64,000 nucleotides of DNA from Allostella vacuolata (GTDB lineage Bacteria > Pseudomonadota > Alphaproteobacteria > ATCC43930 > Allostellaceae), in NCBI GenBank assembly GCA_006739055.1, contig AP019702.1, positions 5,357,388 through 5,421,387 of the forward strand, given 5' to 3'. Of this stretch, positions 1 to 64,000 are shown piece after piece. Each line of letters starts with the position of its first letter. Position 1 is the stretch's first letter. A program made the translations under genes and the position numbers. Below the pieces are notes generated by a model. The model was not told where the DNA came from. It saw only the letters and a program-made list of their open reading frames with translations, and searched no databases.

Positions 1-2480
1 TGCGCCTGCTGGCCTTGCAGGAACGCGCGCGGGCAGCCGCGGTGCGGACGGCGACGTCGGCCCTGCTGCGGCTCGGCCATGCCATCCTGCTGCGCTACGA
101 GCGGGCCAAGGCGGCGCGCGCGCTGCTCGACTACGAGGACCTGATCCTGCACACGCGCGCGCTGTTCGACCTGCCCGGGATCGCGCCCTGGGTGCTCTAC
201 AAGCTGGACGGGGGCATCGACCACGTGCTGGTCGACGAGGCGCAGGACACCAGCCCCGACCAGTGGGCGGTGGTGGCCGCGCTGGCCGAGGAGTTCTTCG
301 TCGGCCGGTCGGCCCGGGATGCCGGACGCACGCTGTTCGCCGTCGGCGACGTGAAGCAGTCGATCTACAGTTTCCAGGGCGCCGACCCGGATGCTTTCCG
401 GCGGATGCGCCTGCATTTCCAGGAGCGGGCGGAGGCGGCCGAGGCGACGTGGCGCGCGGTCGAGCTCAAGGTGTCCTTTCGCTCGACCGAGGCGGTGCTG
501 ACCGCCGTCGACACCGTCTTCGCCGGCGAGGCCGCCCGCGACGGGCTGGCCGACGTGGCGCGCGGCGACCCGCCGGTGATAGAGCACCTGGTGTTCCGCC
601 GCCGCAAGGCCGGGCGGGTCGAGGTCTGGCCGTTGCTGGCCCCGGCGGAGGCCGGCGACGAGGCCGCCTGGAGCCCGCCGGTCGACCAGCGCTTCGCCGT
701 GTCGCCGGCCGCCCGCCTGGCGCGGCGCATCGCCCGCCTGGTCCGCGGCTGGCTCGATGCCCGGGCGCCGCTGGAGTCGGAGGGACGGCCGATCCGGCCG
801 GGCGACATCATGGTGCTGCTGCGCCGGCGCACGGCGTTCGCGGCCCAGATGGTCCGCGCCTTCAAGGATGCGGGCGTGCCGGTGGCCGGCATCGACCGCA
901 TGGTGCTGCCGCAGCAGATCGCGGTCATGGACCTGGCGGCGCTGGGCCGCTTCGCCCTGCTGCCGGACGACGACCTCAACCTGGCGTCCCTGCTGAAAAG
1001 CCCGCTGCTCGGCCTGGACGAGGACGCGCTCTTCCAGCTCGCATCCGGGCGCGGCCGCCGCTCCCTGTGGTCGACGCTGACCCGCCGCCGCGCGGAGCGG
1101 GCGGACTTCGCCGCCGCCCATGCCTACCTCGCCGGGCGCCTGGCGCGGGCCGACTACGTCACCCCCTTCGCCTTCTTCGCCGAGACGCTGGGGCCGGAAC
1201 AGGGCCGCCGCCGGCTGCTCGACCGGCTGGGGCCCGATGCCGCCGACCCGATCGACGAGTTTCTGTCCCTGACGCTGGCCTACGAGCGCGCCCACGCGCC
1301 CAGCCTGCAGGGCTTCCTGCAATGGCTCGACATCCAGGCGACCGAGGTGCGGCGCGAGGTCGAGGCCGGGACCGACGCCGTCCGGGTGATGACCGTGCAC
1401 GGTGCCAAGGGGCTGGAGGCGCCGATCGTCTTCCTGCCCGACACCGCCCAGATCCCGCGCGACGGCGCCCCCCTGCTGTGGGACGAGGAGCCCGGCCGCG
1501 AACTGATGCTGTGGCCGACCCGGCGCGCCAACGAGGAACGCCTGTGCCGGGCCCTGCGCGAGGCCGGCGAGCGCCGCCGCCTCCAGGAATATCGCCGGCT
1601 GCTCTATGTCGCGATGACCCGGGCGCGCGACCGCCTCTATGTCTGCGGGTGGCGCGGGACCCAGGAGCCGCCGGCCGGCAACTGGCACGGTCTGGTCGAC
1701 GAGGCGATGCGCGCCGGCCTGCTGGGCGAGGAGACGGCCGAGCCGGCGTTCGCCGCCACGGACGAGGACGACACCGTCTGGCGGTTCGACGTGGAGGGCG
1801 ACCCCGTCGTGGCGAAAGAGCGGTCGGGCGCTGCGGTGCCGGCGGCGGCGGACGCGCCCTGGCTGTTCCGGCCGCCGCCGCCCGAGCCGAGCCCGACCCG
1901 GCCGCTCGCGCCATCCCGCCCGCTCGAGGCCGAGCCGGCCCCACGGTCGCCGGTCGGCAGCGACGACGGCATGCGCTTCCGCCGCGGCCTGCTGCTGCAC
2001 CGCCTGCTGCAGACCCTGCCCGACCTGCCGGCGGCCGAGCGCGAAGCGGCGGCGGCCCGCTTCCTCGCCCTGCCGGTCCATCGCCTCGATCCCGCGACAC
2101 AGGCGGAGTGGACGCGCGAGGTGCTGGCGGTGCTCGACCATCCGGACGCCGCCCGGCTGTTCTCCGCGCCCGGCCAGGCCGAGGTGCCGATCGTCGGCCG
2201 GGTCGGCGCCGTCGCCATCTCCGGCACCATCGACCGGCTGGTCGTCACCGACGGCTGGGTTGCGATCCTCGACTACAAGACCAACCGGCCGCCGCCCCTG
2301 ATCGAGGCCGACACGCCGCCGCTCTACCTGCGCCAGATGGTCGCGTACCGCGACGCCGTCGCCGCCATCTATCCCGACCGCCCGGTGCGCTGCGCCATCC
2401 TGTGGACGGATGGGCCGCGGCTGATGTGGCTGTCGGACGCGACGCTGGCGGGTGCGACCGGCCGCCGCGCCACGCCTTGA
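1..2480 (+). CDS. addA: AddA helicase-nuclease, 3' part (5' end outside window)
   Basis: This is the ATPase/nuclease subunit of the AddAB complex, which processes double-strand breaks for RecA loading. The reading frame is already open at the left edge, so a UvrD-type N-terminus with the Walker A motif lies upstream. Visible superfamily-1 motifs are VDEAQDTSPDQW (motif II), VGDVKQSIYSFQGAD (motif III), MTVHGAKGLEAP (motif V) and YVAMTRARDRLYV (motif VI). The C-terminus carries the RecB-family nuclease motif ILDYKTNR, which identifies AddA rather than plain UvrD. The following gene is trxA, as in many alphaproteobacteria (addB-addA-trxA). Identity is confident; the TTG at 15 is only an internal codon. 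Confidence 0.93.
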   Translation, partial: RLLALQERARAAAVRTATSALLRLGHAILLRYERAKAARALLDYEDLILHTRALFDLPGIAPWVLYKLDGGIDHVLVDEAQDTSPDQWAVVAALAEEFFVGRSARDAGRTLFAVGDVKQSIYSFQGADPDAFRRMRLHFQERAEAAEATWRAVELKVSFRSTEAVLTAVDTVFAGEAARDGLADVARGDPPVIEHLVFRRRKAGRVEVWPLLAPAEAGDEAAWSPPVDQRFAVSPAARLARRIARLVRGWLDARAPLESEGRPIRPGDIMVLLRRRTAFAAQMVRAFKDAGVPVAGIDRMVLPQQIAVMDLAALGRFALLPDDDLNLASLLKSPLLGLDEDALFQLASGRGRRSLWSTLTRRRAERADFAAAHAYLAGRLARADYVTPFAFFAETLGPEQGRRRLLDRLGPDAADPIDEFLSLTLAYERAHAPSLQGFLQWLDIQATEVRREVEAGTDAVRVMTVHGAKGLEAPIVFLPDTAQIPRDGAPLLWDEEPGRELMLWPTRRANEERLCRALREAGERRRLQEYRRLLYVAMTRARDRLYVCGWRGTQEPPAGNWHGLVDEAMRAGLLGEETAEPAFAATDEDDTVWRFDVEGDPVVAKERSGAAVPAAADAPWLFRPPPPEPSPTRPLAPSRPLEAEPAPRSPVGSDDGMRFRRGLLLHRLLQTLPDLPAAEREAAAARFLALPVHRLDPATQAEWTREVLAVLDHPDAARLFSAPGQAEVPIVGRVGAVAISGTIDRLVVTDGWVAILDYKTNRPPPLIEADTPPLYLRQMVAYRDAVAAIYPDRPVRCAILWTDGPRLMWLSDATLAGATGRRATP

Positions 2481-2562
2481 CCCCCCTCGTCGCCGTCCCC
2501 TAATTTCCGGACCAGAGATTCACCCTCGTTCGAACGGCGCGCCCGCGCCGGGAGTATCCCAG

Positions 2563-2883
2563 ATGGCAACGACGAGCGTCAGCGACGACACGTTCGAGAG
2601 CAGCGTCCTCAAGGCGACCGGCCCGGTGCTGGTCGACTTCTGGGCCGAATGGTGCGGCCCCTGCAAGGCGATCGGCCCGTTCCTGGAAGACCTCGCCACC
2701 GAGATGAAGGGGCGCGTGACGGTCGCCAAGATCAACATCGACGAGAACCCGGCAACCCCGCGCAAGTACGGCGTGCGCGGCATCCCGACCCTGATCGTCT
2801 TCAAGGACGGCCAGGTCGCCGCCCAGAAGATCGGCGCCCTGCCGAAGCAGAAGCTCTACGAGTGGGTCGAATCGGTCATCTGA
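2563..2883 (+). CDS. trxA: Thioredoxin
   Basis: This is a cytosolic protein-disulfide reductase of 106 residues, the normal thioredoxin length. The active site is WCGPC, followed by KAIGPF, and the cis-proline segment GIPTL is present. I chose ATG 2563 because it gives the canonical N-terminus (MATTSVSDDTFESSV); an in-frame extension to 2452 would overlap addA and has no family resemblance. It lies about 80 bases downstream of addA and is probably cotranscribed. It is followed by an inverted repeat that separates it from the convergent folC operon. Confidence 0.95.
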   Translation: MATTSVSDDTFESSVLKATGPVLVDFWAEWCGPCKAIGPFLEDLATEMKGRVTVAKINIDENPATPRKYGVRGIPTLIVFKDGQVAAQKIGALPKQKLYEWVESVI

Positions 2884-2980
2884 CGAGCGCGCTCGGCCGC
2901 GAGTTCCCACCGGTTGGCCCAACCCGCCGGAAATGAAACCGCCGGCGGCCGTCGACCGGAGCGCTGGCCACCGGTCAAAG

Positions 2981-3078
2981 CGTCCCTCGACCAGGCTCGG
3001 GATGAGGAAATTTTCCTTTCTCCACAAGCGTTTGCGCCAATGGAGAAGGCCCCTCATCCCGAGCGAAGTCGAGGGACG
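2981..3078. repeat. 27-bp inverted repeat between convergent trxA and folC
   Basis: The left arm is 2981-3007 and the right arm 3052-3078. The arms are reverse complements at 24 of 27 positions, with the three mismatches together in the centre, and they flank 44 bases. The arms contain the CTCGGGATGAGG / CCTCATCCCGAG motif. From memory, this kind of palindromic unit is dispersed in many alphaproteobacterial genomes. The position between two convergent operons fits a transcript-end hairpin or a REP-like element. The rest of the 2884-3122 gap shows no gene I can support. Confidence 0.6.
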
Positions 3079-3122
3079 CTACGACCGGCGGGCAATGCCC
3101 AATTTCTGTCTAGAGATTGCGG

Positions 3123-4424
3123 TCACGCGTTGGCCGCCAGCACCACCCCCGCCAGGTAGAGCGACCCGCAGATCAGCACCCGGACCGGGCGTCCGCCCGC
3201 CCGGGTGACGATCGCGGCAATGGCCGCCCCCAGATCGGGACTCGGATCGGCCGGAATGCCGACCGCCACGGCCGCCGCCGCCGCATCGCCGGCGCTCCAG
3301 CTCTTGTGCTCCCCCGGGATCGCCACGGCCGACAGGCCCGCGGCCTGCGGCGCCAGCACCCGCAGGAAGGCGCGCGGGTCGCGGTTGTCCAGCATCGCGA
3401 AGACGAGATGCAGGGGCATCTCCGGCCAGCGGGCGAGTTCGGTCGCCACCGCCTCGGCGCAGGCGACGTTGTGGCCGCCGTCGAGCCACAGCTCCGAACC
3501 GGGCGGCAGCGCTTCGGCCAGCGGCCCGCGGGTCAGCCGCTGCAGGCGCGCCGGCCATTCCACCCCGGCGATGCCGGCGGCCAGCGCCGCTGGCGCCAGG
3601 CCGGGATCGAACGCCTCCAGCGCCGCCAGCGCACCCCCGGCATTGTCGTACTGGTGGCGCCCGAGCAGGCCGGGCGCCGGCAGGTCGAGCGACCACAGCG
3701 GCCCTTCGTACCGCAGGCCCGATGCCGTGGGGGCCACCCGCCATTCCTGTCCATGCCGCCGCAGGGGGGCGCCGACCGAGCGGGCATGGCGTTCGATGAC
3801 CGCGGCCGCCTCGTCCGTCTGCGGGCCGATGATGCCGGGGGCGCCCGGCTTCAGGATGCCCGCCTTCTCCCGCGCGATCGCCGCGACCGTATCGCCCAGA
3901 TAGGACATGTGGTCGAGCGAGACCGGGGTGATGATGGTGGCCGCCGGACGGGCCACGACATTGGTCGCATCGAGCCGCCCGCCCATGCCGACCTCCAGCA
4001 CCAGCGCATCGGCCGGTACCCGCGCGAAGGCCAGGAAGGCGGCCGCGCCGACGATCTCGAAGAAGGTGATCGGCTCACCGGCATTGGCCACCTCCACCTC
4101 CTCCAGCAGGGCGACCAGGGCGTCGTCGGCGATCAGCTCGCCGGCCAGGCGGATGCGCTCGTTGAAGCGCACGAGGTGGGGCGAGGTGAAGACGTGGACC
4201 CGGCGCCCCGACGCCTCCAGCACGGCGCGCAGATAGGCGCAGGTCGAGCCCTTGCCGTTGGTCCCGGTGACATGGAACACCGGCGGCAGGCTCTCGTGCG
4301 GCCGGCCGAGCTGGTCGAGCAGGCGGCGGATGCGGCCGAGCGACAGGTCGATGACCCGCGGATGCAGGGCCAGCAGGCGGGCGAGGACGGCATCGACGCT
4401 CAAGGCGGCGCCCTCCGGAAACAA
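3123..4424 (-). CDS. folC: Bifunctional dihydrofolate / folylpolyglutamate synthase
   Basis: This cytosolic Mur-ligase-family enzyme adds glutamate to dihydropteroate and to folates. It is 433 residues, the usual length. The ATP-binding loop GTNGKGST lies at residues 54-61, followed by the folate-loop region SPHLVRFNERI and EVGMGGRLDATN, both family hallmarks. The C-terminal domain contains LWLDGGHN. It is last in the trpB-trpA-accD-folC operon, 37 bases after accD. The accD-folC pairing is common in alphaproteobacteria. Confidence 0.95.
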   Translation of the reverse strand: MFPEGAALSVDAVLARLLALHPRVIDLSLGRIRRLLDQLGRPHESLPPVFHVTGTNGKGSTCAYLRAVLEASGRRVHVFTSPHLVRFNERIRLAGELIADDALVALLEEVEVANAGEPITFFEIVGAAAFLAFARVPADALVLEVGMGGRLDATNVVARPAATIITPVSLDHMSYLGDTVAAIAREKAGILKPGAPGIIGPQTDEAAAVIERHARSVGAPLRRHGQEWRVAPTASGLRYEGPLWSLDLPAPGLLGRHQYDNAGGALAALEAFDPGLAPAALAAGIAGVEWPARLQRLTRGPLAEALPPGSELWLDGGHNVACAEAVATELARWPEMPLHLVFAMLDNRDPRAFLRVLAPQAAGLSAVAIPGEHKSWSAGDAAAAAVAVGIPADPSPDLGAAIAAIVTRAGGRPVRVLICGSLYLAGVVLAANA

Positions 4425-4461
4425 GGGGGGTGGCAGGGTCCGGCGGTCAGCGATCCGCCGG

Positions 4462-5397
4462 TCAACGGTCCGGCGGGCGGTCCTCGATGGCGGCCGGCGC
4501 CTGCTGACCGACCAGCACCGGCTGGGGCGGCAGCACCTCGGCCGGGGGCTGCCGGCGGTGCAGCAGGTCGAGCAGGCGGATCAGCGTCTGGCGCAGGTCG
4601 CGCCGCGGCACGACCATGTCGACCATGCCGTGCTCGAGCAGGTACTCGGCCCGCTGGAAGCCCTCCGGCAGCTTCTCGCGGATCGTCTCCTCGATCACCC
4701 GCGCCCCGGCGAAGCCGATCACCGCGCCCGGCTCGGCGACGGTGATGTCGCCCAGCATGGCGAAGGAGGCGGTGACCCCGCCCGTGGTCGGGTCCGCCAG
4801 GACGACGATGTAGGGCAGCCGGGCCGACTTTACCTCGTCGATGGCGATGGTGGTGCGGGCCATCTGCATCAGGGACAGGATGCCCTCCTGCATCCGGGCG
4901 CCGCCCGAGGCCGGGACGACGACCAGCGGCGCCTGCTGCAGCACCGCCAGGCGGGCCGCCGCCACCAGCCCCTCGCCGACCGCCACTCCCATGGAGCCGC
5001 CCATGAAGTCGAACTCGAAGCAGGCGACGACCACGTTGGCGCCGCCCATGCGGCCGTGCGCCACCTTGATCGCGTCGTCGGCCTGGTGGCGCCCCTGCGC
5101 CTCGCGCAGGCGGTCGTTGTAGCGCTTGACGTCGCGGAACTTCAGCGGATCGGCCGGCGTCTTCGGCAGCTCGATCTCGTGGAAGATGCCCTCGTCGAAC
5201 AGGATCGCGAAGCGCCGCCGGGCACCGATGCGGAGATGATGGCCGCAATGGTGGCAGACATGCAGGTTCGCCTCCAGCTCGCGGTGGAAGATCATCTGGC
5301 CGCAGGCCGGGCACTTGTGCCAGAGATTGTCCGGCACGTCCGCCTTGCGGACCAGCGCCCGGATCTTCGGGCGCACGAAGTTGGTCAGCCAGTTCAT
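4462..5397 (-). CDS. accD: Acetyl-CoA carboxylase carboxyltransferase subunit beta
   Basis: This is the beta subunit of the carboxyltransferase that transfers CO2 from biotin to acetyl-CoA, making malonyl-CoA for fatty-acid synthesis. It has 311 residues. The N-terminal zinc ribbon is visible as Cys29-x2-Cys32 and Cys48-x2-Cys51, followed by the crotonase-like carboxyltransferase core, with GGARMQEG and [13 protein letters not shown]. Its ATG overlaps the trpA stop as ATGA, implying translational coupling. The C-terminal tail is rich in Pro and Gln and poorly conserved, as usual. Confidence 0.96.
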
Positions 5398-6242
5398 GAC
5401 GCCGCGGCCCGCAGGGGCGCCGGGCGATCGGCCGAGCGCACGCCCGCCGCCAGTTCCGCCACGAATCCGGCGACGGCATCGGCCGCGGCCGGGCCCTCTC
5501 CGGCGACCGCCCGCTCGACCTGGCGGACGATGGCCGAGCCGACCACGACGGCGTCGGCGACGACGGCGGTGACCGCGGCCTGGGCCGGGGTGTTGATGCC
5601 GAAGCCGACGGCAACCGGCAGGTCGGTATGGCGGCGGATGCGCGCGACCAGTTCCGCGACCGCTTCCTGGGCCGCCGACGCGGTGCCGGTGACGCCGGTG
5701 ATGGAGACGGCATAGATGAAGCCGCTGGCGCCGTTCACCACCTTCGGCATGCGGGCGTCGGGGGTGGTCGGCGCCACCAGCCGGATCAGGTCGATGCCCT
5801 GGGCGGCGGCCGGCACCGCCAGCGGCTCGGCCTCCTCGGGCGGCAGGTCGACGATGATCAGCCCGTCGACCCCGGCGGCGGCGGCATCGACGCAGAAGCG
5901 CTCCGGCCCGTACTGCAGGACCGGGTTGTAGTAGCCCATCAGGACGATCGGGGTGTCCTGCTCGGTGGACCGGAAATCGCGGACCAGGGCGAGCGTCTTG
6001 ATCATGGTCTGGCCCGCGGCGAGCGCGCGCAGGCCGGCGGCCTGCACGGCCGGCCCGTCGGCCATCGGGTCCGAGAACGGCATGCCGAGCTCGATGATGT
6101 CGGCGCCGGCCGCCGGCAGGCGGGCCAGGATGGCCGCCCCCGTGGACGCGTCTGGATCGCCCGCGGTGACGAAGGTGACGAGACCGGCCCGCCCCTCACG
6201 GGCCAGCGCGGCGAAGCGACGGGCGATGCGACCTTGGCTCAA
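5394..6242 (-). CDS. trpA: Tryptophan synthase alpha subunit
   Basis: TrpA cleaves indole-3-glycerol phosphate and channels indole to TrpB. The catalytic residues are seen in [13 protein letters not shown] (Glu51 and Asp62 in this numbering, equivalent to E. coli Glu49 and Asp60). I chose the TTG at 6242 because a GGAG Shine-Dalgarno lies just upstream, trpB ends 14 bases before it, and the product ([10 protein letters not shown]...) has the normal length of 282 residues. Longer in-frame starts would run back through trpB. It overlaps accD by 4 bases. Confidence 0.94.
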
Positions 6243-6256
6243 CTCTCCGCCCTCCG

Positions 6257-7468
6257 TCAGATGTCCATGCCGAGCGCGCCGGCGACGGTGAACACGTCCT
6301 TGTCGCCGCGGCCGCACATGTTCATGACCAGCAGATGGTCCTTCGGCAGGCCGGGGGCCATCTTGCGCACCTGCGCCAGCGCGTGCGACGGCTCCAGCGC
6401 CGGCAGGATCCCCTCCAGCTTCGCGCAGAGCTGGAACGCCTCCAGCGCCTCGGCATCGGTGGCCGAGACATAGGTCACGCGCTTCATGTCGTGCAGCCAG
6501 GAATGTTCCGGCCCGATCCCCGGATAGTCGAGCCCGGCCGAGATCGAGTGCGCCTCCTGGATCTGCCCGTCCGCGTCCTGCAGCAGGTAGGTCGCGTTGC
6601 CGTGCAGCACGCCCAGGCGCCCGCCGGTCAGCGAGGCCGCATGCTGGCCGGTCTCGATCCCATGGCCGGCCGCCTCGACCGCGGTCATGGCGACCGACGG
6701 GTCGTCGAGGAAGGGGTAGAAGAGGCCCATCGCGTTGGACCCGCCGCCGATGCACGCGACCAGCGTGTCGGGCAGCCGGCCCTCGGCCGCCTGCATCTGC
6801 TGGCGCACCTCGTCGCCGATCACCGACTGGAAATCGCGCACCATGGCCGGATAGGGGTGCGGGCCGGCCACTGTGCCGATGCAGTAGAAGGTGTCGTCGA
6901 CCCGCGCGACCCAGGCCCGCAGCGCGTCGTTCATCGCGTCCTTGAGGGTGCCGGCGCCGGAGGTGACCGGCACCACTTCGGCCCCCAGCAGGCGCATGCG
7001 GAAGACGTTGGGCTTCTGCCGCTCGATGTCGGTGGCGCCCATGTAGACCGAGCACGACATGCCGAAGAGCGCGGCGATGGTCGCCGTGGCGACGCCATGC
7101 TGGCCGGCCCCGGTCTCGGCGATGATGCGCTTCTTGCCCATGCGCCGGGCCAGCATCACCTGGCCCAGGCAGTTGTTGATCTTGTGCGCGCCGGTATGGT
7201 TCAGCTCGTCGCGCTTGAAGTAGACCTTGGCCCCGCCGAGGTGGTCGGTCAGGCGCTCGGCGAAGTAGAGCGGGCTCGGCCGGCCGACATAGTGGGCCAG
7301 GTAATGGTCCATCTCCGCCCGGAAGGCCGGGTCGGCCTTGGCCGCGTTGTAGGCCTGCTCGACCTCGAGGATCAGCGGCATCAGCGTTTCGGCGACATAG
7401 CGGCCGCCATAGGGGCCGAAGTGCCCACGCTCGTCGGGCCCGGCCCGAAAGGTGTTGACGTTGGTCAT
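6257..7468 (-). CDS. trpB: Tryptophan synthase beta chain
   Basis: This PLP enzyme condenses indole with serine to make tryptophan. It has 403 residues, and the N-terminus ([17 protein letters not shown]) is typical. The PLP lysine is Lys96 in [13 protein letters not shown], with the following [10 protein letters not shown] loop and the glycine-rich phosphate site GGGSNAMG. It is the first gene of the trpB-trpA-accD-folC unit. trpF, often immediately upstream in alphaproteobacteria, is absent; a divergent hydrolase is there instead. Confidence 0.97.
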
Positions 7469-7497
7469 CCTGATGCCTGTCCGGAAAGGCCGCGGAT

Positions 7498-7529
7498 CAT
7501 GCTTGCACCGGCCCGCCGATGCAAGCGTG
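7498..7529. promoter_or_regulatory. Imperfect hairpin upstream of trpB
   Basis: Arms GCTTGCA (7501-7507) and TGCAAGC (7520-7526) pair perfectly. Extending outward gives 9 matches in 10. The element sits about 30 bases before the trpB start, in the 134-base divergent region shared with the hydrolase gene at 7603. It could be an operator or an mRNA leader hairpin. I see no Trp-rich leader peptide, so classical trp attenuation is not supported. Confidence 0.35.
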
Positions 7530-7602
7530 GCGGATTCGCGCGGGTCCTCGGCCGGCCGTGGTGGACCGGCTCCAACCTTCCAGGTAGTCTGGCGGCCACT
7601 CC

Positions 7603-8424
7603 ATGGCGACCGCCATCCAGATCGACCCGCCGACCGAGGCGGTGCGGGTCGACGATCATCGCCTCGAATATCGCTGGTTCGGTGCGCGGGCTCTCAAGGC
7701 TCCGGTGCTGGTGTTCCTGCACGAGGCGCTGGGTTCGGCCGGCCTGTGGCGGGACTTTCCGGCGGCCCTCGCCGATGCGACCGGCCTGCCGGCCATGGCG
7801 TACAGCCGCCGCGGCTTCGGCGGCTCCGACCCGCGCCACCTGCCGTTGCCGACCGACTATCTCGACGCCGAGGCGGACCGGGCGCTGCCCGGCATCCTGG
7901 CGGCGCTCGGCATCCGCCGGCCGATCCTGGTCGGGCACAGCGACGGCGCCACCATCGCCCTGATGCATGCCGGCAGCGCGCGCGGCCAAGAGGTCGCGGG
8001 CGTGGTCGTCGAGGCCCCGCACGTCTTCGTCGAGGAGGAGACGCTGGCCGGCATCCGCGAGGCCCTGCCGGCCTATCGCGGCGGCCTGCGCGACCGGCTG
8101 CTGCGGCACCATGGCGAGCAGACCGACGCGGTCTTCCACGGCTGGCACGACACCTGGCAGACCGCGGAATTCCGGAACTGGAACTGCCTCGACCGGCTGC
8201 CCCGCATCACCTGCCCGACGCTGGTCATCCAGGGCGAGGGCGACCAGTACGGAACCCGGAAGCAGCTCGACGCCATCGCCGGAGCCGTAGCCGGCCGCGT
8301 CGAGACGATCATGTTGCCCGACTGCGGGCACAGCCCCCACCGCGACCGGCGCGACGCGGTGCTGCCGATGATGGCCCGCTTCGTCCGCGACCTGCCCGTT
8401 CCTTCCGAAATATCCCGAGGCTGA
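7603..8424 (+). CDS. Alpha/beta hydrolase
   Basis: This is a predicted soluble serine hydrolase of 273 residues with the alpha/beta-hydrolase fold. The nucleophile elbow is GHSDG (Ser113), the oxyanion region is FLHEALGS, and a late catalytic histidine is seen in DCGHSPH. The substrate is not deducible. The MBL-fold gene at 8430 starts 5 bases after its stop, so the two hydrolases form an operon. It diverges from trpB across a 134-base region. Confidence 0.85.
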
Positions 8425-8429
8425 TCCCG

Positions 8430-9467
8430 ATGGCGCCCGATTCCGGCCCCCTGATGTTCCCCCACGATGCCGCGCCCGACGGGGGGACGACGATCGAGGT
8501 CGCCCCCGGCATCCACTGGCTGCGCATGCCCCTGCCCTTCGCGCTCGACCATATCAATCTGTGGCTGCTGGAGGATGGGGACGGCTGGACGATCGTCGAC
8601 TGCGGCATCGCGCGCGACGAGACCAAGGAACTATGGGGCCGGCATTTCGACGCCAAGGCGCTGAAAGGGCCGCGCGGCGCGAAGCGCGTCATCGTCACCC
8701 ATTTCCACCCCGACCATGTCGGCCTGGCCGGCTGGCTGTGCCAGGAACTGGGCGCCGAACTGTGGATGACGCAGACCGAGTGGCTGATGGCCCAGGCGCT
8801 GTCGATCGACGAGCGCAACCATGTTCACGGCAGCCGGGTCGACTTCTATCGCAGCCACGGCATGACCGAGGAATGGCTGTCGCAGTTCGCCGACCGGGGG
8901 GAGCCCTACCGCACCCGAGTCGCCCCGGTTCCGTCCGTCTTCCGGCGCCTGCAGGCCGGCGAGCGGATCGACATCGGCGGCCGCGAATGGGAGGTCCTGA
9001 TCGGCCGCGGCCACGCGCCCGAGCATGCGTGCCTGTATTCCGCCGAGGCGGGGGTGCTCATCTCCGGCGACATCGTGCTGCCCAAGATCACCCCCAACGT
9101 CAGCGTGTGGCCGTCCCAGCCGGAGGCCGATCCGCTGGGCGAGTATCTGGGCTGCCTCGACCAGTTCTTCGACCTGCCGGCGGACACCCTGGTCCTGCCG
9201 TCGCACCGGCTGCCGTTCCGCGGGCTGCATGCCCGCGTGCAGGCGCTGAAGGACCATCACGACGACCGCCTGGCCGATGTCGTCGGCGCGCTCGACCGGC
9301 CGCGGCCGGCGGCCGAGATCCTGCCGGTCTTGTTCCGGCGCAAGCTCGACCTGCACCAGCTGGGCTTCGCGATCGGCGAGGCGATCGCCCACCTGGCCTA
9401 TCTCCACCATCGCGGCCGCATCCGGCGCGAGCGACGGGCGGATGGGGTCTTCGTGTATTCCGCGTGA
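8430..9467 (+). CDS. MBL-fold metallohydrolase with C-terminal winged-helix-like domain
   Basis: This is a predicted zinc-dependent hydrolase of 345 residues. The metal-binding signature THFHPDHVG is at about residues 90-98, with further ligands in GRGHAPEH and PSHRLPF. The tail (about 270-345) resembles the small winged-helix domain found after LACTB2-type MBL domains. I chose ATG 8430, which lies 5 bases after the upstream hydrolase stop; a longer frame from 7452 runs through that gene and is spurious. The substrate could be a thioester or a lactone-like ester, but the sequence does not settle this. Confidence 0.88.
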   Translation: MAPDSGPLMFPHDAAPDGGTTIEVAPGIHWLRMPLPFALDHINLWLLEDGDGWTIVDCGIARDETKELWGRHFDAKALKGPRGAKRVIVTHFHPDHVGLAGWLCQELGAELWMTQTEWLMAQALSIDERNHVHGSRVDFYRSHGMTEEWLSQFADRGEPYRTRVAPVPSVFRRLQAGERIDIGGREWEVLIGRGHAPEHACLYSAEAGVLISGDIVLPKITPNVSVWPSQPEADPLGEYLGCLDQFFDLPADTLVLPSHRLPFRGLHARVQALKDHHDDRLADVVGALDRPRPAAEILPVLFRRKLDLHQLGFAIGEAIAHLAYLHHRGRIRRERRADGVFVYSA

Positions 9468-9577
9468 CGTGCGTCCTGCAGACAGCCGGAAGCCTGGGAC
9501 CGTCTCGACGTGCGGAACGCGATGGTCCGGTTGCCGCCTCTGATCCGGCCGGACTGAACTCCACTCGCGCGGATTGA

Positions 9578-11419
9578 ATGCACGATGACAGAGTCAATCA
9601 GCTGGAAAATCGCCTATCCTGCAGCCGGACGAATCAACGAGCGGCGGCGGTTGTGACGACAGTGATGATGCAGACGAACGGCGAGGTCACCTCCCAGATT
9701 GCCTCGCCCGGCGACGCGATCGAACGGGCGCGCGTGCATCACGACGCGGGCGAGTTCGCGATCGCCGCGCGCCTCTACCAGGATATTCTGCGGTCCAATC
9801 CGCGCGACGTGCTCGTGCGGCGGCTGTTGGCGGATCTGGCCCATCGAGCCGGCCAGACCGAGCAAGCCGTCAAGCTGCTCGGACAGGCGCTGGAGCTGGC
9901 GCCGGCGGACGCCGAATGCCATGCCGCGCTGGCCGAGGTCTTGCTCCAGGCCGGCCGTCGCCGGCAGGCTGAGGTGCATGCCCGCACCGCGGCCGTCCTC
10001 GATCCGACCCATTCCGGCGCCCAGATCACCCTGGCGACCGCGCTCGCGCAGGGTGGTGCTGCCGAAGAAGCCATCCTGCACTGGCGCCGCGCGCTGGAAC
10101 TTGCCCCGACCTCGCCCGCGGCTCGCCAGGGCTTCGTCGAGGCCAAGCTCGCCAAGGACGCGGTCGATCAGACCGAGCGCGCTGCGGCGCTCTTCAACAG
10201 CGCCCACGCCCTGACCCGGGTCGGCCGCCGCGCCCAGGCGCTGCCGCTTCTCGCCCGGGCGGCGAGCCTGGCCCCGAACGACCCCAACATCCATTTGGCA
10301 TTGGGCATCCTGTCGCTGGAGCTGGAAGACCTGGAAGGCGCGGACCGCGCCCTGCGCCGGGCCGGCGTGCTGGCGCCGAACGTCGCTGCCATCGTCGGCA
10401 ATCTCGGCGTCGCGCTGCAGGAACAGGGACGCATGGAAGAGGCCCTGAAGGCGTTCACTGCCGCCAGCCGCCTCGCGCCCAAGGATGTCCTCGCACACTG
10501 GAACCGCTCGCTGGTGCTGCTCCGGATGGGACGCTGGTCGGAAGGCCTGCCGGAGTTCGAGTGGCGATCGCGCCTGCCGAAGAGCCGATCGATGCCCGGT
10601 ACGCCATGGAATGGCGCGCCGCTGAACGGGCGCACCCTGCTGCTCTACGGCGAGCAGGGCCTCGGCGACACCATCATGTGCCTGCGCTGGCTGCCCGAGC
10701 TGCAGGCGCGCGGCGGGCGGATCGTCCTGGCGGTCCAGTCGACGCTGCATCGGCTGGTGCGCGCGACCTGGCCCGAGATCGAACTGGTGGAAGAGGGCAA
10801 ATCGGTCCCGGCATTCGACGTCCAGGCCTCCCTGCTCGGCATGCTCCGCCTGATGGCAGTGCGGCCGGATACCTTGCCTCCGCCCGCCAATCTCGCCATT
10901 CCGCCGAATGCCGACATAGCGCGCGTCATTGGCGCCGCCGGCTCGGGCCGCCGCATCGGCCTGGTGTGGGCCGGCCGGCCGACTCACACCAACGACCACC
11001 GTCGATCGTGCCCGCCGGGCTTCCTGGCGCCGCTTGCCGACGTGGCCGATTGCCAGTGGTTCTCGTTGCAGGTGCCGGGCCTGCCGAACGCCCCGACCGC
11101 GAAGGCGGCCGACCTGCCGCCGCCCCTGCTTCGCCGGACGGTAGACCTCGCGCCCCATCTCTCCGACATGGGGGATACGGCGGCGGCGCTGTCCATGCTC
11201 GATCTCGTCATCACGATCGACAGCGTCGGCGCCCATCTGGCCGGAAGCCTGGGCGTACCGACCTGGCTGATGCTGCCGCATGTCGCCGACTGGCGCTGGC
11301 TGGAAGGGCGCAGCGACACGCCGTGGTATCCATCGGTCCGGCTGTTCCGTCAGCCGCGCAACCATGACTGGCCGGCTGTGATCGAAGCCGTCGCAAGAGA
11401 GCTGAACGCGAGCGGCTAG
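9578..11419 (+). CDS. TPR protein with glycosyltransferase-like C-terminal domain
   Basis: The first about 330 residues of 613 are tandem tetratricopeptide repeats (for example LLGQALELAPADAECHAALA and ALKAFTAASRLAPKDVLAHW). The remainder begins with a PWNGAPLNGRTLLLYGEQGLGD segment and continues with GRRIGLVWAGRPTH and DLVITIDSVGAHLAGSLG. This matches the widespread TPR proteins with a GT-B / heptosyltransferase-like domain. A role in glycan or protein glycosylation is inferred, not proven. The start is uncertain: ATG 9578 has no clear ribosome-binding site, and ATG 9665 or 9668 would also keep every repeat. The gene faces the unknown gene at 11452. Confidence 0.8.
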   Translation: MHDDRVNQLENRLSCSRTNQRAAAVVTTVMMQTNGEVTSQIASPGDAIERARVHHDAGEFAIAARLYQDILRSNPRDVLVRRLLADLAHRAGQTEQAVKLLGQALELAPADAECHAALAEVLLQAGRRRQAEVHARTAAVLDPTHSGAQITLATALAQGGAAEEAILHWRRALELAPTSPAARQGFVEAKLAKDAVDQTERAAALFNSAHALTRVGRRAQALPLLARAASLAPNDPNIHLALGILSLELEDLEGADRALRRAGVLAPNVAAIVGNLGVALQEQGRMEEALKAFTAASRLAPKDVLAHWNRSLVLLRMGRWSEGLPEFEWRSRLPKSRSMPGTPWNGAPLNGRTLLLYGEQGLGDTIMCLRWLPELQARGGRIVLAVQSTLHRLVRATWPEIELVEEGKSVPAFDVQASLLGMLRLMAVRPDTLPPPANLAIPPNADIARVIGAAGSGRRIGLVWAGRPTHTNDHRRSCPPGFLAPLADVADCQWFSLQVPGLPNAPTAKAADLPPPLLRRTVDLAPHLSDMGDTAAALSMLDLVITIDSVGAHLAGSLGVPTWLMLPHVADWRWLEGRSDTPWYPSVRLFRQPRNHDWPAVIEAVARELNASG

Positions 11420-11451
11420 ATCTTGCGGACACTCCGCCGCAGCCACAGGAC

Positions 11452-12372
11452 CTAGTCGAGATAGTTCAACCACTCGCGGTTGTTGAGGTGCTCGGCCTCC
11501 AGGAAGCCGGCATTGTCGAGCACCGGCTTGTAGATGCGGAAGGTGCGCATGATGCCGAGGCAGGCCGCACTTTCCAGCGGGCCGGCGAAGAGCGGCTGGC
11601 GCGAGCCGAAATGATCCTGCGCCCGCCACCGGGCGAACTGCCGGGCGCTGAGGAAGAAGCAGCCGGCATGCGGATTGGACGGCCGCGCCAGCACCACGGC
11701 ATCGGAGAGGAGCCGAATGGCGACGCTGCGATGTTCGCCCAGATTCTGCCACCGCGTGGTGGCATGGGGCGAGATCGGCCCGTCGACATACAGTTTCACG
11801 AAACGCGAAGCCGGCGTCACCTCGAAGCGGTTGGGCAGCAGCACGGCGTCGCCGTTCAGCTCCTTCTCGACGAACGCGATCTTGCGCAGGAAGAACGGGT
11901 CGGCGACGACCGTGTCGTCCTCCAGATAGCCGAGCCAGTCATAGTCGGCGGCCCGCGCCGCCAGCACGTCGTGACAGGCGAAGCCGAGGAGGCGCGGATC
12001 TCCGCCAAGCCGCCCGATGGACACCCGTTCGACTTCGAACAGCGACGGCGGCAGACCGACCGCCGGCAGGGCATGACGATCGCCGACGACGACCACGACG
12101 ATGTCGAGCCGTGTTGCCCGATTCGGCACGTTGGCCTGCTGGAACGCCAGGAGCGACTTGTCCTTCGGCAAGTCGGTCGGCAGCGAATACACGGTCGGCG
12201 CCGCCCAGCCGGCCCGCGCCTGGCGGTCGCCGAGATGCACCCGCAGCCCCAGGATCGTCCGGCGCAGCGCTTCCGCCCGCGCCGGCCGGGCATCCGGCAG
12301 GGACGAGCCGTAGACCGGGCCACCCTGGGCGGGTGGCCCGACATAGTGCGGGATTGCGACCAGCACGCGCAT
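11452..12372 (-). CDS. Unrecognised 306-residue protein, possible glycosyltransferase-like fold
   Basis: I do not recognise the family with confidence. The N-terminus MRVLVAIPHYVGP resembles GT-A enzymes, and DWLGYLEDDTVVADPFF around residue 145 looks like a DxD-type nucleotide-sugar/metal motif in a loop after a beta-strand. There is no signal peptide or membrane segment. It converges on the TPR-glycosyltransferase-like gene with 32 bases between them, which supports a shared glycan-related role by context only. Upstream, the creatininase gene (same strand) ends 25 bases before its start. Confidence 0.65.
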   Translation of the reverse strand: MRVLVAIPHYVGPPAQGGPVYGSSLPDARPARAEALRRTILGLRVHLGDRQARAGWAAPTVYSLPTDLPKDKSLLAFQQANVPNRATRLDIVVVVVGDRHALPAVGLPPSLFEVERVSIGRLGGDPRLLGFACHDVLAARAADYDWLGYLEDDTVVADPFFLRKIAFVEKELNGDAVLLPNRFEVTPASRFVKLYVDGPISPHATTRWQNLGEHRSVAIRLLSDAVVLARPSNPHAGCFFLSARQFARWRAQDHFGSRQPLFAGPLESAACLGIMRTFRIYKPVLDNAGFLEAEHLNNREWLNYLD

Positions 12373-12397
12373 CGGCCTGCCCCCCGGCTCGTTGCCG

Positions 12398-13141
12398 TCA
12401 GCTCGCCAGGAACTCGCGATAGGTGGTGGTGAGGTCCGCCACCGAGGCCTCGATCAGGCGGTGGCCGTCCTCGATCCTGGCAAGGTTGGGGTTGGAGCCG
12501 ATGCGGCCATCGGGGAAGCGGCGGCGATAGTCGGCCGCGTCGGTGAAGCGGCCGGTGGGCGCGATCGCCGGCTCCATCTCCAGGTACTTCACCCGGTCGG
12601 GATAGGCGGCCCAGGTGACCGCCACCTCGCTCGGCGTGGCGTGCGAGCCGTGGCCCTCGGGATAGAGGTCGGCGCACAGCTTGCGGGTTGCCGGGCCCTC
12701 CCACCAGTTGGCGAGCAGGCACTTGACCGGCTGGTTGCCCTTGCCCGGGTCGGACTGGCGGTGGCTGTAGATCTCGTAGAAGGCGGCGTTGGTGGTGGCG
12801 ATGTTGCCGCCATGGCCGTTGACGAACATCATCCGGGTGAAGCCATGCCGGGCCAGCGACTGGACATAGTCGAAGATGACCGAGATCAGGGTGGACGGCC
12901 GGTAGGTCATGCTGCCGGTGAAGTCCATGTGGTGGACCGCCATGCCGACCGAGATGGTCGGCGCGACCAGGCAGCCGATCTTCTCGCCGAGCGCGCGGCC
13001 GATGATCTCCGCGGTCAGGGCATCGGTGCCGACGAGGCCGTTCGGCCCATGCTGCTCGGTCGAACCGATCGGGATCACGACGCCGCTGGAGGTCTTCAGG
13101 TACTCCTGAACTTCCTGCCACGTGCTGAGCTGTAGCTGCAT
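12398..13141 (-). CDS. Creatininase-family amidohydrolase
   Basis: This is a predicted metal-dependent amidohydrolase of 247 residues. It carries the family motifs [10 protein letters not shown] near residues 24-33, the metal-binding Asp of LVGTDAL and VNGHGGN near residue 104. Family members include creatininase and enzymes that open formamide or lactam rings; the actual substrate is unknown. It is divergent from acs with a 130-base intergenic region and is followed on the same strand by the unrecognised 306-residue protein. Confidence 0.88.
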
Positions 13142-13154
13142 CGACGCCGTCTCC

Positions 13155-13183
13155 TTGGTGCGGGGGTGCAGCGACGCTAACGG
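13155..13183 (+). promoter_or_regulatory. Candidate acs promoter
   Basis: TTGGTG (13155-13160), a 17-base spacer and TAACGG (13178-13183) resemble an alphaproteobacterial sigma-70 promoter. It lies 88 bases before the acs ATG, inside the region divergent from the creatininase gene. It was called by eye only. Confidence 0.35.
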
Positions 13184-13271
13184 CCGCCCCGGGCGGCTTC
13201 AAGACCTTGTTTCGAGCCGCGAACCCGCCCATCATCCGGCCAACCAGCGAGCCCCCCAGGGAGAGAAACGG

Positions 13272-15212
<1,941 letters not shown>

Positions 15213-15226
15213 TTGCTTAAACTCCA

Positions 15227-15261
15227 GGCAGGCTGTTTGTTACAATAGCAAGCGGCCTGCC
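15227..15261. terminator. Hairpin downstream of acs
   Basis: Perfect 7-base arms GGCAGGC (15227-15233) and GCCTGCC (15255-15261) enclose a loop that holds its own small TTGT/ACAA pairing. It starts 15 bases after the acs stop. An A/T-rich run follows. The remainder of the 15213-15413 gap shows nothing else I can support. Confidence 0.4.
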
Positions 15262-15413
15262 GAAATTTCTTGTCGCGCAAGATGGAGCGGATACACTCCG
15301 CCGCTCCTTCGCGTACTGGCGGGTAGGTTGATCCCCGCACGGGCGCCCTGGTCGCTGCAACCGAAGGCCGCCTTCCCCCCGACGGCCCGATCCTCGGTCG
15401 AGGCCGCATATCG

Positions 15414-16634
15414 ATGCTGTATCACGCCTACGAGACCGCCCACATGATGGCCCTGCCCTTCCGCATGGCTGCGGATGCGATGCAGGCGACGCTCGAATAT
15501 CCCTGGGCACCCCATTCCGGCACCAAGCTGGCGCGCACCTTCGCCGCGCAGTGCGAGCTGTTCAGCCGCCTGACGCGCCGCTACGACAAGCCGGCCTTCG
15601 GCATCAGCGCGGTCAAGACGGCGGCCGGCGAAGCGGTGGTGACCGAGCGGGTGGCGGACCTGAAGCCGTTCTGCCGCCTGCTGCATTTCGAGAAGTCGAC
15701 CGGCCCGATGGGCCCGCGGGTCCTGGTGGTGGCGCCGGTGTCGGGCCACCATGCGACGCTGCTGCGCGGCACCGTGCGCGACCTGCTGCCCGACCATGAC
15801 GTCTACGTCACCGACTGGATCGATGCGCGCGGCGTGCCGTTCGCCGAGGGCCCCTTCGGCTTCGAGGACTACGTCACCTACATCCTGCAGATGCTGCGCT
15901 TCCTGGGCGGGGAGACGCACATCGTCGCGGTGTGCCAGCCGACGGTGCCGGTGCTGGCCGCGGTCTCGATGCTGGCGCTGGCCGACGACCGCGACCAGCC
16001 GCGCTCCATGGTGCTGATGGGCGGCCCGATCGACACCCGGGAGAACCCGACCGGGGTCAACCAGCTGGCCAAGACCCGCCCGCTGTCCTGGTTCGAGAAC
16101 AACGTCATCACCACCGTGCCGCCGCCCTACGGCGGCATGGGCCGGCGCGTCTATCCGGGCTTCCTGCAGCTCACCGGCTTCATGTCGATGAACCTGGACC
16201 GCCATGTCGGCGCGCACCTGGAGCTGTTCCGCAACATGGTCAAGGGCGACGGCGACAGCGCCGAGGCGCACCGCCGCTTCTATGACGAGTATTTCGCGGT
16301 CATGGACCTGGCGGCGGAGTTCTACCTGGAAACCATCGAGCTGGTGTTCCAGGAGCATGCCCTGCCGCGCGGCCGGATGTTCTGGCGCGGCCACCAGGTG
16401 GAGCCGGCCGCCATCAGCCGCACCGCCATGATGACCGTCGAGGGCGAGCAGGACGACATCTCGGCCCCCGGTCAGACGTTCGCCGCCCACCGCCTCGCCA
16501 CCTCGCTGGCGGCGGACAAGCGCGCCCATCACCTGCAACCCCATGTCGGGCATTATGGCGTGTTCAACGGCCGCCGCTGGCGGACCGAGACGCTGCCCAA
16601 GGTGCGCGAGTTCATCCGGACGCACGATCGCTGA
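15414..16634 (+). CDS. phaZ: Intracellular polyhydroxyalkanoate depolymerase
   Basis: This cytosolic enzyme degrades native PHB granules. It has 406 residues. The alpha/beta-hydrolase nucleophile is the cysteine of VCQPTVP (Cys174), which is the hallmark of the intracellular PhaZ family in place of a serine lipase box. Later, VEGEQDDIS and HVGHYGVFNG supply the acidic residue and histidine. There is no signal peptide, as expected. It follows acs and its last 23 bases overlap the 3' end of the opposing LysR gene. Confidence 0.9.
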   Translation: MLYHAYETAHMMALPFRMAADAMQATLEYPWAPHSGTKLARTFAAQCELFSRLTRRYDKPAFGISAVKTAAGEAVVTERVADLKPFCRLLHFEKSTGPMGPRVLVVAPVSGHHATLLRGTVRDLLPDHDVYVTDWIDARGVPFAEGPFGFEDYVTYILQMLRFLGGETHIVAVCQPTVPVLAAVSMLALADDRDQPRSMVLMGGPIDTRENPTGVNQLAKTRPLSWFENNVITTVPPPYGGMGRRVYPGFLQLTGFMSMNLDRHVGAHLELFRNMVKGDGDSAEAHRRFYDEYFAVMDLAAEFYLETIELVFQEHALPRGRMFWRGHQVEPAAISRTAMMTVEGEQDDISAPGQTFAAHRLATSLAADKRAHHLQPHVGHYGVFNGRRWRTETLPKVREFIRTHDR

Positions 16635-17553
16635 AGGGCTGGCCGCTTAGGGGCTGGCCACTGAAGCGCCGGCGCAGGCGGGGCACCGCATGGTCGATGA
16701 ACGCGCGCACCTTGGCCGGCAGGAGCCGGCCTTCGGGATAGACGAGACTGACGGGAACGGGCGGCGGCTCGTAGTCCCGCAGGACGCGGCACAGCCGGCC
16801 TGACTCCAGCGCCGCTTCTGCCTGGTAGGAGAGAACCCGGGTAAGGCCGAGACCGGCGGCGGCGGCATCGATCGCCGCCTCCGCCGTCGACACGAGCAGC
16901 CGCGTGCGCACCGGCGCCGCCGCGTCGCCCCCGCCCGGCCGTGGGAAGATCCAGGTCTCGACCGCCTGCGCCGAAGAGAAGGCGATGCAGTCGTGGCCCA
17001 CCAGATCGTCGGGCCCGGCGGGCGTGCCGCGGGCGGCGAGATAGCCCGGGCTGCCGCAGACGACACGACCGACGGCCCCGACCCGGACCGCGACCATCGC
17101 AGCGTCGGGCAGGTCCCCGATCCGCACGGCCATGTCCAACCCCTCGTCGAGCAGGTCGACGACCCGGTCGGTCAGCATCAGCCGCACATCGACCGCCGGA
17201 TGCTCGGCCAGGAAATCGGTCACCAGCGGCAGGACGTGCAGCCGGCCGAAGACGATCGGCGCGCTCATGCCGAGGCGGCCGCGCGGGACGCCGTGGGCGC
17301 CCGCGACCGCGCGCTCGGCCTCTTCCATGTCCAGCAGCACGCGCCGGCCGGCGTCGAGATAGCGGCGGCCGGCCTCGGTCAGCGCGATGCGCCGGGTGGT
17401 GCGCGCCAGGAGCCGGGCATCCAGGTGGCTCTCCAGCGCCGCCAGCTTGCGGCTGACCGTGGCGAGCGGCAGGCCCAGACGCCTGGCCCCGGCCGACAGG
17501 CTGCCGGCATCGGCGACGGCGACGAAGATGCGGGTGGCCTCGAGGCGATCCAT
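16612..17553 (-). CDS. LysR-family transcriptional regulator
   Basis: This is a DNA-binding regulator of 313 residues. The N-terminal winged helix-turn-helix includes FVAVADAGSLSAGARRLGLP and RLLARTTRRIALTEAG, followed by the periplasmic-binding-like effector domain. ATG 17553 is chosen over the longer frame to 17643 because a GGAAGAAA Shine-Dalgarno precedes it and it starts with the usual MDRLEATRIF. It is divergent from the GST gene at 17657, its likely target. Its 3' end overlaps phaZ by 23 bases tail to tail. Confidence 0.9.
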   Translation of the reverse strand: MDRLEATRIFVAVADAGSLSAGARRLGLPLATVSRKLAALESHLDARLLARTTRRIALTEAGRRYLDAGRRVLLDMEEAERAVAGAHGVPRGRLGMSAPIVFGRLHVLPLVTDFLAEHPAVDVRLMLTDRVVDLLDEGLDMAVRIGDLPDAAMVAVRVGAVGRVVCGSPGYLAARGTPAGPDDLVGHDCIAFSSAQAVETWIFPRPGGGDAAAPVRTRLLVSTAEAAIDAAAAGLGLTRVLSYQAEAALESGRLCRVLRDYEPPPVPVSLVYPEGRLLPAKVRAFIDHAVPRLRRRFSGQPLSGQPFSDRASG

Positions 17554-17656
17554 GATTTCTTCCGATTTCCGGGAGGATCCAATCCAATATCGGCCACTAT
17601 GATCCCGAACTGAAAATATCAGATGCTGGGACCCTCTTCGCAACGGAGCCGTCCCG

Positions 17657-18313
17657 ATGTACCGCCTCTATTACTCGCCCGGTGCCTGCTCGCTCGCCGC
17701 CCGCATCGTCCTGGAAGAGACCGGGGCGCCCTACGAGGCCGAGCTGGTCTCTGCCGTGGACAGCCGGATGACGGAGACGCCGGCCTACCGCCAGGTCAAT
17801 CCGAAGGCGCGGGTGCCCGCCCTGTGGCCGGTGCCCGGCACGATCGGCGCCCGTGATGCGGTCCTGACGGAGGTGGGCGCGATCATGGTCTATCTCGCCC
17901 GGACCTACCCAGAAGCCGGGCTGCTGCCGGCCGATCCCGCCGGCGAGGCGCGCTGCCTGGAATGGCTGAGCTGGCTGACCGGCAGCGTGCACGGGCAGTC
18001 CTACGGCCAGATCTGGCGGGCGCACCGCTTCACCGACGAGGCCGAGGGCATGACGGCCGTGAAGGCGAAGGGCATGGCCAACCTCGCCGATCAGCATCGC
18101 CTGATCGAATCGGTGCTGGCGGATGGCCGCGGCTGGGCGGTGCCCGGCGGCTACAGCATCGCCGACCCGTACCTGCACGTCTTCTACCGATGGGGCGGAC
18201 GCATCGGCCTGCCCATGGCGGCCGACTACCCGGCCTGGACCCGGCTCGATGCCGCGACGACCGCCCGGCCGGCCGTGCGCCGCGCGCTGGCGGCCGAGGG
18301 GCTGACGCCATGA
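17657..18313 (+). CDS. Glutathione S-transferase family protein
   Basis: The protein has 218 residues with a thioredoxin-like N-terminal domain (MYRLYYSPGACSLAARIVLEE, then VNPKARVPAL for the cis-Pro glutathione site) and an all-helical C-terminal domain with the SIADPYL N-capping motif. The reaction could be conjugation or glutathione-dependent reduction; the substrate is unknown. Its stop overlaps the start of the PNPOx-like gene (ATGA), so they are co-translated. LysR control is suggested by the divergent gene at 17553. Confidence 0.88.
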   Translation: MYRLYYSPGACSLAARIVLEETGAPYEAELVSAVDSRMTETPAYRQVNPKARVPALWPVPGTIGARDAVLTEVGAIMVYLARTYPEAGLLPADPAGEARCLEWLSWLTGSVHGQSYGQIWRAHRFTDEAEGMTAVKAKGMANLADQHRLIESVLADGRGWAVPGGYSIADPYLHVFYRWGGRIGLPMAADYPAWTRLDAATTARPAVRRALAAEGLTP

Positions 18314-18927
18314 CCCGCGCCTCCGACGTCGCCTTCTCGCCCGCGGTCAAGGCGGCCCAGGCGCGGCTCGGGTCGCGGGCGCATTTCGAACGCCGCGACT
18401 GGCCGACCGAGATGACCCCCGACCTGGCGGCCTTCCTGGCCGAGGCGACCACCGCCTACCTGGCGACCGCCAGCGCCGACGGGCAGCCCTATGTCCAGCA
18501 TCGCGGCGGCCCGAAGGGCTTCCTCAAGGTGCTCGACCCGCACACGATCGCCTTCGCGGACTATGCCGGAAACCGCCAGTACGTGACGCTCGGCAACCTG
18601 GCCGAGAACCCCCGGGCGATGCTGTTCGTGATGGACTACGAGACGCGCCGCCGCATCAAGCTCTGGGGCACCGCCCGGCTGGTCGAGGACGACCCCGCCC
18701 TGGTGGAAGGGCTGTTCCCGGCCGGCTACAGGGCACGCGGCGAGCGCGCCCTGCTGTTCCGCGTGTCGGCCTGGGACGTCAACTGCTCGCAGCACATCCC
18801 GCAGCTCTATCCGGCCGGGCTGGTGACGGAAGCCGTGGCCGCGCTGGAGGGCCGCATCCACAGCCTGGAGGCGGAGAATGCGGCGCTGCGCGCGCGGATC
18901 GATGGGGTCGGTCAGCCGGGACGGTGA
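18310..18927 (+). CDS. Pyridoxamine 5'-phosphate oxidase-like flavoprotein
   Basis: This is a split-barrel FMN-binding protein of 205 residues. The core reads TAYLATASADGQPYVQHRGG followed by TIAFADYAGNRQYVTLGN, typical of the PNPOx-like oxidoreductase superfamily rather than true PdxH. The C-terminal 25 residues form a predicted short coiled coil (LEGRIHSLEAENAALRARI). ATG 18310 overlaps the GST stop; the longer frame from 17962 is a read-through of the GST in another frame. The 3' end overlaps the opposing VOC gene by 16 bases. Confidence 0.85.
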   Translation: MTRASDVAFSPAVKAAQARLGSRAHFERRDWPTEMTPDLAAFLAEATTAYLATASADGQPYVQHRGGPKGFLKVLDPHTIAFADYAGNRQYVTLGNLAENPRAMLFVMDYETRRRIKLWGTARLVEDDPALVEGLFPAGYRARGERALLFRVSAWDVNCSQHIPQLYPAGLVTEAVAALEGRIHSLEAENAALRARIDGVGQPGR

Positions 18928-19304
18928 CAGACGATGCAGAGCTTGTTGCCGTCCAGATCCCGGACATAGGCGCCGTAATAGTCGGGGTGATAGTGAGGGC
19001 GCAGGCCGGGCGCGCCCTCGTCCCGGCCGCCGGCCGCGATCGCCGCGGCATGGAAGGCATCGACCTCGGCCCGTGCCTTCGCCTCGAAGGCCACCGTCAC
19101 GCCGTTGCCGACCGTCGCCGCCCGGCCATCGAGCGGCCGCATCAGCCAGAAGTGCGGCGCCCGATCGGGATCGACCGCCCAGCCGGCCGCCCCCTCCTCG
19201 TCGCTGGCATGGATGCAGGTCAGGCCGAGCGCAGGCAGGATCGCGTCGTAGAAGGCCTTGGCGGCGGCGTAGTCGTTGGTTCCGACGGTGACGTGGCTGA
19301 ACAT
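18912..19304 (-). CDS. VOC (glyoxalase/bleomycin-resistance) family protein
   Basis: This is a 130-residue single-copy vicinal-oxygen-chelate domain. It starts with [19 protein letters not shown] and ends with [18 protein letters not shown], the usual first and last strands of the fold. The function (dioxygenase, lyase or small-molecule binder) cannot be told. It is a single gene facing the GST/PNPOx pair, and it diverges from mcd across about 140 bases. Confidence 0.88.
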
Positions 19305-19443
19305 GGTTCGGGGTCTCCGCTTTCGATTGCGGGCGGATCCTAGCGCAGACGTCTTTGCCCGGCTTGCGATTGGGTGGACGCCGACCGGGCGGCGGTGCAT
19401 ACGCCTTGGGATCGGGCAGCCGGACAGGGAGGGTGATACGGCG

Positions 19444-21123
19444 ATGGCGGACGGGATCGGCAACATGGCGGACCTGCCGGGCGGCGAACTGGTGGCCCGG
19501 GCCCATGCGGCGGTCGGCGCGGCGCGCGCCTTCTCGGCCGCGGCCAAGGCGGCGACCGAGGCCCGGGTGATGCACGACGGCCGGGTGGATGCGGGCGCGG
19601 CCGACCGCGACCAGCGCATGGTCCACGGCTTCGCCTGGATCGTCACCACGGTCGAGGCGATGGCCGCCGCCGCGGCCTGGGCGGACGGCCTGCGGCACCG
19701 CGGAACGCTTGCCGCCGGCGAGGCGGCGGTGCTGGCGATCGGGTTCGGCGAATACCTGCACCAGCTGCTGGGCGGCATCCCGATGAGCCAGAACGAGATG
19801 GTCCGCCCGGCCGAGCTGGGACTCGGCGCGGCCGCCGCGACGCTGGCCCGCGACCCGGCGGTGGAGTGGTTCCTGGAGCACGGCAATACGGCCGAGCGCC
19901 GCGCCGACCTGGTCCGGCACCTGCGCGACGGCGGCGAGATCGACGAGGCGCTGGGCGACGAGACGCTGGACATGATCCGCGACCAGTTCCGCCGCTTCGC
20001 CGACGAGCGGGTCCTGCCCGGTGCCCATGGCTGGCACCTGGCCGACCAGTTGATCCCGGACGCGGTGGTGGGCGAGATGGCCGAGATGGGCGTCTTCGGC
20101 ATCTGCATCGCGCCGGAGCATGGCGGGCTCGGCCTCGGCAAGCTCGCCATGTGCGTGGTGTCGGAGGAACTGAGCCGGGCCTGGATCGCCGCCGGATCGC
20201 TCGGCACCCGCTCGGAGATCGCGGGCGAGCTGATCTCCGAATCGGGAACGCCCGAGCAGAAGGCCACGTGGCTGCCGCGCATCGCGTCGGGCGAGGTGCT
20301 GCCGACCGCGGTCTTCACCGAGCCCGACACCGGCTCCGACCTGGGCCGGCTGCGCACCCGTGCCGTGCGCGAGGCCGACGGCGGCTGGCGGGTGACGGGC
20401 AACAAGACCTGGATCACCCACGCCGCGCGCAGCGACCTGATGACCCTGCTGGTGCGCACCGAGCCCGATACCGACGGCTATGAGGGGCTCAGCATGCTGC
20501 TGGCGGCCAAGCTGCGCGGCAGCGACGCCGACCCGTTCCCGGCCGACGGCATGAAGGGCGGCGAGATCCCGGTCCTCGGCTATCGCGGCATGAAGGAGTA
20601 CGAGATCTCCTTCGAGGGCTTCGCGGTCGCCCCCGGCAGCCTGCTGGGCGAGGCGCCGGGCCGCGGCTTCAAGCAGCTGATGCGCACCTTCGAGGGTGCG
20701 CGCATCCAGACCGCGGCCCGGGCGCTGGGCGTCGCCCGCCGCGCCTACGAACTGGGGCTGCGCTATGCCCTGGACCGCCGGCAGTTCGCCCGCCCGATCG
20801 TCGAGTTCCCGCGCGTCGCCGACAAGCTGGCGATGATGATGACGGAGTTCGTGTTCGCCCGCGAGCTGACCTATGCCTCTGCCCGGCAGAAGGACAGCGG
20901 CAAGCGCTGCGATATCGAGGCCGGCATGGCCAAGCTCCTGGCCGCCCGCGTCGCCTGGAGCAATGCCGACACCAGCCTGCAGATCCATGGCGGCAACGGC
21001 TATGCGCTGGAGTACGAGATCAGCCGCGTGCTGTGCGACGCCCGCATCCTCAACATCTTCGAGGGCGCGGCCGAAATCCAGGCCCAGGTGATCGGCCGCG
21101 GGATGCTGGCGCAGCGCAACTGA
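19444..21123 (+). CDS. mcd: (2S)-methylsuccinyl-CoA dehydrogenase
   Basis: This is an FAD-dependent acyl-CoA dehydrogenase of 559 residues. It has an N-terminal extension of about 150 residues before the dehydrogenase core that ordinary family members lack; the extension includes [20 protein letters not shown], which I associate with Mcd of the ethylmalonyl-CoA pathway. Core motifs are [38 protein letters not shown] and [16 protein letters not shown]. Mcd oxidises methylsuccinyl-CoA to mesaconyl-CoA. Start ATG 19444 has AGGGAGGG upstream. acs and phaZ nearby fit acetyl-CoA assimilation without isocitrate lyase. Confidence 0.88.
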
Positions 21124-21130
21124 AAAGACC

Positions 21131-21153
21131 GGGGCGGCCCGGCGGGCCGCCCC
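21131..21153. terminator. Bidirectional terminator hairpin
   Basis: Perfect 10-base arms (21131-21140 and 21144-21153) with a 3-base loop fill the 38-base gap between the convergent mcd and iron alcohol dehydrogenase genes. Read on the minus strand it is followed by a short T-rich run (TCTTTTC), so it would best terminate the minus-strand operon. Confidence 0.65.
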
Positions 21154-21161
21154 GCTCGGGT

Positions 21162-22352
21162 TCAGACCGTCCCGGCCATCGCCCGGTCGTAGAGGCCGCG
21201 CAGTTCCGGCACGCCGACCTTGACCGGGTTGCCGCCCGCGGTCGGATCCTCGGCCGCCATCGCCGACAGGAGGTCGAGCTTGTCCGCGCCGATCCCGAGA
21301 TCGCCGGCGCGGTGCGGGATCTTCAGCTGCCGGCGCAGCTCCAGCACCCATTCCAGGAAGCCGTCGAAGCCGCCCGCGATGCCGAGATAGGCCGCGGCGC
21401 GGGCGAGCTTCGTCTCCACCGCCGGCCGGTTGAAGGCCAGCACGTAGGGCATGAAGACCGCGTTGGTCAGGCCGTGATGGGTGTCGTAGACGGCGCCGAC
21501 CGGATGACTCAGGGCGTGGATCGCACCCAGCCCCTTCTGGAAGGCGATGGCCCCCATGCTGGCGGCGGCCAGCATGTGCGCGCGTGCCTCCAGGTCGCTG
21601 CCGTCGGCGACCGCGCGCGGCAGCCATTCCTTGACCAGCCGCATCCCCTCGACCGCGATGCCGTCGCCGAGCGGATGGTGGTAGGTCGACGAATAGGCCT
21701 CCAGGTTGTGGGCGAGCGCGTCCATCCCGGTCCAGGCGGTGATGTTGGCCGGCAGGCCGGCCGTGACCGCCGGGTCGGAGATGACGATCGACGGCAGCAT
21801 CTTCGGATGGAAGATGATCTTCTTGGTCCGGGTCGGCTCGTGGGTGACGACCGAGGCGCGCCCGACCTCCGACCCGGTGCCGGCGGTGGTCGGCACGGCG
21901 ACGATGGGCGCGATGGCCGAGGCGTCGGCCCGGGTCCACCAGTCGCCGATGTCCTCGAAGTCCCAGAGCGGCCGGGTCTGGCCGGCCTGGAAGGCGATCG
22001 CCTTGCCGGCGTCGAGCGCGCTGCCGCCGCCGATGGCGACCACGCCGTCATGGCGCCCGTCGCGATAGACGGCGACGCCGTCGTCGATGTTGCGGCCCTC
22101 GGGATTGGGCTTGATGGCCGAGAAGAGCGCGGCCTCGAGCCCGCCCGCCTTCAGCAGATCCATCGCCTGGCCCAGCAGCGGCAGCCGGGCGAGGCCGGGG
22201 TCGGTGACGACGAGCGGCCGGGCCATGCCGACGGTGCGGCAGGCATCGGCCAGCTCGGCCAGGCGGCCGACGCCGAAGCGCACGGCGGTCGGATAGCTCC
22301 AGTTGGCGCGCAGGTGGCGATAGGCGGCATCGGGCGTGGCAAGGGTGGGCAT
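21162..22352 (-). CDS. Iron-containing alcohol dehydrogenase
   Basis: This is an NAD(P)-linked, metal-dependent dehydrogenase of 396 residues. Seen are the dinucleotide loop AIGGGSALDAGKA, VPTTAGTGSEV, and metal-ligand segments MDALAHNLEAY, ALSHPVGA and YDTHHG. ATG 22352 is used: it lies 14 bases after the glutamine-synthetase-family gene stop, whereas the longer frame overlaps that gene. It ends the minus-strand catabolic series. Oxidation of an alcohol or reduction of an aldehyde from the same pathway is likely, but the substrate is unknown. Confidence 0.9.
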   Translation of the reverse strand: MPTLATPDAAYRHLRANWSYPTAVRFGVGRLAELADACRTVGMARPLVVTDPGLARLPLLGQAMDLLKAGGLEAALFSAIKPNPEGRNIDDGVAVYRDGRHDGVVAIGGGSALDAGKAIAFQAGQTRPLWDFEDIGDWWTRADASAIAPIVAVPTTAGTGSEVGRASVVTHEPTRTKKIIFHPKMLPSIVISDPAVTAGLPANITAWTGMDALAHNLEAYSSTYHHPLGDGIAVEGMRLVKEWLPRAVADGSDLEARAHMLAAASMGAIAFQKGLGAIHALSHPVGAVYDTHHGLTNAVFMPYVLAFNRPAVETKLARAAAYLGIAGGFDGFLEWVLELRRQLKIPHRAGDLGIGADKLDLLSAMAAEDPTAGGNPVKVGVPELRGLYDRAMAGTV

Positions 22353-22366
22353 GGCAGGATCGGCCT

Positions 22367-23734
22367 TCAGATGATCTCGAAGTAGCGGGCGAGCTGCCAG
22401 TCGGTGATGGCGCGACGGGCCTCGCGCTCCTCCCACTCGCGGGTGGCGGCGAAATGGTCGACGAAGGCATCGCCGAACAGGCTGCGCGCGGCAGCCGAGC
22501 CTTTCAGGTTCCGCGCCGCCTCGCCCAGCGTCGTCGGCAGGGCCAGATGCGCCGGCGGCTCCTGGGCGTAGGCATTGCCCTTGACCACCGGCGTCGGCTC
22601 CAGCTGCTGCTCGATGCCCCACAGCCCGCTGCCGATCGCCGCCGCCAGGGCCAGGTACGGGTTCCCGTCGGCGGCCGCGATCCGGTACTCGACCCGCTGC
22701 GACTTGGCGCTGCCGGGGATGACGCGCAGGGCCGTGGTCCGGTTCTCGATGCCCCAGGTGGCGCTGGTCGGCGCCCAGAAGCCCGGTATGAGGCGCGTGT
22801 AGGAGTTGACCGTCGGCGCCACCATGCCCAGCACCTGCGGCAGCAACGCCTGCTGGCCACCGACGAAATGGCGCATGGCGGTCGACATCGACCCTTCGGC
22901 GGACGGGTCGTGGAAGACCGACTTGCCGTCGCTATCGATCAGCGAGACGTGGATGTGACCGGACTGGCCCGGATAGTCGGGCGACCACTTGGCCATGAAG
23001 GTCGCCATCAGCTTGCGGCGCTGCGCCACCGCCTTGGCGAAGGTCTTGAAGAGGGCGGCCTTGTCGGCCGCGGCCAGGGCGTCGTCGACGGTCAGCGCCG
23101 CCTCCAGCACGCCCGGCCCGGTCTCGGTGTGCAGGCCCTCGATCGGCATGTCCATGCGCTCGCAGGTGTCGAGCAGCTCGTTGTAGAAGTCCGACCAGAC
23201 GGTGTTGCGCAGGACCGAATAGCCGAAATTGCCGGGGGTGATCGGCTTCAGGTTGCGATAGCCCTTCTCGCGCACCGAATCCGGCGTCTCGTCGAACACG
23301 AAGAACTCGTACTCGACGGCCGCCTTGACCCGGTAGCCCATGGCCGCGGCGCGGTCGAGGACCCGGCGCAGGGTGCCGCGCGGGCAGACCGTGTCGGCCG
23401 GTGCTGCGAACTCCGCCAGGAACAGCAGGCCCGGCGCCTCGAACGGGATCTCGCGGCAGCTGTCCGGGATGATCCGCACCGGCGCATCTGGATAGGCGGT
23501 GTGCCAGCCGGTGTAGGTGGTGTTGTCGTAGAGCTGGTCGTTGGAATCCCAGCCCAGCACCACGTCGCAGAAGCCGAAGCCGCCTTCCAGCGCCGACAGG
23601 AACTTGGCCCGCGACATGTACTTGCCGCGCATCACGCCGTCGGCGTCGAACACGCCGACCTTGACGTGGGTCAGCCCCCGCGCCTCCACGATCGCCTTGG
23701 CATCGGCGGCGGTGCGAACGTCCCTAGGCTGCAT
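22367..23734 (-). CDS. Glutamine synthetase family protein (gamma-glutamyl-amine ligase type)
   Basis: This 455-residue ATP-dependent ligase has the GS beta-grasp and catalytic domains. Seen are EYEFFVFDETPD, GQSGHIHVSL, ENRTTALRVIPG and VEYRIAAADGNPYLA. It is closer to the PuuA/GlnA3-like group, which glutamylates amines, than to the housekeeping GlnA: context is catabolic and I see no nitrogen-regulatory gene. The iron alcohol dehydrogenase follows after 14 bases. The 105-base gap upstream is the largest within the series and may hold a separate promoter. Confidence 0.87.
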   Translation of the reverse strand: MQPRDVRTAADAKAIVEARGLTHVKVGVFDADGVMRGKYMSRAKFLSALEGGFGFCDVVLGWDSNDQLYDNTTYTGWHTAYPDAPVRIIPDSCREIPFEAPGLLFLAEFAAPADTVCPRGTLRRVLDRAAAMGYRVKAAVEYEFFVFDETPDSVREKGYRNLKPITPGNFGYSVLRNTVWSDFYNELLDTCERMDMPIEGLHTETGPGVLEAALTVDDALAAADKAALFKTFAKAVAQRRKLMATFMAKWSPDYPGQSGHIHVSLIDSDGKSVFHDPSAEGSMSTAMRHFVGGQQALLPQVLGMVAPTVNSYTRLIPGFWAPTSATWGIENRTTALRVIPGSAKSQRVEYRIAAADGNPYLALAAAIGSGLWGIEQQLEPTPVVKGNAYAQEPPAHLALPTTLGEAARNLKGSAAARSLFGDAFVDHFAATREWEEREARRAITDWQLARYFEII

Positions 23735-23789
23735 CGGTCATCCCCTCACGTCCCCCAGAACCGGCTTTCCCGACGAAAATCGGCCGGCA

Positions 23790-23818
23790 ACCCTAGGGCC
23801 GCCGACCGGTTGTCACAA
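23790..23818 (-). promoter_or_regulatory. Candidate promoter for the ligase/alcohol dehydrogenase pair
   Basis: On the minus strand, TTGTGA (23813-23818), 17 bases and TAGGGT (23790-23795) lie about 55 bases before the glutamine-synthetase-family gene. The match to consensus is moderate and made by eye. Confidence 0.3.
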
Positions 23819-23839
23819 TACGCGACCGGCGGCCGGAAA

Positions 23840-24649
23840 TCAGTCGGCATCGCCCTTCTTGTAGAGGAACTGGCCGACCTTCTCGGTGCCGCCGCCATGG
23901 ACGAGGCGCTGCATCCGGTAGAGGTGCTTGGTCGAGGCCAGCGCGTCCAGCTTCGTCTGATCGATCGACCGGTAGTAGGCCTCCATCTCGATGCGCACGG
24001 CGAGCGGCGGGTGGCGGACGATGCGCGCCGCCATCGCCTCCGCCTCGGCCATCACCTGGTCGCCGGGCACCACCCGGTTGACGAGGTTGAACTTGAGGGC
24101 GTCGGCCGCCGACAGCGGGTCGCCGGTCAGCAGCATCTCCATCGCCACCGTGTGCGGCAGGTGGCGCGACAGGCGCGACGACCCGCCCGCCCCGCCCATG
24201 CCGTAGGCGATCTCGGGGAAGCCGAACTGGGCGTCCTCCGAGGCGATGCGGATGTCGGTCAGGTGCAGGAGGTAGATCATCCCCTGGCCGAGGCAGTAGC
24301 CGCGGGCGGCCGCGATGATCGGCTTGAACCGCTCCAGCGCCAGCACGTCGCGCGACCAGGCGAAGGTCTGCGGGTCCTCCTGGTCGACGCGGTGCTTGGG
24401 CCACAGATGCGCCGCCATCTCCTCGGCCGGGGTGTCGAACTTCCTGTACTGCGTCTTGATGTCGTCGCCGGCGGAGAAGGCGCGATCGCCCGCCCCGGTC
24501 ATGATCCCGACCCGGACATCCTCGTCGGCGAGGAACTCCAGCATCGTCGAATACATCTGCTTGTGGATCGACGGGGTCATCGGGTTCACCGATCCGTTGC
24601 GGATGGTGAAATAGGCGATGTGGCCCTTCTTCTCGTACTCGAGCGGCAT
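23840..24649 (-). CDS. Enoyl-CoA hydratase/isomerase family protein
   Basis: This is a 269-residue crotonase-fold protein. Oxyanion-hole segments are DRAFSAGDDIK and ARGYCLGQGMIYLLHLTDIR, and the trimer/active-site helix is FGFPEIAYGMGGAGG. Glutamates sit at the usual catalytic region. It acts on a CoA thioester, presumably the product of the acyl-CoA ligase gene 22 bases upstream. The exact reaction (hydration, isomerisation or hydrolysis) is not determinable. Confidence 0.88.
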   Translation of the reverse strand: MPLEYEKKGHIAYFTIRNGSVNPMTPSIHKQMYSTMLEFLADEDVRVGIMTGAGDRAFSAGDDIKTQYRKFDTPAEEMAAHLWPKHRVDQEDPQTFAWSRDVLALERFKPIIAAARGYCLGQGMIYLLHLTDIRIASEDAQFGFPEIAYGMGGAGGSSRLSRHLPHTVAMEMLLTGDPLSAADALKFNLVNRVVPGDQVMAEAEAMAARIVRHPPLAVRIEMEAYYRSIDQTKLDALASTKHLYRMQRLVHGGGTEKVGQFLYKKGDAD

Positions 24650-24671
24650 GGTCCGTCTCCTTAGAGGGGGT

Positions 24672-26294
24672 TCAGCGCCAGATCGCGTCGACGCGGTCGT
24701 AGCTGTCGGCGCGCAGATCGGGCTTCTCGTCGACCAGGCGCTGCTTGGCGATCTTCTCCGACGGGGTCTTGGGCAGGCTCTCGCGATATTCGAGGTAGCG
24801 AGGCACCTTGAACCTGGCCAGGCGCTCGTCGCAGTGGGCGAAGAAGCGCTCCGGCGGCACCTGGGCGCGGTCGACCCCCGGCTTCAGGACGATGTAGGCC
24901 TTCACCTCCTGGCCGCGGCGGGAGTCCGGCACGCCGACGGCGGCGGCTTCCGCGATCTCGTCGATCTCGCGGATCACGACCTCGACCTCGCGGGCGGCGA
25001 TGTTCTCGCCCGAGCGGCGGATCATGTCCTTCACCCGGCCGACGATGTAGTGGAAGCCCTCGGCATCCTTGCGGAAGAGGTCGCCGGTGCGGAACCAGCC
25101 GTCCCGGAAGCTGTTCGCGTTCGCCTCCGGCTTGCGGTAGTAGCCGAGCAGGATGCCGGGGCCGCGGATGCACAGCTCGCCGATCTCGCCGACCGGGACT
25201 TCGTTACCGGCCTCGTCGCAGATTCTGGCCTCGCGGTAGGGCGACGGCACGCCGCACGCGCCCGAGCCCACCATGTGCGTCGCCTCGCGCGGCATGAAGA
25301 GCGCCGATCCGACCTCGGTCATGCCGAAGGATTCCCGCGCGATCATGCCGAAGCGCTGCTCCAGCGCCTCGTGCGCCTGCTTGGCCAGGCCGAAGACCGA
25401 CACGCGCTTCAGCTTGTTCTGGCGGTCGAGGGGGCTGGGCGGCTCCTTGTCGATGACGCCGGGGAAGAGGCAGTACTCGATGTCGTAGGCGCGCACCCAG
25501 TTCATGAAGCGTGAGGAGCTGGCGCGCCGGGCGACGAACACCTGCCCGTCGCTGTACATCGCCATCAGCAGCAGCCACTGCGGGTCCATGTAGTAGTAGG
25601 GCTGGGCGATCAGGATGCGCCGGCACTCGTCCTCGCCGCGCATCGCCGCCACCTTGCCCAGCGTCAGCCAGTAGCGGTGGGTCAGCATGCAGCCCTTGGG
25701 GAAGCCGGTGGTGCCCGAGGTGTACTGGATGTTCATCAGGTCATCGAGCCGCGGCTGCGGCCAGGGCAGGGTCCGCCGCGGCGCATCCGCCAGCAGGGCC
25801 GCGACCGGCCGGCCGCGCGACCCATCGCCGCCCAGGACCAGGACATGGTCGCCATCGAGCACCGGCGTCTCGGCGTTCATGGCATCGAGGGTGGCGATGC
25901 AGGACTGGTCGATGACGAGGAAGCGCGCCTCCGAATCGGTCAGGACATAGTGCAGCTCGCGCGCGGTGTAGCCGATGTTGATCGGCACCATGACCGCGCC
26001 GAGCCGGGCCAGCGCCAGCCAGGTGGTGGGGAATTCCGGCACGTTCGGCAGCATGACGCCGACATGGTCGCCCTGGCGGACGCCGGCATGGTCGAGCGCC
26101 TCGGCCATGCGGTCGATCGCGGCCTTGGCCTCGGCATAGGTCGCCGTGCGATCGTCGTCGAAGAAGGTCCACAGCGTCTGGTCGCCGTTGCGCGCCACCG
26201 CCTCGTCGATGAAGGTGCCGAGGTTGGGCGCGAACGGCGTCGCCTCGATGCGCGCCCTGAGGGCCGCGACATGGTCGAGCAGGGACTGGCTCAA
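24672..26294 (-). CDS. AMP-dependent acyl-CoA synthetase/ligase
   Basis: This is an ANL-superfamily enzyme of 540 residues that activates a carboxylate as acyl-AMP and then acyl-CoA. Motifs are IQYTSGTTGFPKGCMLTH near residue 190, ESFGMTEVG, GWFRTGDL and the C-terminal PSEKIAKQ with its catalytic lysine. The family includes crotonobetaine/carnitine-CoA and medium-chain acyl ligases. It lies between the ABC permease genes and the enoyl-CoA hydratase on the same strand, suggesting that it activates the imported compound or a derivative. Confidence 0.88.
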   Translation of the reverse strand: MSQSLLDHVAALRARIEATPFAPNLGTFIDEAVARNGDQTLWTFFDDDRTATYAEAKAAIDRMAEALDHAGVRQGDHVGVMLPNVPEFPTTWLALARLGAVMVPINIGYTARELHYVLTDSEARFLVIDQSCIATLDAMNAETPVLDGDHVLVLGGDGSRGRPVAALLADAPRRTLPWPQPRLDDLMNIQYTSGTTGFPKGCMLTHRYWLTLGKVAAMRGEDECRRILIAQPYYYMDPQWLLLMAMYSDGQVFVARRASSSRFMNWVRAYDIEYCLFPGVIDKEPPSPLDRQNKLKRVSVFGLAKQAHEALEQRFGMIARESFGMTEVGSALFMPREATHMVGSGACGVPSPYREARICDEAGNEVPVGEIGELCIRGPGILLGYYRKPEANANSFRDGWFRTGDLFRKDAEGFHYIVGRVKDMIRRSGENIAAREVEVVIREIDEIAEAAAVGVPDSRRGQEVKAYIVLKPGVDRAQVPPERFFAHCDERLARFKVPRYLEYRESLPKTPSEKIAKQRLVDEKPDLRADSYDRVDAIWR

Positions 26295-26340
26295 GACAGG
26301 CTCTCCTGAAGGTGCCGGGCGGGCAGGCTGGTGCGGACGA

Positions 26341-27123
26341 TCAGCTTCCGTAGCGGCGGACGTTGCGTTGGCGGAAATACTCGGCGACCGCCATCCCGAC
26401 GACGCTGACCACGATCAGCATGCAGGCGGCGGCCGCCACCGTCGGGTCGAGCCGCAGCACCAGGTCGGTCCAGATGCGCACCGGCAGGGTCTGCAGGCCG
26501 CCCGACACGAAGAGGGTGATGATCAGCTCGTCGAAGGAGGCGAAGAAGGCGAGCAGCGAGGAGGCGAACATGGACGGGCCGAGATAGGGCAGCGTCACGC
26601 TGAAGAAGGCGCGCACCGGCCCCGCGCCCAGCACCCGGGCCGCACGCTCCAGCGTCGTGTCGAAGCTGCGCAGTGCCGAGGACACGATCAGCACGACATA
26701 GGGCAGCGCCACCACGGCATGGGCGAAGATCAGCGCCGGGACGCTGTCGACCCACTTCCAGCGCAGGAAGACGATGAACAGGGCGAGCGCCAGGATCACC
26801 GTCGGGATGATGAGCGGCGCCACCAGGATCGCGTGCAGCAGACGGCGGCCGGGAAAGCTGCCGCGCACGATCGCGACCGAGGCGAGCGTGCCGACGACCA
26901 GCGCCACCAGGGTCGCGCCGACGCCGACCTTGAAGCTGAGCAGCGTCGCGTTGACCCAGCTCGCATCGACGAAGAACTCGCGGTACCAGCGCAGCGAGAG
27001 TTCCTTGGGCGGGAACTCGAGGAACTGGCTGCTGGTGAGCGAGATCGGCACCAGCAGGACCAGCGGCAGCACCAGGAAGGCGACCGCGATCGCGAAGTAG
27101 ACGCCGAGCAGGAAGCGCGTCAT
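26341..27123 (-). CDS. ABC transporter permease (PotC-like)
   Basis: This is an inner-membrane permease of 260 residues with about six hydrophobic segments and the EAA-type loop (ERAARVLGAGPVRAFFSVTLP) that contacts the ATPase. It resembles the second permease of spermidine/putrescine-class importers. It is 19 bases downstream of the first permease and precedes the acyl-CoA ligase in the same direction. Confidence 0.9.
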   Translation of the reverse strand: MTRFLLGVYFAIAVAFLVLPLVLLVPISLTSSQFLEFPPKELSLRWYREFFVDASWVNATLLSFKVGVGATLVALVVGTLASVAIVRGSFPGRRLLHAILVAPLIIPTVILALALFIVFLRWKWVDSVPALIFAHAVVALPYVVLIVSSALRSFDTTLERAARVLGAGPVRAFFSVTLPYLGPSMFASSLLAFFASFDELIITLFVSGGLQTLPVRIWTDLVLRLDPTVAAAACMLIVVSVVGMAVAEYFRQRNVRRYGS

Positions 27124-27142
27124 CGGGTCGGTTCCTTCCGGC

Positions 27143-27973
27143 TCAGCCGTGCAGCCGGCGCTCGGGCGCCACCAGGCGGAACAGCCCGAGCAGGACGAGC
27201 GTCGCCGCGAGCAGCACCAGCGCCAGCGCCGAGGCGAAGCTCCAGTTCAGGGTCTGGTGGACCTCGAAGTCGATCAGGTTGGCCAGCATGATGTTGCGCC
27301 GGCCGCCCAGCAGCGCCGGGGTGACGTAGAAGCCGAGCGACAGGATGAAGCAGATGATGGCGCCGGCCGCCGCCCCGCCGATGCTCATCGGGAAGAAGAC
27401 CCGGGCGAAGGCCTTGAAGGGCGTGGCGCCCAATGTGCGGGCGGCCCGGACGAGTTGCGGGTCGATCTCCACCATCGACGCGAAGCAGGTGAGGATCACG
27501 ATCGGCAGCAGGATCTGCACCATCGCCAGGTGCACGGCGAAGCCGGTGAACAGCATCTGCACCGGCCCGTCGGTGATGCCGAGGCCCATCAGGGCATTGT
27601 TGACCAGCCCCTCGCGGCCCAGCAGCACCATCCAGGTGTAGGTGCGGATCAGCACGCTGATCCAGAAGGGCAGCAGGATCAGGTAGAGGAAGAAGGCCCG
27701 CCAGCGCTTGGACATGGTCGCCAGGAAATAGGCGAGCGGATAGCCCAGCACGCAGCACAGCGCCGTCACCGTCAGCGCCAGCACGAAGGTGCGGCGCATG
27801 ACGATGGCGGCGACTGGCGAGTTCACCAGCTTGGCGAAGGATTCCAGCGTGAAGCCCGGGCTGAACAGGCTCTGCTTCATCACCCCGAACAGCGGGAACA
27901 GGAAGAGCAGCCCGACGAGCGCCACCGCCGGCCCGAGCAGGAGGGCGAGCTGGAACGAACGGCGACGGCTCAT
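27143..27973 (-). CDS. ABC transporter permease (PotB-like)
   Basis: This is an inner-membrane permease of 276 residues with a membrane segment right after the basic N-terminus (MSRRRSFQLALLLGPAVALV) and the EAA loop VRAARTLGATPFKAFARVFFP. It pairs with the gene at 26341 to form the channel of the importer. It lies between the substrate-binding protein gene and the second permease, with short spacers. Confidence 0.9.
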   Translation of the reverse strand: MSRRRSFQLALLLGPAVALVGLLFLFPLFGVMKQSLFSPGFTLESFAKLVNSPVAAIVMRRTFVLALTVTALCCVLGYPLAYFLATMSKRWRAFFLYLILLPFWISVLIRTYTWMVLLGREGLVNNALMGLGITDGPVQMLFTGFAVHLAMVQILLPIVILTCFASMVEIDPQLVRAARTLGATPFKAFARVFFPMSIGGAAAGAIICFILSLGFYVTPALLGGRRNIMLANLIDFEVHQTLNWSFASALALVLLAATLVLLGLFRLVAPERRLHG

Positions 27974-28007
27974 GGCTGGGCGTGCCCTCGGTCGGGGGTC
28001 GTGGCGG

Positions 28008-29069
28008 CTACTGCAGCAGCCAGGCGTTCCAGCGCTCGGTCAGCGGCGCGCGCTGGCTCGCCCACCATTCCGGGTCGAAGCGGAACTGCATCGCGACGTT
28101 GTCGGGATGGATCGGCAGGTCGCGGGCGACCTCGGGCTTCAGGCGCTCGATCAGGCCGGGGACGAAGCCCGGATAGGGCACCTCGGACACGAAGCGCTCG
28201 CCCTTCTCGGGGTCGAGGCGGGTGCGCATGTACAGCATCGCCTCCTTCGGGTGCTTGGCGCCCTTGGGGATCCCCCAGTAGGACAGCTGCAGCGACCCGC
28301 CGCCATAGGTGATGGCGACCGGCCGGCCCTCGCGGCGCAACGGCGTGATGCGGCCGTTCCACACCGAGGTCATCACCACCTCGCCATCGACCAGCAGCTG
28401 GACGTGCTGGGCGCCGGTCGTCCACCAGACGGTGACCTTGTCCTTGATCTGGTCGAGCTTCTTGAAGGCGCGCTCGACATCGAGCGGATAGAGCTTGTCG
28501 GGGGCGACGCCGTCGGCCAGCAGCGCGAACTCCAGGTTGCCGACCGGCGAGTTCTGCAGGGCGCGCGGGCCCGGGAACGCCTTGACGTTCCAGAAGTCGG
28601 CCCAGTTCTTCGGCCCCTTGCCGGCCGGGAACTTGTCGGTGCGGTAGGCCAGCACGGTCGAGAAGCTCGACGTCACCATCGCGTTCGGCCGCTTGGCGAT
28701 GTCCGGCAGCTTGCCGTCCGGGTCGACCACCTTCCAGTCGACCGGCTGCAGCCAGCCGTGCTTGGTCGCCTCGATCACGTCGGAGCCGCCCAGCTCGGTC
28801 ATGTCCCATTCGACATTGCCCGATTCCACCATCGCCTTCAGCTTCGGCAGGCTGACCGGGGCGGTCGCCCGCACCTTGATCCCGGTCTCCTTGGTGAAGG
28901 GCTCCTCGTAGATCCTGGTGATGGTCTGGGCGAGGCCGCCGCCCGAGCCGTTGACGGTGATCGTCACCTGGGCCGCGGCCGGGCCGGCGAAGAGGGCGCT
29001 GGCGAGAAGGGCGACCGGGCCGGCCGCGGCGATGCCGACGGCGAACCGGCGGCGGGAGATGCTGGTCAT
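28008..29069 (-). CDS. Extracellular solute-binding protein (PotD-like)
   Basis: This is a periplasmic binding protein of 353 residues. The N-terminus SRRRFAVGIAAAGPVALLAS followed by AGPAAAQ looks like a Tat-type signal peptide with cleavage after AAAQ or nearby. The mature part has the type 2 binding-protein pattern (GGLAQTITRIYEEPFTKETG, then YGGGSLQLSYWGIPKGAKHP). ATG 29069 has GAGGAG upstream. The ligand is unknown; polyamine-class compounds are the family precedent. Confidence 0.9.
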   Translation of the reverse strand: MTSISRRRFAVGIAAAGPVALLASALFAGPAAAQVTITVNGSGGGLAQTITRIYEEPFTKETGIKVRATAPVSLPKLKAMVESGNVEWDMTELGGSDVIEATKHGWLQPVDWKVVDPDGKLPDIAKRPNAMVTSSFSTVLAYRTDKFPAGKGPKNWADFWNVKAFPGPRALQNSPVGNLEFALLADGVAPDKLYPLDVERAFKKLDQIKDKVTVWWTTGAQHVQLLVDGEVVMTSVWNGRITPLRREGRPVAITYGGGSLQLSYWGIPKGAKHPKEAMLYMRTRLDPEKGERFVSEVPYPGFVPGLIERLKPEVARDLPIHPDNVAMQFRFDPEWWASQRAPLTERWNAWLLQ

Positions 29070-29116
29070 GGTCGGGTGCTCCTCGTCTCGAGTGGATGGG
29101 ACAGGACGGCGGGCGC

Positions 29117-30184
29117 TCATTCCGGCAGGAAGACGATGTCGGCCGGATCGATGTCGAAGGCGACGCGGTCGCCGATCGGGTGGGCCCCGCCCCCCGGCTC
29201 GCGCCGCTGCGCGAAGAGCAGGCTGCCGCCCGCATCGCAGCGCGCCGCGTAGCGCACGACGTCGCCCAGGAAGATCACGTCGGTGATGGTGCCCATGACG
29301 GCCCCGGTGCCGCCGGGCACGGCGCGCAGGATCTCCGGCCGCAGGGCCGCGTAGCGCGATTCGGCCGGCACCGCGGCGGCCACCGGCCCTACCCCGTCCA
29401 GCACCCATCCGCCGTCCGCGCCGCGAGCGACCGGGACGACGTTGTTGACGCCGATGAACTCGGCGACGAAGCGGGTGCGCGGGGCGTCGTAGATCTCCTT
29501 CGGCGTGCCGACCTGGAGCACCCGGCCCTTGTCCATGACCACGATGCGGTCGGAGAGCGTCAGCGCCTCGCCCTGGTCGTGGGTGACGTAGATGACGGTG
29601 CAGCCGATCTGGCGCTGGAACTGCTTGATCTCGAGCTGCATCGCCTCGCGCAGCTTGAGGTCGAGGGCGCCCAGCGGCTCGTCCATCAGCAGCACCCGCG
29701 GCTCGAAGACGATGGCGCGCGCGAAGGCGACGCGCTGCTTCTGCCCGCCCGAGAGCTGGTGCGGCATGCGCCGCCCGTATTCCGCGAGCCGGACCAGGTC
29801 GAGCGCCGTCTGGGCCCGCTCGCGCGCCGGACGCCGGGCAAGCCCGCGCATGCGCAGCGGGAAGGCGATGTTGTCGAGCACGTCGAGATGGGGGAACAGC
29901 GAGTAGTTCTGGAACACCATGCCGATGTTCCGCTTCTCGGTCGGCAGGTCGGAGATCGGCACGCCGTCGATGGCGATGTGCCCCGAGGTCGCGTCGATGA
30001 AGCCGGCCAGCGCGTTCAGCGCCGTGGTCTTGCCGGAGCCCGATGGCCCGAGCAGCGTCAGGAACTCCCCGGCCGCGACCTCCAGGCTGAATTCCTCCAG
30101 CGCGACCGTCGATCCGTAGACCTGCCGCAGGCCACGGAAGACGACCGATGCACCCTTCGCCAGACCATTGCCGGCCAGTTCCAT
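29117..30184 (-). CDS. ABC transporter ATP-binding protein (PotA-like)
   Basis: This is the cytosolic ATPase of the importer, 355 residues. It shows Walker A GPSGSGKTT, signature LSGGQKQRVAFARA, Walker B RVLLMDEP, the switch histidine in YVTHDQ and a C-terminal TOBE domain (LRPEILRAV...). I prefer ATG 30184 because GAAGG precedes it; ATG 30250 would add 22 unconserved residues. It is first of the minus-strand series and diverges from the TetR gene. Confidence 0.9.
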   Translation of the reverse strand: MELAGNGLAKGASVVFRGLRQVYGSTVALEEFSLEVAAGEFLTLLGPSGSGKTTALNALAGFIDATSGHIAIDGVPISDLPTEKRNIGMVFQNYSLFPHLDVLDNIAFPLRMRGLARRPARERAQTALDLVRLAEYGRRMPHQLSGGQKQRVAFARAIVFEPRVLLMDEPLGALDLKLREAMQLEIKQFQRQIGCTVIYVTHDQGEALTLSDRIVVMDKGRVLQVGTPKEIYDAPRTRFVAEFIGVNNVVPVARGADGGWVLDGVGPVAAAVPAESRYAALRPEILRAVPGGTGAVMGTITDVIFLGDVVRYAARCDAGGSLLFAQRREPGGGAHPIGDRVAFDIDPADIVFLPE

Positions 30185-30222
30185 CGCGCCTTCGACCCTT
30201 CCGTCATGCAGCAGACGCGGAA

Positions 30223-30242
30223 AAGTGACGCCAGTGTCATTT
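30223..30242. promoter_or_regulatory. Candidate TetR operator
   Basis: An imperfect palindrome with half-sites TGAC (30226-30229) and GTCA (30236-30239), flanked by matching A/T, lies in the 113-base divergent region between the importer ATPase gene and the TetR gene. This is where an autoregulating TetR repressor would be expected to bind. The symmetry is modest. Confidence 0.3.
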
Positions 30243-30297
30243 CTTGTCAACGGGCCATTCGTCGTGCATTGGAGGGATTGCGAAGCATGGAGGGCCG

Positions 30298-31035
30298 ATG
30301 GCCGTCGTCGACTATGCCCGGCACCTGGACCGGCAGCTGGCAGAGCTGCGCAGCGCGCGCAAGGTCGAGCGCACCCGCCTGCGCCTGGAGATCGCGACGG
30401 CCGAGCTGCTGGCGCGCACGACCTATGCCCGCCTGACGGTGGACGAGATCACCGAGGCGGCGGGCCTGGCGCACGGCACCTTCTATCGCTACTACGCCGG
30501 CAAGCACGAGATCGTGCTGGCGGTGCTGCGCGGCTTCCTCGGCTCGATCCGCGGCATGCGGGAATCGCTGTCGAAGGTGGCCGACCCCTACGAGGCGATC
30601 CATGCCGCCAACCGCCACTATGTCGAAGTGTACCGCCACAATGTCGGCCTGATGCGCTGCCTGCTGACGCTGCGCACCGACGACCCGCTGGTGGCGGAGG
30701 CCGGCAGCCAGGCCGACGCGGGCCTGGTCGCGCGGGTGATCCGCAGCATCGCCCGCTTCGGGGCCCCCGCCTCGCGCCTGCCGCTGCGCCAGCAGGAGCT
30801 GCTGATCCACGCCGTGATTGGCACCGTGGATGCCCTGCTGCGCAAGGTCTACGGCGCCTCGGAGCCGCCTCTCGCCCGCTTCGCCGACGACCCGGAGGCG
30901 ATCACCCGGGCGCTGACCGACATCTGGTTCCGGGCGCTCTATGCCCCCGGCCCGGCGGCCGCGGCCCCTATCGCGCCCGCCACCGCTGGGTCCGCCGCAG
31001 GAGCACGCCGGAAACGAGCGTCTCGGCCAGCTTGA
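30298..31035 (+). CDS. TetR-family transcriptional regulator
   Basis: This is a DNA-binding regulator of 245 residues. The helix-turn-helix is LTVDEITEAAGLAHGTFYRYYAGKHEIV near residues 42-69, with a helical ligand-binding domain after it. I chose ATG 30298, preceded by GGAGGG; the frame to 30244 lacks a ribosome-binding site. It is divergent from the PotABCD-type importer series and probably controls it. The C-terminal tail is Ala/Arg-rich, and its last 68 bases overlap the opposing permease gene. Confidence 0.88.
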   Translation: MAVVDYARHLDRQLAELRSARKVERTRLRLEIATAELLARTTYARLTVDEITEAAGLAHGTFYRYYAGKHEIVLAVLRGFLGSIRGMRESLSKVADPYEAIHAANRHYVEVYRHNVGLMRCLLTLRTDDPLVAEAGSQADAGLVARVIRSIARFGAPASRLPLRQQELLIHAVIGTVDALLRKVYGASEPPLARFADDPEAITRALTDIWFRALYAPGPAAAAPIAPATAGSAAGARRKRASRPA

Positions 31036-32653
31036 CCGTCGCCGAGGTGGCGGTGACCACCACCGCCATGGCCGCAGCGGCGGCGATCGCCCCGCTGTCG
31101 TTCATGTTGACGATGGCGACCGAGGCCAGCTTGGTCTGGGCGGTGTAGATGAAGATCACCGCCGACACGGTGGTCATGGCGTTCACGAACAGGTAGATCG
31201 CGATGTTGATGATCGCCGGCAGGCAGACCGGCACCGTCACCTTGAGGAAGGTGCGCCAGAAGGGCACCTGGAGCGAGGCCGACACCGCCTCGAACTCCGG
31301 GTCGAGCTGCTTCAGCGCGGTCGTCGCGGTCAGGTGCGCCACCGTGTAGAAATGCGCGATGGTGCAGATGACGAGCAGCGCCATGGTGCCGTAGAGGAAG
31401 CCCAGCGGGTTGCCCGGCGCGTTGAAGAAGAAGACATAGGCCAGCCCCAGCACCAGCCCCGGCACCGCGAGCGGGACCATCGCCATCAGGTGGACGACCT
31501 GCCGGCCGGCCCCCTTGCCCTTCTCGACCAGGTAGGCGCCGGTGAAGACCACGGCGGTCCCGATGATCGCGGTGGCCGCGGCCATCTTCAGGCTGTTCCA
31601 GTAGGACCGCCAGCCGTCGGCATCGTAGTCGTCGAAGATGTAGTTGGCGAAGCCGAGCGACAGGTTGTAGGGCCACAGCTTGACCAGGGACGCGAAGATC
31701 GCCGTCCCGAGAATGCCCAGGATCACGAAGCCGACCGCGGCGCAGAAGGCCAGCATGGCGCGGTCGCGGCCCGCCTGGGGCTGCGGGATCAGCGGCACCG
31801 ACCGGGCGCCGAGCAGGGCCACCTGCCGGCGCTGCACCAGCCGGTCGACCACGAACGACGCCAGCGCCGGGATCACCAGGATGACCGCCACCACGGCGCC
31901 CATCTGGAAGTTCTGCTGCCCCATTACCTGCTTGTAGACGTCGGTGGCCAGGACGTTGAAGCGGCCGCCGATGACCACGGGGATGCCGAAATCGGTCATC
32001 ACCAGGGTGAAGACGACGAAGCTGGCGCTGGCCAGCCCGTACTTGGCGCTGGGCAGGGTGACGGTGAAGAAGACCCGGCGGCGGTTGGTGCCGAGCGACT
32101 GCGCCGCCTCGTAGAGCCGGGCGTCGGCCAGGGAGAGGGCCGTGGTCAGGATCAGGACCGCGTGGGGAAAGCAGTAGAAGACCTGGCCCATGACGATGCC
32201 GATCGGGCCGTAGATCGTCTCGCCCAGCAGCAGGCCGCGGATCATGCCCTGGTTGCCGAAGAGATAGACCAGCGCGATCGCCGGCAGCATCGACGGCGAC
32301 AGGATCGGCACCAGCGCGATCCCCGCCAGCAGCTTCTTGCCCGGCACGCAGGTACGCGTCAGCGCATAGGCGTAGACGAAGGCGAGCGGCACCACGAGCA
32401 GCGTCGTCATGCCGGCGACGAAGAGGCTGTTCAGGATCGAATCGGCCAGGCTCGGCGTGGCGAAGAAGCGGACATAGTTGGCAAGGCCGACGAATGCGCC
32501 CGAGCGGTCCTCGAAGCTCTTCGACAGGATCGACCACAGCGGCAGCAGGATGGCGAGGAACAGGGCGAGCGCGATCCCGGCGACGCCGGCCCGCATCACC
32601 CACGCGTCGCGGTCGATGCCCGGCCGGCGGCCGCCCTCCGCCAGGACGGTCAA
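30968..32653 (-). CDS. Double-module ABC permease, putative 2-aminoethylphosphonate type
   Basis: This is an inner-membrane permease of 561 residues holding two binding-protein-dependent transport modules in one chain, each with its own EAA loop (EAAQSLGTNRRRVFFTVTLP and EAVSASLQVPFWRTFLKVTV), about 12 hydrophobic segments in all. The architecture is shared by FbpB iron permeases and by putative 2-aminoethylphosphonate permeases (PhnU2-like); the binding protein favours the latter. It overlaps the ATPase stop by 4 bases and the TetR gene 3' end by 68 bases. Confidence 0.88.
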   Translation of the reverse strand: MTVLAEGGRRPGIDRDAWVMRAGVAGIALALFLAILLPLWSILSKSFEDRSGAFVGLANYVRFFATPSLADSILNSLFVAGMTTLLVVPLAFVYAYALTRTCVPGKKLLAGIALVPILSPSMLPAIALVYLFGNQGMIRGLLLGETIYGPIGIVMGQVFYCFPHAVLILTTALSLADARLYEAAQSLGTNRRRVFFTVTLPSAKYGLASASFVVFTLVMTDFGIPVVIGGRFNVLATDVYKQVMGQQNFQMGAVVAVILVIPALASFVVDRLVQRRQVALLGARSVPLIPQPQAGRDRAMLAFCAAVGFVILGILGTAIFASLVKLWPYNLSLGFANYIFDDYDADGWRSYWNSLKMAAATAIIGTAVVFTGAYLVEKGKGAGRQVVHLMAMVPLAVPGLVLGLAYVFFFNAPGNPLGFLYGTMALLVICTIAHFYTVAHLTATTALKQLDPEFEAVSASLQVPFWRTFLKVTVPVCLPAIINIAIYLFVNAMTTVSAVIFIYTAQTKLASVAIVNMNDSGAIAAAAAMAVVVTATSATVKLAETLVSGVLLRRTQRWRAR

Positions 32654-33759
32654 GCGGGCGCCCCGGGGAAGAGCCGCAGCCGGTCCGGCGGCAGGGCCAC
32701 GGTGATGGCGCGGCCGCTGGCCAGCCCGAGGTCGGTCACCGCGTTGAGCGAGAAGTCCGCCACCACCGGCATCGCCGGCAGGGTCGGAATGTGCAGCCTG
32801 GCCCGCACCACGGGCCCGAGGAACTCCGTCGCCGCGATGGTCGCCTCGAAGGCGTTGGGCGTGTCGCGGCCGACGTTGCGGATGATGAAGTCCTCGGGCC
32901 GGGCGCAGATGGTGCAGGCGGCGCCCCGCTCCAGCGCATCCTCGGCCACGCGGAAGTCGAGCGCCCCCAGCCGCACCCGGCCCGGGTCAGACTTGGTGCC
33001 GGTCAGGAAGTTCATCGTGCCGACGAAGCCGGCGACGAACAGGCTGGCCGGGGTGCGGTAGATCGCGTCGGGGGTGTCGACCTGCTCGATGTGCCCGTGA
33101 TTCATCACCACGATCCGGTCGGCTACGGAGATCGCCTCCTCCTGATCGTGGGTGACCATGATCGTGGTGACGCCCAGACGCCGTTGCAGCTCCTTGATCT
33201 CGCCGCGCAGCCGGAGGCGGACCCGGGCGTCCAGCGCCGACAGGGGCTCGTCGAGCAGCAGCAGGCCGGGCGAGGTGGCGAGCGCGCGGGCGAGCGCCAC
33301 CCGCTGCTGCTGGCCGCCCGAAAGCTGCGCCGGGTATTTGGGCCCGCTGTCCGGCAGGCCGATCATCGCCAGCAGCTCCTGCACCCGGGCCGCGATCGCC
33401 GGGCGCTTCATGCGCCGGTTGACGAGGCCATAGCCGACATTCTCCGCGACCGTGAGGTTCGGGAAGAGGGCATAGGACTGGAAGACGATGCCGTAGTCGC
33501 GCTGCGCGGGCGGGAGGCGCGAGATGTCGCGCCCCGCCTGGATGATCTGGCCGCCGGTCTGCGGGTCGAGACCCGCGATCGCCCGCAACAGCGTGGTCTT
33601 GCCGCAGCCCGACGGGCCCAGGAAGCAGACGAACTCCCCCTCCTGGATGGTCAGGTCGATGCCGGACAGCGCGGTGAAGCTGCCGAAGCGCTTCTCCAGC
33701 CCGGCGACGCGAAGATAGGGCCGGCGCCCTTCGGCGCCGGCCTGGGTGGCGATCGCCAC
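32650..33759 (-). CDS. ABC ATP-binding protein, putative 2-aminoethylphosphonate type
   Basis: This is a 369-residue importer ATPase with Walker A GPSGCGKTT, signature LSGGQQQRVALARA, Walker B LLLLDEPLSALD, switch MVTHDQ and a TOBE-like C-terminus. It starts 15 bases after the binding-protein gene and overlaps the permease start by 4 bases, so the three form one operon. Family precedent is PhnT2-like; iron(III) transport remains an alternative. Confidence 0.9.
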   Translation of the reverse strand: MAIATQAGAEGRRPYLRVAGLEKRFGSFTALSGIDLTIQEGEFVCFLGPSGCGKTTLLRAIAGLDPQTGGQIIQAGRDISRLPPAQRDYGIVFQSYALFPNLTVAENVGYGLVNRRMKRPAIAARVQELLAMIGLPDSGPKYPAQLSGGQQQRVALARALATSPGLLLLDEPLSALDARVRLRLRGEIKELQRRLGVTTIMVTHDQEEAISVADRIVVMNHGHIEQVDTPDAIYRTPASLFVAGFVGTMNFLTGTKSDPGRVRLGALDFRVAEDALERGAACTICARPEDFIIRNVGRDTPNAFEATIAATEFLGPVVRARLHIPTLPAMPVVADFSLNAVTDLGLASGRAITVALPPDRLRLFPGAPA

Positions 33760-33774
33760 GGGAACGATACCTTC

Positions 33775-34815
33775 CTACTTGGCCTTCGGCGCCGACTTGC
33801 CGTCGTAGCGCTTCGTCCATTCCGCCAGGATCGCCTCGCGATTCTTGGCAGAGAAGGCGAAGTCGTTCTTGATCATCTTCGCCTCGGCATCCTTCGGGTA
33901 GTTCGGCACTTCCTTGCTCACGCCGGGATAGGCGACGACGCCGAAATAGTTGTTGAAGAGGGTGTTGGCCTCCTTGGTGGCGGTCCAGTCCAGCAGCTTC
34001 TTCGCCGCCTCGAGGTTCTTCGTGCCCTTGTGGATGGCCGATGCCTCGAGGTCCCAGCCCACGCCTTCCGACGGCAGGATCACCTCGATCGGCGCGCCCT
34101 TGGTCTTCTCCTGGGATGCCCGATACTCGAACGAGATGCCGACGACGTATTCGCCGCGGGCCGCCTGGACGCACGGGGCGGAGCCGGAATGGGTATAGAC
34201 GGCGATGTTCTGGTGCAGGCCGTCCATGTACTTCCAGCCCTCGGCCTCGCCCTTCGACTGCAGCCAGCCGCTGACCGACAGGAAGCCCGTGCCCGACGAG
34301 GCCGGGTTCGGCATCACCACCTGGCCGCGATATACCGGCTTCAACAGGTCGGCCCAGCTGGTCGGCTGGGGGATGTTCTTCTTCTGGCCTTCGACCGTGT
34401 TGTAGCAGACCGCCGACATGTAGGCGTCCATGCCGATCCAGGCCGGCGGGTTCTTGGCGTCGCGGAAGGCCGGGCGCAGCGCATCAGCGCCCTTGACCGC
34501 GTAGGGCTCGATCATCCCCTCGTTCTCGAACAGGATGAGGCTGGTGACAGCCACGCCCATGATCACGTCGGCCTTGGGGTTGGACTTCTCGGCGAGCAGG
34601 CGGGCGGTGATGACGCCGGTCGAATCCCGGACCCAGACGATCTCGACGTCCGGGTTGGCCTTCTCGAAGGCCACCTTGTAGGGGCGGAGCTGCTCGTTCT
34701 CGAGCGCCGTGTAGACCGTCAGCTGGGTCTTCGCCGCCGCCGCCGATAGCCCGGCGCCGAGCAGCACCGACAGCGCGACGCCGGTCGCCACCAATCCCTT
34801 GCCTGTGTTCTTCAT
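33775..34815 (-). CDS. Periplasmic binding protein, putative 2-aminoethylphosphonate-binding
   Basis: This is a type 2 periplasmic binding protein of 346 residues with a Sec signal peptide (MKNTGKGLVATGVALSVLLG then GLSAAAAK). The mature start TVYTALENEQLRPYKVAFEK and WVRDSTGVITARLLAEK are what I associate with the putative 2-aminoethylphosphonate-binding group (PhnS2/AepX-like) rather than with FbpA. No phosphonate-degrading gene (phnW, phnX, phnY or phnA) is in the window, so the ligand is inferred from similarity alone. Confidence 0.87.
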   Translation of the reverse strand: MKNTGKGLVATGVALSVLLGAGLSAAAAKTQLTVYTALENEQLRPYKVAFEKANPDVEIVWVRDSTGVITARLLAEKSNPKADVIMGVAVTSLILFENEGMIEPYAVKGADALRPAFRDAKNPPAWIGMDAYMSAVCYNTVEGQKKNIPQPTSWADLLKPVYRGQVVMPNPASSGTGFLSVSGWLQSKGEAEGWKYMDGLHQNIAVYTHSGSAPCVQAARGEYVVGISFEYRASQEKTKGAPIEVILPSEGVGWDLEASAIHKGTKNLEAAKKLLDWTATKEANTLFNNYFGVVAYPGVSKEVPNYPKDAEAKMIKNDFAFSAKNREAILAEWTKRYDGKSAPKAK

Positions 34816-34900
34816 TGTGGGGTCCCTGCCTTCAGCTGATTTCGTGGCCCGATCGAGGCACGCTCCATGCCAATCCGAACCGACTGGCTCTGGGCGGCGA

Positions 34901-34936
34901 TCATGCCCCGGGATCATGAAGCTTTTTCGGGCATGA
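34901..34936. promoter_or_regulatory. Inverted repeat in the 321-base divergent region
   Basis: Perfect 8-base arms TCATGCCC (34901-34908) and GGGCATGA (34929-34936) are 20 bases apart, with GATCATG also repeated directly at 34899 and 34912. The element sits 86-121 bases upstream of the phosphonate-type binding-protein gene and is a candidate operator. The rest of 34816-35136 holds a candidate promoter for the Liv-type operon and no gene I can support. Confidence 0.35.
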
Positions 34937-35021
34937 ATCATCGCCTGTTTTGGACCGGCGATAGATCTGCCGGCTGGATACCCGCCTTCGACGGGACCTA
35001 TCGCGGGTTCGGCGCAACCGC

Positions 35022-35050
35022 TTGACGCCACGAAGCTCCGCCCGCTAGCG
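35022..35050 (+). promoter_or_regulatory. Candidate promoter of the Liv-type operon
   Basis: TTGACG (35022-35027), a 17-base spacer and CTAGCG (35045-35050) match the alphaproteobacterial housekeeping pattern well. It lies 87 bases before the binding-protein ATG. Confidence 0.45.
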
Positions 35051-35136
35051 TCGAAACCGACGAATGGACAAGACCGACCGATGCGCCCGGATAGGGTGCA
35101 GCCGAGCCGGCAGCCATAGCTGGGAGGGAAACGATC

Positions 35137-36435
35137 ATGCGCAGCGGTCTGCTCGCGACGGCGGGGCTTGCCGTCAGCCTTGGGTTTGGTGGCCTGTCCG
35201 GGGCCGTGGCCCAGGATATCCGCATCGGGGTGCTCTACGACCTGTCGGGGCCGCTGGCCGCCGCCGGCTCGGTCGCGTCGGCAGTCGGCGCCAACATCGC
35301 CATCGAGATGGTGAACGAGAAGGGCGGCGTCCTGGGCAAGCACAAGATCGTGCCGATCGCGGCCGACGCCCAGAGCAAGGCCGACGTCGCCATCAACGAG
35401 GCCGAACGGCTGCTGAGCCAGGAGAAGGCCGACGTCCTGCTGGGCGTCTTCTCGTCCGCCCACGCGGTGCCGATCGCCCAGCGGGTCGACAACCAGAAGA
35501 AGATCTTCTGGATCACCACCGCCATCGCCACCGCGGTCGTGAAGGACCGCAACCTGCAGTACACGTTCCGCGCCCAGGTCCATTCCGACCAGTTCGGGGC
35601 CGCCTCGACCGCCTTCATCGCCGAGGTCGCCAAGTCCAAGCTCGGCATGGACGCCAAGGACGTGAAGGTCGCGATCATCTACGAGGACGGACCCTATGGC
35701 GTGGGCGTGGCCAGCGCCAACGAATCCGGCGCCAAGCAGCAGGGCATGCAGATCGTCCTCAAGGAGGGCTATGCCGCCACCTCGCCCGACCTGTCGTCGC
35801 TGGTGACCAAGCTGCGCCGCGCCCGGCCGGACGTGATCCTGCATACCGGCTACAACCCCGACATCACCCTGCTGCTGCGCCAGTCGCGCGAGCAGGGGCT
35901 GCGCTTCAAGGCCCTGATCGGCCATGGCGCCGGCTACGGCCAGATCGACAAGCTGGTGGAGACCTTCGGCAAGGATGTCGACCACATCTTCAACGTCGAC
36001 CCGGTCGCGGCCCAGCTGCTCGACCCCAAGTCCCTCAAGCCCGGGATCGGCGACCTGACCGCCGAGATGGTCCGGCGGTACAAGGAGAAGACGGGGGCCA
36101 AGGAGGTTCCGCCGCACGCCAGCATGGGCTTCAACCAGACCTGGGTCCTGCTCGACACCGTGCTGCCAGCGGCGATCCAGAAGCATGGCGGCTTCGGCGC
36201 CGACGCGATCCGCAAGGCCGCGCTCGAGGTGGACATTCCCGAGGGCGGCACCGTCCAGGGCTATGGCGTGAAGTTCTTCCCGCCCGGCACCCCGCTCGCC
36301 GGCCAGAACGAGCGCTCCAGCCCGGTCGTCATGCAGTATGTGGGCGGCGTGACGAAGATCGCCTGGCCGACCGCGTTGCGCACGATCGACCCGGTCATCC
36401 CGCTGCCCGCCTCCTCGCCCTACGCGGCCCGCTAG
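35137..36435 (+). CDS. Branched-chain amino acid-type ABC substrate-binding protein (LivK-like)
   Basis: This is a type 1 periplasmic binding protein of 432 residues. The signal peptide ends around GAVAQ, and the mature protein starts DIRIGVLYDLSGPLAAAGS, the classic LivK-family opening. GPYGVGVASANESGAKQQGM and the LRRARPDVILHTGYN segment follow. The ligand (amino acid, amide or aromatic acid) cannot be read from sequence. ATG 35137 has GGGAGG upstream. It heads a run of eight same-strand ORFs. Confidence 0.9.
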   Translation: MRSGLLATAGLAVSLGFGGLSGAVAQDIRIGVLYDLSGPLAAAGSVASAVGANIAIEMVNEKGGVLGKHKIVPIAADAQSKADVAINEAERLLSQEKADVLLGVFSSAHAVPIAQRVDNQKKIFWITTAIATAVVKDRNLQYTFRAQVHSDQFGAASTAFIAEVAKSKLGMDAKDVKVAIIYEDGPYGVGVASANESGAKQQGMQIVLKEGYAATSPDLSSLVTKLRRARPDVILHTGYNPDITLLLRQSREQGLRFKALIGHGAGYGQIDKLVETFGKDVDHIFNVDPVAAQLLDPKSLKPGIGDLTAEMVRRYKEKTGAKEVPPHASMGFNQTWVLLDTVLPAAIQKHGGFGADAIRKAALEVDIPEGGTVQGYGVKFFPPGTPLAGQNERSSPVVMQYVGGVTKIAWPTALRTIDPVIPLPASSPYAAR

Positions 36436-36464
36436 GGGAGGCGGCGCACGACCAGGACTGCCCC

Positions 36465-37196
36465 ATGCTCGAGGTGGAAGGGCTCACACGGACCTTCGGC
36501 GGGTTCGTGGCCGTCAACCAGGTGTCCTTCTCGGTCGCCCAGGGAGAGATCCTTGGGCTGATCGGGCCCAACGGGTCGGGCAAGAGCACGACCTTCAACC
36601 TGATCTCGGGCGCGCTTGCGCCGACCCGGGGATCCATCCGCTTCGAGGGGACGGAGCTGGGCGGGCGGACCGCGAGCGACATCGTCCATCGCGGGCTGGC
36701 CCGGACCTTCCAGATCCCGCGCCCGTTCCGCCGCCTGTCGATCCTGGAGAACGCGGTCGTCGCAGCCCATTTCGGCCGGGCCGGCCGCATCGACCGCGCC
36801 ACCGCCGAGGAGCGGGCGCGGGCGGCGCTGGCCCTGGTCGGGCTGCCGACCGATCCGGACGCCGCCGTCGACGGGCTGGGCGCGGCCGGGCTGAAAAAGC
36901 TGGAGCTGGCGCGCGCGCTCGCCACCCAGCCCCGGCTGCTGCTGGCCGACGAGAGCCTGGGCGGACTCGACTATTCGGAAATGCAGCAGGCGGCCGACAT
37001 GCTGCGCCGGGTGCGCGGCGAGATGGGGATCACCATCGTCTGGGTCGAGCACATCATGGGCGTGCTGATGAAGGTGGTCGACCGGGTGATGGTCCTGCAC
37101 CACGGCGAGAAGGTGGCCGACGGCCTGCCGGCCGAGGTGGTGCGCGATCCCCGGGTGATCGAGGTCTATCTCGGCCGCGACCATGCTGCTCACTAA
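36465..37196 (+). CDS. ABC ATP-binding protein (LivG-like)
   Basis: This is a cytosolic ATPase of 243 residues. Walker A is GPNGSGKST, followed by RGLARTFQIPRPFRRLSILEN typical of LivG, with Walker B LLLADESLGGLD and VWVEHIMG. The signature loop reads LGAAGLKKLELARA, an unusual form in place of LSxGxQR. ATG 36465 lies 29 bases after the binding-protein stop; the longer frame from 35064 is a shadow. Confidence 0.9.
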   Translation: MLEVEGLTRTFGGFVAVNQVSFSVAQGEILGLIGPNGSGKSTTFNLISGALAPTRGSIRFEGTELGGRTASDIVHRGLARTFQIPRPFRRLSILENAVVAAHFGRAGRIDRATAEERARAALALVGLPTDPDAAVDGLGAAGLKKLELARALATQPRLLLADESLGGLDYSEMQQAADMLRRVRGEMGITIVWVEHIMGVLMKVVDRVMVLHHGEKVADGLPAEVVRDPRVIEVYLGRDHAAH

Positions 37197-37213
37197 GACA
37201 AGCGGGCATTGAG

Positions 37214-37924
<711 letters not shown>

Positions 37925-37937
37925 GGAGGGCCGCCCC

Positions 37938-38798
37938 ATGGACATCTTCCTGGTCGAGGCGATCGTCAACGGCATCCTGCTGGGCGGCATCCTCGCCCTG
38001 CTGGCGCTCGGCCTCAACCTCATCTTCGGCGTCATCGACGTCGTCTGGATCGCCTACGCCGAGCTGGTGATGTGCGGCATGTACGCGATCTACTGGCTCT
38101 ATGCCGTGCACGGCGTGCCGCTGCCGATCGCGGCCCCCATCGCCATCGTCTTCGTGGCGATCCTGGGGGTGCTGGTCCACAAGCTGATCATCTCCCCGAT
38201 CCTGGGCTCGGCGCCGATCAACCAGCTGCTGGCGACGGGCGGCCTGCTGTTCTTCCTGCAGAGTTTCGCCACGCTGCTGTTCGGGGCGGACTTCCGCAAC
38301 ATCGGCCTGCGCCTGCCGATCGTCGAGGTGGGCGAGCTGTTCGTCAGCTTCGCCCGGCTGCTCGCCTTCGGGGTGGCGCTGCTCGGCATGCTCGGGCTGT
38401 GGCTGTTCCTGAAGCGCACCTATGTCGGCACCGCGATCCGCGCCATCGCCCAGGACCGGGAGATCATGGTGCTGATGGGGGTCGACCCGTCCCGCGTGTA
38501 CCTGATCACGTCGGCCCTGGGTGGCGGGCTGGCCGGGCTGGCGTCGGCCCTGCTGGTGCTGCAGTACGACGTCCACCCCTTCATCGGCCTGTCCTTCGGC
38601 CCGATCACCTTCATGATCTGCGTCCTGGGCGGGCTCGGCAGCATGGTCGGCGGCTTCATCGCCGCCTTCATCATGAGCCAGATCATATCGGTCGGCGGCT
38701 TCTACACCTCGATCGAGCTGTCCTACGTGCTGGCCTTCCTGCTCTTCATCGTCATGATCTTCGTGCGGCCGCAGGGCCTGTTCGGGGTGAAGTCGTGA
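37938..38798 (+). CDS. Branched-chain amino acid-type ABC permease (LivH-like)
   Basis: This is an inner-membrane permease of 286 residues with about eight hydrophobic segments. It opens MDIFLVEAIVNGILLGGILA and contains AIAQDREIMVLMGV, the LivH cytoplasmic-loop pattern. ATG 37938 is 13 bases after the LivF-like stop, with GGAGGG upstream. Its stop overlaps the GTG of the next permease (GTGA). Confidence 0.92.
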   Translation: MDIFLVEAIVNGILLGGILALLALGLNLIFGVIDVVWIAYAELVMCGMYAIYWLYAVHGVPLPIAAPIAIVFVAILGVLVHKLIISPILGSAPINQLLATGGLLFFLQSFATLLFGADFRNIGLRLPIVEVGELFVSFARLLAFGVALLGMLGLWLFLKRTYVGTAIRAIAQDREIMVLMGVDPSRVYLITSALGGGLAGLASALLVLQYDVHPFIGLSFGPITFMICVLGGLGSMVGGFIAAFIMSQIISVGGFYTSIELSYVLAFLLFIVMIFVRPQGLFGVKS

Positions 38799-39745
38799 AG
38801 CCCGGCTGGATCCTGCTCGGCCTGGCGCTGCTGCTGCCGCCGTTCCTGCCGATCTCCGACTACACGCTGCATATCATCATCCTCGTCCTGCTCTGGGCCT
38901 TCGTCTACACGAGCTGGACGGTGATGGGCCGGTTCGGCCTGGTCTCGCTCGGCCACGGTGCCTTCCTCGGCCTCGGCACCTACACCACGGCGCTGCTGTG
39001 GAACCATTACGGCCTGTCGCCCTGGCTCGGCCTGCCGCTCGGCGTCATCGTCGCGGTCGCGGTCGCGCTGGTGATCGGCTACCCCTGCTCGCGCCTCAAG
39101 GTGGTCGGGCACTATTTCGCCCTGGTGACCCTGGCGCTGACCGAGGTCGTGCGGCTGTCGATCGTCGCCTGGCGCGACGTGACCGGCGGGTCGCTCGGCA
39201 TGACCCCGAACACGGTGCCGCCCAACAGCTTCGAGGCGATGCAGTTCACCCGCTTCACCTGGTACTGGGTGGCGCTCGCGGCCTGGGCGATCGGCCTCTA
39301 TGTCTGGCACCGGGTCGACCGCAGCATGACCCGGGCGGCGATGGACGCCATCTCCGACGACGAGACGGCGGCGGCCGCGGTCGGCATCGACGTTACCCGG
39401 CAGAAGCTGGCGGTGACGACCATCAGCGCCGCGATGACGGCAGTCGGCGGCGCGCTGATCGGCCAGTACCAGATGTACCTCAACCCCGAGACGATGGCCG
39501 GCGTCGGCGTCTCACTGCAGATCGTCTTCGCCGCCATTTCCGGCGGGATGTACGTCATCCTCGGGCCGACCGTCGGGGCTGTCCTGACGATCGTCCTGCA
39601 GGAATTCCTGCGGATCCTGTTCGGCACCCGCTTCATCGGCGCCGCCGCCACCATCTACGGGATCATGCTGATCCTCTTCATCATCTTCATGCCGACCGGT
39701 ATCTGCGGGGTGATCGTGGACAAGCTGCGGAAGCGTCGCGCGTGA
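38795..39745 (+). CDS. Branched-chain amino acid-type ABC permease (LivM-like)
   Basis: This is an inner-membrane permease of 316 residues. It has GRFGLVSLGHGAFLGLGTYT, a hallmark of LivM, and DDETAAAAVGIDVTRQKLAV in the ATPase-contact loop. The GTG start at 38795 overlaps the LivH-like stop by 4 bases, consistent with coupled translation. Its own stop overlaps the GTG of a tiny ORF in the same way. Confidence 0.92.
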   Translation: MKPGWILLGLALLLPPFLPISDYTLHIIILVLLWAFVYTSWTVMGRFGLVSLGHGAFLGLGTYTTALLWNHYGLSPWLGLPLGVIVAVAVALVIGYPCSRLKVVGHYFALVTLALTEVVRLSIVAWRDVTGGSLGMTPNTVPPNSFEAMQFTRFTWYWVALAAWAIGLYVWHRVDRSMTRAAMDAISDDETAAAAVGIDVTRQKLAVTTISAAMTAVGGALIGQYQMYLNPETMAGVGVSLQIVFAAISGGMYVILGPTVGAVLTIVLQEFLRILFGTRFIGAAATIYGIMLILFIIFMPTGICGVIVDKLRKRRA

Positions 39746-39846
39746 GCCTCGTTGGGAACGAACGGACCAAGCTGCTCGCCAACGCGCTCAACTCGGCGGG
39801 CGCCCTGCATGGGGCGACGCGCATTCTCGGAGGGCTTCACGAGTGA
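39742..39846 (+). CDS. Tiny ORF 1 (34 residues), probable small protein
   Basis: This frame is too short for normal gene calling. It starts with GTG overlapping the LivM-like stop (GTGA) and encodes MSLVGNERTKLLANALNSAG plus 14 more residues. The NERTKLLANALN stretch resembles, from memory, the start of short alphaproteobacterial proteins of unknown function; those I recall continue into a membrane helix that is missing here. Its stop again overlaps the next GTG. Four successive 4-base overlaps make chance unlikely, but expression is not shown. Confidence 0.55.
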   Translation: MSLVGNERTKLLANALNSAGALHGATRILGGLHE

Positions 39847-39947
39847 CCGGCGCACAGGCATTCGCGTTCGTCGTACTGCCAATCGTCGTGGCGGCTCTCG
39901 GGTGGGGCATCGTCCTGCTCAACGAGCGGTTTGGTCAGCGGAATTGA
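39843..39947 (+). CDS. Tiny ORF 2 (34 residues), predicted single-pass membrane peptide
   Basis: GTG 39843 overlaps the stop of tiny ORF 1. The product has a hydrophobic stretch (AFAFVVLPIVVAALGWGIVL) of about 20 residues followed by a charged tail (LNERFGQRN), so a single transmembrane helix is predicted. Its TGA overlaps the TTG start of the aspartate-dehydrogenase-like gene. It could be an accessory subunit of the Liv-type importer or a membrane anchor, or the second half of a protein split from ORF 1. The function is unknown. Confidence 0.5.
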   Translation: MTGAQAFAFVVLPIVVAALGWGIVLLNERFGQRN

Positions 39948-40744
39948 CGCCCTATCGCATCGGCCTGATCGGCCTGGGCGCCATCGGCCGCGACCTGCTG
40001 GCGCGCATCCGCGGCGGCACGCTGGGGCCGATCGCCTGCACGGGCGTGCTGGTGCGCCGGCCGCGGGACGACCGGGAAATACCCGGCCTGACCCATGATC
40101 CCGACCGCTTCTTCGCCCAGCCCTACGACGCGGTCATCGAAGGTGCCGGGCACCAGGCGGTGCGCGACCATGGCGAGCGCGCCCTGCGCCAGGGCTCCGA
40201 CCTGATGGTCACCTCCGTCGGGGCACTGACCGACGATGCCCTGTTCGACCGGCTGGTGGCAGCCGCGACCGCAGGCGGCCGGCGGCTGATCCTGCCGTCG
40301 GCCGGGATCGGCGCGCTCGACATCCTGGCCGCGGGCGCGGTCGGCGGGCTCGAGCGGGTGACGGTCACGGTGCGCAAGGACCCCCTGTCCTGGAAAGGGA
40401 CGGTAGCCGAGCAGCAGGTCGATCTCGACCGGTTGACGGCGCCCCACGTGCTGCATGACGGGCCGGTGCGCGAGGGCGCCCGCGCCTATCCGCAGAACGT
40501 GAACATCTCGGCCGCGGCCGCGCTTGCCGGGATCGGGCTCGACCGCACCCGCCTCGTCATCGTCGCCGATCCCGGCATCGACATGCACGTCGTCGAGATC
40601 GAGGCGGAGGGCACCTTCGGCCGCTTCCAGTTCCGCGAGGAGATCATCCCGACCACGGACAACCCCAAGACCGGGCGGCTCGTCGCCATGGCGGTCGCCA
40701 AGACCGTGCGCCAGCTCGCCAGCCCCCTCGTCATCGGCGCCTGA
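39944..40744 (+). CDS. nadX: Aspartate dehydrogenase-like protein
   Basis: This is an NAD(P)-dependent L-aspartate dehydrogenase family protein of 266 residues, the typical length. The Rossmann start is IGLIGLGAIGRDLLARI, and the C-terminal domain has LPSAGIGALDILAAGA and YPQNVNISAAAALAGIGLD, conserved in the family. The enzyme makes iminoaspartate/oxaloacetate and ammonia, or supplies iminoaspartate for NAD. The TTG start overlaps tiny ORF 2. No nadA or nadC is adjacent, so a catabolic role tied to the importer is plausible. Confidence 0.85.
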   Translation: MTPYRIGLIGLGAIGRDLLARIRGGTLGPIACTGVLVRRPRDDREIPGLTHDPDRFFAQPYDAVIEGAGHQAVRDHGERALRQGSDLMVTSVGALTDDALFDRLVAAATAGGRRLILPSAGIGALDILAAGAVGGLERVTVTVRKDPLSWKGTVAEQQVDLDRLTAPHVLHDGPVREGARAYPQNVNISAAAALAGIGLDRTRLVIVADPGIDMHVVEIEAEGTFGRFQFREEIIPTTDNPKTGRLVAMAVAKTVRQLASPLVIGA

Positions 40745-40876
40745 CCACCCCTCCTGCGATCGGGTCACCTTGCGATCAGACAGGCGCCGGAAAAGGGCGT
40801 AGCATCACTGTCGGCGCCGCGCCGTCCCGGTCGTCCGACCGGGCCGCTCGCGACCACGCCCACCCCGGAGAGTCCC

Positions 40877-41017
40877 ATGGCCAAGGGTCAGCAACGCGGC
40901 AATCGCGAGACCAAGAAACCGAAGCAGGAGAACAAGGCGAAGCCGTCGACCGCGCCGTCCCCCTTCTCCACCTTGCCGCCCGGCAAGGGCGCCCCGGCCG
41001 GCGGCAAGAAGAAGTAG
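40877..41017 (+). CDS. Small Lys/Pro-rich protein (46 residues)
   Basis: A short ORF starts MAKGQQRGNRETKKPKQENK and ends GGKKK, with GGAG eight bases upstream of the ATG. The protein is highly basic, without hydrophobic segments. Similar short lysine-rich proteins of unknown function are, from memory, common in proteobacteria. It is followed immediately by a strong hairpin, which supports it being a real transcription unit. Confidence 0.6.
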   Translation: MAKGQQRGNRETKKPKQENKAKPSTAPSPFSTLPPGKGAPAGGKKK

Positions 41018-41022
41018 GCGGC

Positions 41023-41042
41023 GGCCGGCGCCTGCGCCGGCC
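41023..41042. terminator. Bidirectional hairpin between the small basic protein and the GMC gene
   Basis: Perfect 9-base arms (41023-41031 and 41034-41042) with a 2-base loop sit 6 bases after the small gene's stop. The distal arm touches the stop codon of the opposing GMC oxidoreductase gene. No T-tract is present. Confidence 0.6.
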
Positions 41043-42619
41043 TATCGCGGTGCCGTCCGCAGGCGATCGGCCATCCTTTCGCCGATCATCACCGTCGTCA
41101 GGTGGGTGTTGGCGCGGCAGTCGGACGGCATGACGGCCGCATCGACGACCCAGAGCCCATCCACCCCGCGAACCCGGCACTCCGGATCCACCACGCCGCG
41201 CGGGTCCTCGTGGGCGGTCATCCGGCAGGTCGAAACGGGGTGCTGGGCGTCACCGCACTCGGCCAGCATCGCCTGGTCCAGCTCGTCGTCGGGCAGGGCG
41301 GCGACCTCGCCGAAAGGCCGGTCGGCAAAGCCGAACGAAATACGCTCGGCCATCCCGGTCACGGCCGGATGGGCCGCAATCGCCCCCAGACGGCGGACGC
41401 CGGCGCGCAGCCGCACGCGGTCGCGCTCGTCGTCCAGCATGTTGGCATCGACCAGCGGATCGACCGCCGGATCGCGCGAGCGCAGCACGATCTCCCCCTC
41501 GGAGAAGGACTGGAAGAGCGCGGTCGCGATGCCGCCCTCGTTGGCCCGCGCCGGGTCGTCGGCCTCGAAGCCGCGATGGTTGAAGGCCATGAAGATCATG
41601 TCGTTGTGCCCGCCCCCGGCCAGGCCCGACGACCAGGTCACGCAGCAGTTGGTGTGGCGGAAGTCGACATCGGCCGGGCGCAGATCCGGCCGGACGCGGA
41701 TCAGGGCGCGGATCGTCGGGTGCTCCAGCATGTGGCGGCCGACATGCGGGTTGGCATGCACGACCGGGATGCCGAAGCGCCCCAGCACCGCCGGGTCGCC
41801 GACGCCCGAGCGCATCAGGATCGCCGGGGAATGGACCGCACCGGCGGACAGAACGATGCGCCGCCCGGCGAAGGAGCGCATCTCGCCGTCGATCCTGGCC
41901 TCGACCGCCGTCGCCCGCTTGCCGTCGAACAGGATGCGGTCGACCAGCGCCCCGCCCTGGATCCGCAGGTTGGCCCGGCCGCGTGCCGGCTCGACATAGG
42001 CATCGTTGGTCGAGACCCGGCGTCCGTCGCGGCTGTTGATCGGGTAGCACGCCACGCCGCTGGCATCGGGCGCGTTGAGGTCGTCGTTCCACGGGTGGCC
42101 CAGGGCGAGCGCCGCCTCCGCCAGCGCCCGGTCGACCGGTCCCCACGTCTCCCGCGGGGCGCGATAGATCGGGATCGGCCCGGCCGCCCCGTGCCACCGC
42201 TCCCCGCCATGGTCGCCGTCGCTCTCCAGGCGGTTGAAGTAGGGCAGCACCTCGTCCCAGCCCCAGCCCTCGCAGCCGCGCTCGGCCCAGTCCTCGAAGG
42301 CGTCGGGCACGCCGCGGATGGCGATCTGGGCGTTGACGGCGGACGACCCGCCCATGCCCCGGCCGCGCCAGTAGAGCTTCGGCTCCTGCGCCCGGGTGCG
42401 GCGGGCCATCAGGCCCGGCCACTGCCATTGCGCCTGCATGGCCGGCGGCAGGATGATACGCAGGGGGTTGGCGCTGGCCATCGCCGGCGGCACGTCCGCC
42501 GATCGATAGTCGTTGCCGGCCTCGAGCAGCAGGACGCGATGGCCCGGATCCTCGGACAGGCGGGCGGCCAGCACCGCCCCGGCCGAACCGGCGCCGACCA
42601 CGATCGTATCCCAGACCAT
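41042..42619 (-). CDS. GMC-family FAD oxidoreductase (choline dehydrogenase-like)
   Basis: This is a 525-residue flavoprotein. The FAD-binding Rossmann motif is TIVVGAGSAGAVLAARLSED at the N-terminus, the GMC signature is GRGMGGSSAVNAQ, and the C-terminal segment holds QHPVSTCRM and NTHLTTVMIGE with the catalytic His/Asn region. It oxidises an alcohol; the substrate is unknown. Its ATG overlaps the ThDP-enzyme stop by one base (TGATG). Confidence 0.93.
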   Translation of the reverse strand: MVWDTIVVGAGSAGAVLAARLSEDPGHRVLLLEAGNDYRSADVPPAMASANPLRIILPPAMQAQWQWPGLMARRTRAQEPKLYWRGRGMGGSSAVNAQIAIRGVPDAFEDWAERGCEGWGWDEVLPYFNRLESDGDHGGERWHGAAGPIPIYRAPRETWGPVDRALAEAALALGHPWNDDLNAPDASGVACYPINSRDGRRVSTNDAYVEPARGRANLRIQGGALVDRILFDGKRATAVEARIDGEMRSFAGRRIVLSAGAVHSPAILMRSGVGDPAVLGRFGIPVVHANPHVGRHMLEHPTIRALIRVRPDLRPADVDFRHTNCCVTWSSGLAGGGHNDMIFMAFNHRGFEADDPARANEGGIATALFQSFSEGEIVLRSRDPAVDPLVDANMLDDERDRVRLRAGVRRLGAIAAHPAVTGMAERISFGFADRPFGEVAALPDDELDQAMLAECGDAQHPVSTCRMTAHEDPRGVVDPECRVRGVDGLWVVDAAVMPSDCRANTHLTTVMIGERMADRLRTAPR

Positions 42620-44322
42620 CAGAGCCCCCCGAGCTTTCCGTCGAACATCGTCACTGGCGGATAGGCCTCCGGGTCGGTCACGACATCGATCACCGTCGGC
42701 CGGTCGGCGGCCAGCGCCGCCTCCAGGGCCGGGCCGTATTCTTCCGGGTCCTCGATGCGCACGCCGATGCAGCCGCAGGCCCGCGCGATCGCCGCATGGT
42801 CGACCGGGGCGAAGGCGATGGCGTCGGTATGGGCGCCATGGGTCGCCGTCTCGGCATGCTTCTGATAGCCCAGGATCTGGTTGTTCAGCACGGTGAGGGC
42901 GATGGGCGTACCCATGCGCCGGGCGGTTTCCAGCTCGGCCCAGACATGGGCGAACCCGCCGTCGCCGGCGACGCAGATGACCGGGCTGGCGGGTGCGGCG
43001 ACCTTGGCGCCGATCGCCATCGGCAAGCCCCAGCCGAGCCCGGCGATGCCGCGCGGGGTCAGGAAGCGCTGCCCAGGGCGCCGTGCCCGCAGGTAGTTGT
43101 TGATCCAGATCGACGCATAGCTGGCGTCCGCGACGACGATCGTGTCCGGCGTCAGGAGGCGGTCGATCTCGGCCATGATGCGCTCCGGCCGCATCGGCCG
43201 GGTCGCGGCGCCGGTGGCCGGCGCCGCCTCCTCGGCGTGCGCCCGCCGGCCCTCGCGGATCGCGGCCTCGACCGCCGGGCGGGCAGCCGCCCGGGCGCCG
43301 AGGTCGCGGGCGGCCAGTGCCTCGGCCAGTGCGGTCAGGGTGCTGCGCGCATCCCCCTGCAGCCGCATGGCCTCGTAGTTCCGGCCGATCTCCTGCCCGT
43401 CGATGTCGAGATGGATGAAGCGCGTCGACCGCGAGAACAGCTTCCAGGAATCGGTGCCGTTCTGGTTGGTGCGGTTGCCGACCAGCAGCACCACGTCCGC
43501 CCGGTCGACCAGCGGGCGCATGAACTTGCCCATGCCGCGCCGGCCCATGAAGTAGCCGATGACGCCGACCGAGAGCGGGTGGCCCTCGTCGACCGCCCCC
43601 TTGCCCATGGAAGTGGTGCCGACCGGCAGGTGGGCGGATTCCTGCAGGGCCGCCAGCGCCGCCGCCGCACCCGAGGAATGGATGCCGCCGCCGGCCACGA
43701 CCAGCGGATGGGCGGCGCCGGCCAGCAGGTCGGCTGCGGCGGCGATCGCCGCCGGGTCGGCCTGCGGCCGGTCCAGCGGATAGGCGCCGAGGCTGGCGAC
43801 CCGGCCCGACTCGCGCGGTGCCGCATCCTGGAACAGGTCGATCGGCACGATCAGGACCGCCGGGCCGGGCCGGCCGCCGGCCGCCGCGGTGAAGGCCATG
43901 TCGACATAGTCGTCGATGCGGTCGGCCTGGGCGACGCGGCGCACCCACTTGGCGACGCCGCGGAAGAGGTCGAGATGGTCCAGTTCCTGGAAGGCGTTGC
44001 GGTCGGTCGTGCCGCGGGCCACGTCCTGGACCAGGGCCACGATCGGGATCGAGGCCTTCAGCGCCTCCGCCAGGCCCGGCACCAGCAGGGTCGCGGCCGG
44101 CCCGTTCTGCGCCGTCACCACCGCCACCCGGCCGGAGATGCGGGCATAGCCGTCGGCCATCGCCGCCCCGGCATTCTCGGTCCGGTAGGCGAACTGGCGG
44201 ATGCCGTAGCCGGGGGCGATCAGGTGGAAGGCGGTCGGGATGCTCTGGCCGAAGGCGACCTCCACCCCGTGGCGGCGGAAGGCCCGGACGACGGTATGGG
44301 CGGCGTTCTCGTTGGCGATCAT
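42619..44322 (-). CDS. Thiamine-diphosphate-dependent enzyme (acetolactate synthase-like)
   Basis: This is a 567-residue enzyme with the three-domain ThDP fold. The catalytic glutamate is in YRTENAGAAMADGYAR, and the ThDP/Mg motif is GDGGFAHVWAELETARRMGT ending at LNNQ. It resembles the large subunit of acetolactate synthase, but the N-terminus (FGQSIPTAFHLIAPG) is not that of IlvB and no small subunit is adjacent. It is more likely a decarboxylase or carboligase of a catabolic pathway shared with the SDR and GMC genes. Confidence 0.88.
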   Translation of the reverse strand: MIANENAAHTVVRAFRRHGVEVAFGQSIPTAFHLIAPGYGIRQFAYRTENAGAAMADGYARISGRVAVVTAQNGPAATLLVPGLAEALKASIPIVALVQDVARGTTDRNAFQELDHLDLFRGVAKWVRRVAQADRIDDYVDMAFTAAAGGRPGPAVLIVPIDLFQDAAPRESGRVASLGAYPLDRPQADPAAIAAAADLLAGAAHPLVVAGGGIHSSGAAAALAALQESAHLPVGTTSMGKGAVDEGHPLSVGVIGYFMGRRGMGKFMRPLVDRADVVLLVGNRTNQNGTDSWKLFSRSTRFIHLDIDGQEIGRNYEAMRLQGDARSTLTALAEALAARDLGARAAARPAVEAAIREGRRAHAEEAAPATGAATRPMRPERIMAEIDRLLTPDTIVVADASYASIWINNYLRARRPGQRFLTPRGIAGLGWGLPMAIGAKVAAPASPVICVAGDGGFAHVWAELETARRMGTPIALTVLNNQILGYQKHAETATHGAHTDAIAFAPVDHAAIARACGCIGVRIEDPEEYGPALEAALAADRPTVIDVVTDPEAYPPVTMFDGKLGGL

Positions 44323-44343
44323 GCGGGGGCCCCGGATCAGAAG

Positions 44344-45102
44344 TCAGGTCATCGACAGGCCGCCCGCGACGTCCAGCGTGACGCCGGTGACGAAGCTGGC
44401 CGCATCGGAGGTGAGGTAGGCGACGGCATCGGCGCACTCGTCGGCGGTGCCGAGGCGCCCGAGCGGCGTGGCCGCCAGCGCGGCCTGGTTCACCGCCGCA
44501 CCGACCGTATGGATCATCGGGCTTTCGATGCGGCCGGGCGCGATGGCGTTGACCCGGATGCCATGGGGCCCGAGCTCGCCCGCCAGGTGCCGGGTCAGGC
44601 CGATCACGGCCGCCTTGGTCGCCGCGTAATGGACGCCGACGATACTGGAATAGTGCTTTCCGGCCACCGACGACAGGCTGACGATGGCCCCGCGGCGGCG
44701 CTCGATCATCGCCGGCGCCACCAGACGCACCCCGTGGAAGCAGCCGGTCAGGTTGATGTCGACCACCCGGCGCCATTCGTCGGGGTCCATCTCCGCCGCC
44801 GGCACCCGCGCGCCGTCGCGCTTGGGCGAGATGCCGGCATTGTTGACCAGGATGTCGAAGGGCCCGACCCGGTCGACCGCCGCGGCATGGGCCGCCCGGA
44901 ACGAATCCCAGTCGCCGACGTCGCCCGCCACCGCGACAGCGCCGCCGCCGATCGCGGCTGCCGCCGCCTCGGCCGCTGCCGGCTCTATGTCCATCACCAC
45001 CACCCGCGCCCCGCGGCGCGCCAGCCCCGCGGCGATGGCGCGGCCGATTCCCCGCGCGGCGCCGGTGACCAGCGCCGTTCGACCCCGGTGCGTCTCGTCC
45101 AT
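44344..45102 (-). CDS. SDR-family oxidoreductase
   Basis: This is a 252-residue classical short-chain dehydrogenase. It shows the cofactor motif TGAARGIG, the NNAG motif, the catalytic Ser/Tyr/Lys set (SLSSVAGK and YAATK) and C-terminal DVAGGLSM. Asp in VVVMDIEP after strand 2 suggests NAD(H) preference. ATG 45102 has GAGG upstream. It is first of the SDR-ThDP-GMC series and diverges from the hydrolase at 45203. Confidence 0.9.
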   Translation of the reverse strand: MDETHRGRTALVTGAARGIGRAIAAGLARRGARVVVMDIEPAAAEAAAAAIGGGAVAVAGDVGDWDSFRAAHAAAVDRVGPFDILVNNAGISPKRDGARVPAAEMDPDEWRRVVDINLTGCFHGVRLVAPAMIERRRGAIVSLSSVAGKHYSSIVGVHYAATKAAVIGLTRHLAGELGPHGIRVNAIAPGRIESPMIHTVGAAVNQAALAATPLGRLGTADECADAVAYLTSDAASFVTGVTLDVAGGLSMT

Positions 45103-45202
45103 CGGTGATCCTCGCGGGATTGGGCGGTGAGCGGGCCGCGAGTTTGGGCTATCCCTTAGGCGCAATCAACGCCGGCCGGAGCCCCGGGGGAGGAAAACAG
45201 CC

Positions 45203-46087
45203 ATGCCGCACGCGACGATGAGCGACGGAGTGAAGCTCTATTTCGAGGAGACCGGGGCCGGCTTCCCCGTGCTCTTCATCCACGAGTTCGCCGGCGACCA
45301 CACCAGCTGGGAGCCACAGGTGCGGGCGATGTCCCGGCAGTATCGCTGCATCACCTACAACGCGCGCGGCTACCCGCCCTCCGACGTGCCGGAGGATGCC
45401 CGCATGTATTCCCAGGACCGTGCCGTCGCCGACGCCCACGACCTGCTGCGGTCGCTCGGCATCGCCCACGCCCACATCGTCGGCCTGTCGATGGGCGGCT
45501 TCTGCACCGTGCATTTCGGCATGCGCCACCCCGACCTGGCGCGCTCGCTGGTCGTCGCCGGCTGCGGCCACGGCGCCGAGTTGGAGCGCCAGCCGCAGTT
45601 CCGCGCCGACGCCAACGCCATGGCCGATAAGCTGCTGGCGATCGGCATGGCGGAAGGGGCCAGGGGCTACGCCGTCGCCCCCACCCGGGTGCAGTACCAG
45701 AACAAGGACGTGCGCGGCTGGCAGCAGTTCGCCCGCAACCTGGCCGGCCATTCCGCCATCGGCTCGGCCAACACGCTGAAGGGCGTCCAGGCCGGGCGGC
45801 CGTCGATCTACGAGTTCGAGGCGGATCTGCGCCGGATGACGGTGCCGACGCTGATCGCGACCGGCGACGAGGACGAGCCGACCCTGCTGCCCGGCGTGTT
45901 CCTGAAGCGCTGCATCCCGACCTCCGGCCTGTGGATCTGCCCGAAGACCGGACACGCCATCAACCTGGAGGAGCCGGACCTCTTCAACCAGGCGGTCCTG
46001 CGCTTCTTCCATCAAGTGGAAGCCGGCATCTGGGGCGCCCGCGACCCGCGTTCGCTCGCGACCGGCATGGCGGGCGAGAGCCGGTAG
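45203..46087 (+). CDS. Alpha/beta hydrolase
   Basis: This is a 294-residue hydrolase with the elbow GLSMGG around Ser98, the oxyanion stretch FIHEFAGDH and a late catalytic histidine in KTGHAINLEEP. It is preceded by GGGGGAGGAAAA. It resembles small-molecule esterases or C-C hydrolases. Divergent transcription from the SDR gene suggests a possible link to that pathway, which is only an inference. Confidence 0.86.
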   Translation: MPHATMSDGVKLYFEETGAGFPVLFIHEFAGDHTSWEPQVRAMSRQYRCITYNARGYPPSDVPEDARMYSQDRAVADAHDLLRSLGIAHAHIVGLSMGGFCTVHFGMRHPDLARSLVVAGCGHGAELERQPQFRADANAMADKLLAIGMAEGARGYAVAPTRVQYQNKDVRGWQQFARNLAGHSAIGSANTLKGVQAGRPSIYEFEADLRRMTVPTLIATGDEDEPTLLPGVFLKRCIPTSGLWICPKTGHAINLEEPDLFNQAVLRFFHQVEAGIWGARDPRSLATGMAGESR

Positions 46088-46158
46088 CCATCGCTGCCGG
46101 CACATCGATTTCCCCGACGATCGATGCCATCTTCCAATCTGGACTTCGGAGTATCCGG

Positions 46159-46356
46159 ATGAGGACCACGCTCACCATCGACGACGATCTTCTTGCGAGA
46201 GCGCAGGAGCTCAGTGGAATCGGCGAGCGGACCGCGCTGGTGCGGGAGGGGTTGAAGGCGCTGATCGAGCGCGAGAGCGCACGCCGACTCGCCCGGCTCG
46301 GCGGCAGCGACCCGACTCTTGCCGACTTGCCGAGGCGGAGGGCCGCTGCGACGTGA
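46159..46356 (+). CDS. vapB: VapB-type antitoxin
   Basis: This is a 65-residue ribbon-helix-helix protein, MRTTLTIDDDLLARAQELSG then GERTALVREGLKALIERE, the usual VapB/MetJ-Arc DNA-binding pattern. It would neutralise and co-repress with the downstream toxin. Its stop overlaps the toxin GTG (GTGA). The longer in-frame ORF to 45931 runs back into the hydrolase gene and is rejected. Confidence 0.85.
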   Translation: MRTTLTIDDDLLARAQELSGIGERTALVREGLKALIERESARRLARLGGSDPTLADLPRRRAAAT

Positions 46357-46718
46357 TCCTGGTCAACACCTCGGTCTGGGTCGATCATCTCCGACGCGGC
46401 GACCTGTTGCTTTCGCAGCAGCTCGAAGCCAGCAACGTCCTGGTCCATCATTTCGTTATAGGCGAGCTGGCCTGCGGAAATCTTCGGGACCGTCCGATGG
46501 TGCTGAGGCTTCTTCGCAGCCTGCCGCATGTCGCCGACGTGAATGCCGAGGACGCGCTCCGGTTCATCGATGCACATCGGCTCATGGGACGAGGTCTGGG
46601 CTATGTCGATGTTCATCTGCTGGCGACCGCCAGTTCGACCCCGACCGTGTTTCTGTGGACGAGAGACCGGCGACTTGCGGAAGCGGCGGACACCCTGGGC
46701 GTAGGATACGCGCCATAG
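46353..46718 (+). CDS. vapC: VapC-type PIN-domain toxin
   Basis: This is a 121-residue PIN ribonuclease. The acidic metal-binding set is partly visible: Glu in FVIGELACGN, Asp in GLGYVDVHLLATA and Asp in LWTRDRRLAE. The first position is unusual: MILVNTSVWVDHL carries Asn at residue 5 where PIN domains normally have Asp. Activity may therefore be altered or lost. It starts with GTG coupled to the antitoxin stop and is followed by a hairpin. Confidence 0.85.
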   Translation: MILVNTSVWVDHLRRGDLLLSQQLEASNVLVHHFVIGELACGNLRDRPMVLRLLRSLPHVADVNAEDALRFIDAHRLMGRGLGYVDVHLLATASSTPTVFLWTRDRRLAEAADTLGVGYAP

Positions 46719-46720
46719 CA

Positions 46721-46752
46721 CCGGCGATTCCTGTCAGAGAGATAATCGCCGG
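46721..46752. terminator. Terminator-like hairpin after vapC
   Basis: Perfect 9-base arms CCGGCGATT (46721-46729) and AATCGCCGG (46744-46752) with a 14-base loop start 2 bases after the vapC stop. It would insulate vapBC from yejB, whose ATG is 46 bases further on. Confidence 0.55.
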
Positions 46753-46797
46753 CCCAGTCGACGACCCCGTTCATAGACGCTAGGTTCTTCGCCCAAG

Positions 46798-47916
46798 ATG
46801 CTGGCCTACCTGATCCGACGGTTGCTGCTGGTGATCCCGACCTTGTTCGGGATCATGGTGGTGAACTTCATCATCATCCAGGCCGCACCCGGCGGGCCGG
46901 TCGAGCAGATGATCGCCCGCATCAAGGGCACGGCCGTGGATGCGACCGCGCGGATCGGCGGCACCGGCGGCGGCGATGCCGCGACGCCGCAGCCGGGCGA
47001 GCGGTCGGTCCCCGGCTCCTCGGGCGAGGCCTCGAAATACCGCGGCGCCCGCGGGCTCGACCCCAGCCTGATCAAGGAGATCGAGAAGCTCTACGGCTTC
47101 GACAAGCCGCCGCTCGAGCGCTTCGTCCTGATGATGAAGAGCTACGTCACGTTCGACTTCGGCAACAGCTTCTTCCGCGATCGAAGAGTGGTCGACCTGG
47201 TGCTGGACAAGATGCCGGTGTCCATCTCGCTCGGCCTGTGGACGACGCTGCTCGTCTACCTGATATCGATCCCGCTCGGGATATCGAAGGCGGTGCGCGA
47301 CGGCAGCAGCTTCGACGTCTGGACGTCCGCCGTGATCATCGTCGGCTACGCGATCCCGAGCTTCCTCTTCGCCGTGCTGCTGGTGGTCCTGTTCGCCGGC
47401 GGCAGCTTCCTCGACTGGTTCCCGCTGCGCGGCCTGACGTCCGAGAACTGGGCCTATATGTCCTGGCCGGCGCGCATCCTCGATTATCTGTGGCACATCG
47501 CGCTGCCGGTCACGGCGATGGTGATCGGCGGCTTCGCCAGCCTGACCATGCTGACCAAGAATTCCTTCCTGGAAGAGATCAACAAGCAGTACGTGCTGAC
47601 CTGCCGCGCCAAGGGGCTGGCCGAACGGCGCATCCTCTACGGCCACGTCTTCCGCAACGCGATGCTGATCGTGGTCGCCGGCTTCCCGGCCGCCTTCGTC
47701 GGCGTGCTCTTCACCGGCTCGCTGCTGATCGAGGTGATCTTCTCGCTCGACGGGCTGGGCCTGCTCGGCTTCGAGGCGGCGATCAACCGCGACTATCCGG
47801 TGATGTTCGGCACCCTCTTCTTCTTCACCCTGATCGGGCTGCTGCTCGGCATCGTCGGCGACCTGATGTACGTCGCGATCGACCCCCGGATCGACTTCGA
47901 GGCGCGTCGCGCGTGA
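46798..47916 (+). CDS. yejB: Oligopeptide-type ABC permease YejB
   Basis: This is an inner-membrane permease of 372 residues. It has the YejB hallmark of a long insert between the first membrane segment and the rest (about residues 40-100, ending [20 protein letters not shown]) and the EAA loop [20 protein letters not shown]. In E. coli YejABEF imports microcin C and peptides. It is coupled to yejE by a GTGA overlap. The binding protein gene yejA, usually just upstream, is not here. Confidence 0.92.
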
Positions 47917-48995
47917 CCGCAGCCCCCCCTGCCGCCGGTGCCGCCGCCCCGACCCACCCGACCTTCCTCGGCCGGCGCATCTCGCCGCTCACCGGCCGCC
48001 GGCTGGCGAGCTTCCGCGCCAACCGCCGCGGCTTCTGGTCGCTATGGATTTTCCTGGCGCTCTTCCTGGTGTCGCTGTTCGCCGAGTTCGTCGCCAACGA
48101 CCGGCCCTTCCTGGTCAAGTATGACGGCGGCTACTACTGGCCGGTCTTCGTCGACTATCCGGAAGAGACCTTCGGCGGCTTCCTGCCCCATACCGACTAC
48201 CGCGATCCCAACATCGCGGAGGAGATCCGGGCCAAGGGCTGGATGATCTGGCCGCTGATTCCCTACAGCTACGACACGATCAACTTCGACCTGACCGTGC
48301 CCGCCCCGGCCCCGCCGTCGGCCGGCAACTGGCTCGGCACGGACGACCAGGGGCGCGACGTGGTCGCCCGGCTGATCTACGGCTTCCGCATCAGCGTCCT
48401 GTTCGGGCTGACGCTGACGCTCGCCAGCTCGGTCATCGGCATCGCCGCCGGCGCCGTCCAGGGCTATTTCGGCGGCCTGGTCGACCTCCTGTTCCAGCGC
48501 TTCATCGAGATCTGGTCCGGCCTGCCGGTGCTCTACCTGCTGATCATCCTGGCGTCGGTGGTCGAGCCGAACTTCTGGTGGCTGCTGTCGCTGATGCTGC
48601 TGTTCAGCTGGATGGCGCTGGTCGGCGTCGTCCGGGCGGAGTTCCTGCGCGCCCGCAACTTCGACTATGTCCGCGCCGCCCGCGCGCTCGGCGTCGGCGA
48701 CACGGTGATCATGATCCGCCACGTCCTGCCCAACGCGATGGTGGCGACCCTGACCTTCATGCCGTTCATCCTCAACGGCTCCATCACCACCCTGACCAGC
48801 CTCGACTTCCTGGGCTTCGGGCTGCCGCCGGGGTCGGCGTCCCTGGGCGAGCTGCTGTCGCAGGGCAAGGCGAACCTGCAGGCGCCATGGCTGGGGCTGA
48901 CCGCCTTTGCCACCCTGGCCCTGATGCTGAGCCTGCTGATCTTCGTCGGCGAGGCCGTGCGCGACGCCTTCGACCCGCGCAAGACCGTGCGCTGA
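47913..48995 (+). CDS. yejE: Oligopeptide-type ABC permease YejE
   Basis: This is an inner-membrane permease of 360 residues with the YejE-specific soluble stretch after the first membrane helix ([20 protein letters not shown] onward), [18 protein letters not shown] and the EAA loop [21 protein letters not shown]. The GTG start overlaps the yejB stop by 4 bases. It forms the channel with YejB. Confidence 0.92.
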
Positions 48996-48996
48996 C

Positions 48997-50622
48997 ATGG
49001 CGCTGCTGGAAGTCCGCGACCTGACGGTCACCTTCGGCGACGGGCCGCGGGCAGTCGAGGCGGTGCGGGGCGTGTCGTTCGACCTGGAACGGGGGGAGAC
49101 GCTGGCGATCGTCGGCGAATCCGGCTCCGGCAAGTCGGTGACCGCCCTCTCGATCCTGCAGTTGCTGCCCTACCCCCATGCGCGCCACGGCGCGGCGACC
49201 CGGATCCGCTTCGACGGGACCGAGCTGGTGGGGGCGCCGCCCGAGATCCTGCGCCAGGTCCGCGGCGGGCGCATCGGCATGGTCTTCCAGGAGCCGATGA
49301 CCTCGCTCAACCCGCTGCATACGGTGGCCCGCCAGATCGGCGAGACGCTGCTGCTGCACAAGGGCCTGACGGGGGAGCCGGCCCGCGCCCGCACGCTGGA
49401 ACTGCTGTCCATGGTCGGCCTTGCCAACGCCGCCGACCGGCTCGACGCCTATCCCCACCAACTCTCGGGCGGCCAGCGGCAGCGGGTGATGATCGCCATG
49501 GCCCTGGCGACCGAGCCCGACATCCTGATCGCCGACGAGCCCACGACCGCTGTCGACGTCACCATCCAGGCGCAGCTCCTGAAGCTGCTGAAGGAACTGC
49601 AGGCCCGCTTCGGCATGGCCATGCTGCTGATCACCCACGATCTCGGCATCGTCCGCAACATGGCGAGCCGGGTGCTGGTGATGACCCAGGGCGAGGTGGT
49701 CGAGGAAGGGCCGACCGCCGACATCTTCTCGTCGCCCCAGCACCCCTACACGCGCCGGCTGCTGGCGGCCGAGCCCAAGGGGCAGCCGCTGGTGCCGCCG
49801 GCGGATGCGGCCGAGATCATGCGCGGCGACGACATCAAGGTGTGGTTCCCGATCCGCCGCGGCGTGCTGCGGCGTACGGTCGGGCACATCAAGGCGGTCG
49901 ACGGGGTGTCGGTCAGCGTGCGCGAGGGGCACACCGTGGGCGTGGTCGGCGAATCCGGGTCCGGCAAGACCACGCTCGGGCTGGCGCTCCTGCGCCTGCA
50001 GCGCAGCGAGGGCCGCATCGCCTTCCTCGGCCAGCCGATCGACCAGCTCGGCTGGCGGGCGCTGCGCCCGCTGCGCCGCCAGATGCAGGTCGTCTTCCAG
50101 GATCCCTACGGCTCGCTCAGCCCGCGCCTGTCGGTGATGGACATCGTCGCCGAAGGCATCGGCGTCCACCGCCTCGCCCGCGATTCGGCCGAGAAGCGGG
50201 CCATGGTCGAGGCGGCGCTAGCGGAGGTCGGGCTCGATCCGGCGACGGCGGACCGCTACCCGCACGAATTCTCGGGCGGGCAGCGCCAGCGCATCGCGAT
50301 CGCCCGCGCGCTGGTCCTGAAGCCGCGCTTCGTGGTGCTGGACGAACCCACCTCGGCGCTCGACATGAGCGTGCAGGCGCAGATCGTCGACCTGCTGCGC
50401 GACCTTCAGTCGCGCCACCGGCTCGCCTACCTCTTCATCAGCCACGACCTGAAGGTGGTAAGAGCGCTGGCCGACACGGTGATCGTCATGCGCGACGGCA
50501 AGGTCGTCGAGGCGGGGCCATCGGACGAGATCTTCGACCGGCCGCGGATGGACTATACCAAGGCGCTGATGGCGGCGGCGCTCCGCCTGGAAGCGGTCGA
50601 GACGGGAGCGGTGAGGACCTGA
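48997..50622 (+). CDS. yejF: ABC importer ATPase YejF (two nucleotide-binding domains)
   Basis: This is a 541-residue tandem ATPase of the oligopeptide/Yej class. Walker A motifs GESGSGKS and GESGSGKTT lie near residues 37 and 317, and signatures [14 protein letters not shown] and [14 protein letters not shown] are in the two halves. ATG 48997 follows the yejE stop by one base. ghrA starts one base after its own stop, so the dehydrogenase is in the same operon. Confidence 0.93.
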
Positions 50623-50623
50623 C

Positions 50624-51556
50624 ATGGCATTGGTGATCGTGAGCCGGGTGCATCCTTCGAGCGACGTGTGGGCCCCGGAGATGCGCCGGCTGATGCCGGA
50701 GATCGACATCCGCTACTGGCCCGACGTCGGCAATGCGGCCGAGGTGGAGGCGGTCCTGATGTGGCAGGCGCCGGACGGGCTGTTCGAGCGGCTGCCGAAC
50801 CTGAAGGCGATCTTCGCGACCGGCGCCGGGGTCGACGCCATCCTGGGCGACGCGCGCGTGCCCAAGCACCTGCCGCTCGCCCGCCTGGTCGACCCGTCGA
50901 TGACGGCCGAGATGAGCGAATACGTCGTGCTCCAGACGCTGCGCTTCCATCGCCAGGAGCCGACCTACGCCGCCCAGCAGCGCGACCGGGTGTGGACCGT
51001 CCATCCCCAGCCGCATCCGGAAGAGCGGCGCATCGGCATGATGGGGCTGGGCGAGCTGGGCCAGGATGCCCTGCGGATGCTGAAGCCGTTCGGCTTCGCG
51101 CTCGGCGGCTGGAGCCGCACCCCGAAGACGATCGACGGGGTCGAGACCTTCTCCGGGGCGGACGGGCTGCAGCGCTTCCTGGCCCGCACCGACATCCTGA
51201 TCAACCTGCTGCCGCTGACGGCGGAGACCGAGAACATCATCGATACCAAGCTGCTTTCGGCCCTGCCGAAGGGGGCGTTCCTGGTGAACTGCGCCCGCGG
51301 CCGCCACGTCGTCGACGCCGACCTGCTGGCGGCGCTCGATTCGGGCCAGCTGGCCGGTGCGGCCCTCGACGTGTTCCACCAGGAGCCGCTGCCGGGCGAA
51401 CATCCCTACTGGTCGCATCCCAGGGTGATCCTGACCCCGCACGCGGCCGCCCTGACCAATCCGCTGACCGCGACCCCGCAGATCGTCGACAACCTGCGAC
51501 GGGTCGAGGCCGGCCAGCCGCTGGTCAACCTGGTCGACCGCAGCCGCGGCTACTGA
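50624..51556 (+). CDS. ghrA: Glyoxylate/hydroxypyruvate reductase A-type dehydrogenase
   Basis: This is a 310-residue D-2-hydroxyacid dehydrogenase. The nucleotide motif is GMMGLGELGQDALRML and the catalytic triad is visible as Arg in NCARGRHV, Glu in HQEPLPGEHP and His in TPHAAAL. The short length and TGAGVD-like substrate loop fit GhrA, which reduces glyoxylate and hydroxypyruvate with NADPH. Its placement one base after yejF is striking but the functional link is unclear. Confidence 0.88.
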   Translation: MALVIVSRVHPSSDVWAPEMRRLMPEIDIRYWPDVGNAAEVEAVLMWQAPDGLFERLPNLKAIFATGAGVDAILGDARVPKHLPLARLVDPSMTAEMSEYVVLQTLRFHRQEPTYAAQQRDRVWTVHPQPHPEERRIGMMGLGELGQDALRMLKPFGFALGGWSRTPKTIDGVETFSGADGLQRFLARTDILINLLPLTAETENIIDTKLLSALPKGAFLVNCARGRHVVDADLLAALDSGQLAGAALDVFHQEPLPGEHPYWSHPRVILTPHAAALTNPLTATPQIVDNLRRVEAGQPLVNLVDRSRGY

Positions 51557-51628
51557 CCGCAGCCCGCTGGCGGCCGGGCCCGATCCGGTCCATATAGCCG
51601 CCATGATCGCGACCCACCGGCCCTGCAG

Positions 51629-52237
51629 ATGAGCGCGCCCGCCCGGCGCGCCATCCTCATCCTCCTCGTCGGCCTGGCGATGCTGGCAGCGACGCTGGGG
51701 GCGCTCTATCTGCTGCGTCCCGGCGCGCCGCGCCTCGTCGAGCAGGTCGGGCCGCAGATCGGCGGCCCCTTCGCGCTTACCGACCATGAGGGACGGCGGG
51801 TGACCCAGGCCTCCTATCCGGGCCGGCACCTGCTGGTGTTCTTCGGCTTCACCCACTGCCCGGATGTCTGCCCGCTGGCCCTGGGCGAGGTGTCGGTCGC
51901 GCTCGACGCGCTGGGGCCGGCGGCGGCCAAGGTGCAGCCGCTGTTCGTCACGGTCGATCCCGAGCGGGACACGCCGGCCGCCCTCAAGGACTTCGTCACC
52001 GCCTTCGACGACCGCATCGTCGGCCTGACCGGCTCCGCCGAGGAGGTGGAAGCCGCGGCCCGGGCGTATCGCGTCTACTTCAAGAAGGTGCCGGTGCAGG
52101 GCGCGCTCGGCTACACCATGGACCACAGCGCCTTCGTCTACCTGATCGGGCCGGGCGGAAAGCTGGAAGCCTTCTTCACCCACGAGACCAAGGGCGACGC
52201 CATGGCCCAGAAGATCCGCGGCTTCGTCGGGAGTTAG
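51629..52237 (+). CDS. SCO1/SenC-family copper chaperone-like protein
   Basis: This is a 202-residue membrane-anchored thioredoxin-fold protein. An N-terminal hydrophobic helix (AILILLVGLAMLAATLGALY) anchors it facing the periplasm. The CxxxC motif is THCPDVCPL and the copper-ligand histidine is in YTMDHSAFVYL. SCO proteins metallate the CuA site of cytochrome oxidase; no oxidase gene is in the window. Confidence 0.92.
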   Translation: MSAPARRAILILLVGLAMLAATLGALYLLRPGAPRLVEQVGPQIGGPFALTDHEGRRVTQASYPGRHLLVFFGFTHCPDVCPLALGEVSVALDALGPAAAKVQPLFVTVDPERDTPAALKDFVTAFDDRIVGLTGSAEEVEAAARAYRVYFKKVPVQGALGYTMDHSAFVYLIGPGGKLEAFFTHETKGDAMAQKIRGFVGS

Positions 52238-52249
52238 CTCCCGGGGAGC

Positions 52250-53026
52250 CTAGCCCTCGCGCACCACACGGGCCAGCGTCACCACGTCGACCGAGACGGC
52301 GCCGGCCGCCCGCAGGGCCCGCGTACAGGCCTCGACCGTGGCCCCGGTCGTCAATACGTCGTCGACCAGAAGCACGCGGCGCCCGGTGATCCGTGACCGG
52401 CGGCGGGGATGGACTTCGAACGCCCCGGCGACGTTGCGGAACCGGCCCAACCGCCGCAGCAGCCCCTGGGACGGCGTGCGCCGCCGCCGGACCAGCGCGT
52501 CGGGCACGGCCGTCCGCCCGCCGATCCGGGCCAGCGCCACCGCCAGCAGGGCCGCCTGATTGTAGCGGCGATAGACGAGACGGGTCCAATGCAGAGGCAC
52601 GGGCACGATCACCTCGGCCTCGGTCAGCAGCGGCCCCGCCGCGCGCGCCATCCACGCCGCGTAGGCCGCCGCGGCATGGGTGCGGTCGGCATGCTTGAAG
52701 CCCAGGATCAGCGGCCGGCTGGCATCGTCGTAGCGCAGCGCGGAGCGGGCGCGGTCGAACCCCGGCGGCTGCCGGGCGCATTCGCCGCACTCCACCCCAG
52801 CGCCCGGGTCGAACGCGAACGGCACCCCGCAGCGCCGGCAGCAGGGCGGGGCGATGAAGCCGACCTCGGCCCAGCATTCCGGACACAAGGCACCGTCCGC
52901 GGCGACGATGGTGCCGCAGGCGAGGCAGCGCGGCGGCAACAGCACGTCGACCACCCGCCGGCCGGCCGCCGTCGCCGCCCGCATGGCCTGGGCCGCAATT
53001 GCCGTCCGTGGTCGTGGCGCTTGCAT
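52250..53026 (-). CDS. comF: ComF-family phosphoribosyltransferase-like protein
   Basis: This is a 258-residue protein. An N-terminal zinc-ribbon (CLACGT, CPECW, CCRRCG, CGECA) precedes a phosphoribosyltransferase domain with VIVPVPLHWTRLVYRRYNQA and the PRPP loop VLLVDDVLTTGAT. Homologues take part in DNA uptake (ComF/GntX). It is divergent from the methyltransferase with only 24 bases between starts, so the promoters must overlap. Confidence 0.9.
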   Translation of the reverse strand: MQAPRPRTAIAAQAMRAATAAGRRVVDVLLPPRCLACGTIVAADGALCPECWAEVGFIAPPCCRRCGVPFAFDPGAGVECGECARQPPGFDRARSALRYDDASRPLILGFKHADRTHAAAAYAAWMARAAGPLLTEAEVIVPVPLHWTRLVYRRYNQAALLAVALARIGGRTAVPDALVRRRRTPSQGLLRRLGRFRNVAGAFEVHPRRRSRITGRRVLLVDDVLTTGATVEACTRALRAAGAVSVDVVTLARVVREG

Positions 53027-53050
53027 GATGCGGCGCCCATATTAGCCGCC

Positions 53051-53971
53051 ATGTCGTCCCTTGCCGATACCACGCTTCCGGCCGACCCGCCGGAGGGCAT
53101 GCGCGTCTTCGATCGCCGCGCCGTCCGCCACCACCGCGAGCGGGCCGCCGCCGCCTTCGCCGCCCACGCCTTTCTGTTCGAGGAGGTCGCCCAGCGCCTG
53201 GCCGACCGGCTGGACGACGTGCGCCGGCAGTTCGCCACGATCCTCGACCTGGGTGCCCGCGGCGGGGTCATGGCCCGGGCGCTCGCGGCGCGCGGCGGCG
53301 ATCCCTTCGTCGTCCATGCCGACCTCTCCCCGCGGCTGGTGGCGGGCCTGCCCCACCCGGTCGTGGCCGACGCCGAGGCGCTGCCGTTCGCCGGCGGCTT
53401 CGACCTGGTGGTCAGCTGCCTCGACCTGCACTGGATCAACGACCTGCCGGGCGCGCTGGTGCAGGTCCGCCGGGCGTTGCGACCGGACGGCCTGTTCCTC
53501 GCCACCTTCTTCGGCGGCGACACCCTGAACGAGCTGCGCGAGGCCTGGCTCGCCGCCGAGATCGAGGTCGAGGGCGGCGCCGGCCCGCGGGTCTCGCCGA
53601 TGGCCGACGGCCGCGATGCCGGCGCCCTGCTGCAGCGCGCCGGCTTCGCCCTGCCGGTGGTCGACAGCGACCGCATCACCGTCACCTATGCCGACCCGGT
53701 CACGCTGATGCGCGACCTGCGCGGCATGGGCGAGACGAATGCGGTCGACCTGCGCCGCCGCGGCGGCACCCGGCGCGACACCCTTTTCCGGGCCGCCGAA
53801 ATCTATGCCGAGCGCTTCGGCGACGGGGACGGCCGCGTGCGGGCGACGTTCGAGATCATCACCATGACCGGCTGGGCGCCGCACGCCAGCCAGCCCAAGG
53901 CGCTCAAGCCCGGCAGCGCCGCCTTCCGCCTGGCCGAGGCGCTGAACGGGCCCGGCCTTAGTCCGAGGTGA
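53051..53971 (+). CDS. BioC/NDUFAF5-like methyltransferase-domain protein
   Basis: This is a 306-residue SAM-binding Rossmann protein. The N-terminus reads MRVFDRRAVRHHRERAAAAF, then ILDLGARGGVMARALAARGG for the cofactor site and SCLDLHWINDLPGALVQVRR. That combination is typical of the alphaproteobacterial/mitochondrial NDUFAF5 group linked to complex I assembly, though annotation as BioC-like is common. ATG 53051 is used; a frame from 52409 is antisense to comF. The last 14 bases overlap the DUF1810 gene. Confidence 0.87.
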   Translation: MSSLADTTLPADPPEGMRVFDRRAVRHHRERAAAAFAAHAFLFEEVAQRLADRLDDVRRQFATILDLGARGGVMARALAARGGDPFVVHADLSPRLVAGLPHPVVADAEALPFAGGFDLVVSCLDLHWINDLPGALVQVRRALRPDGLFLATFFGGDTLNELREAWLAAEIEVEGGAGPRVSPMADGRDAGALLQRAGFALPVVDSDRITVTYADPVTLMRDLRGMGETNAVDLRRRGGTRRDTLFRAAEIYAERFGDGDGRVRATFEIITMTGWAPHASQPKALKPGSAAFRLAEALNGPGLSPR

Positions 53972-54392
53972 CCGCAAGCCGTTCGAGCGTGCGCCGGTCC
54001 GGCTCGCCGCCGAAGTACTTCGCGGTCGCCGCGGCGAAGTCCGTGTCCTCGGGCGCGGCGCGGCCGAAGAGGGTCATGCTCGACCGGAACTTGAGATCGT
54101 CCGGCTTGCCCAGAATCTCTGCAATGGAGCGCCCCTCGACGCGGTTGACTAGCCGCGTGCACTCCCGCAGCCGGGCACCCAGGACGGGATGGGCCAGGTA
54201 GGCCCGCGCCTCGTCGATCGAGACGATCGCGAAGCGTTGCGCCATCGGGCTCGTGCCCAGGCCGCGCAGCTGCGGGAAGACGAACCACATCCAGTGACTC
54301 GTCTTCCGGCCGTCCGCCAGCTCGCCCAGGACCCGGCCATAGACCGGGTCCTGGGCCGCGACGAAACGCTCGAGGCCGTGCGGGTCGGTCAT
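53958..54392 (-). CDS. DUF1810 family protein
   Basis: This is a small soluble protein of 144 residues with the family pattern DPHGLERFVAAQDPVYGRVL, WMWFVFPQLRGLG and PVLGARLREC. The function is unknown. ATG 54392 overlaps the stop of the ABC-F gene (ATGA), so it is expressed with that gene; the five extra residues upstream in frame are disregarded. Confidence 0.86.
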   Translation of the reverse strand: MTDPHGLERFVAAQDPVYGRVLGELADGRKTSHWMWFVFPQLRGLGTSPMAQRFAIVSIDEARAYLAHPVLGARLRECTRLVNRVEGRSIAEILGKPDDLKFRSSMTLFGRAAPEDTDFAAATAKYFGGEPDRRTLERLAVTSD

Positions 54393-55888
54393 TGCGCCTC
54401 CTCCCATCCTTCCACCTCCTTCATCCGGCCACCCTCGATCCGCAGCCAGCGGGTGCCGATGGCGCGGGCGAAGCTTCGGTCGTGGGACACCAGGACGCAG
54501 GTTGCCTCCTGGGCCAGGATCTCCGCTTCCAGCTGCTCCTGGCCGGCGATGTCGACATGGTTGGTCGGCTCGTCCATCAGGTAGAAGTTGGGTTCCGCCA
54601 GCCGGATCGCCAGCAGGCCGAGGCGCGCCTTCTGGCCGGGCGACAGCCGGTCGATGGTCTGGGCCTGCTTCTCGATCGGGAAGCCGGCGCCGGCCAGCAG
54701 GCTGCGGGTGCGCTGGTCGCCCAGGCGGAAGGTGCCGCCGATCAGCTCGGCCGGCGTCTGCCGCGGCGGCAGCTGGGACATCTGCTGGTCGAGATAGCCC
54801 ATTACCGCCGAGGGACTGACCCGGATACCGGGCACGCCGTCGGCTTCCAGCACCGCGCGGCGCAACAGGCCGACCAGCTGCGACTTGCCGACGCCGTTGC
54901 GGCCGACCAGGACGATGCGGTCCTGCTGGCGCACGTCGAGCTTGCCGGTGCGGAACAAGGCCCGCCCGTCCGGCGTGCGCACGGTGACGTCGTCGAGCGA
55001 GGCCAGCACCCGCGCATGGGTGCCCCGGCTGGCGAGGCGGATGTCCGCCGCGCGGGTGGTCCTGGCCGGCCGCAGCGTCTCCTCCAGGGCTTCGGCGCGC
55101 TGCGCCATCTGCATGGATTTCTTCTGCGCGGCGTCGCTGCGGCTGTTGATGCCGATGTTGCGCAGCTGGCCGGCGCTCTGCCGCAGCCGGGCCGCCTCCT
55201 TGGCGTCGCGGGCAAGGCGCGCGGCATCGGCCGCGTCATCCTCCGCCAGCGCCTGGCGGGCGGCGAAGTAGGGCCGGGCATAGAGCCGCGACACCTCCGG
55301 CCGCAGGAAGAGCGTGCGGTTGGTGGTCGCCTCCAGGAACTGCCGGTCGTGGCTGGCGATGACCATCGGCACCTGCCGCAGCGGGCTGGTGATCCAGCCT
55401 TCCAGCAGGCGGATCTTCTCCAGGTCCAGGTGGTTGGTCGGCTCGTCCAGCAGCAGTGCGTCGGGGTCGGCGATCCAGGCCCGCGCAATCAGCGCCAGCC
55501 GCTGCCAGCCGCCGCTCAGCGCGCGGACCGGCCGGGTGCGCAGGTCGCCCGGGGCTTCCAGCTCGTCCAGCACCAGGTCGACCCGCCAGCCCTGGCTCTC
55601 CCGGTCGGCCGGCGGGATCGAGCGGCGCACCGCCTCGGCCAGGGTCAGGTCGAGCAGGCCGGCCGGCAGGTCCTGCTCGACATGGCCGACCTTCAGCCCG
55701 CGGGAGCGGACGATGCTGCCGGCGGTCGGCTCGGCCAGGCCGGCCAGGCAGCGGAGCAGGGTGGACTTGCCACCGCCATTGCCGGCGACGAGGCCGATGC
55801 GGTCGCCCTCGGCGACGACGAGGTTGAGGTTCCGGAAGAGCGGTTCGGCGACGGTGATGCCGACGTTGCGCAGGCTGATCGAGCCCAT
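54389..55888 (-). CDS. ABC-F family ATPase
   Basis: This is a soluble tandem-ABC protein of 499 residues, without membrane segments. Domain 1 has AGNGGGKST (first Walker A glycine replaced by Ala), LSGGWQRLAL and LLLDEPTNHLDLEK. A charged linker of about 80 residues follows. Domain 2 has GRNGVGKSQ, LSPGQKARLGLL and LMDEPTNHVD. ABC-F proteins act on ribosomes in translation or antibiotic protection. Length and the upstream leader structure fit a resistance-type member better than EttA/Uup. ATG 55888 is preceded by GAGAGA; DUF1810 follows. Confidence 0.88.
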   Translation of the reverse strand: MGSISLRNVGITVAEPLFRNLNLVVAEGDRIGLVAGNGGGKSTLLRCLAGLAEPTAGSIVRSRGLKVGHVEQDLPAGLLDLTLAEAVRRSIPPADRESQGWRVDLVLDELEAPGDLRTRPVRALSGGWQRLALIARAWIADPDALLLDEPTNHLDLEKIRLLEGWITSPLRQVPMVIASHDRQFLEATTNRTLFLRPEVSRLYARPYFAARQALAEDDAADAARLARDAKEAARLRQSAGQLRNIGINSRSDAAQKKSMQMAQRAEALEETLRPARTTRAADIRLASRGTHARVLASLDDVTVRTPDGRALFRTGKLDVRQQDRIVLVGRNGVGKSQLVGLLRRAVLEADGVPGIRVSPSAVMGYLDQQMSQLPPRQTPAELIGGTFRLGDQRTRSLLAGAGFPIEKQAQTIDRLSPGQKARLGLLAIRLAEPNFYLMDEPTNHVDIAGQEQLEAEILAQEATCVLVSHDRSFARAIGTRWLRIEGGRMKEVEGWEEAQ

Positions 55889-56132
55889 GGTGCATCTCTC
55901 GCGACGGGTGCCGGCCATGCGCCCTCGGGCAGCGGCCGGATCACGGATCGAAAATCAGGAGAAGCAGCTGGCCCAGCATCGCTGGGCGGACAGCGCGAGA
56001 GCGCCGTTCCGGGCAGGCCCGACAGGATGGGACGCGACGGGTCGCGTCAGTTCCGAGCGGAGGCCAGCCCCGCAACGGAACGCTGCGGGGCACGCACAGG
56101 GCCACGGGAATGGTGCTGGATGTACGCGATCA
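55889..56132 (-). promoter_or_regulatory. Structured leader (attenuator-like) of the ABC-F gene
   Basis: Three strong hairpins lie between the leader ORF start and the ABC-F start: 56067-56091 (8-base stem, within the leader ORF), 56031-56048 (8-base perfect stem, overlapping the leader stop) and 55971-55987 (7-base stem, 3-base loop), the last followed on the transcript by a T-rich stretch. A weaker CCGGCC/GGCCGG pairing lies at 55911-55939. The 323-base gap holds no other gene. This layout fits ribosome-controlled attenuation. Confidence 0.5.
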
Positions 56133-56133
56133 T
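56047..56133 (-). CDS. Putative leader peptide of the ABC-F gene (28 residues)
   Basis: ATG 56133 is preceded by a strong Shine-Dalgarno (GGAAGGGAGG, 5 bases before the start). The frame encodes MIAYIQHHSRGPVRAP followed by 12 more residues and ends at TGA 56047-56049. Codons 15-22 form one hairpin and the stop codon touches the next, so ribosome stalling here could change folding downstream. It was not seen as a gene by length criteria; translation is inferred. Confidence 0.5.
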   Translation of the reverse strand: MIAYIQHHSRGPVRAPQRSVAGLASARN

Positions 56134-56173
56134 GCAGCCCTCCCTTCCATGGCCGGGCGTTGAAGCTGCGGGG

Positions 56174-56202
56174 GTGTTAGCGGGACGGAAACGGCCGCGC
56201 AA
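56174..56202 (-). promoter_or_regulatory. Candidate promoter of the ABC-F leader
   Basis: On the minus strand TTGCGC (56197-56202), 17 bases and TAACAC (56174-56179) precede the leader ORF; predicted transcription would start near 56167, about 35 bases before the leader ATG. It would let the ABC-F/DUF1810 unit be transcribed independently of argJ and the GNAT-Nudix gene. Confidence 0.45.
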
Positions 56203-56211
56203 GCACCATCG

Positions 56212-57147
56212 TCACAGCAGATCCCGCAGCATCGCCACCAGGGGCTCGTCGGCCGGCGGCATGGGGTAGTCGCGCAGACGGTTGGGCCACACCCAGGCGA
56301 GGCGCTGGCCCTCCTGCGGGGTGGGGGTGCCGCGCCAGTTGCGGCAGGCGAAGAGCGGCATCAGCAGGTGGAACGCCTCGTAGCGGTGCGAGGCGAAGGT
56401 GAGCGGCGCCAGGCAGCGCTCGGCGGTGTCGATGCCCAGTTCCTCGGCCAGTTCGCGGACCAGCGCCTGCTCCGGCGTCTCGCCCGCCTGCACTTTGCCG
56501 CCCGGGAACTCCCAGAGGCCGGCCATCGGTTTGCCGGCCGGCCGTTCGGCGATCAGCACCCGGCCGTCGGCATCGATCAGGGCGACCGCGGCCACCAGCA
56601 GGGTCGGCAGCACCACCGGCCGCCGGATCTCGTAGCGCACCGTCTCCACCGGCTGGCCGCGCAGCCGGCCCTGGACGCGCCCGGCCTCCTGCATCCCGGC
56701 CTTCTCGAGCACGCGGCGCGACGGGACGTTGTCGGGATGGACCTCGCCGAACACCATCTCGACCCCGTCGAAGGAGAAGGCGTAGCGCAGGGCCGCCTTC
56801 AGGGCTTCCGCCCCGTAGCCCTGCCCCCAGTAGGGGATGCCCAGCCAGTAGCCGACCTCGATCTCGCCCGGCCGCTCGGTCTGCTCCAGGCCGATATTGC
56901 CGAGGAAGCTGCCGTCGCCGCGCCGGGTGATGGCCAGCACCTCGGCGTGCCCGGCCTCCCGGTCGGCGGCCACCTGGGCGATGAACGCCTCGGCGGCCCC
57001 GTCCGGGTAGGGATGGGGCAGGCGCTGGGTAAAGCGTGCGACCTCCCACGGCGCAGCCAGGGCCGCCACCGCCGGCGCGTCGGCCGGCGCCAGCGGCCGC
57101 AGGACGAGGCGCGCCGTGGTCAGCGCATCAGCTGCGGTAGCTGCCAT
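56212..57147 (-). CDS. GNAT acetyltransferase fused to MutT/Nudix hydrolase
   Basis: This is a single 311-residue frame with two enzymes. Residues about 1-175 are a RimJ/RimL-type GNAT domain (ARLVLRPLAPADAPAV, VGYWLGIPYWGQGYGAEALK, HPDNVPSRRVLEKAG). Residues about 180-311 are Nudix, with the box GKVQAGETPEQALVRELAEE then LGI, and EFPGG before it, like 8-oxo-dGTPase MutT. ATG 57147 lies inside argJ (20-base overlap) in another frame; there is no later start before the GNAT domain. No stop separates the domains. Confidence 0.87.
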   Translation of the reverse strand: MAATAADALTTARLVLRPLAPADAPAVAALAAPWEVARFTQRLPHPYPDGAAEAFIAQVAADREAGHAEVLAITRRGDGSFLGNIGLEQTERPGEIEVGYWLGIPYWGQGYGAEALKAALRYAFSFDGVEMVFGEVHPDNVPSRRVLEKAGMQEAGRVQGRLRGQPVETVRYEIRRPVVLPTLLVAAVALIDADGRVLIAERPAGKPMAGLWEFPGGKVQAGETPEQALVRELAEELGIDTAERCLAPLTFASHRYEAFHLLMPLFACRNWRGTPTPQEGQRLAWVWPNRLRDYPMPPADEPLVAMLRDLL

Positions 57148-58363
57148 TGATGTCGATGTAGGCGTGGGTGAGATCGCAGGTCCAGACGGTGGCCGATGCC
57201 TTGCCCACCCCGACATCGACGTCGATGTCGATCGCCCGGCCGGCCATGTGGGCGGCGACCGGCGCCTCGTCGAAGCCTTCGACGCGCTGGCCGTTGCGGG
57301 CGACCGCGACCCCGCCCATGGAGATCGACAGGCGGTCGCGGTCGGCCTTCTCGCCCGACTTGCCGACCGCCATGACGATCCGGCCCCAGTTGGCGTCGCC
57401 GGCCGCGATCGCGGTCTTGACCAGGGGCGAGTTGGCGATGGCAAGCCCGATGCGCCGTGCCGCCTTGGCCGTGGCGGCGCCGCCGACGCGGATCGCGATC
57501 AGCTTCTCCGCCCCCTCGCCGTCCTTCACCACCAGGTGCGCCAGCTCCATCAGCACGCCGTCCAGCACCCGGCGGAACTCCGCCAGCTTCGGGTCGGACG
57601 CCTGGGTGACGGCCGGGTTGCCGGCCTGGCCGGTGGCGAACAGCAGGACCGTGTCGCTGGTCGAGGTGTCGCTGTCGACGGTGATGCAGTTGAAGCTGCG
57701 GTCGGAGCCGCGGGCGAGCAGCGTCTGCAGCACGTCCGCCGGCAGGGCCGCATCGGTGAAGACGAAGCCCAGCATCGTCGCCATGTCGGGCGCGATCATG
57801 CCCGAGCCCTTGATGATGCCGTTGATGGTGACCGGAACCCCGCCGATCTTCGCGGTCGCCGTCACCCCCTTGGCGTAGGTGTCGGTGGTCATGATCGCCT
57901 GCGCGGCCTCGGCCCAGAAGTCGGGCTTCAGGTCGCCGGCCAGCTGGTCCAGCACGGCGGTGATCCGCTCCGCCGGCAGCGGCTCGCCGATGACGCCGGT
58001 CGAGGCGACGAAGACCTGGTCGGCGCGGCAGCCGAGGCGTTGGGCCACGCCCTCGGCCGTCACCTCGACCGCCTTGAAGCCGGCGGCACCGGTGAAGGCG
58101 TTGGCGTTGCCGGCATTGACGATGACGGCCCGCGCCGAGCCGCCCGGCAGCGCCTTGCGGCACCAGTCGACCGGGGCGGACGCGGTCTTGGAGCGGGTGA
58201 AGACGCCGGCCACGGTGGTCTCCGCCGCCAGCTCGGCCAGCATCACGTCGACCCGCCCGGTGGTGTATCGCACCCCGGCGGCGATGGTGCCGAGGCGGAC
58301 GCCGGCGATGGGCGGCAGGTCGGGAAAGCGGTCCGGAGCGAGCGGGGAAACCTTGTGCGCCAT
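57128..58363 (-). CDS. argJ: Bifunctional glutamate N-acetyltransferase / amino-acid N-acetyltransferase
   Basis: ArgJ makes N-acetylglutamate and recycles acetyl from acetylornithine in arginine synthesis. It has 411 residues. The autocleavage site is visible in KGSGMIAPDMATMLGF, where the Thr after MA becomes the N-terminal nucleophile of the beta chain. Other motifs are VNAGNANAFTG and the C-terminal DLTHAYIDINGSYRS. It overlaps the GNAT-Nudix start by 20 bases and follows the parvulin gene on the same strand by 49 bases. Confidence 0.95.
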   Translation of the reverse strand: MAHKVSPLAPDRFPDLPPIAGVRLGTIAAGVRYTTGRVDVMLAELAAETTVAGVFTRSKTASAPVDWCRKALPGGSARAVIVNAGNANAFTGAAGFKAVEVTAEGVAQRLGCRADQVFVASTGVIGEPLPAERITAVLDQLAGDLKPDFWAEAAQAIMTTDTYAKGVTATAKIGGVPVTINGIIKGSGMIAPDMATMLGFVFTDAALPADVLQTLLARGSDRSFNCITVDSDTSTSDTVLLFATGQAGNPAVTQASDPKLAEFRRVLDGVLMELAHLVVKDGEGAEKLIAIRVGGAATAKAARRIGLAIANSPLVKTAIAAGDANWGRIVMAVGKSGEKADRDRLSISMGGVAVARNGQRVEGFDEAPVAAHMAGRAIDIDVDVGVGKASATVWTCDLTHAYIDINGSYRS

Positions 58364-58412
58364 GGCGGCCTCTGGTCTGGGCGTTGGCTGAGGAAGAATG
58401 GGGGCGGCCCGC

Positions 58413-59309
58413 TCAGCGGGCCGGGGTCAGGCCCTGCGGTGCGGCCGGGGCCAGCGCGGAGCCGTCGGCGTTGAACAGCTCGACCTTGGCGCCCTCGCGC
58501 AGCGCCTTCACGTGGGCGTCGACCGCCTCGCGGGTCAGCTCGTCGCTCAGCTCCTCGCGCGCCGCCTCGAAGGTCGGGGCCGCCATCTGCCGGCGATCGG
58601 TCACCCGGATGACGTGCCAGCCGAACTGGCTCTTCACCGGCGCCTTGCTGGTCTCGCCCTTCTTCATGGCGAAGGCGGCGGCCGAGAATTCCGGCACCAT
58701 CTGCTCCTTCTGGAAGAAGCCGAGGTCGCCGCCATTCTCGCGGCCGGAGGGATCGATCGACTTCTCGCGGGCGATGCGGGCGAAGTCGCCGCCCTTCTCG
58801 AGGTCGGCGACGATGCGCTTGGCGTCCTCTTCCTTCTCCAGGAGGATGTGGCTCGCCTTCACCTCCTCGCCGGCCGGCTGCTTCTTGACGAAGTCGGCAT
58901 AGCGCGCGCGCAGCTTGTCCTCGCTCACCGCCTTCTCGACGATGCGGGTCAGGTAGGTGCGCTCGATCAGGCGGTCCTCCAGGCGGGCCAGCTGGGTCTT
59001 GACCTCCGGGTCGTTCTGCAGGTTCTGGCTGCGGCCGGCCTCGCTCAGCAGGCGCGAGCTGACCACCTGGTCGACGATCAGCGGAAAGATCATGTCGATC
59101 GGCATCTGCTGGACCTGGGCCGGCAGCTGGCGGTGGGCCATCAGCACGTCGCTGCGCAGGATCGGCTTGCCGTTGACCCGGGCGACGACGGGATCGCCCG
59201 CGGCCGGCTGCGCGGCGGCGGCCGGTGGCGGCGTCTGGGCCGAAACAGGGTGGGCGAGCAGGAGCGGTGCCGCGACGGCGGCAAGGGCAACGAGGGCGGA
59301 TCGGCTCAT
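58413..59309 (-). CDS. Parvulin-type peptidyl-prolyl cis-trans isomerase
   Basis: This is a periplasmic foldase of 298 residues. The signal peptide (MSRSALVALAAVAAPLLLAH then PVSAQ) is followed by a SurA/PrsA-like N-terminal helical region and a rotamase domain (about 150-245) with VKASHILLE, GGDLGFFQKEQMVPEF and FGWHVIRV. It assists folding of exported proteins. It is divergent from secA, which fits a shared secretion context. Confidence 0.92.
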   Translation of the reverse strand: MSRSALVALAAVAAPLLLAHPVSAQTPPPAAAAQPAAGDPVVARVNGKPILRSDVLMAHRQLPAQVQQMPIDMIFPLIVDQVVSSRLLSEAGRSQNLQNDPEVKTQLARLEDRLIERTYLTRIVEKAVSEDKLRARYADFVKKQPAGEEVKASHILLEKEEDAKRIVADLEKGGDFARIAREKSIDPSGRENGGDLGFFQKEQMVPEFSAAAFAMKKGETSKAPVKSQFGWHVIRVTDRRQMAAPTFEAAREELSDELTREAVDAHVKALREGAKVELFNADGSALAPAAPQGLTPAR

Positions 59310-59419
59310 CGGGGGGTCATCCTTTCGCCAGCGCGGGATGGCGGCCAGCTTGGCCGCGGACCATACACGAAGGCTCTTAGCGGCGGAATGCGGCGAGAAA
59401 TGGTCGCTGGGTGCCTGCG

Positions 59420-59448
59420 TTGACAGGGGTAGAGCTTACTCCTATGTG
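59420..59448 (+). promoter_or_regulatory. Candidate secA promoter
   Basis: TTGACA (59420-59425), a 17-base spacer and TATGTG (59443-59448) form the best sigma-70-like match seen in the window. It lies 57 bases before the secA ATG. Confidence 0.55.
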
Positions 59449-59504
59449 TTGGGTGGTCGTGCCCGTGCGGCCCCCGTCCCATCCCCGCTCCGCCCGAGGT
59501 CCTG

Positions 59505-62222
<2,718 letters not shown>

Positions 62223-62231
62223 GAGCCGGCC

Positions 62232-62255
62232 CGGCGGCCCGGAACCGGGCCGCCG
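62232..62255 (+). terminator. Hairpin after secA
   Basis: Perfect 11-base arms (62232-62242 and 62245-62255) with a 2-base loop start 9 bases after the secA stop. There is no T-run, so termination may be partial or the stem may protect the transcript. The next gene starts 37 bases later with its own strong ribosome-binding site. Confidence 0.6.
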
Positions 62256-62292
62256 CACAAGGCAGGACGGCATTCCCGGAGGAGACAATCCC

Positions 62293-63378
62293 TTGATCAT
62301 CGCCCATGCGCCGCTGGTGCGGCTGGTCGCCGACATTTTCGCCGCCGCCGGCTGTGACCCGGCGGAGGCCGGCCGCATCGCCACGATGCTGGCCGGCGCC
62401 AACCTGGCCGGCCACGACAGCCACGGCGTCATCCGCGTGCCCCGCTATGTCGAGACGTTGCAGGGCGGCCGCGTCCATGCCGGCCGGTCGCTGACCCCGG
62501 TGGTCGACGGCGGGGCCTTCACGGTCGTCGACGGCAACTACGGCTTCGGCCAGACGGTCGGCCCGCTGGCGGTCGAGCTCGGCATCGAGCGGGCCAAGGC
62601 GCATGGCGTCTCCATCGTCGGCCTGCGCCATGCCGGGCATCTCGGCCGCATCGGCGACTATCCCGAGATGGCCGCCGCCGCCGGCCAGGTTTCGATCCAT
62701 TTCGTCAACGTCGCCGGCAGCGAGTTGGTGGCGCCGTTCGGCGGTGTCGACCGCCGCTTTTCCACCGCCCCCATCGCCATCGGCCTGCCGGTTGCCGGGG
62801 GCGAGCCGATCATCCTCGACTTCGCCACCTCGCTGGTCGCCGAAGGCAAGGCGCTGGTCGCCCATTCGGGCGGCAAGGCGCTGCCGGAAGGCGCCCTGAT
62901 CGAGCCGGACGGTACCCTGTCCAGCAACCCCCGGACCTTGTATGGCGACGTCGCCCCGGGGGCCGTGCCCGACCCGCGCCTGGGCGCGGGCGCGCTGCGG
63001 GCATTCGGCGAGCACAAGGGTTCGGGTCTGGCCCTGATGTGCGAGCTGCTGGCGGGCGCCTTCACCGGCTCCGGCTGTTCCGGCCCGGGGCCGCGCCAGA
63101 TCGCCAACGGCATGCTGTCGATCTACATGTCGGTCGGCCGCTTCCATTCCGACGACGGCTTCGCCCGCGAGCTGGCCCAGTATGTCGACTACGTGAAGGC
63201 ATCGCGGCCGGCCGCGCCGGGCGGCGAGGTGCTGGTGCCGGGCGAGCCGGAACGCCGGACGCGGGCCAAGCGGCTGGCCGGAGGCATTCCGCTGGCCGAC
63301 CGTGCCTGGGCCGACATCCTGGCGACCGCCCGCAAGGTCGGGCTGGACGAGGAGCGCCTGCGCGCCGTTTCCAACTGA
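62293..63378 (+). CDS. Ldh/malate dehydrogenase family oxidoreductase
   Basis: This is a 361-residue NAD(P)-dependent 2-hydroxyacid dehydrogenase of the type 2 malate/L-lactate (YlbC/ComC/AllD) family. Motifs are GHDSHGVIRVPRYV near residue 38, LRHAGHLGRIGDYPEMAAA with the catalytic His, and EHKGSGLALMCELLAGA. The substrate could be malate, lactate, ureidoglycolate or sulfolactate. The TTG start 62293 has GGAGGAGA upstream. Confidence 0.88.
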   Translation: MIIAHAPLVRLVADIFAAAGCDPAEAGRIATMLAGANLAGHDSHGVIRVPRYVETLQGGRVHAGRSLTPVVDGGAFTVVDGNYGFGQTVGPLAVELGIERAKAHGVSIVGLRHAGHLGRIGDYPEMAAAAGQVSIHFVNVAGSELVAPFGGVDRRFSTAPIAIGLPVAGGEPIILDFATSLVAEGKALVAHSGGKALPEGALIEPDGTLSSNPRTLYGDVAPGAVPDPRLGAGALRAFGEHKGSGLALMCELLAGAFTGSGCSGPGPRQIANGMLSIYMSVGRFHSDDGFARELAQYVDYVKASRPAAPGGEVLVPGEPERRTRAKRLAGGIPLADRAWADILATARKVGLDEERLRAVSN

Positions 63379-63391
63379 TCCGCCGCGCGCG

Positions 63392-63409
63392 GGCGGGGTT
63401 CGCCCCGCC
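63392..63409. terminator. Bidirectional UUCG hairpin between convergent genes
   Basis: GGCGGGG-TTCG-CCCCGCC: a 7-base perfect stem with a TTCG loop, 13 bases after the Ldh-family stop. The outer base is the first base of the antiporter stop codon on the other strand. Confidence 0.65.
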
Positions 63410-64000
63410 TAGCCGCGCAGCCGGCCGGACCAGGCATCGCGCAGCAGGCTGAGCCGATCGGCCACCGCCTCCTCGCGCATGCCGAGGCCGGCCATGACCC
63501 GGCCGGCCAGCTGCAGGCTCGGCTCCAGCGTCTCGGGGATCACTTCGGTGGCCCCCAGTTCCATGAGCCGCCGGGCATGGACGGCATCCCGCGCACGGGC
63601 ATAGATCGCCAGCCCGGGCCAGCGCCGGCGCGCGGTGCGCACCGTGCGCTCGACCGAACGGGGATCGTCGAGCGTCACCACCAGGGCCTGGCAGGTATCG
63701 GCGCCGGCATGGCGCAGCACCTCGCCGCGGGCCGCGTCGCCGAAATGCACGGCCCGCCCCAGCTTGCGCGCGGCGTCCGCCACCGTCGGATCGAGGTCGA
63801 TCGCGACGAAGGCGATCTTTTCCGCTTCGAATGCCGCTGCCAGCGTCCGGCCCACGCGGCCGAACCCGGCCAGGATGACATGCCCGTCCGCCGGCAGCGC
63901 GATGGCGTCCGTCGCCTCCCGCCGCACCGCGTCCCATCCCGCAAGCTGCCGCGCCAACCGGCCGGCGACGACCGCGACCAGCGGCGTCGCCATCAGGGAC
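63409..64000 (-). CDS. KefB/KefC-type cation:proton antiporter, C-terminal part
   Basis: The frame is open at the right edge (codons for Ser and Leu precede Met at 63993), so only the C-terminal about 197 residues are present. They contain the RCK/TrkA-N domain with GFGRVGRTLAAAF (NAD-binding), FVAIDLDPTVADAARKLG and VHFGDAARGEVLRHAGADT, typical of CPA2-family glutathione-gated K+ efflux systems. The membrane domain lies outside the window. Confidence 0.87.
   Translation of the reverse strand, partial: SLMATPLVAVVAGRLARQLAGWDAVRREATDAIALPADGHVILAGFGRVGRTLAAAFEAEKIAFVAIDLDPTVADAARKLGRAVHFGDAARGEVLRHAGADTCQALVVTLDDPRSVERTVRTARRRWPGLAIYARARDAVHARRLMELGATEVIPETLEPSLQLAGRVMAGLGMREEAVADRLSLLRDAWSGRLRG

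Follow-up and report, generated by a model that had tools for sequence, protein, structure and literature searches.

A putative ribosome-operated translational attenuator with a conserved R-G-P leader peptide upstream of an ABC-F subfamily in Alphaproteobacteria

Known leader-peptide switches and the ABC-F locus

In translational attenuators of the ermC type, pairing of the leader arms as 1:2 and 3:4 alternates with 2:3, as we propose for the leader analyzed here, although the gene, peptide, and hosts differ. Among ABC-F genes, streptococcal msrD has a leader (MsrDL) that resembles the present one in (i) a short upstream open reading frame (uORF) placed before the ABC-F gene; (ii) a switch operated by a stalled ribosome; and (iii) an action of the ABC-F protein on its own leader stall, which is described for MsrD and proposed here (PMC10314930). 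MsrDL differs in its transcription terminator switch and in its peptide (PMC10314930), whereas the present leader combines a peptide of 19 to 29 residues, an R-G-P-V/I core, and masking of a Shine-Dalgarno sequence, and is found in Alphaproteobacteria. The VmlR and CplR leaders share with it a uORF, alternative hairpins, and Shine-Dalgarno masking adjoining the ABC-F gene but have tripeptide uORFs (MIN and MR[I/M]), intrinsic terminators, and Gram-positive hosts (PMC9226507, PMC10201436). For CplR the mechanism was termed translational attenuation, with termination being inessential for induction (PMC9226507, PMC10201436). Overall, the ABC-F leaders in the cited works are Gram-positive and carry intrinsic terminators (PMC10314930, PMC10201436, PMC9226507). 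In toiL-topAI, uORF stalling likewise unmasks a ribosome-binding site, for which several drug classes are proposed; however, the target is an Escherichia coli toxin-antitoxin gene and no ABC-F is involved (PMC12121999). Arrest peptides of the RAPP/RGPP type (e.g., ApdP) have R-G-P at the proposed P site as here, while the present peptides have V, I, D, or A as the fourth residue, are much shorter, and precede a different target gene (PMC12992588).

The locus lies in a 64,000-nucleotide stretch of DNA from Allostella vacuolata (the window), whose genome is a single contig of 5.83 Mb. An ABC-F ATPase of 499 amino acids is encoded on the minus strand at 54389..55888, with its ATG at 55888 (reading frame 55888-54389) and two stretches matching Pfam ABC_tran. 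The best NCBIfam match of the protein was ribo_prot_ABC_F, with a score under the cutoff; none of the best 25 of 188 models reached its cutoff, resistance models included, and the protein was assigned by these 25 curated models to no named antibiotic resistance (ARE) ABC-F subfamily. When profiles of solved structures were compared, the best match was 8buu, with an alignment that spanned both ABC domains, the first of which has no extra arm; 6ha8 also scored high. Both are labeled ExpZ in the structure table, and we take them to be VmlR2 (8buu) and VmlR (6ha8). Nineteen other proteins were 47-84% identical to the window ABC-F, and several residues of the linker stretch NIGINSGSD were found to be invariant. 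The ABC-F frame appeared to be interrupted at two loci, by a stop at 437 amino acids in L174 (genome G204) and by a frameshift near the start in L218; faulty assembly or gene decay may account for these interruptions.

A GNAT-NUDIX gene, which ends at 56212, is the immediate upstream neighbor; argJ, which the original prediction named as a possible source of read-through, lies beyond it. The DUF1810 gene predicted to be controlled together with the ABC-F gene is present as an open reading frame (53958-54407) that overlaps the ABC-F stop, but none of the 31 other ABC-F loci searched has it beside the ABC-F gene, and its standing as a conserved partner was rejected. As judged by eye, the neighboring genes differ between lineages, which argues that the leader and the ABC-F gene behave as one cassette. 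In G001 (L189), a start that may resemble AbrB and an ORF with a possible likeness to toxins were noted immediately downstream of the ABC-F gene.

Parts of the leader and its distribution

All parts of the leader are on the minus strand. A promoter-like element, TTGCGC-N17-TAACAC (56174..56202), is present in letters as predicted, with TTGC-N17-TAA kept in the three Stella orthologues (G000, G001, and G002); however, it is a weak consensus match, and a strict promoter scan of the window leader returned no promoter-like sites. The strong Shine-Dalgarno expected ahead of the uORF was found as GGGAGGG upstream of the ATG at 56133; of this region (GGAAGGGAGGGCTGC, 56134..56148), GGGAGGGCTGC is identical in G000, G001, G002, and L028. 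The uORF itself has 28 codons (MIAYIQHHSRGPVRAPQRSVAGLASARN, 56047..56133) and includes hairpin 1 (arms 1:2; GCCCCGCAGC GTTCC GTTGCGGGGC, 56067..56091), whose 3′ arm and following bases form arm 2 (GGGGCTGGCC, 56062..56071). A second hairpin (GACGCGACCCGTCGCGTC, 56031..56048) overlaps the uORF stop and could be drawn by eye in the three Stella genomes with partly different letters. The uORF and both hairpins had been predicted at these places, and the uORF and hairpin 1 were found to recur in 51 aligned leaders, far beyond chance; conservation among orthologues had been set as the test of the prediction, and these two elements passed it. Comparison with relatives thus supports the reading that this alphaproteobacterial ABC-F gene is preceded by an attenuator-like leader containing a conserved uORF. 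The folding z-score of the whole window leader was -2.46.

Within the genus of the window, the ABC-F was detected in three of four genomes, with no match at E ≤ 1e-60 in the fourth (G003). A search for related loci gave 41, two of which were useful orthologues: L027, which is the same place as G002, and L028, a Rhodospirillaceae MAG with 65% ABC-F protein identity in which two stem pairs differ and both are still paired. Nine of the 39 other loci (25-37% identity) were searched with a covariance model, R1, built from the G000, G001, G002, and L028 leaders, which have the uORF, its Shine-Dalgarno region, and hairpin 1 in common; the best E-value was 0.43. In an even class draw, R1 matched in 14 of 385 genomes at E ≤ 0.01, with real members in 11; the matches in G301, G357, and G373 and a second one in G000 were false, and L151, L155, L156, and L157 were dropped for having no R-G-P uORF and no tblastn match to the ABC-F. 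A second covariance model, R2, built from 13 of the first members, matched in 11 of 385 genomes at E ≤ 0.001 when the draw was centered on G134, and was found in 5/7, 5/61, 6/36, and 1/16 genomes of four orders. In an even phylum draw, 22 of 398 genomes matched R2, all from the same class; loci were available for 20 of the 22 (18 new, all examined), the two weakest hits being G728 and G825. Named members include Stella, Sinorhizobium meliloti pSymA (strains M162 and M270), Rhizobium, Shinella, Pararhizobium, Gemmobacter, and Ketogulonicigenium; the handles L150 and L169 denote the same place. Among alphaproteobacterial plasmids with an ABC-F orthologue (at least 12 records), nine were examined and all nine had the leader; the plasmid hits H9, H11, H12 (further Ketogulonicigenium), H13, H14, H17, and 24 further records fall outside this set. 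The ABC-F start was located 70-188 nt 3′ of the uORF stop in 50 of the 51 leaders, the exception being L218 with its frameshifted start.

The leader was found to follow close orthology of the ABC-F. In the even class draw, 22 of 385 genomes encode an ABC-F that matches profile A5 at E ≤ 1e-90. Close orthologues numbered 15 (14 at ≥620 bits and G314, truncated by a contig end), and 12 of these have the leader, while an R2 match was found upstream of none of seven distant ABC-F genes (470-534 bits) from the same draw. G292 has a degenerate leader (MRIIRRLQHGPRHAL; R2 E = 0.019) and G297 a remnant at most, and no leader was found at the close orthologue of G330. It is possible that the leader was lost in the G297 lineage. 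At locus L198 of G297, an A+T-rich stretch about 200-240 nt upstream of the ABC-F gene was seen by eye to look like a decayed RYxTR-GPV uORF.

In viral contigs, an exact pattern matched 67 stretches, none of which was seen by eye to have an R-G-P uORF from the ATG of the pattern. Rfam searches at the gathering score detected no family in 10 loci; the best match of the window was mir-4869, at 16.2 bits against a cutoff of 70. The leader was not described among the matches listed for the open-access literature, and term searches of two S. meliloti papers gave no mention of it. Separately, all five gammaproteobacterial relatives examined (L221, L222, L241, L242, and L243, i.e., Rahnella, Ewingella, two Pantoea, and Vibrio campbellii plasmids) were observed to encode an unrelated-looking uORF (e.g., MLTREVFLISLVLSDRHCSSVTGIVLR, MPSCELFVYSHFYGDWTRSGCTALVLR, and MSLWCSINPRFYGMKDRSRVSDFALR) that follows a strong Shine-Dalgarno and lies some 190-210 nt before the start of the ABC-F gene. 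These uORFs end near an inverted repeat, CTCAAG...CTTGAG or CTCAGG...CCTGAG, and possibly represent a second leader family.

The uORF core, the paired arms, and the ABC-F Shine-Dalgarno region

The 51 uORFs were found to have 19-29 codons and, by the rule used, start with GTG (26) or ATG (25), the start of L028 being counted at a GTG one codon 3′ of its ATG. The consecutive core columns are occupied by R (44 leaders), G (50), P (49), and V (40) or I (7), with RG in 43 leaders and GP in 48; the residue after V/I is free, and the next position is A in all 51. The core P is residue 11-17 across the leaders and residue 12 in the window, where the R-G-P-V codons (56095..56106) form the proposed stall site. 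Among 14 representatives, variability at codon positions 1, 2, and 3 of R-G-P-V was 0.07, 0.04, and 0.53, and codon pairs differed by 178 synonymous versus 26 non-synonymous changes. These codon patterns indicate that selection acts on the encoded peptide around R-G-P-V/I; as judged from sequence, the target gene is preceded by a conserved uORF of coding character, as in uORF-controlled translational attenuators.

In the alignment of the 51 leaders, the A codon marks the start of hairpin 1, at a distance of 9 nt from the first P-codon base. In this alignment, which was fitted to the hairpin 1 structure and therefore favors pairing figures, 98.0% of 505 cells were paired, both sides were changed at 6 of the 10 pairs, and the covariation score was reached by none of 500 shuffles; sliding the hairpin by 1-3 columns cut pairing to 35-53%. 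The hairpin thus overlaps the uORF as the 1:2 pairing of an attenuator does, with the reservation that the alignments are structure-fitted.

Arm 2 is mostly GGGC-U-GACC, and a complementary downstream arm 3, GGTC-U-GCCC, was detected, usually with one fixed mismatch; in the window, the proposed partner of arm 2 is GGCCTGCCCG (56010..56019). Inspection of 24 spacers by eye served to define the arm 3 pattern, which was present in 16 of them (1.3 expected); it was then found in 24 of 27 later-collected spacers (1.43 expected), giving 40 of 51 in all (about 2.7 expected). The alternative 2:3 pairing of an attenuator is thus supported for the family, with 11 of 51 leaders from which the pattern is missing. 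The variable half of the arm pair covaries (GGCC/GGCC, GGTC/GACC, GATC/GATC, and GACC/GGTC), with P = 0.0018 for 10 representatives and P = 0.02 for 9 distinct pairs; in the 24 later arm pairs alone, variation was too small for a covariation test (P = 1.0). Arm 2 pairs without the fixed mismatch in L153 and L166 (GGCTGAC with GTCAGCC), while the five f58 leaders have one extra mismatch. By RNAduplex, arm 2 gained modestly with native over swapped spacers (-19.5 versus -17.9), a whole-spacer comparison that is noisy in G+C-rich sequence.

The Shine-Dalgarno region of the ABC-F gene (arm 4; CGCGAGAG, 55896..55903 in the window) was found to be more closed than in dinucleotide-shuffled spacers in all 13 clusters (Wilcoxon P = 1.2e-4; 24 leaders in clusters of our own grouping). 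The window alone is weak in this respect, with 28% of shuffles equally closed. When the Shine-Dalgarno stretch was paired with the neighborhood of arm 3 (40 leaders) or with the 52 nt that follow hairpin 1 (11 leaders), the longest helix measured 6.5 versus 4.9 in shuffles and was longer than in shuffles in 41 of 51 leaders; the window is among the other 10 (4 versus 5.0). The best native duplex of the Shine-Dalgarno stretch surpassed all 21 swapped ones. In the window, two candidate partners were found: (i) CTCTCGCG (55994..56001), an 8-nt perfect complement of 55903-55896; and (ii) TGCTTCTC further down, which is preferred in the minimum-energy fold of the leader. In S. meliloti, the Shine-Dalgarno region contains GACCAGAG, the same letters as arm 2, and both can therefore compete for arm 3. 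Masking of the target Shine-Dalgarno by 3:4 pairing, as in an attenuator, is thus supported by folding for the family and weakly for the window. Overall, a conserved uORF, hairpin 1, arm 2/arm 3 complementarity, and a closed Shine-Dalgarno region are linked to one ABC-F subfamily, and this anatomy is well supported for the family and less so for the window by itself.

Proposed operation of the leader and alternative readings

We consider it probable, with good confidence, that the leader is a ribosome-operated translational attenuator of the ABC-F gene. In the uninduced state, a ribosome would translate the entire uORF, hairpin 1 (1:2) would form behind it or the terminating ribosome would cover arm 2, and arm 3 would pair with the ABC-F Shine-Dalgarno region (3:4), such that ABC-F translation would be poor. 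Upon induction, a ribosome would stall with the GP codons at its center, 9 nt before hairpin 1, and cover arm 1; the freed arm 2 could then pair with arm 3 (2:3), opening 3:4 and releasing the Shine-Dalgarno. The ABC-F would then be made and act on stalled ribosomes. We infer the stall at RGP-V and the order of the switch from 1:2/3:4 to 2:3, and the usual cause of the stall would be a drug acting at the peptidyl transferase center or the tunnel. When stalled ribosomes were simulated by equilibrium folding, the gain in Shine-Dalgarno opening was small (about 0.03). Placing the P site at G, at P, or at V raised the opening in 7 of 13 clusters each time (uncorrected P = 0.17, 0.05, and 0.11, respectively). 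Opening was greater with a ribosome at RGPV than with a ribosome early in the uORF (P = 0.007); for the comparison with a terminating ribosome, P was 0.14. The window leader displayed no switch in equilibrium folding, its opening being 0.33 naked and at most 0.34 with a stalled ribosome.

A putative function of the leader in antibiotic sensing is likely. Macrolide stalling is known at +x+ sites, and the more specific reading in which a macrolide-type drug stalls the ribosome at R-x-R before GP, with the ABC-F giving resistance to that drug, stands in our estimate slightly above even. The pattern [RK]-x-[RK]-G was found in 35 of 51 leaders, and the solved structures closest by profile (8buu, with 6ha8 also high) fit this reading, as does the drug sensing common among described ABC-F leaders (PMC10201436, PMC9226507, PMC10314930). 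However, R-x-R-G is missing from 16 of the 51, all three Stella leaders included, and the ABC-F remains under the cutoffs of the NCBIfam resistance models noted above.

An intrinsic arrest with feedback is possible, though we regard it as less likely than not. Here the uORF would be a weakened RGPP/RAPP core that stalls the ribosome drug-free, the P site holding P and the A site holding V or I where the known core has P; the ABC-F would resolve the stall, such that low ABC-F activity would raise its own synthesis. In keeping with this, the exact core is RGPV in 34, RGPI in 6, and RGPA in 1 of the 51 leaders. Arrest by ApdA and ApdP strictly requires the Arg, is fully permitted or strengthened when Gly replaces Ala, and takes place when the P site holds the third codon and the A site the fourth (PMC12992588); furthermore, the ribosome stalled on the MsrD leader peptide is itself a target of MsrD (PMC10314930). 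Counter to this reading, 10 of the 51 leaders are without exact R-G-P (HGPD, HGPV, LGPV, CGPV, CGPI, YGPV, RQPV, RGSV, and RGSD), and the fourth residue, V, I, D, or A throughout, is never Pro or Gly; thus the R-A/G-P followed by P or G of RAPP/RGPP arrest peptides was found in none of the 51. In addition, little nascent chain would be inside the tunnel, since the P is residue 11-17. A related and rather doubtful suggestion is that the leader is a class-wide homeostatic sensor, in which the V/I-weakened R-G-P core would arrest upon slowed peptide-bond formation or ABC-F shortage and turn the ABC-F on.

The attenuator reading was also weighed against control of transcription, either by attenuation as in MsrD or VmlR or by Rho-dependent termination of the untranslated ABC-F, which we regard as improbable. 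ABC-F genes of the MsrD and VmlR type use intrinsic terminators (PMC10314930, PMC10201436, PMC9226507), and toiL couples masking to Rho (PMC12121999). In the present set, a stretch with 5 T in 8 was found in 33 of 51 spacers and terminator-like sites in 6 of 51 leaders; yet the latter number is close to the 4.0 expected from shuffles, and the scan of window positions 55800-56300 detected none. An intrinsic terminator between uORF and gene, as in the MsrD and VmlR type, was thus not found in the window leader, and such sites are not enriched in the 51. Of four aligned leaders, those of the window and G001 alone showed by eye the third hairpin of the original prediction; its assignment as a terminator was rejected on these same scans. 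These results point to control of translation start by Shine-Dalgarno masking more than to control of transcription. That the uORF is a small functional peptide or a chance ORF, with the RNA structure as a by-product of a G+C-rich region in which the uORF codes through hairpin 1, is very improbable, given the hairpin 1 covariation (0/500 shuffles), its collapse on sliding, and the joint conservation of motif, spacing, and downstream gene.

From sequence comparison, the leader appears to be a new and widespread form of ribosome-operated attenuation that serves an ABC-F subfamily. Were the homeostatic suggestion true, the leader and the ABC-F would make up a single self-regulating cassette that travels as a whole. 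If the attenuator reading holds, an uncharacterized ABC-F in Alphaproteobacteria, including that of Sinorhizobium meliloti, would have a defined leader-peptide switch with a sharply delimited signature, in which R-G-P-V/I keeps a constant distance of 9 nt to a covarying hairpin, and the RGP arrest core would be tied to ABC-F control.
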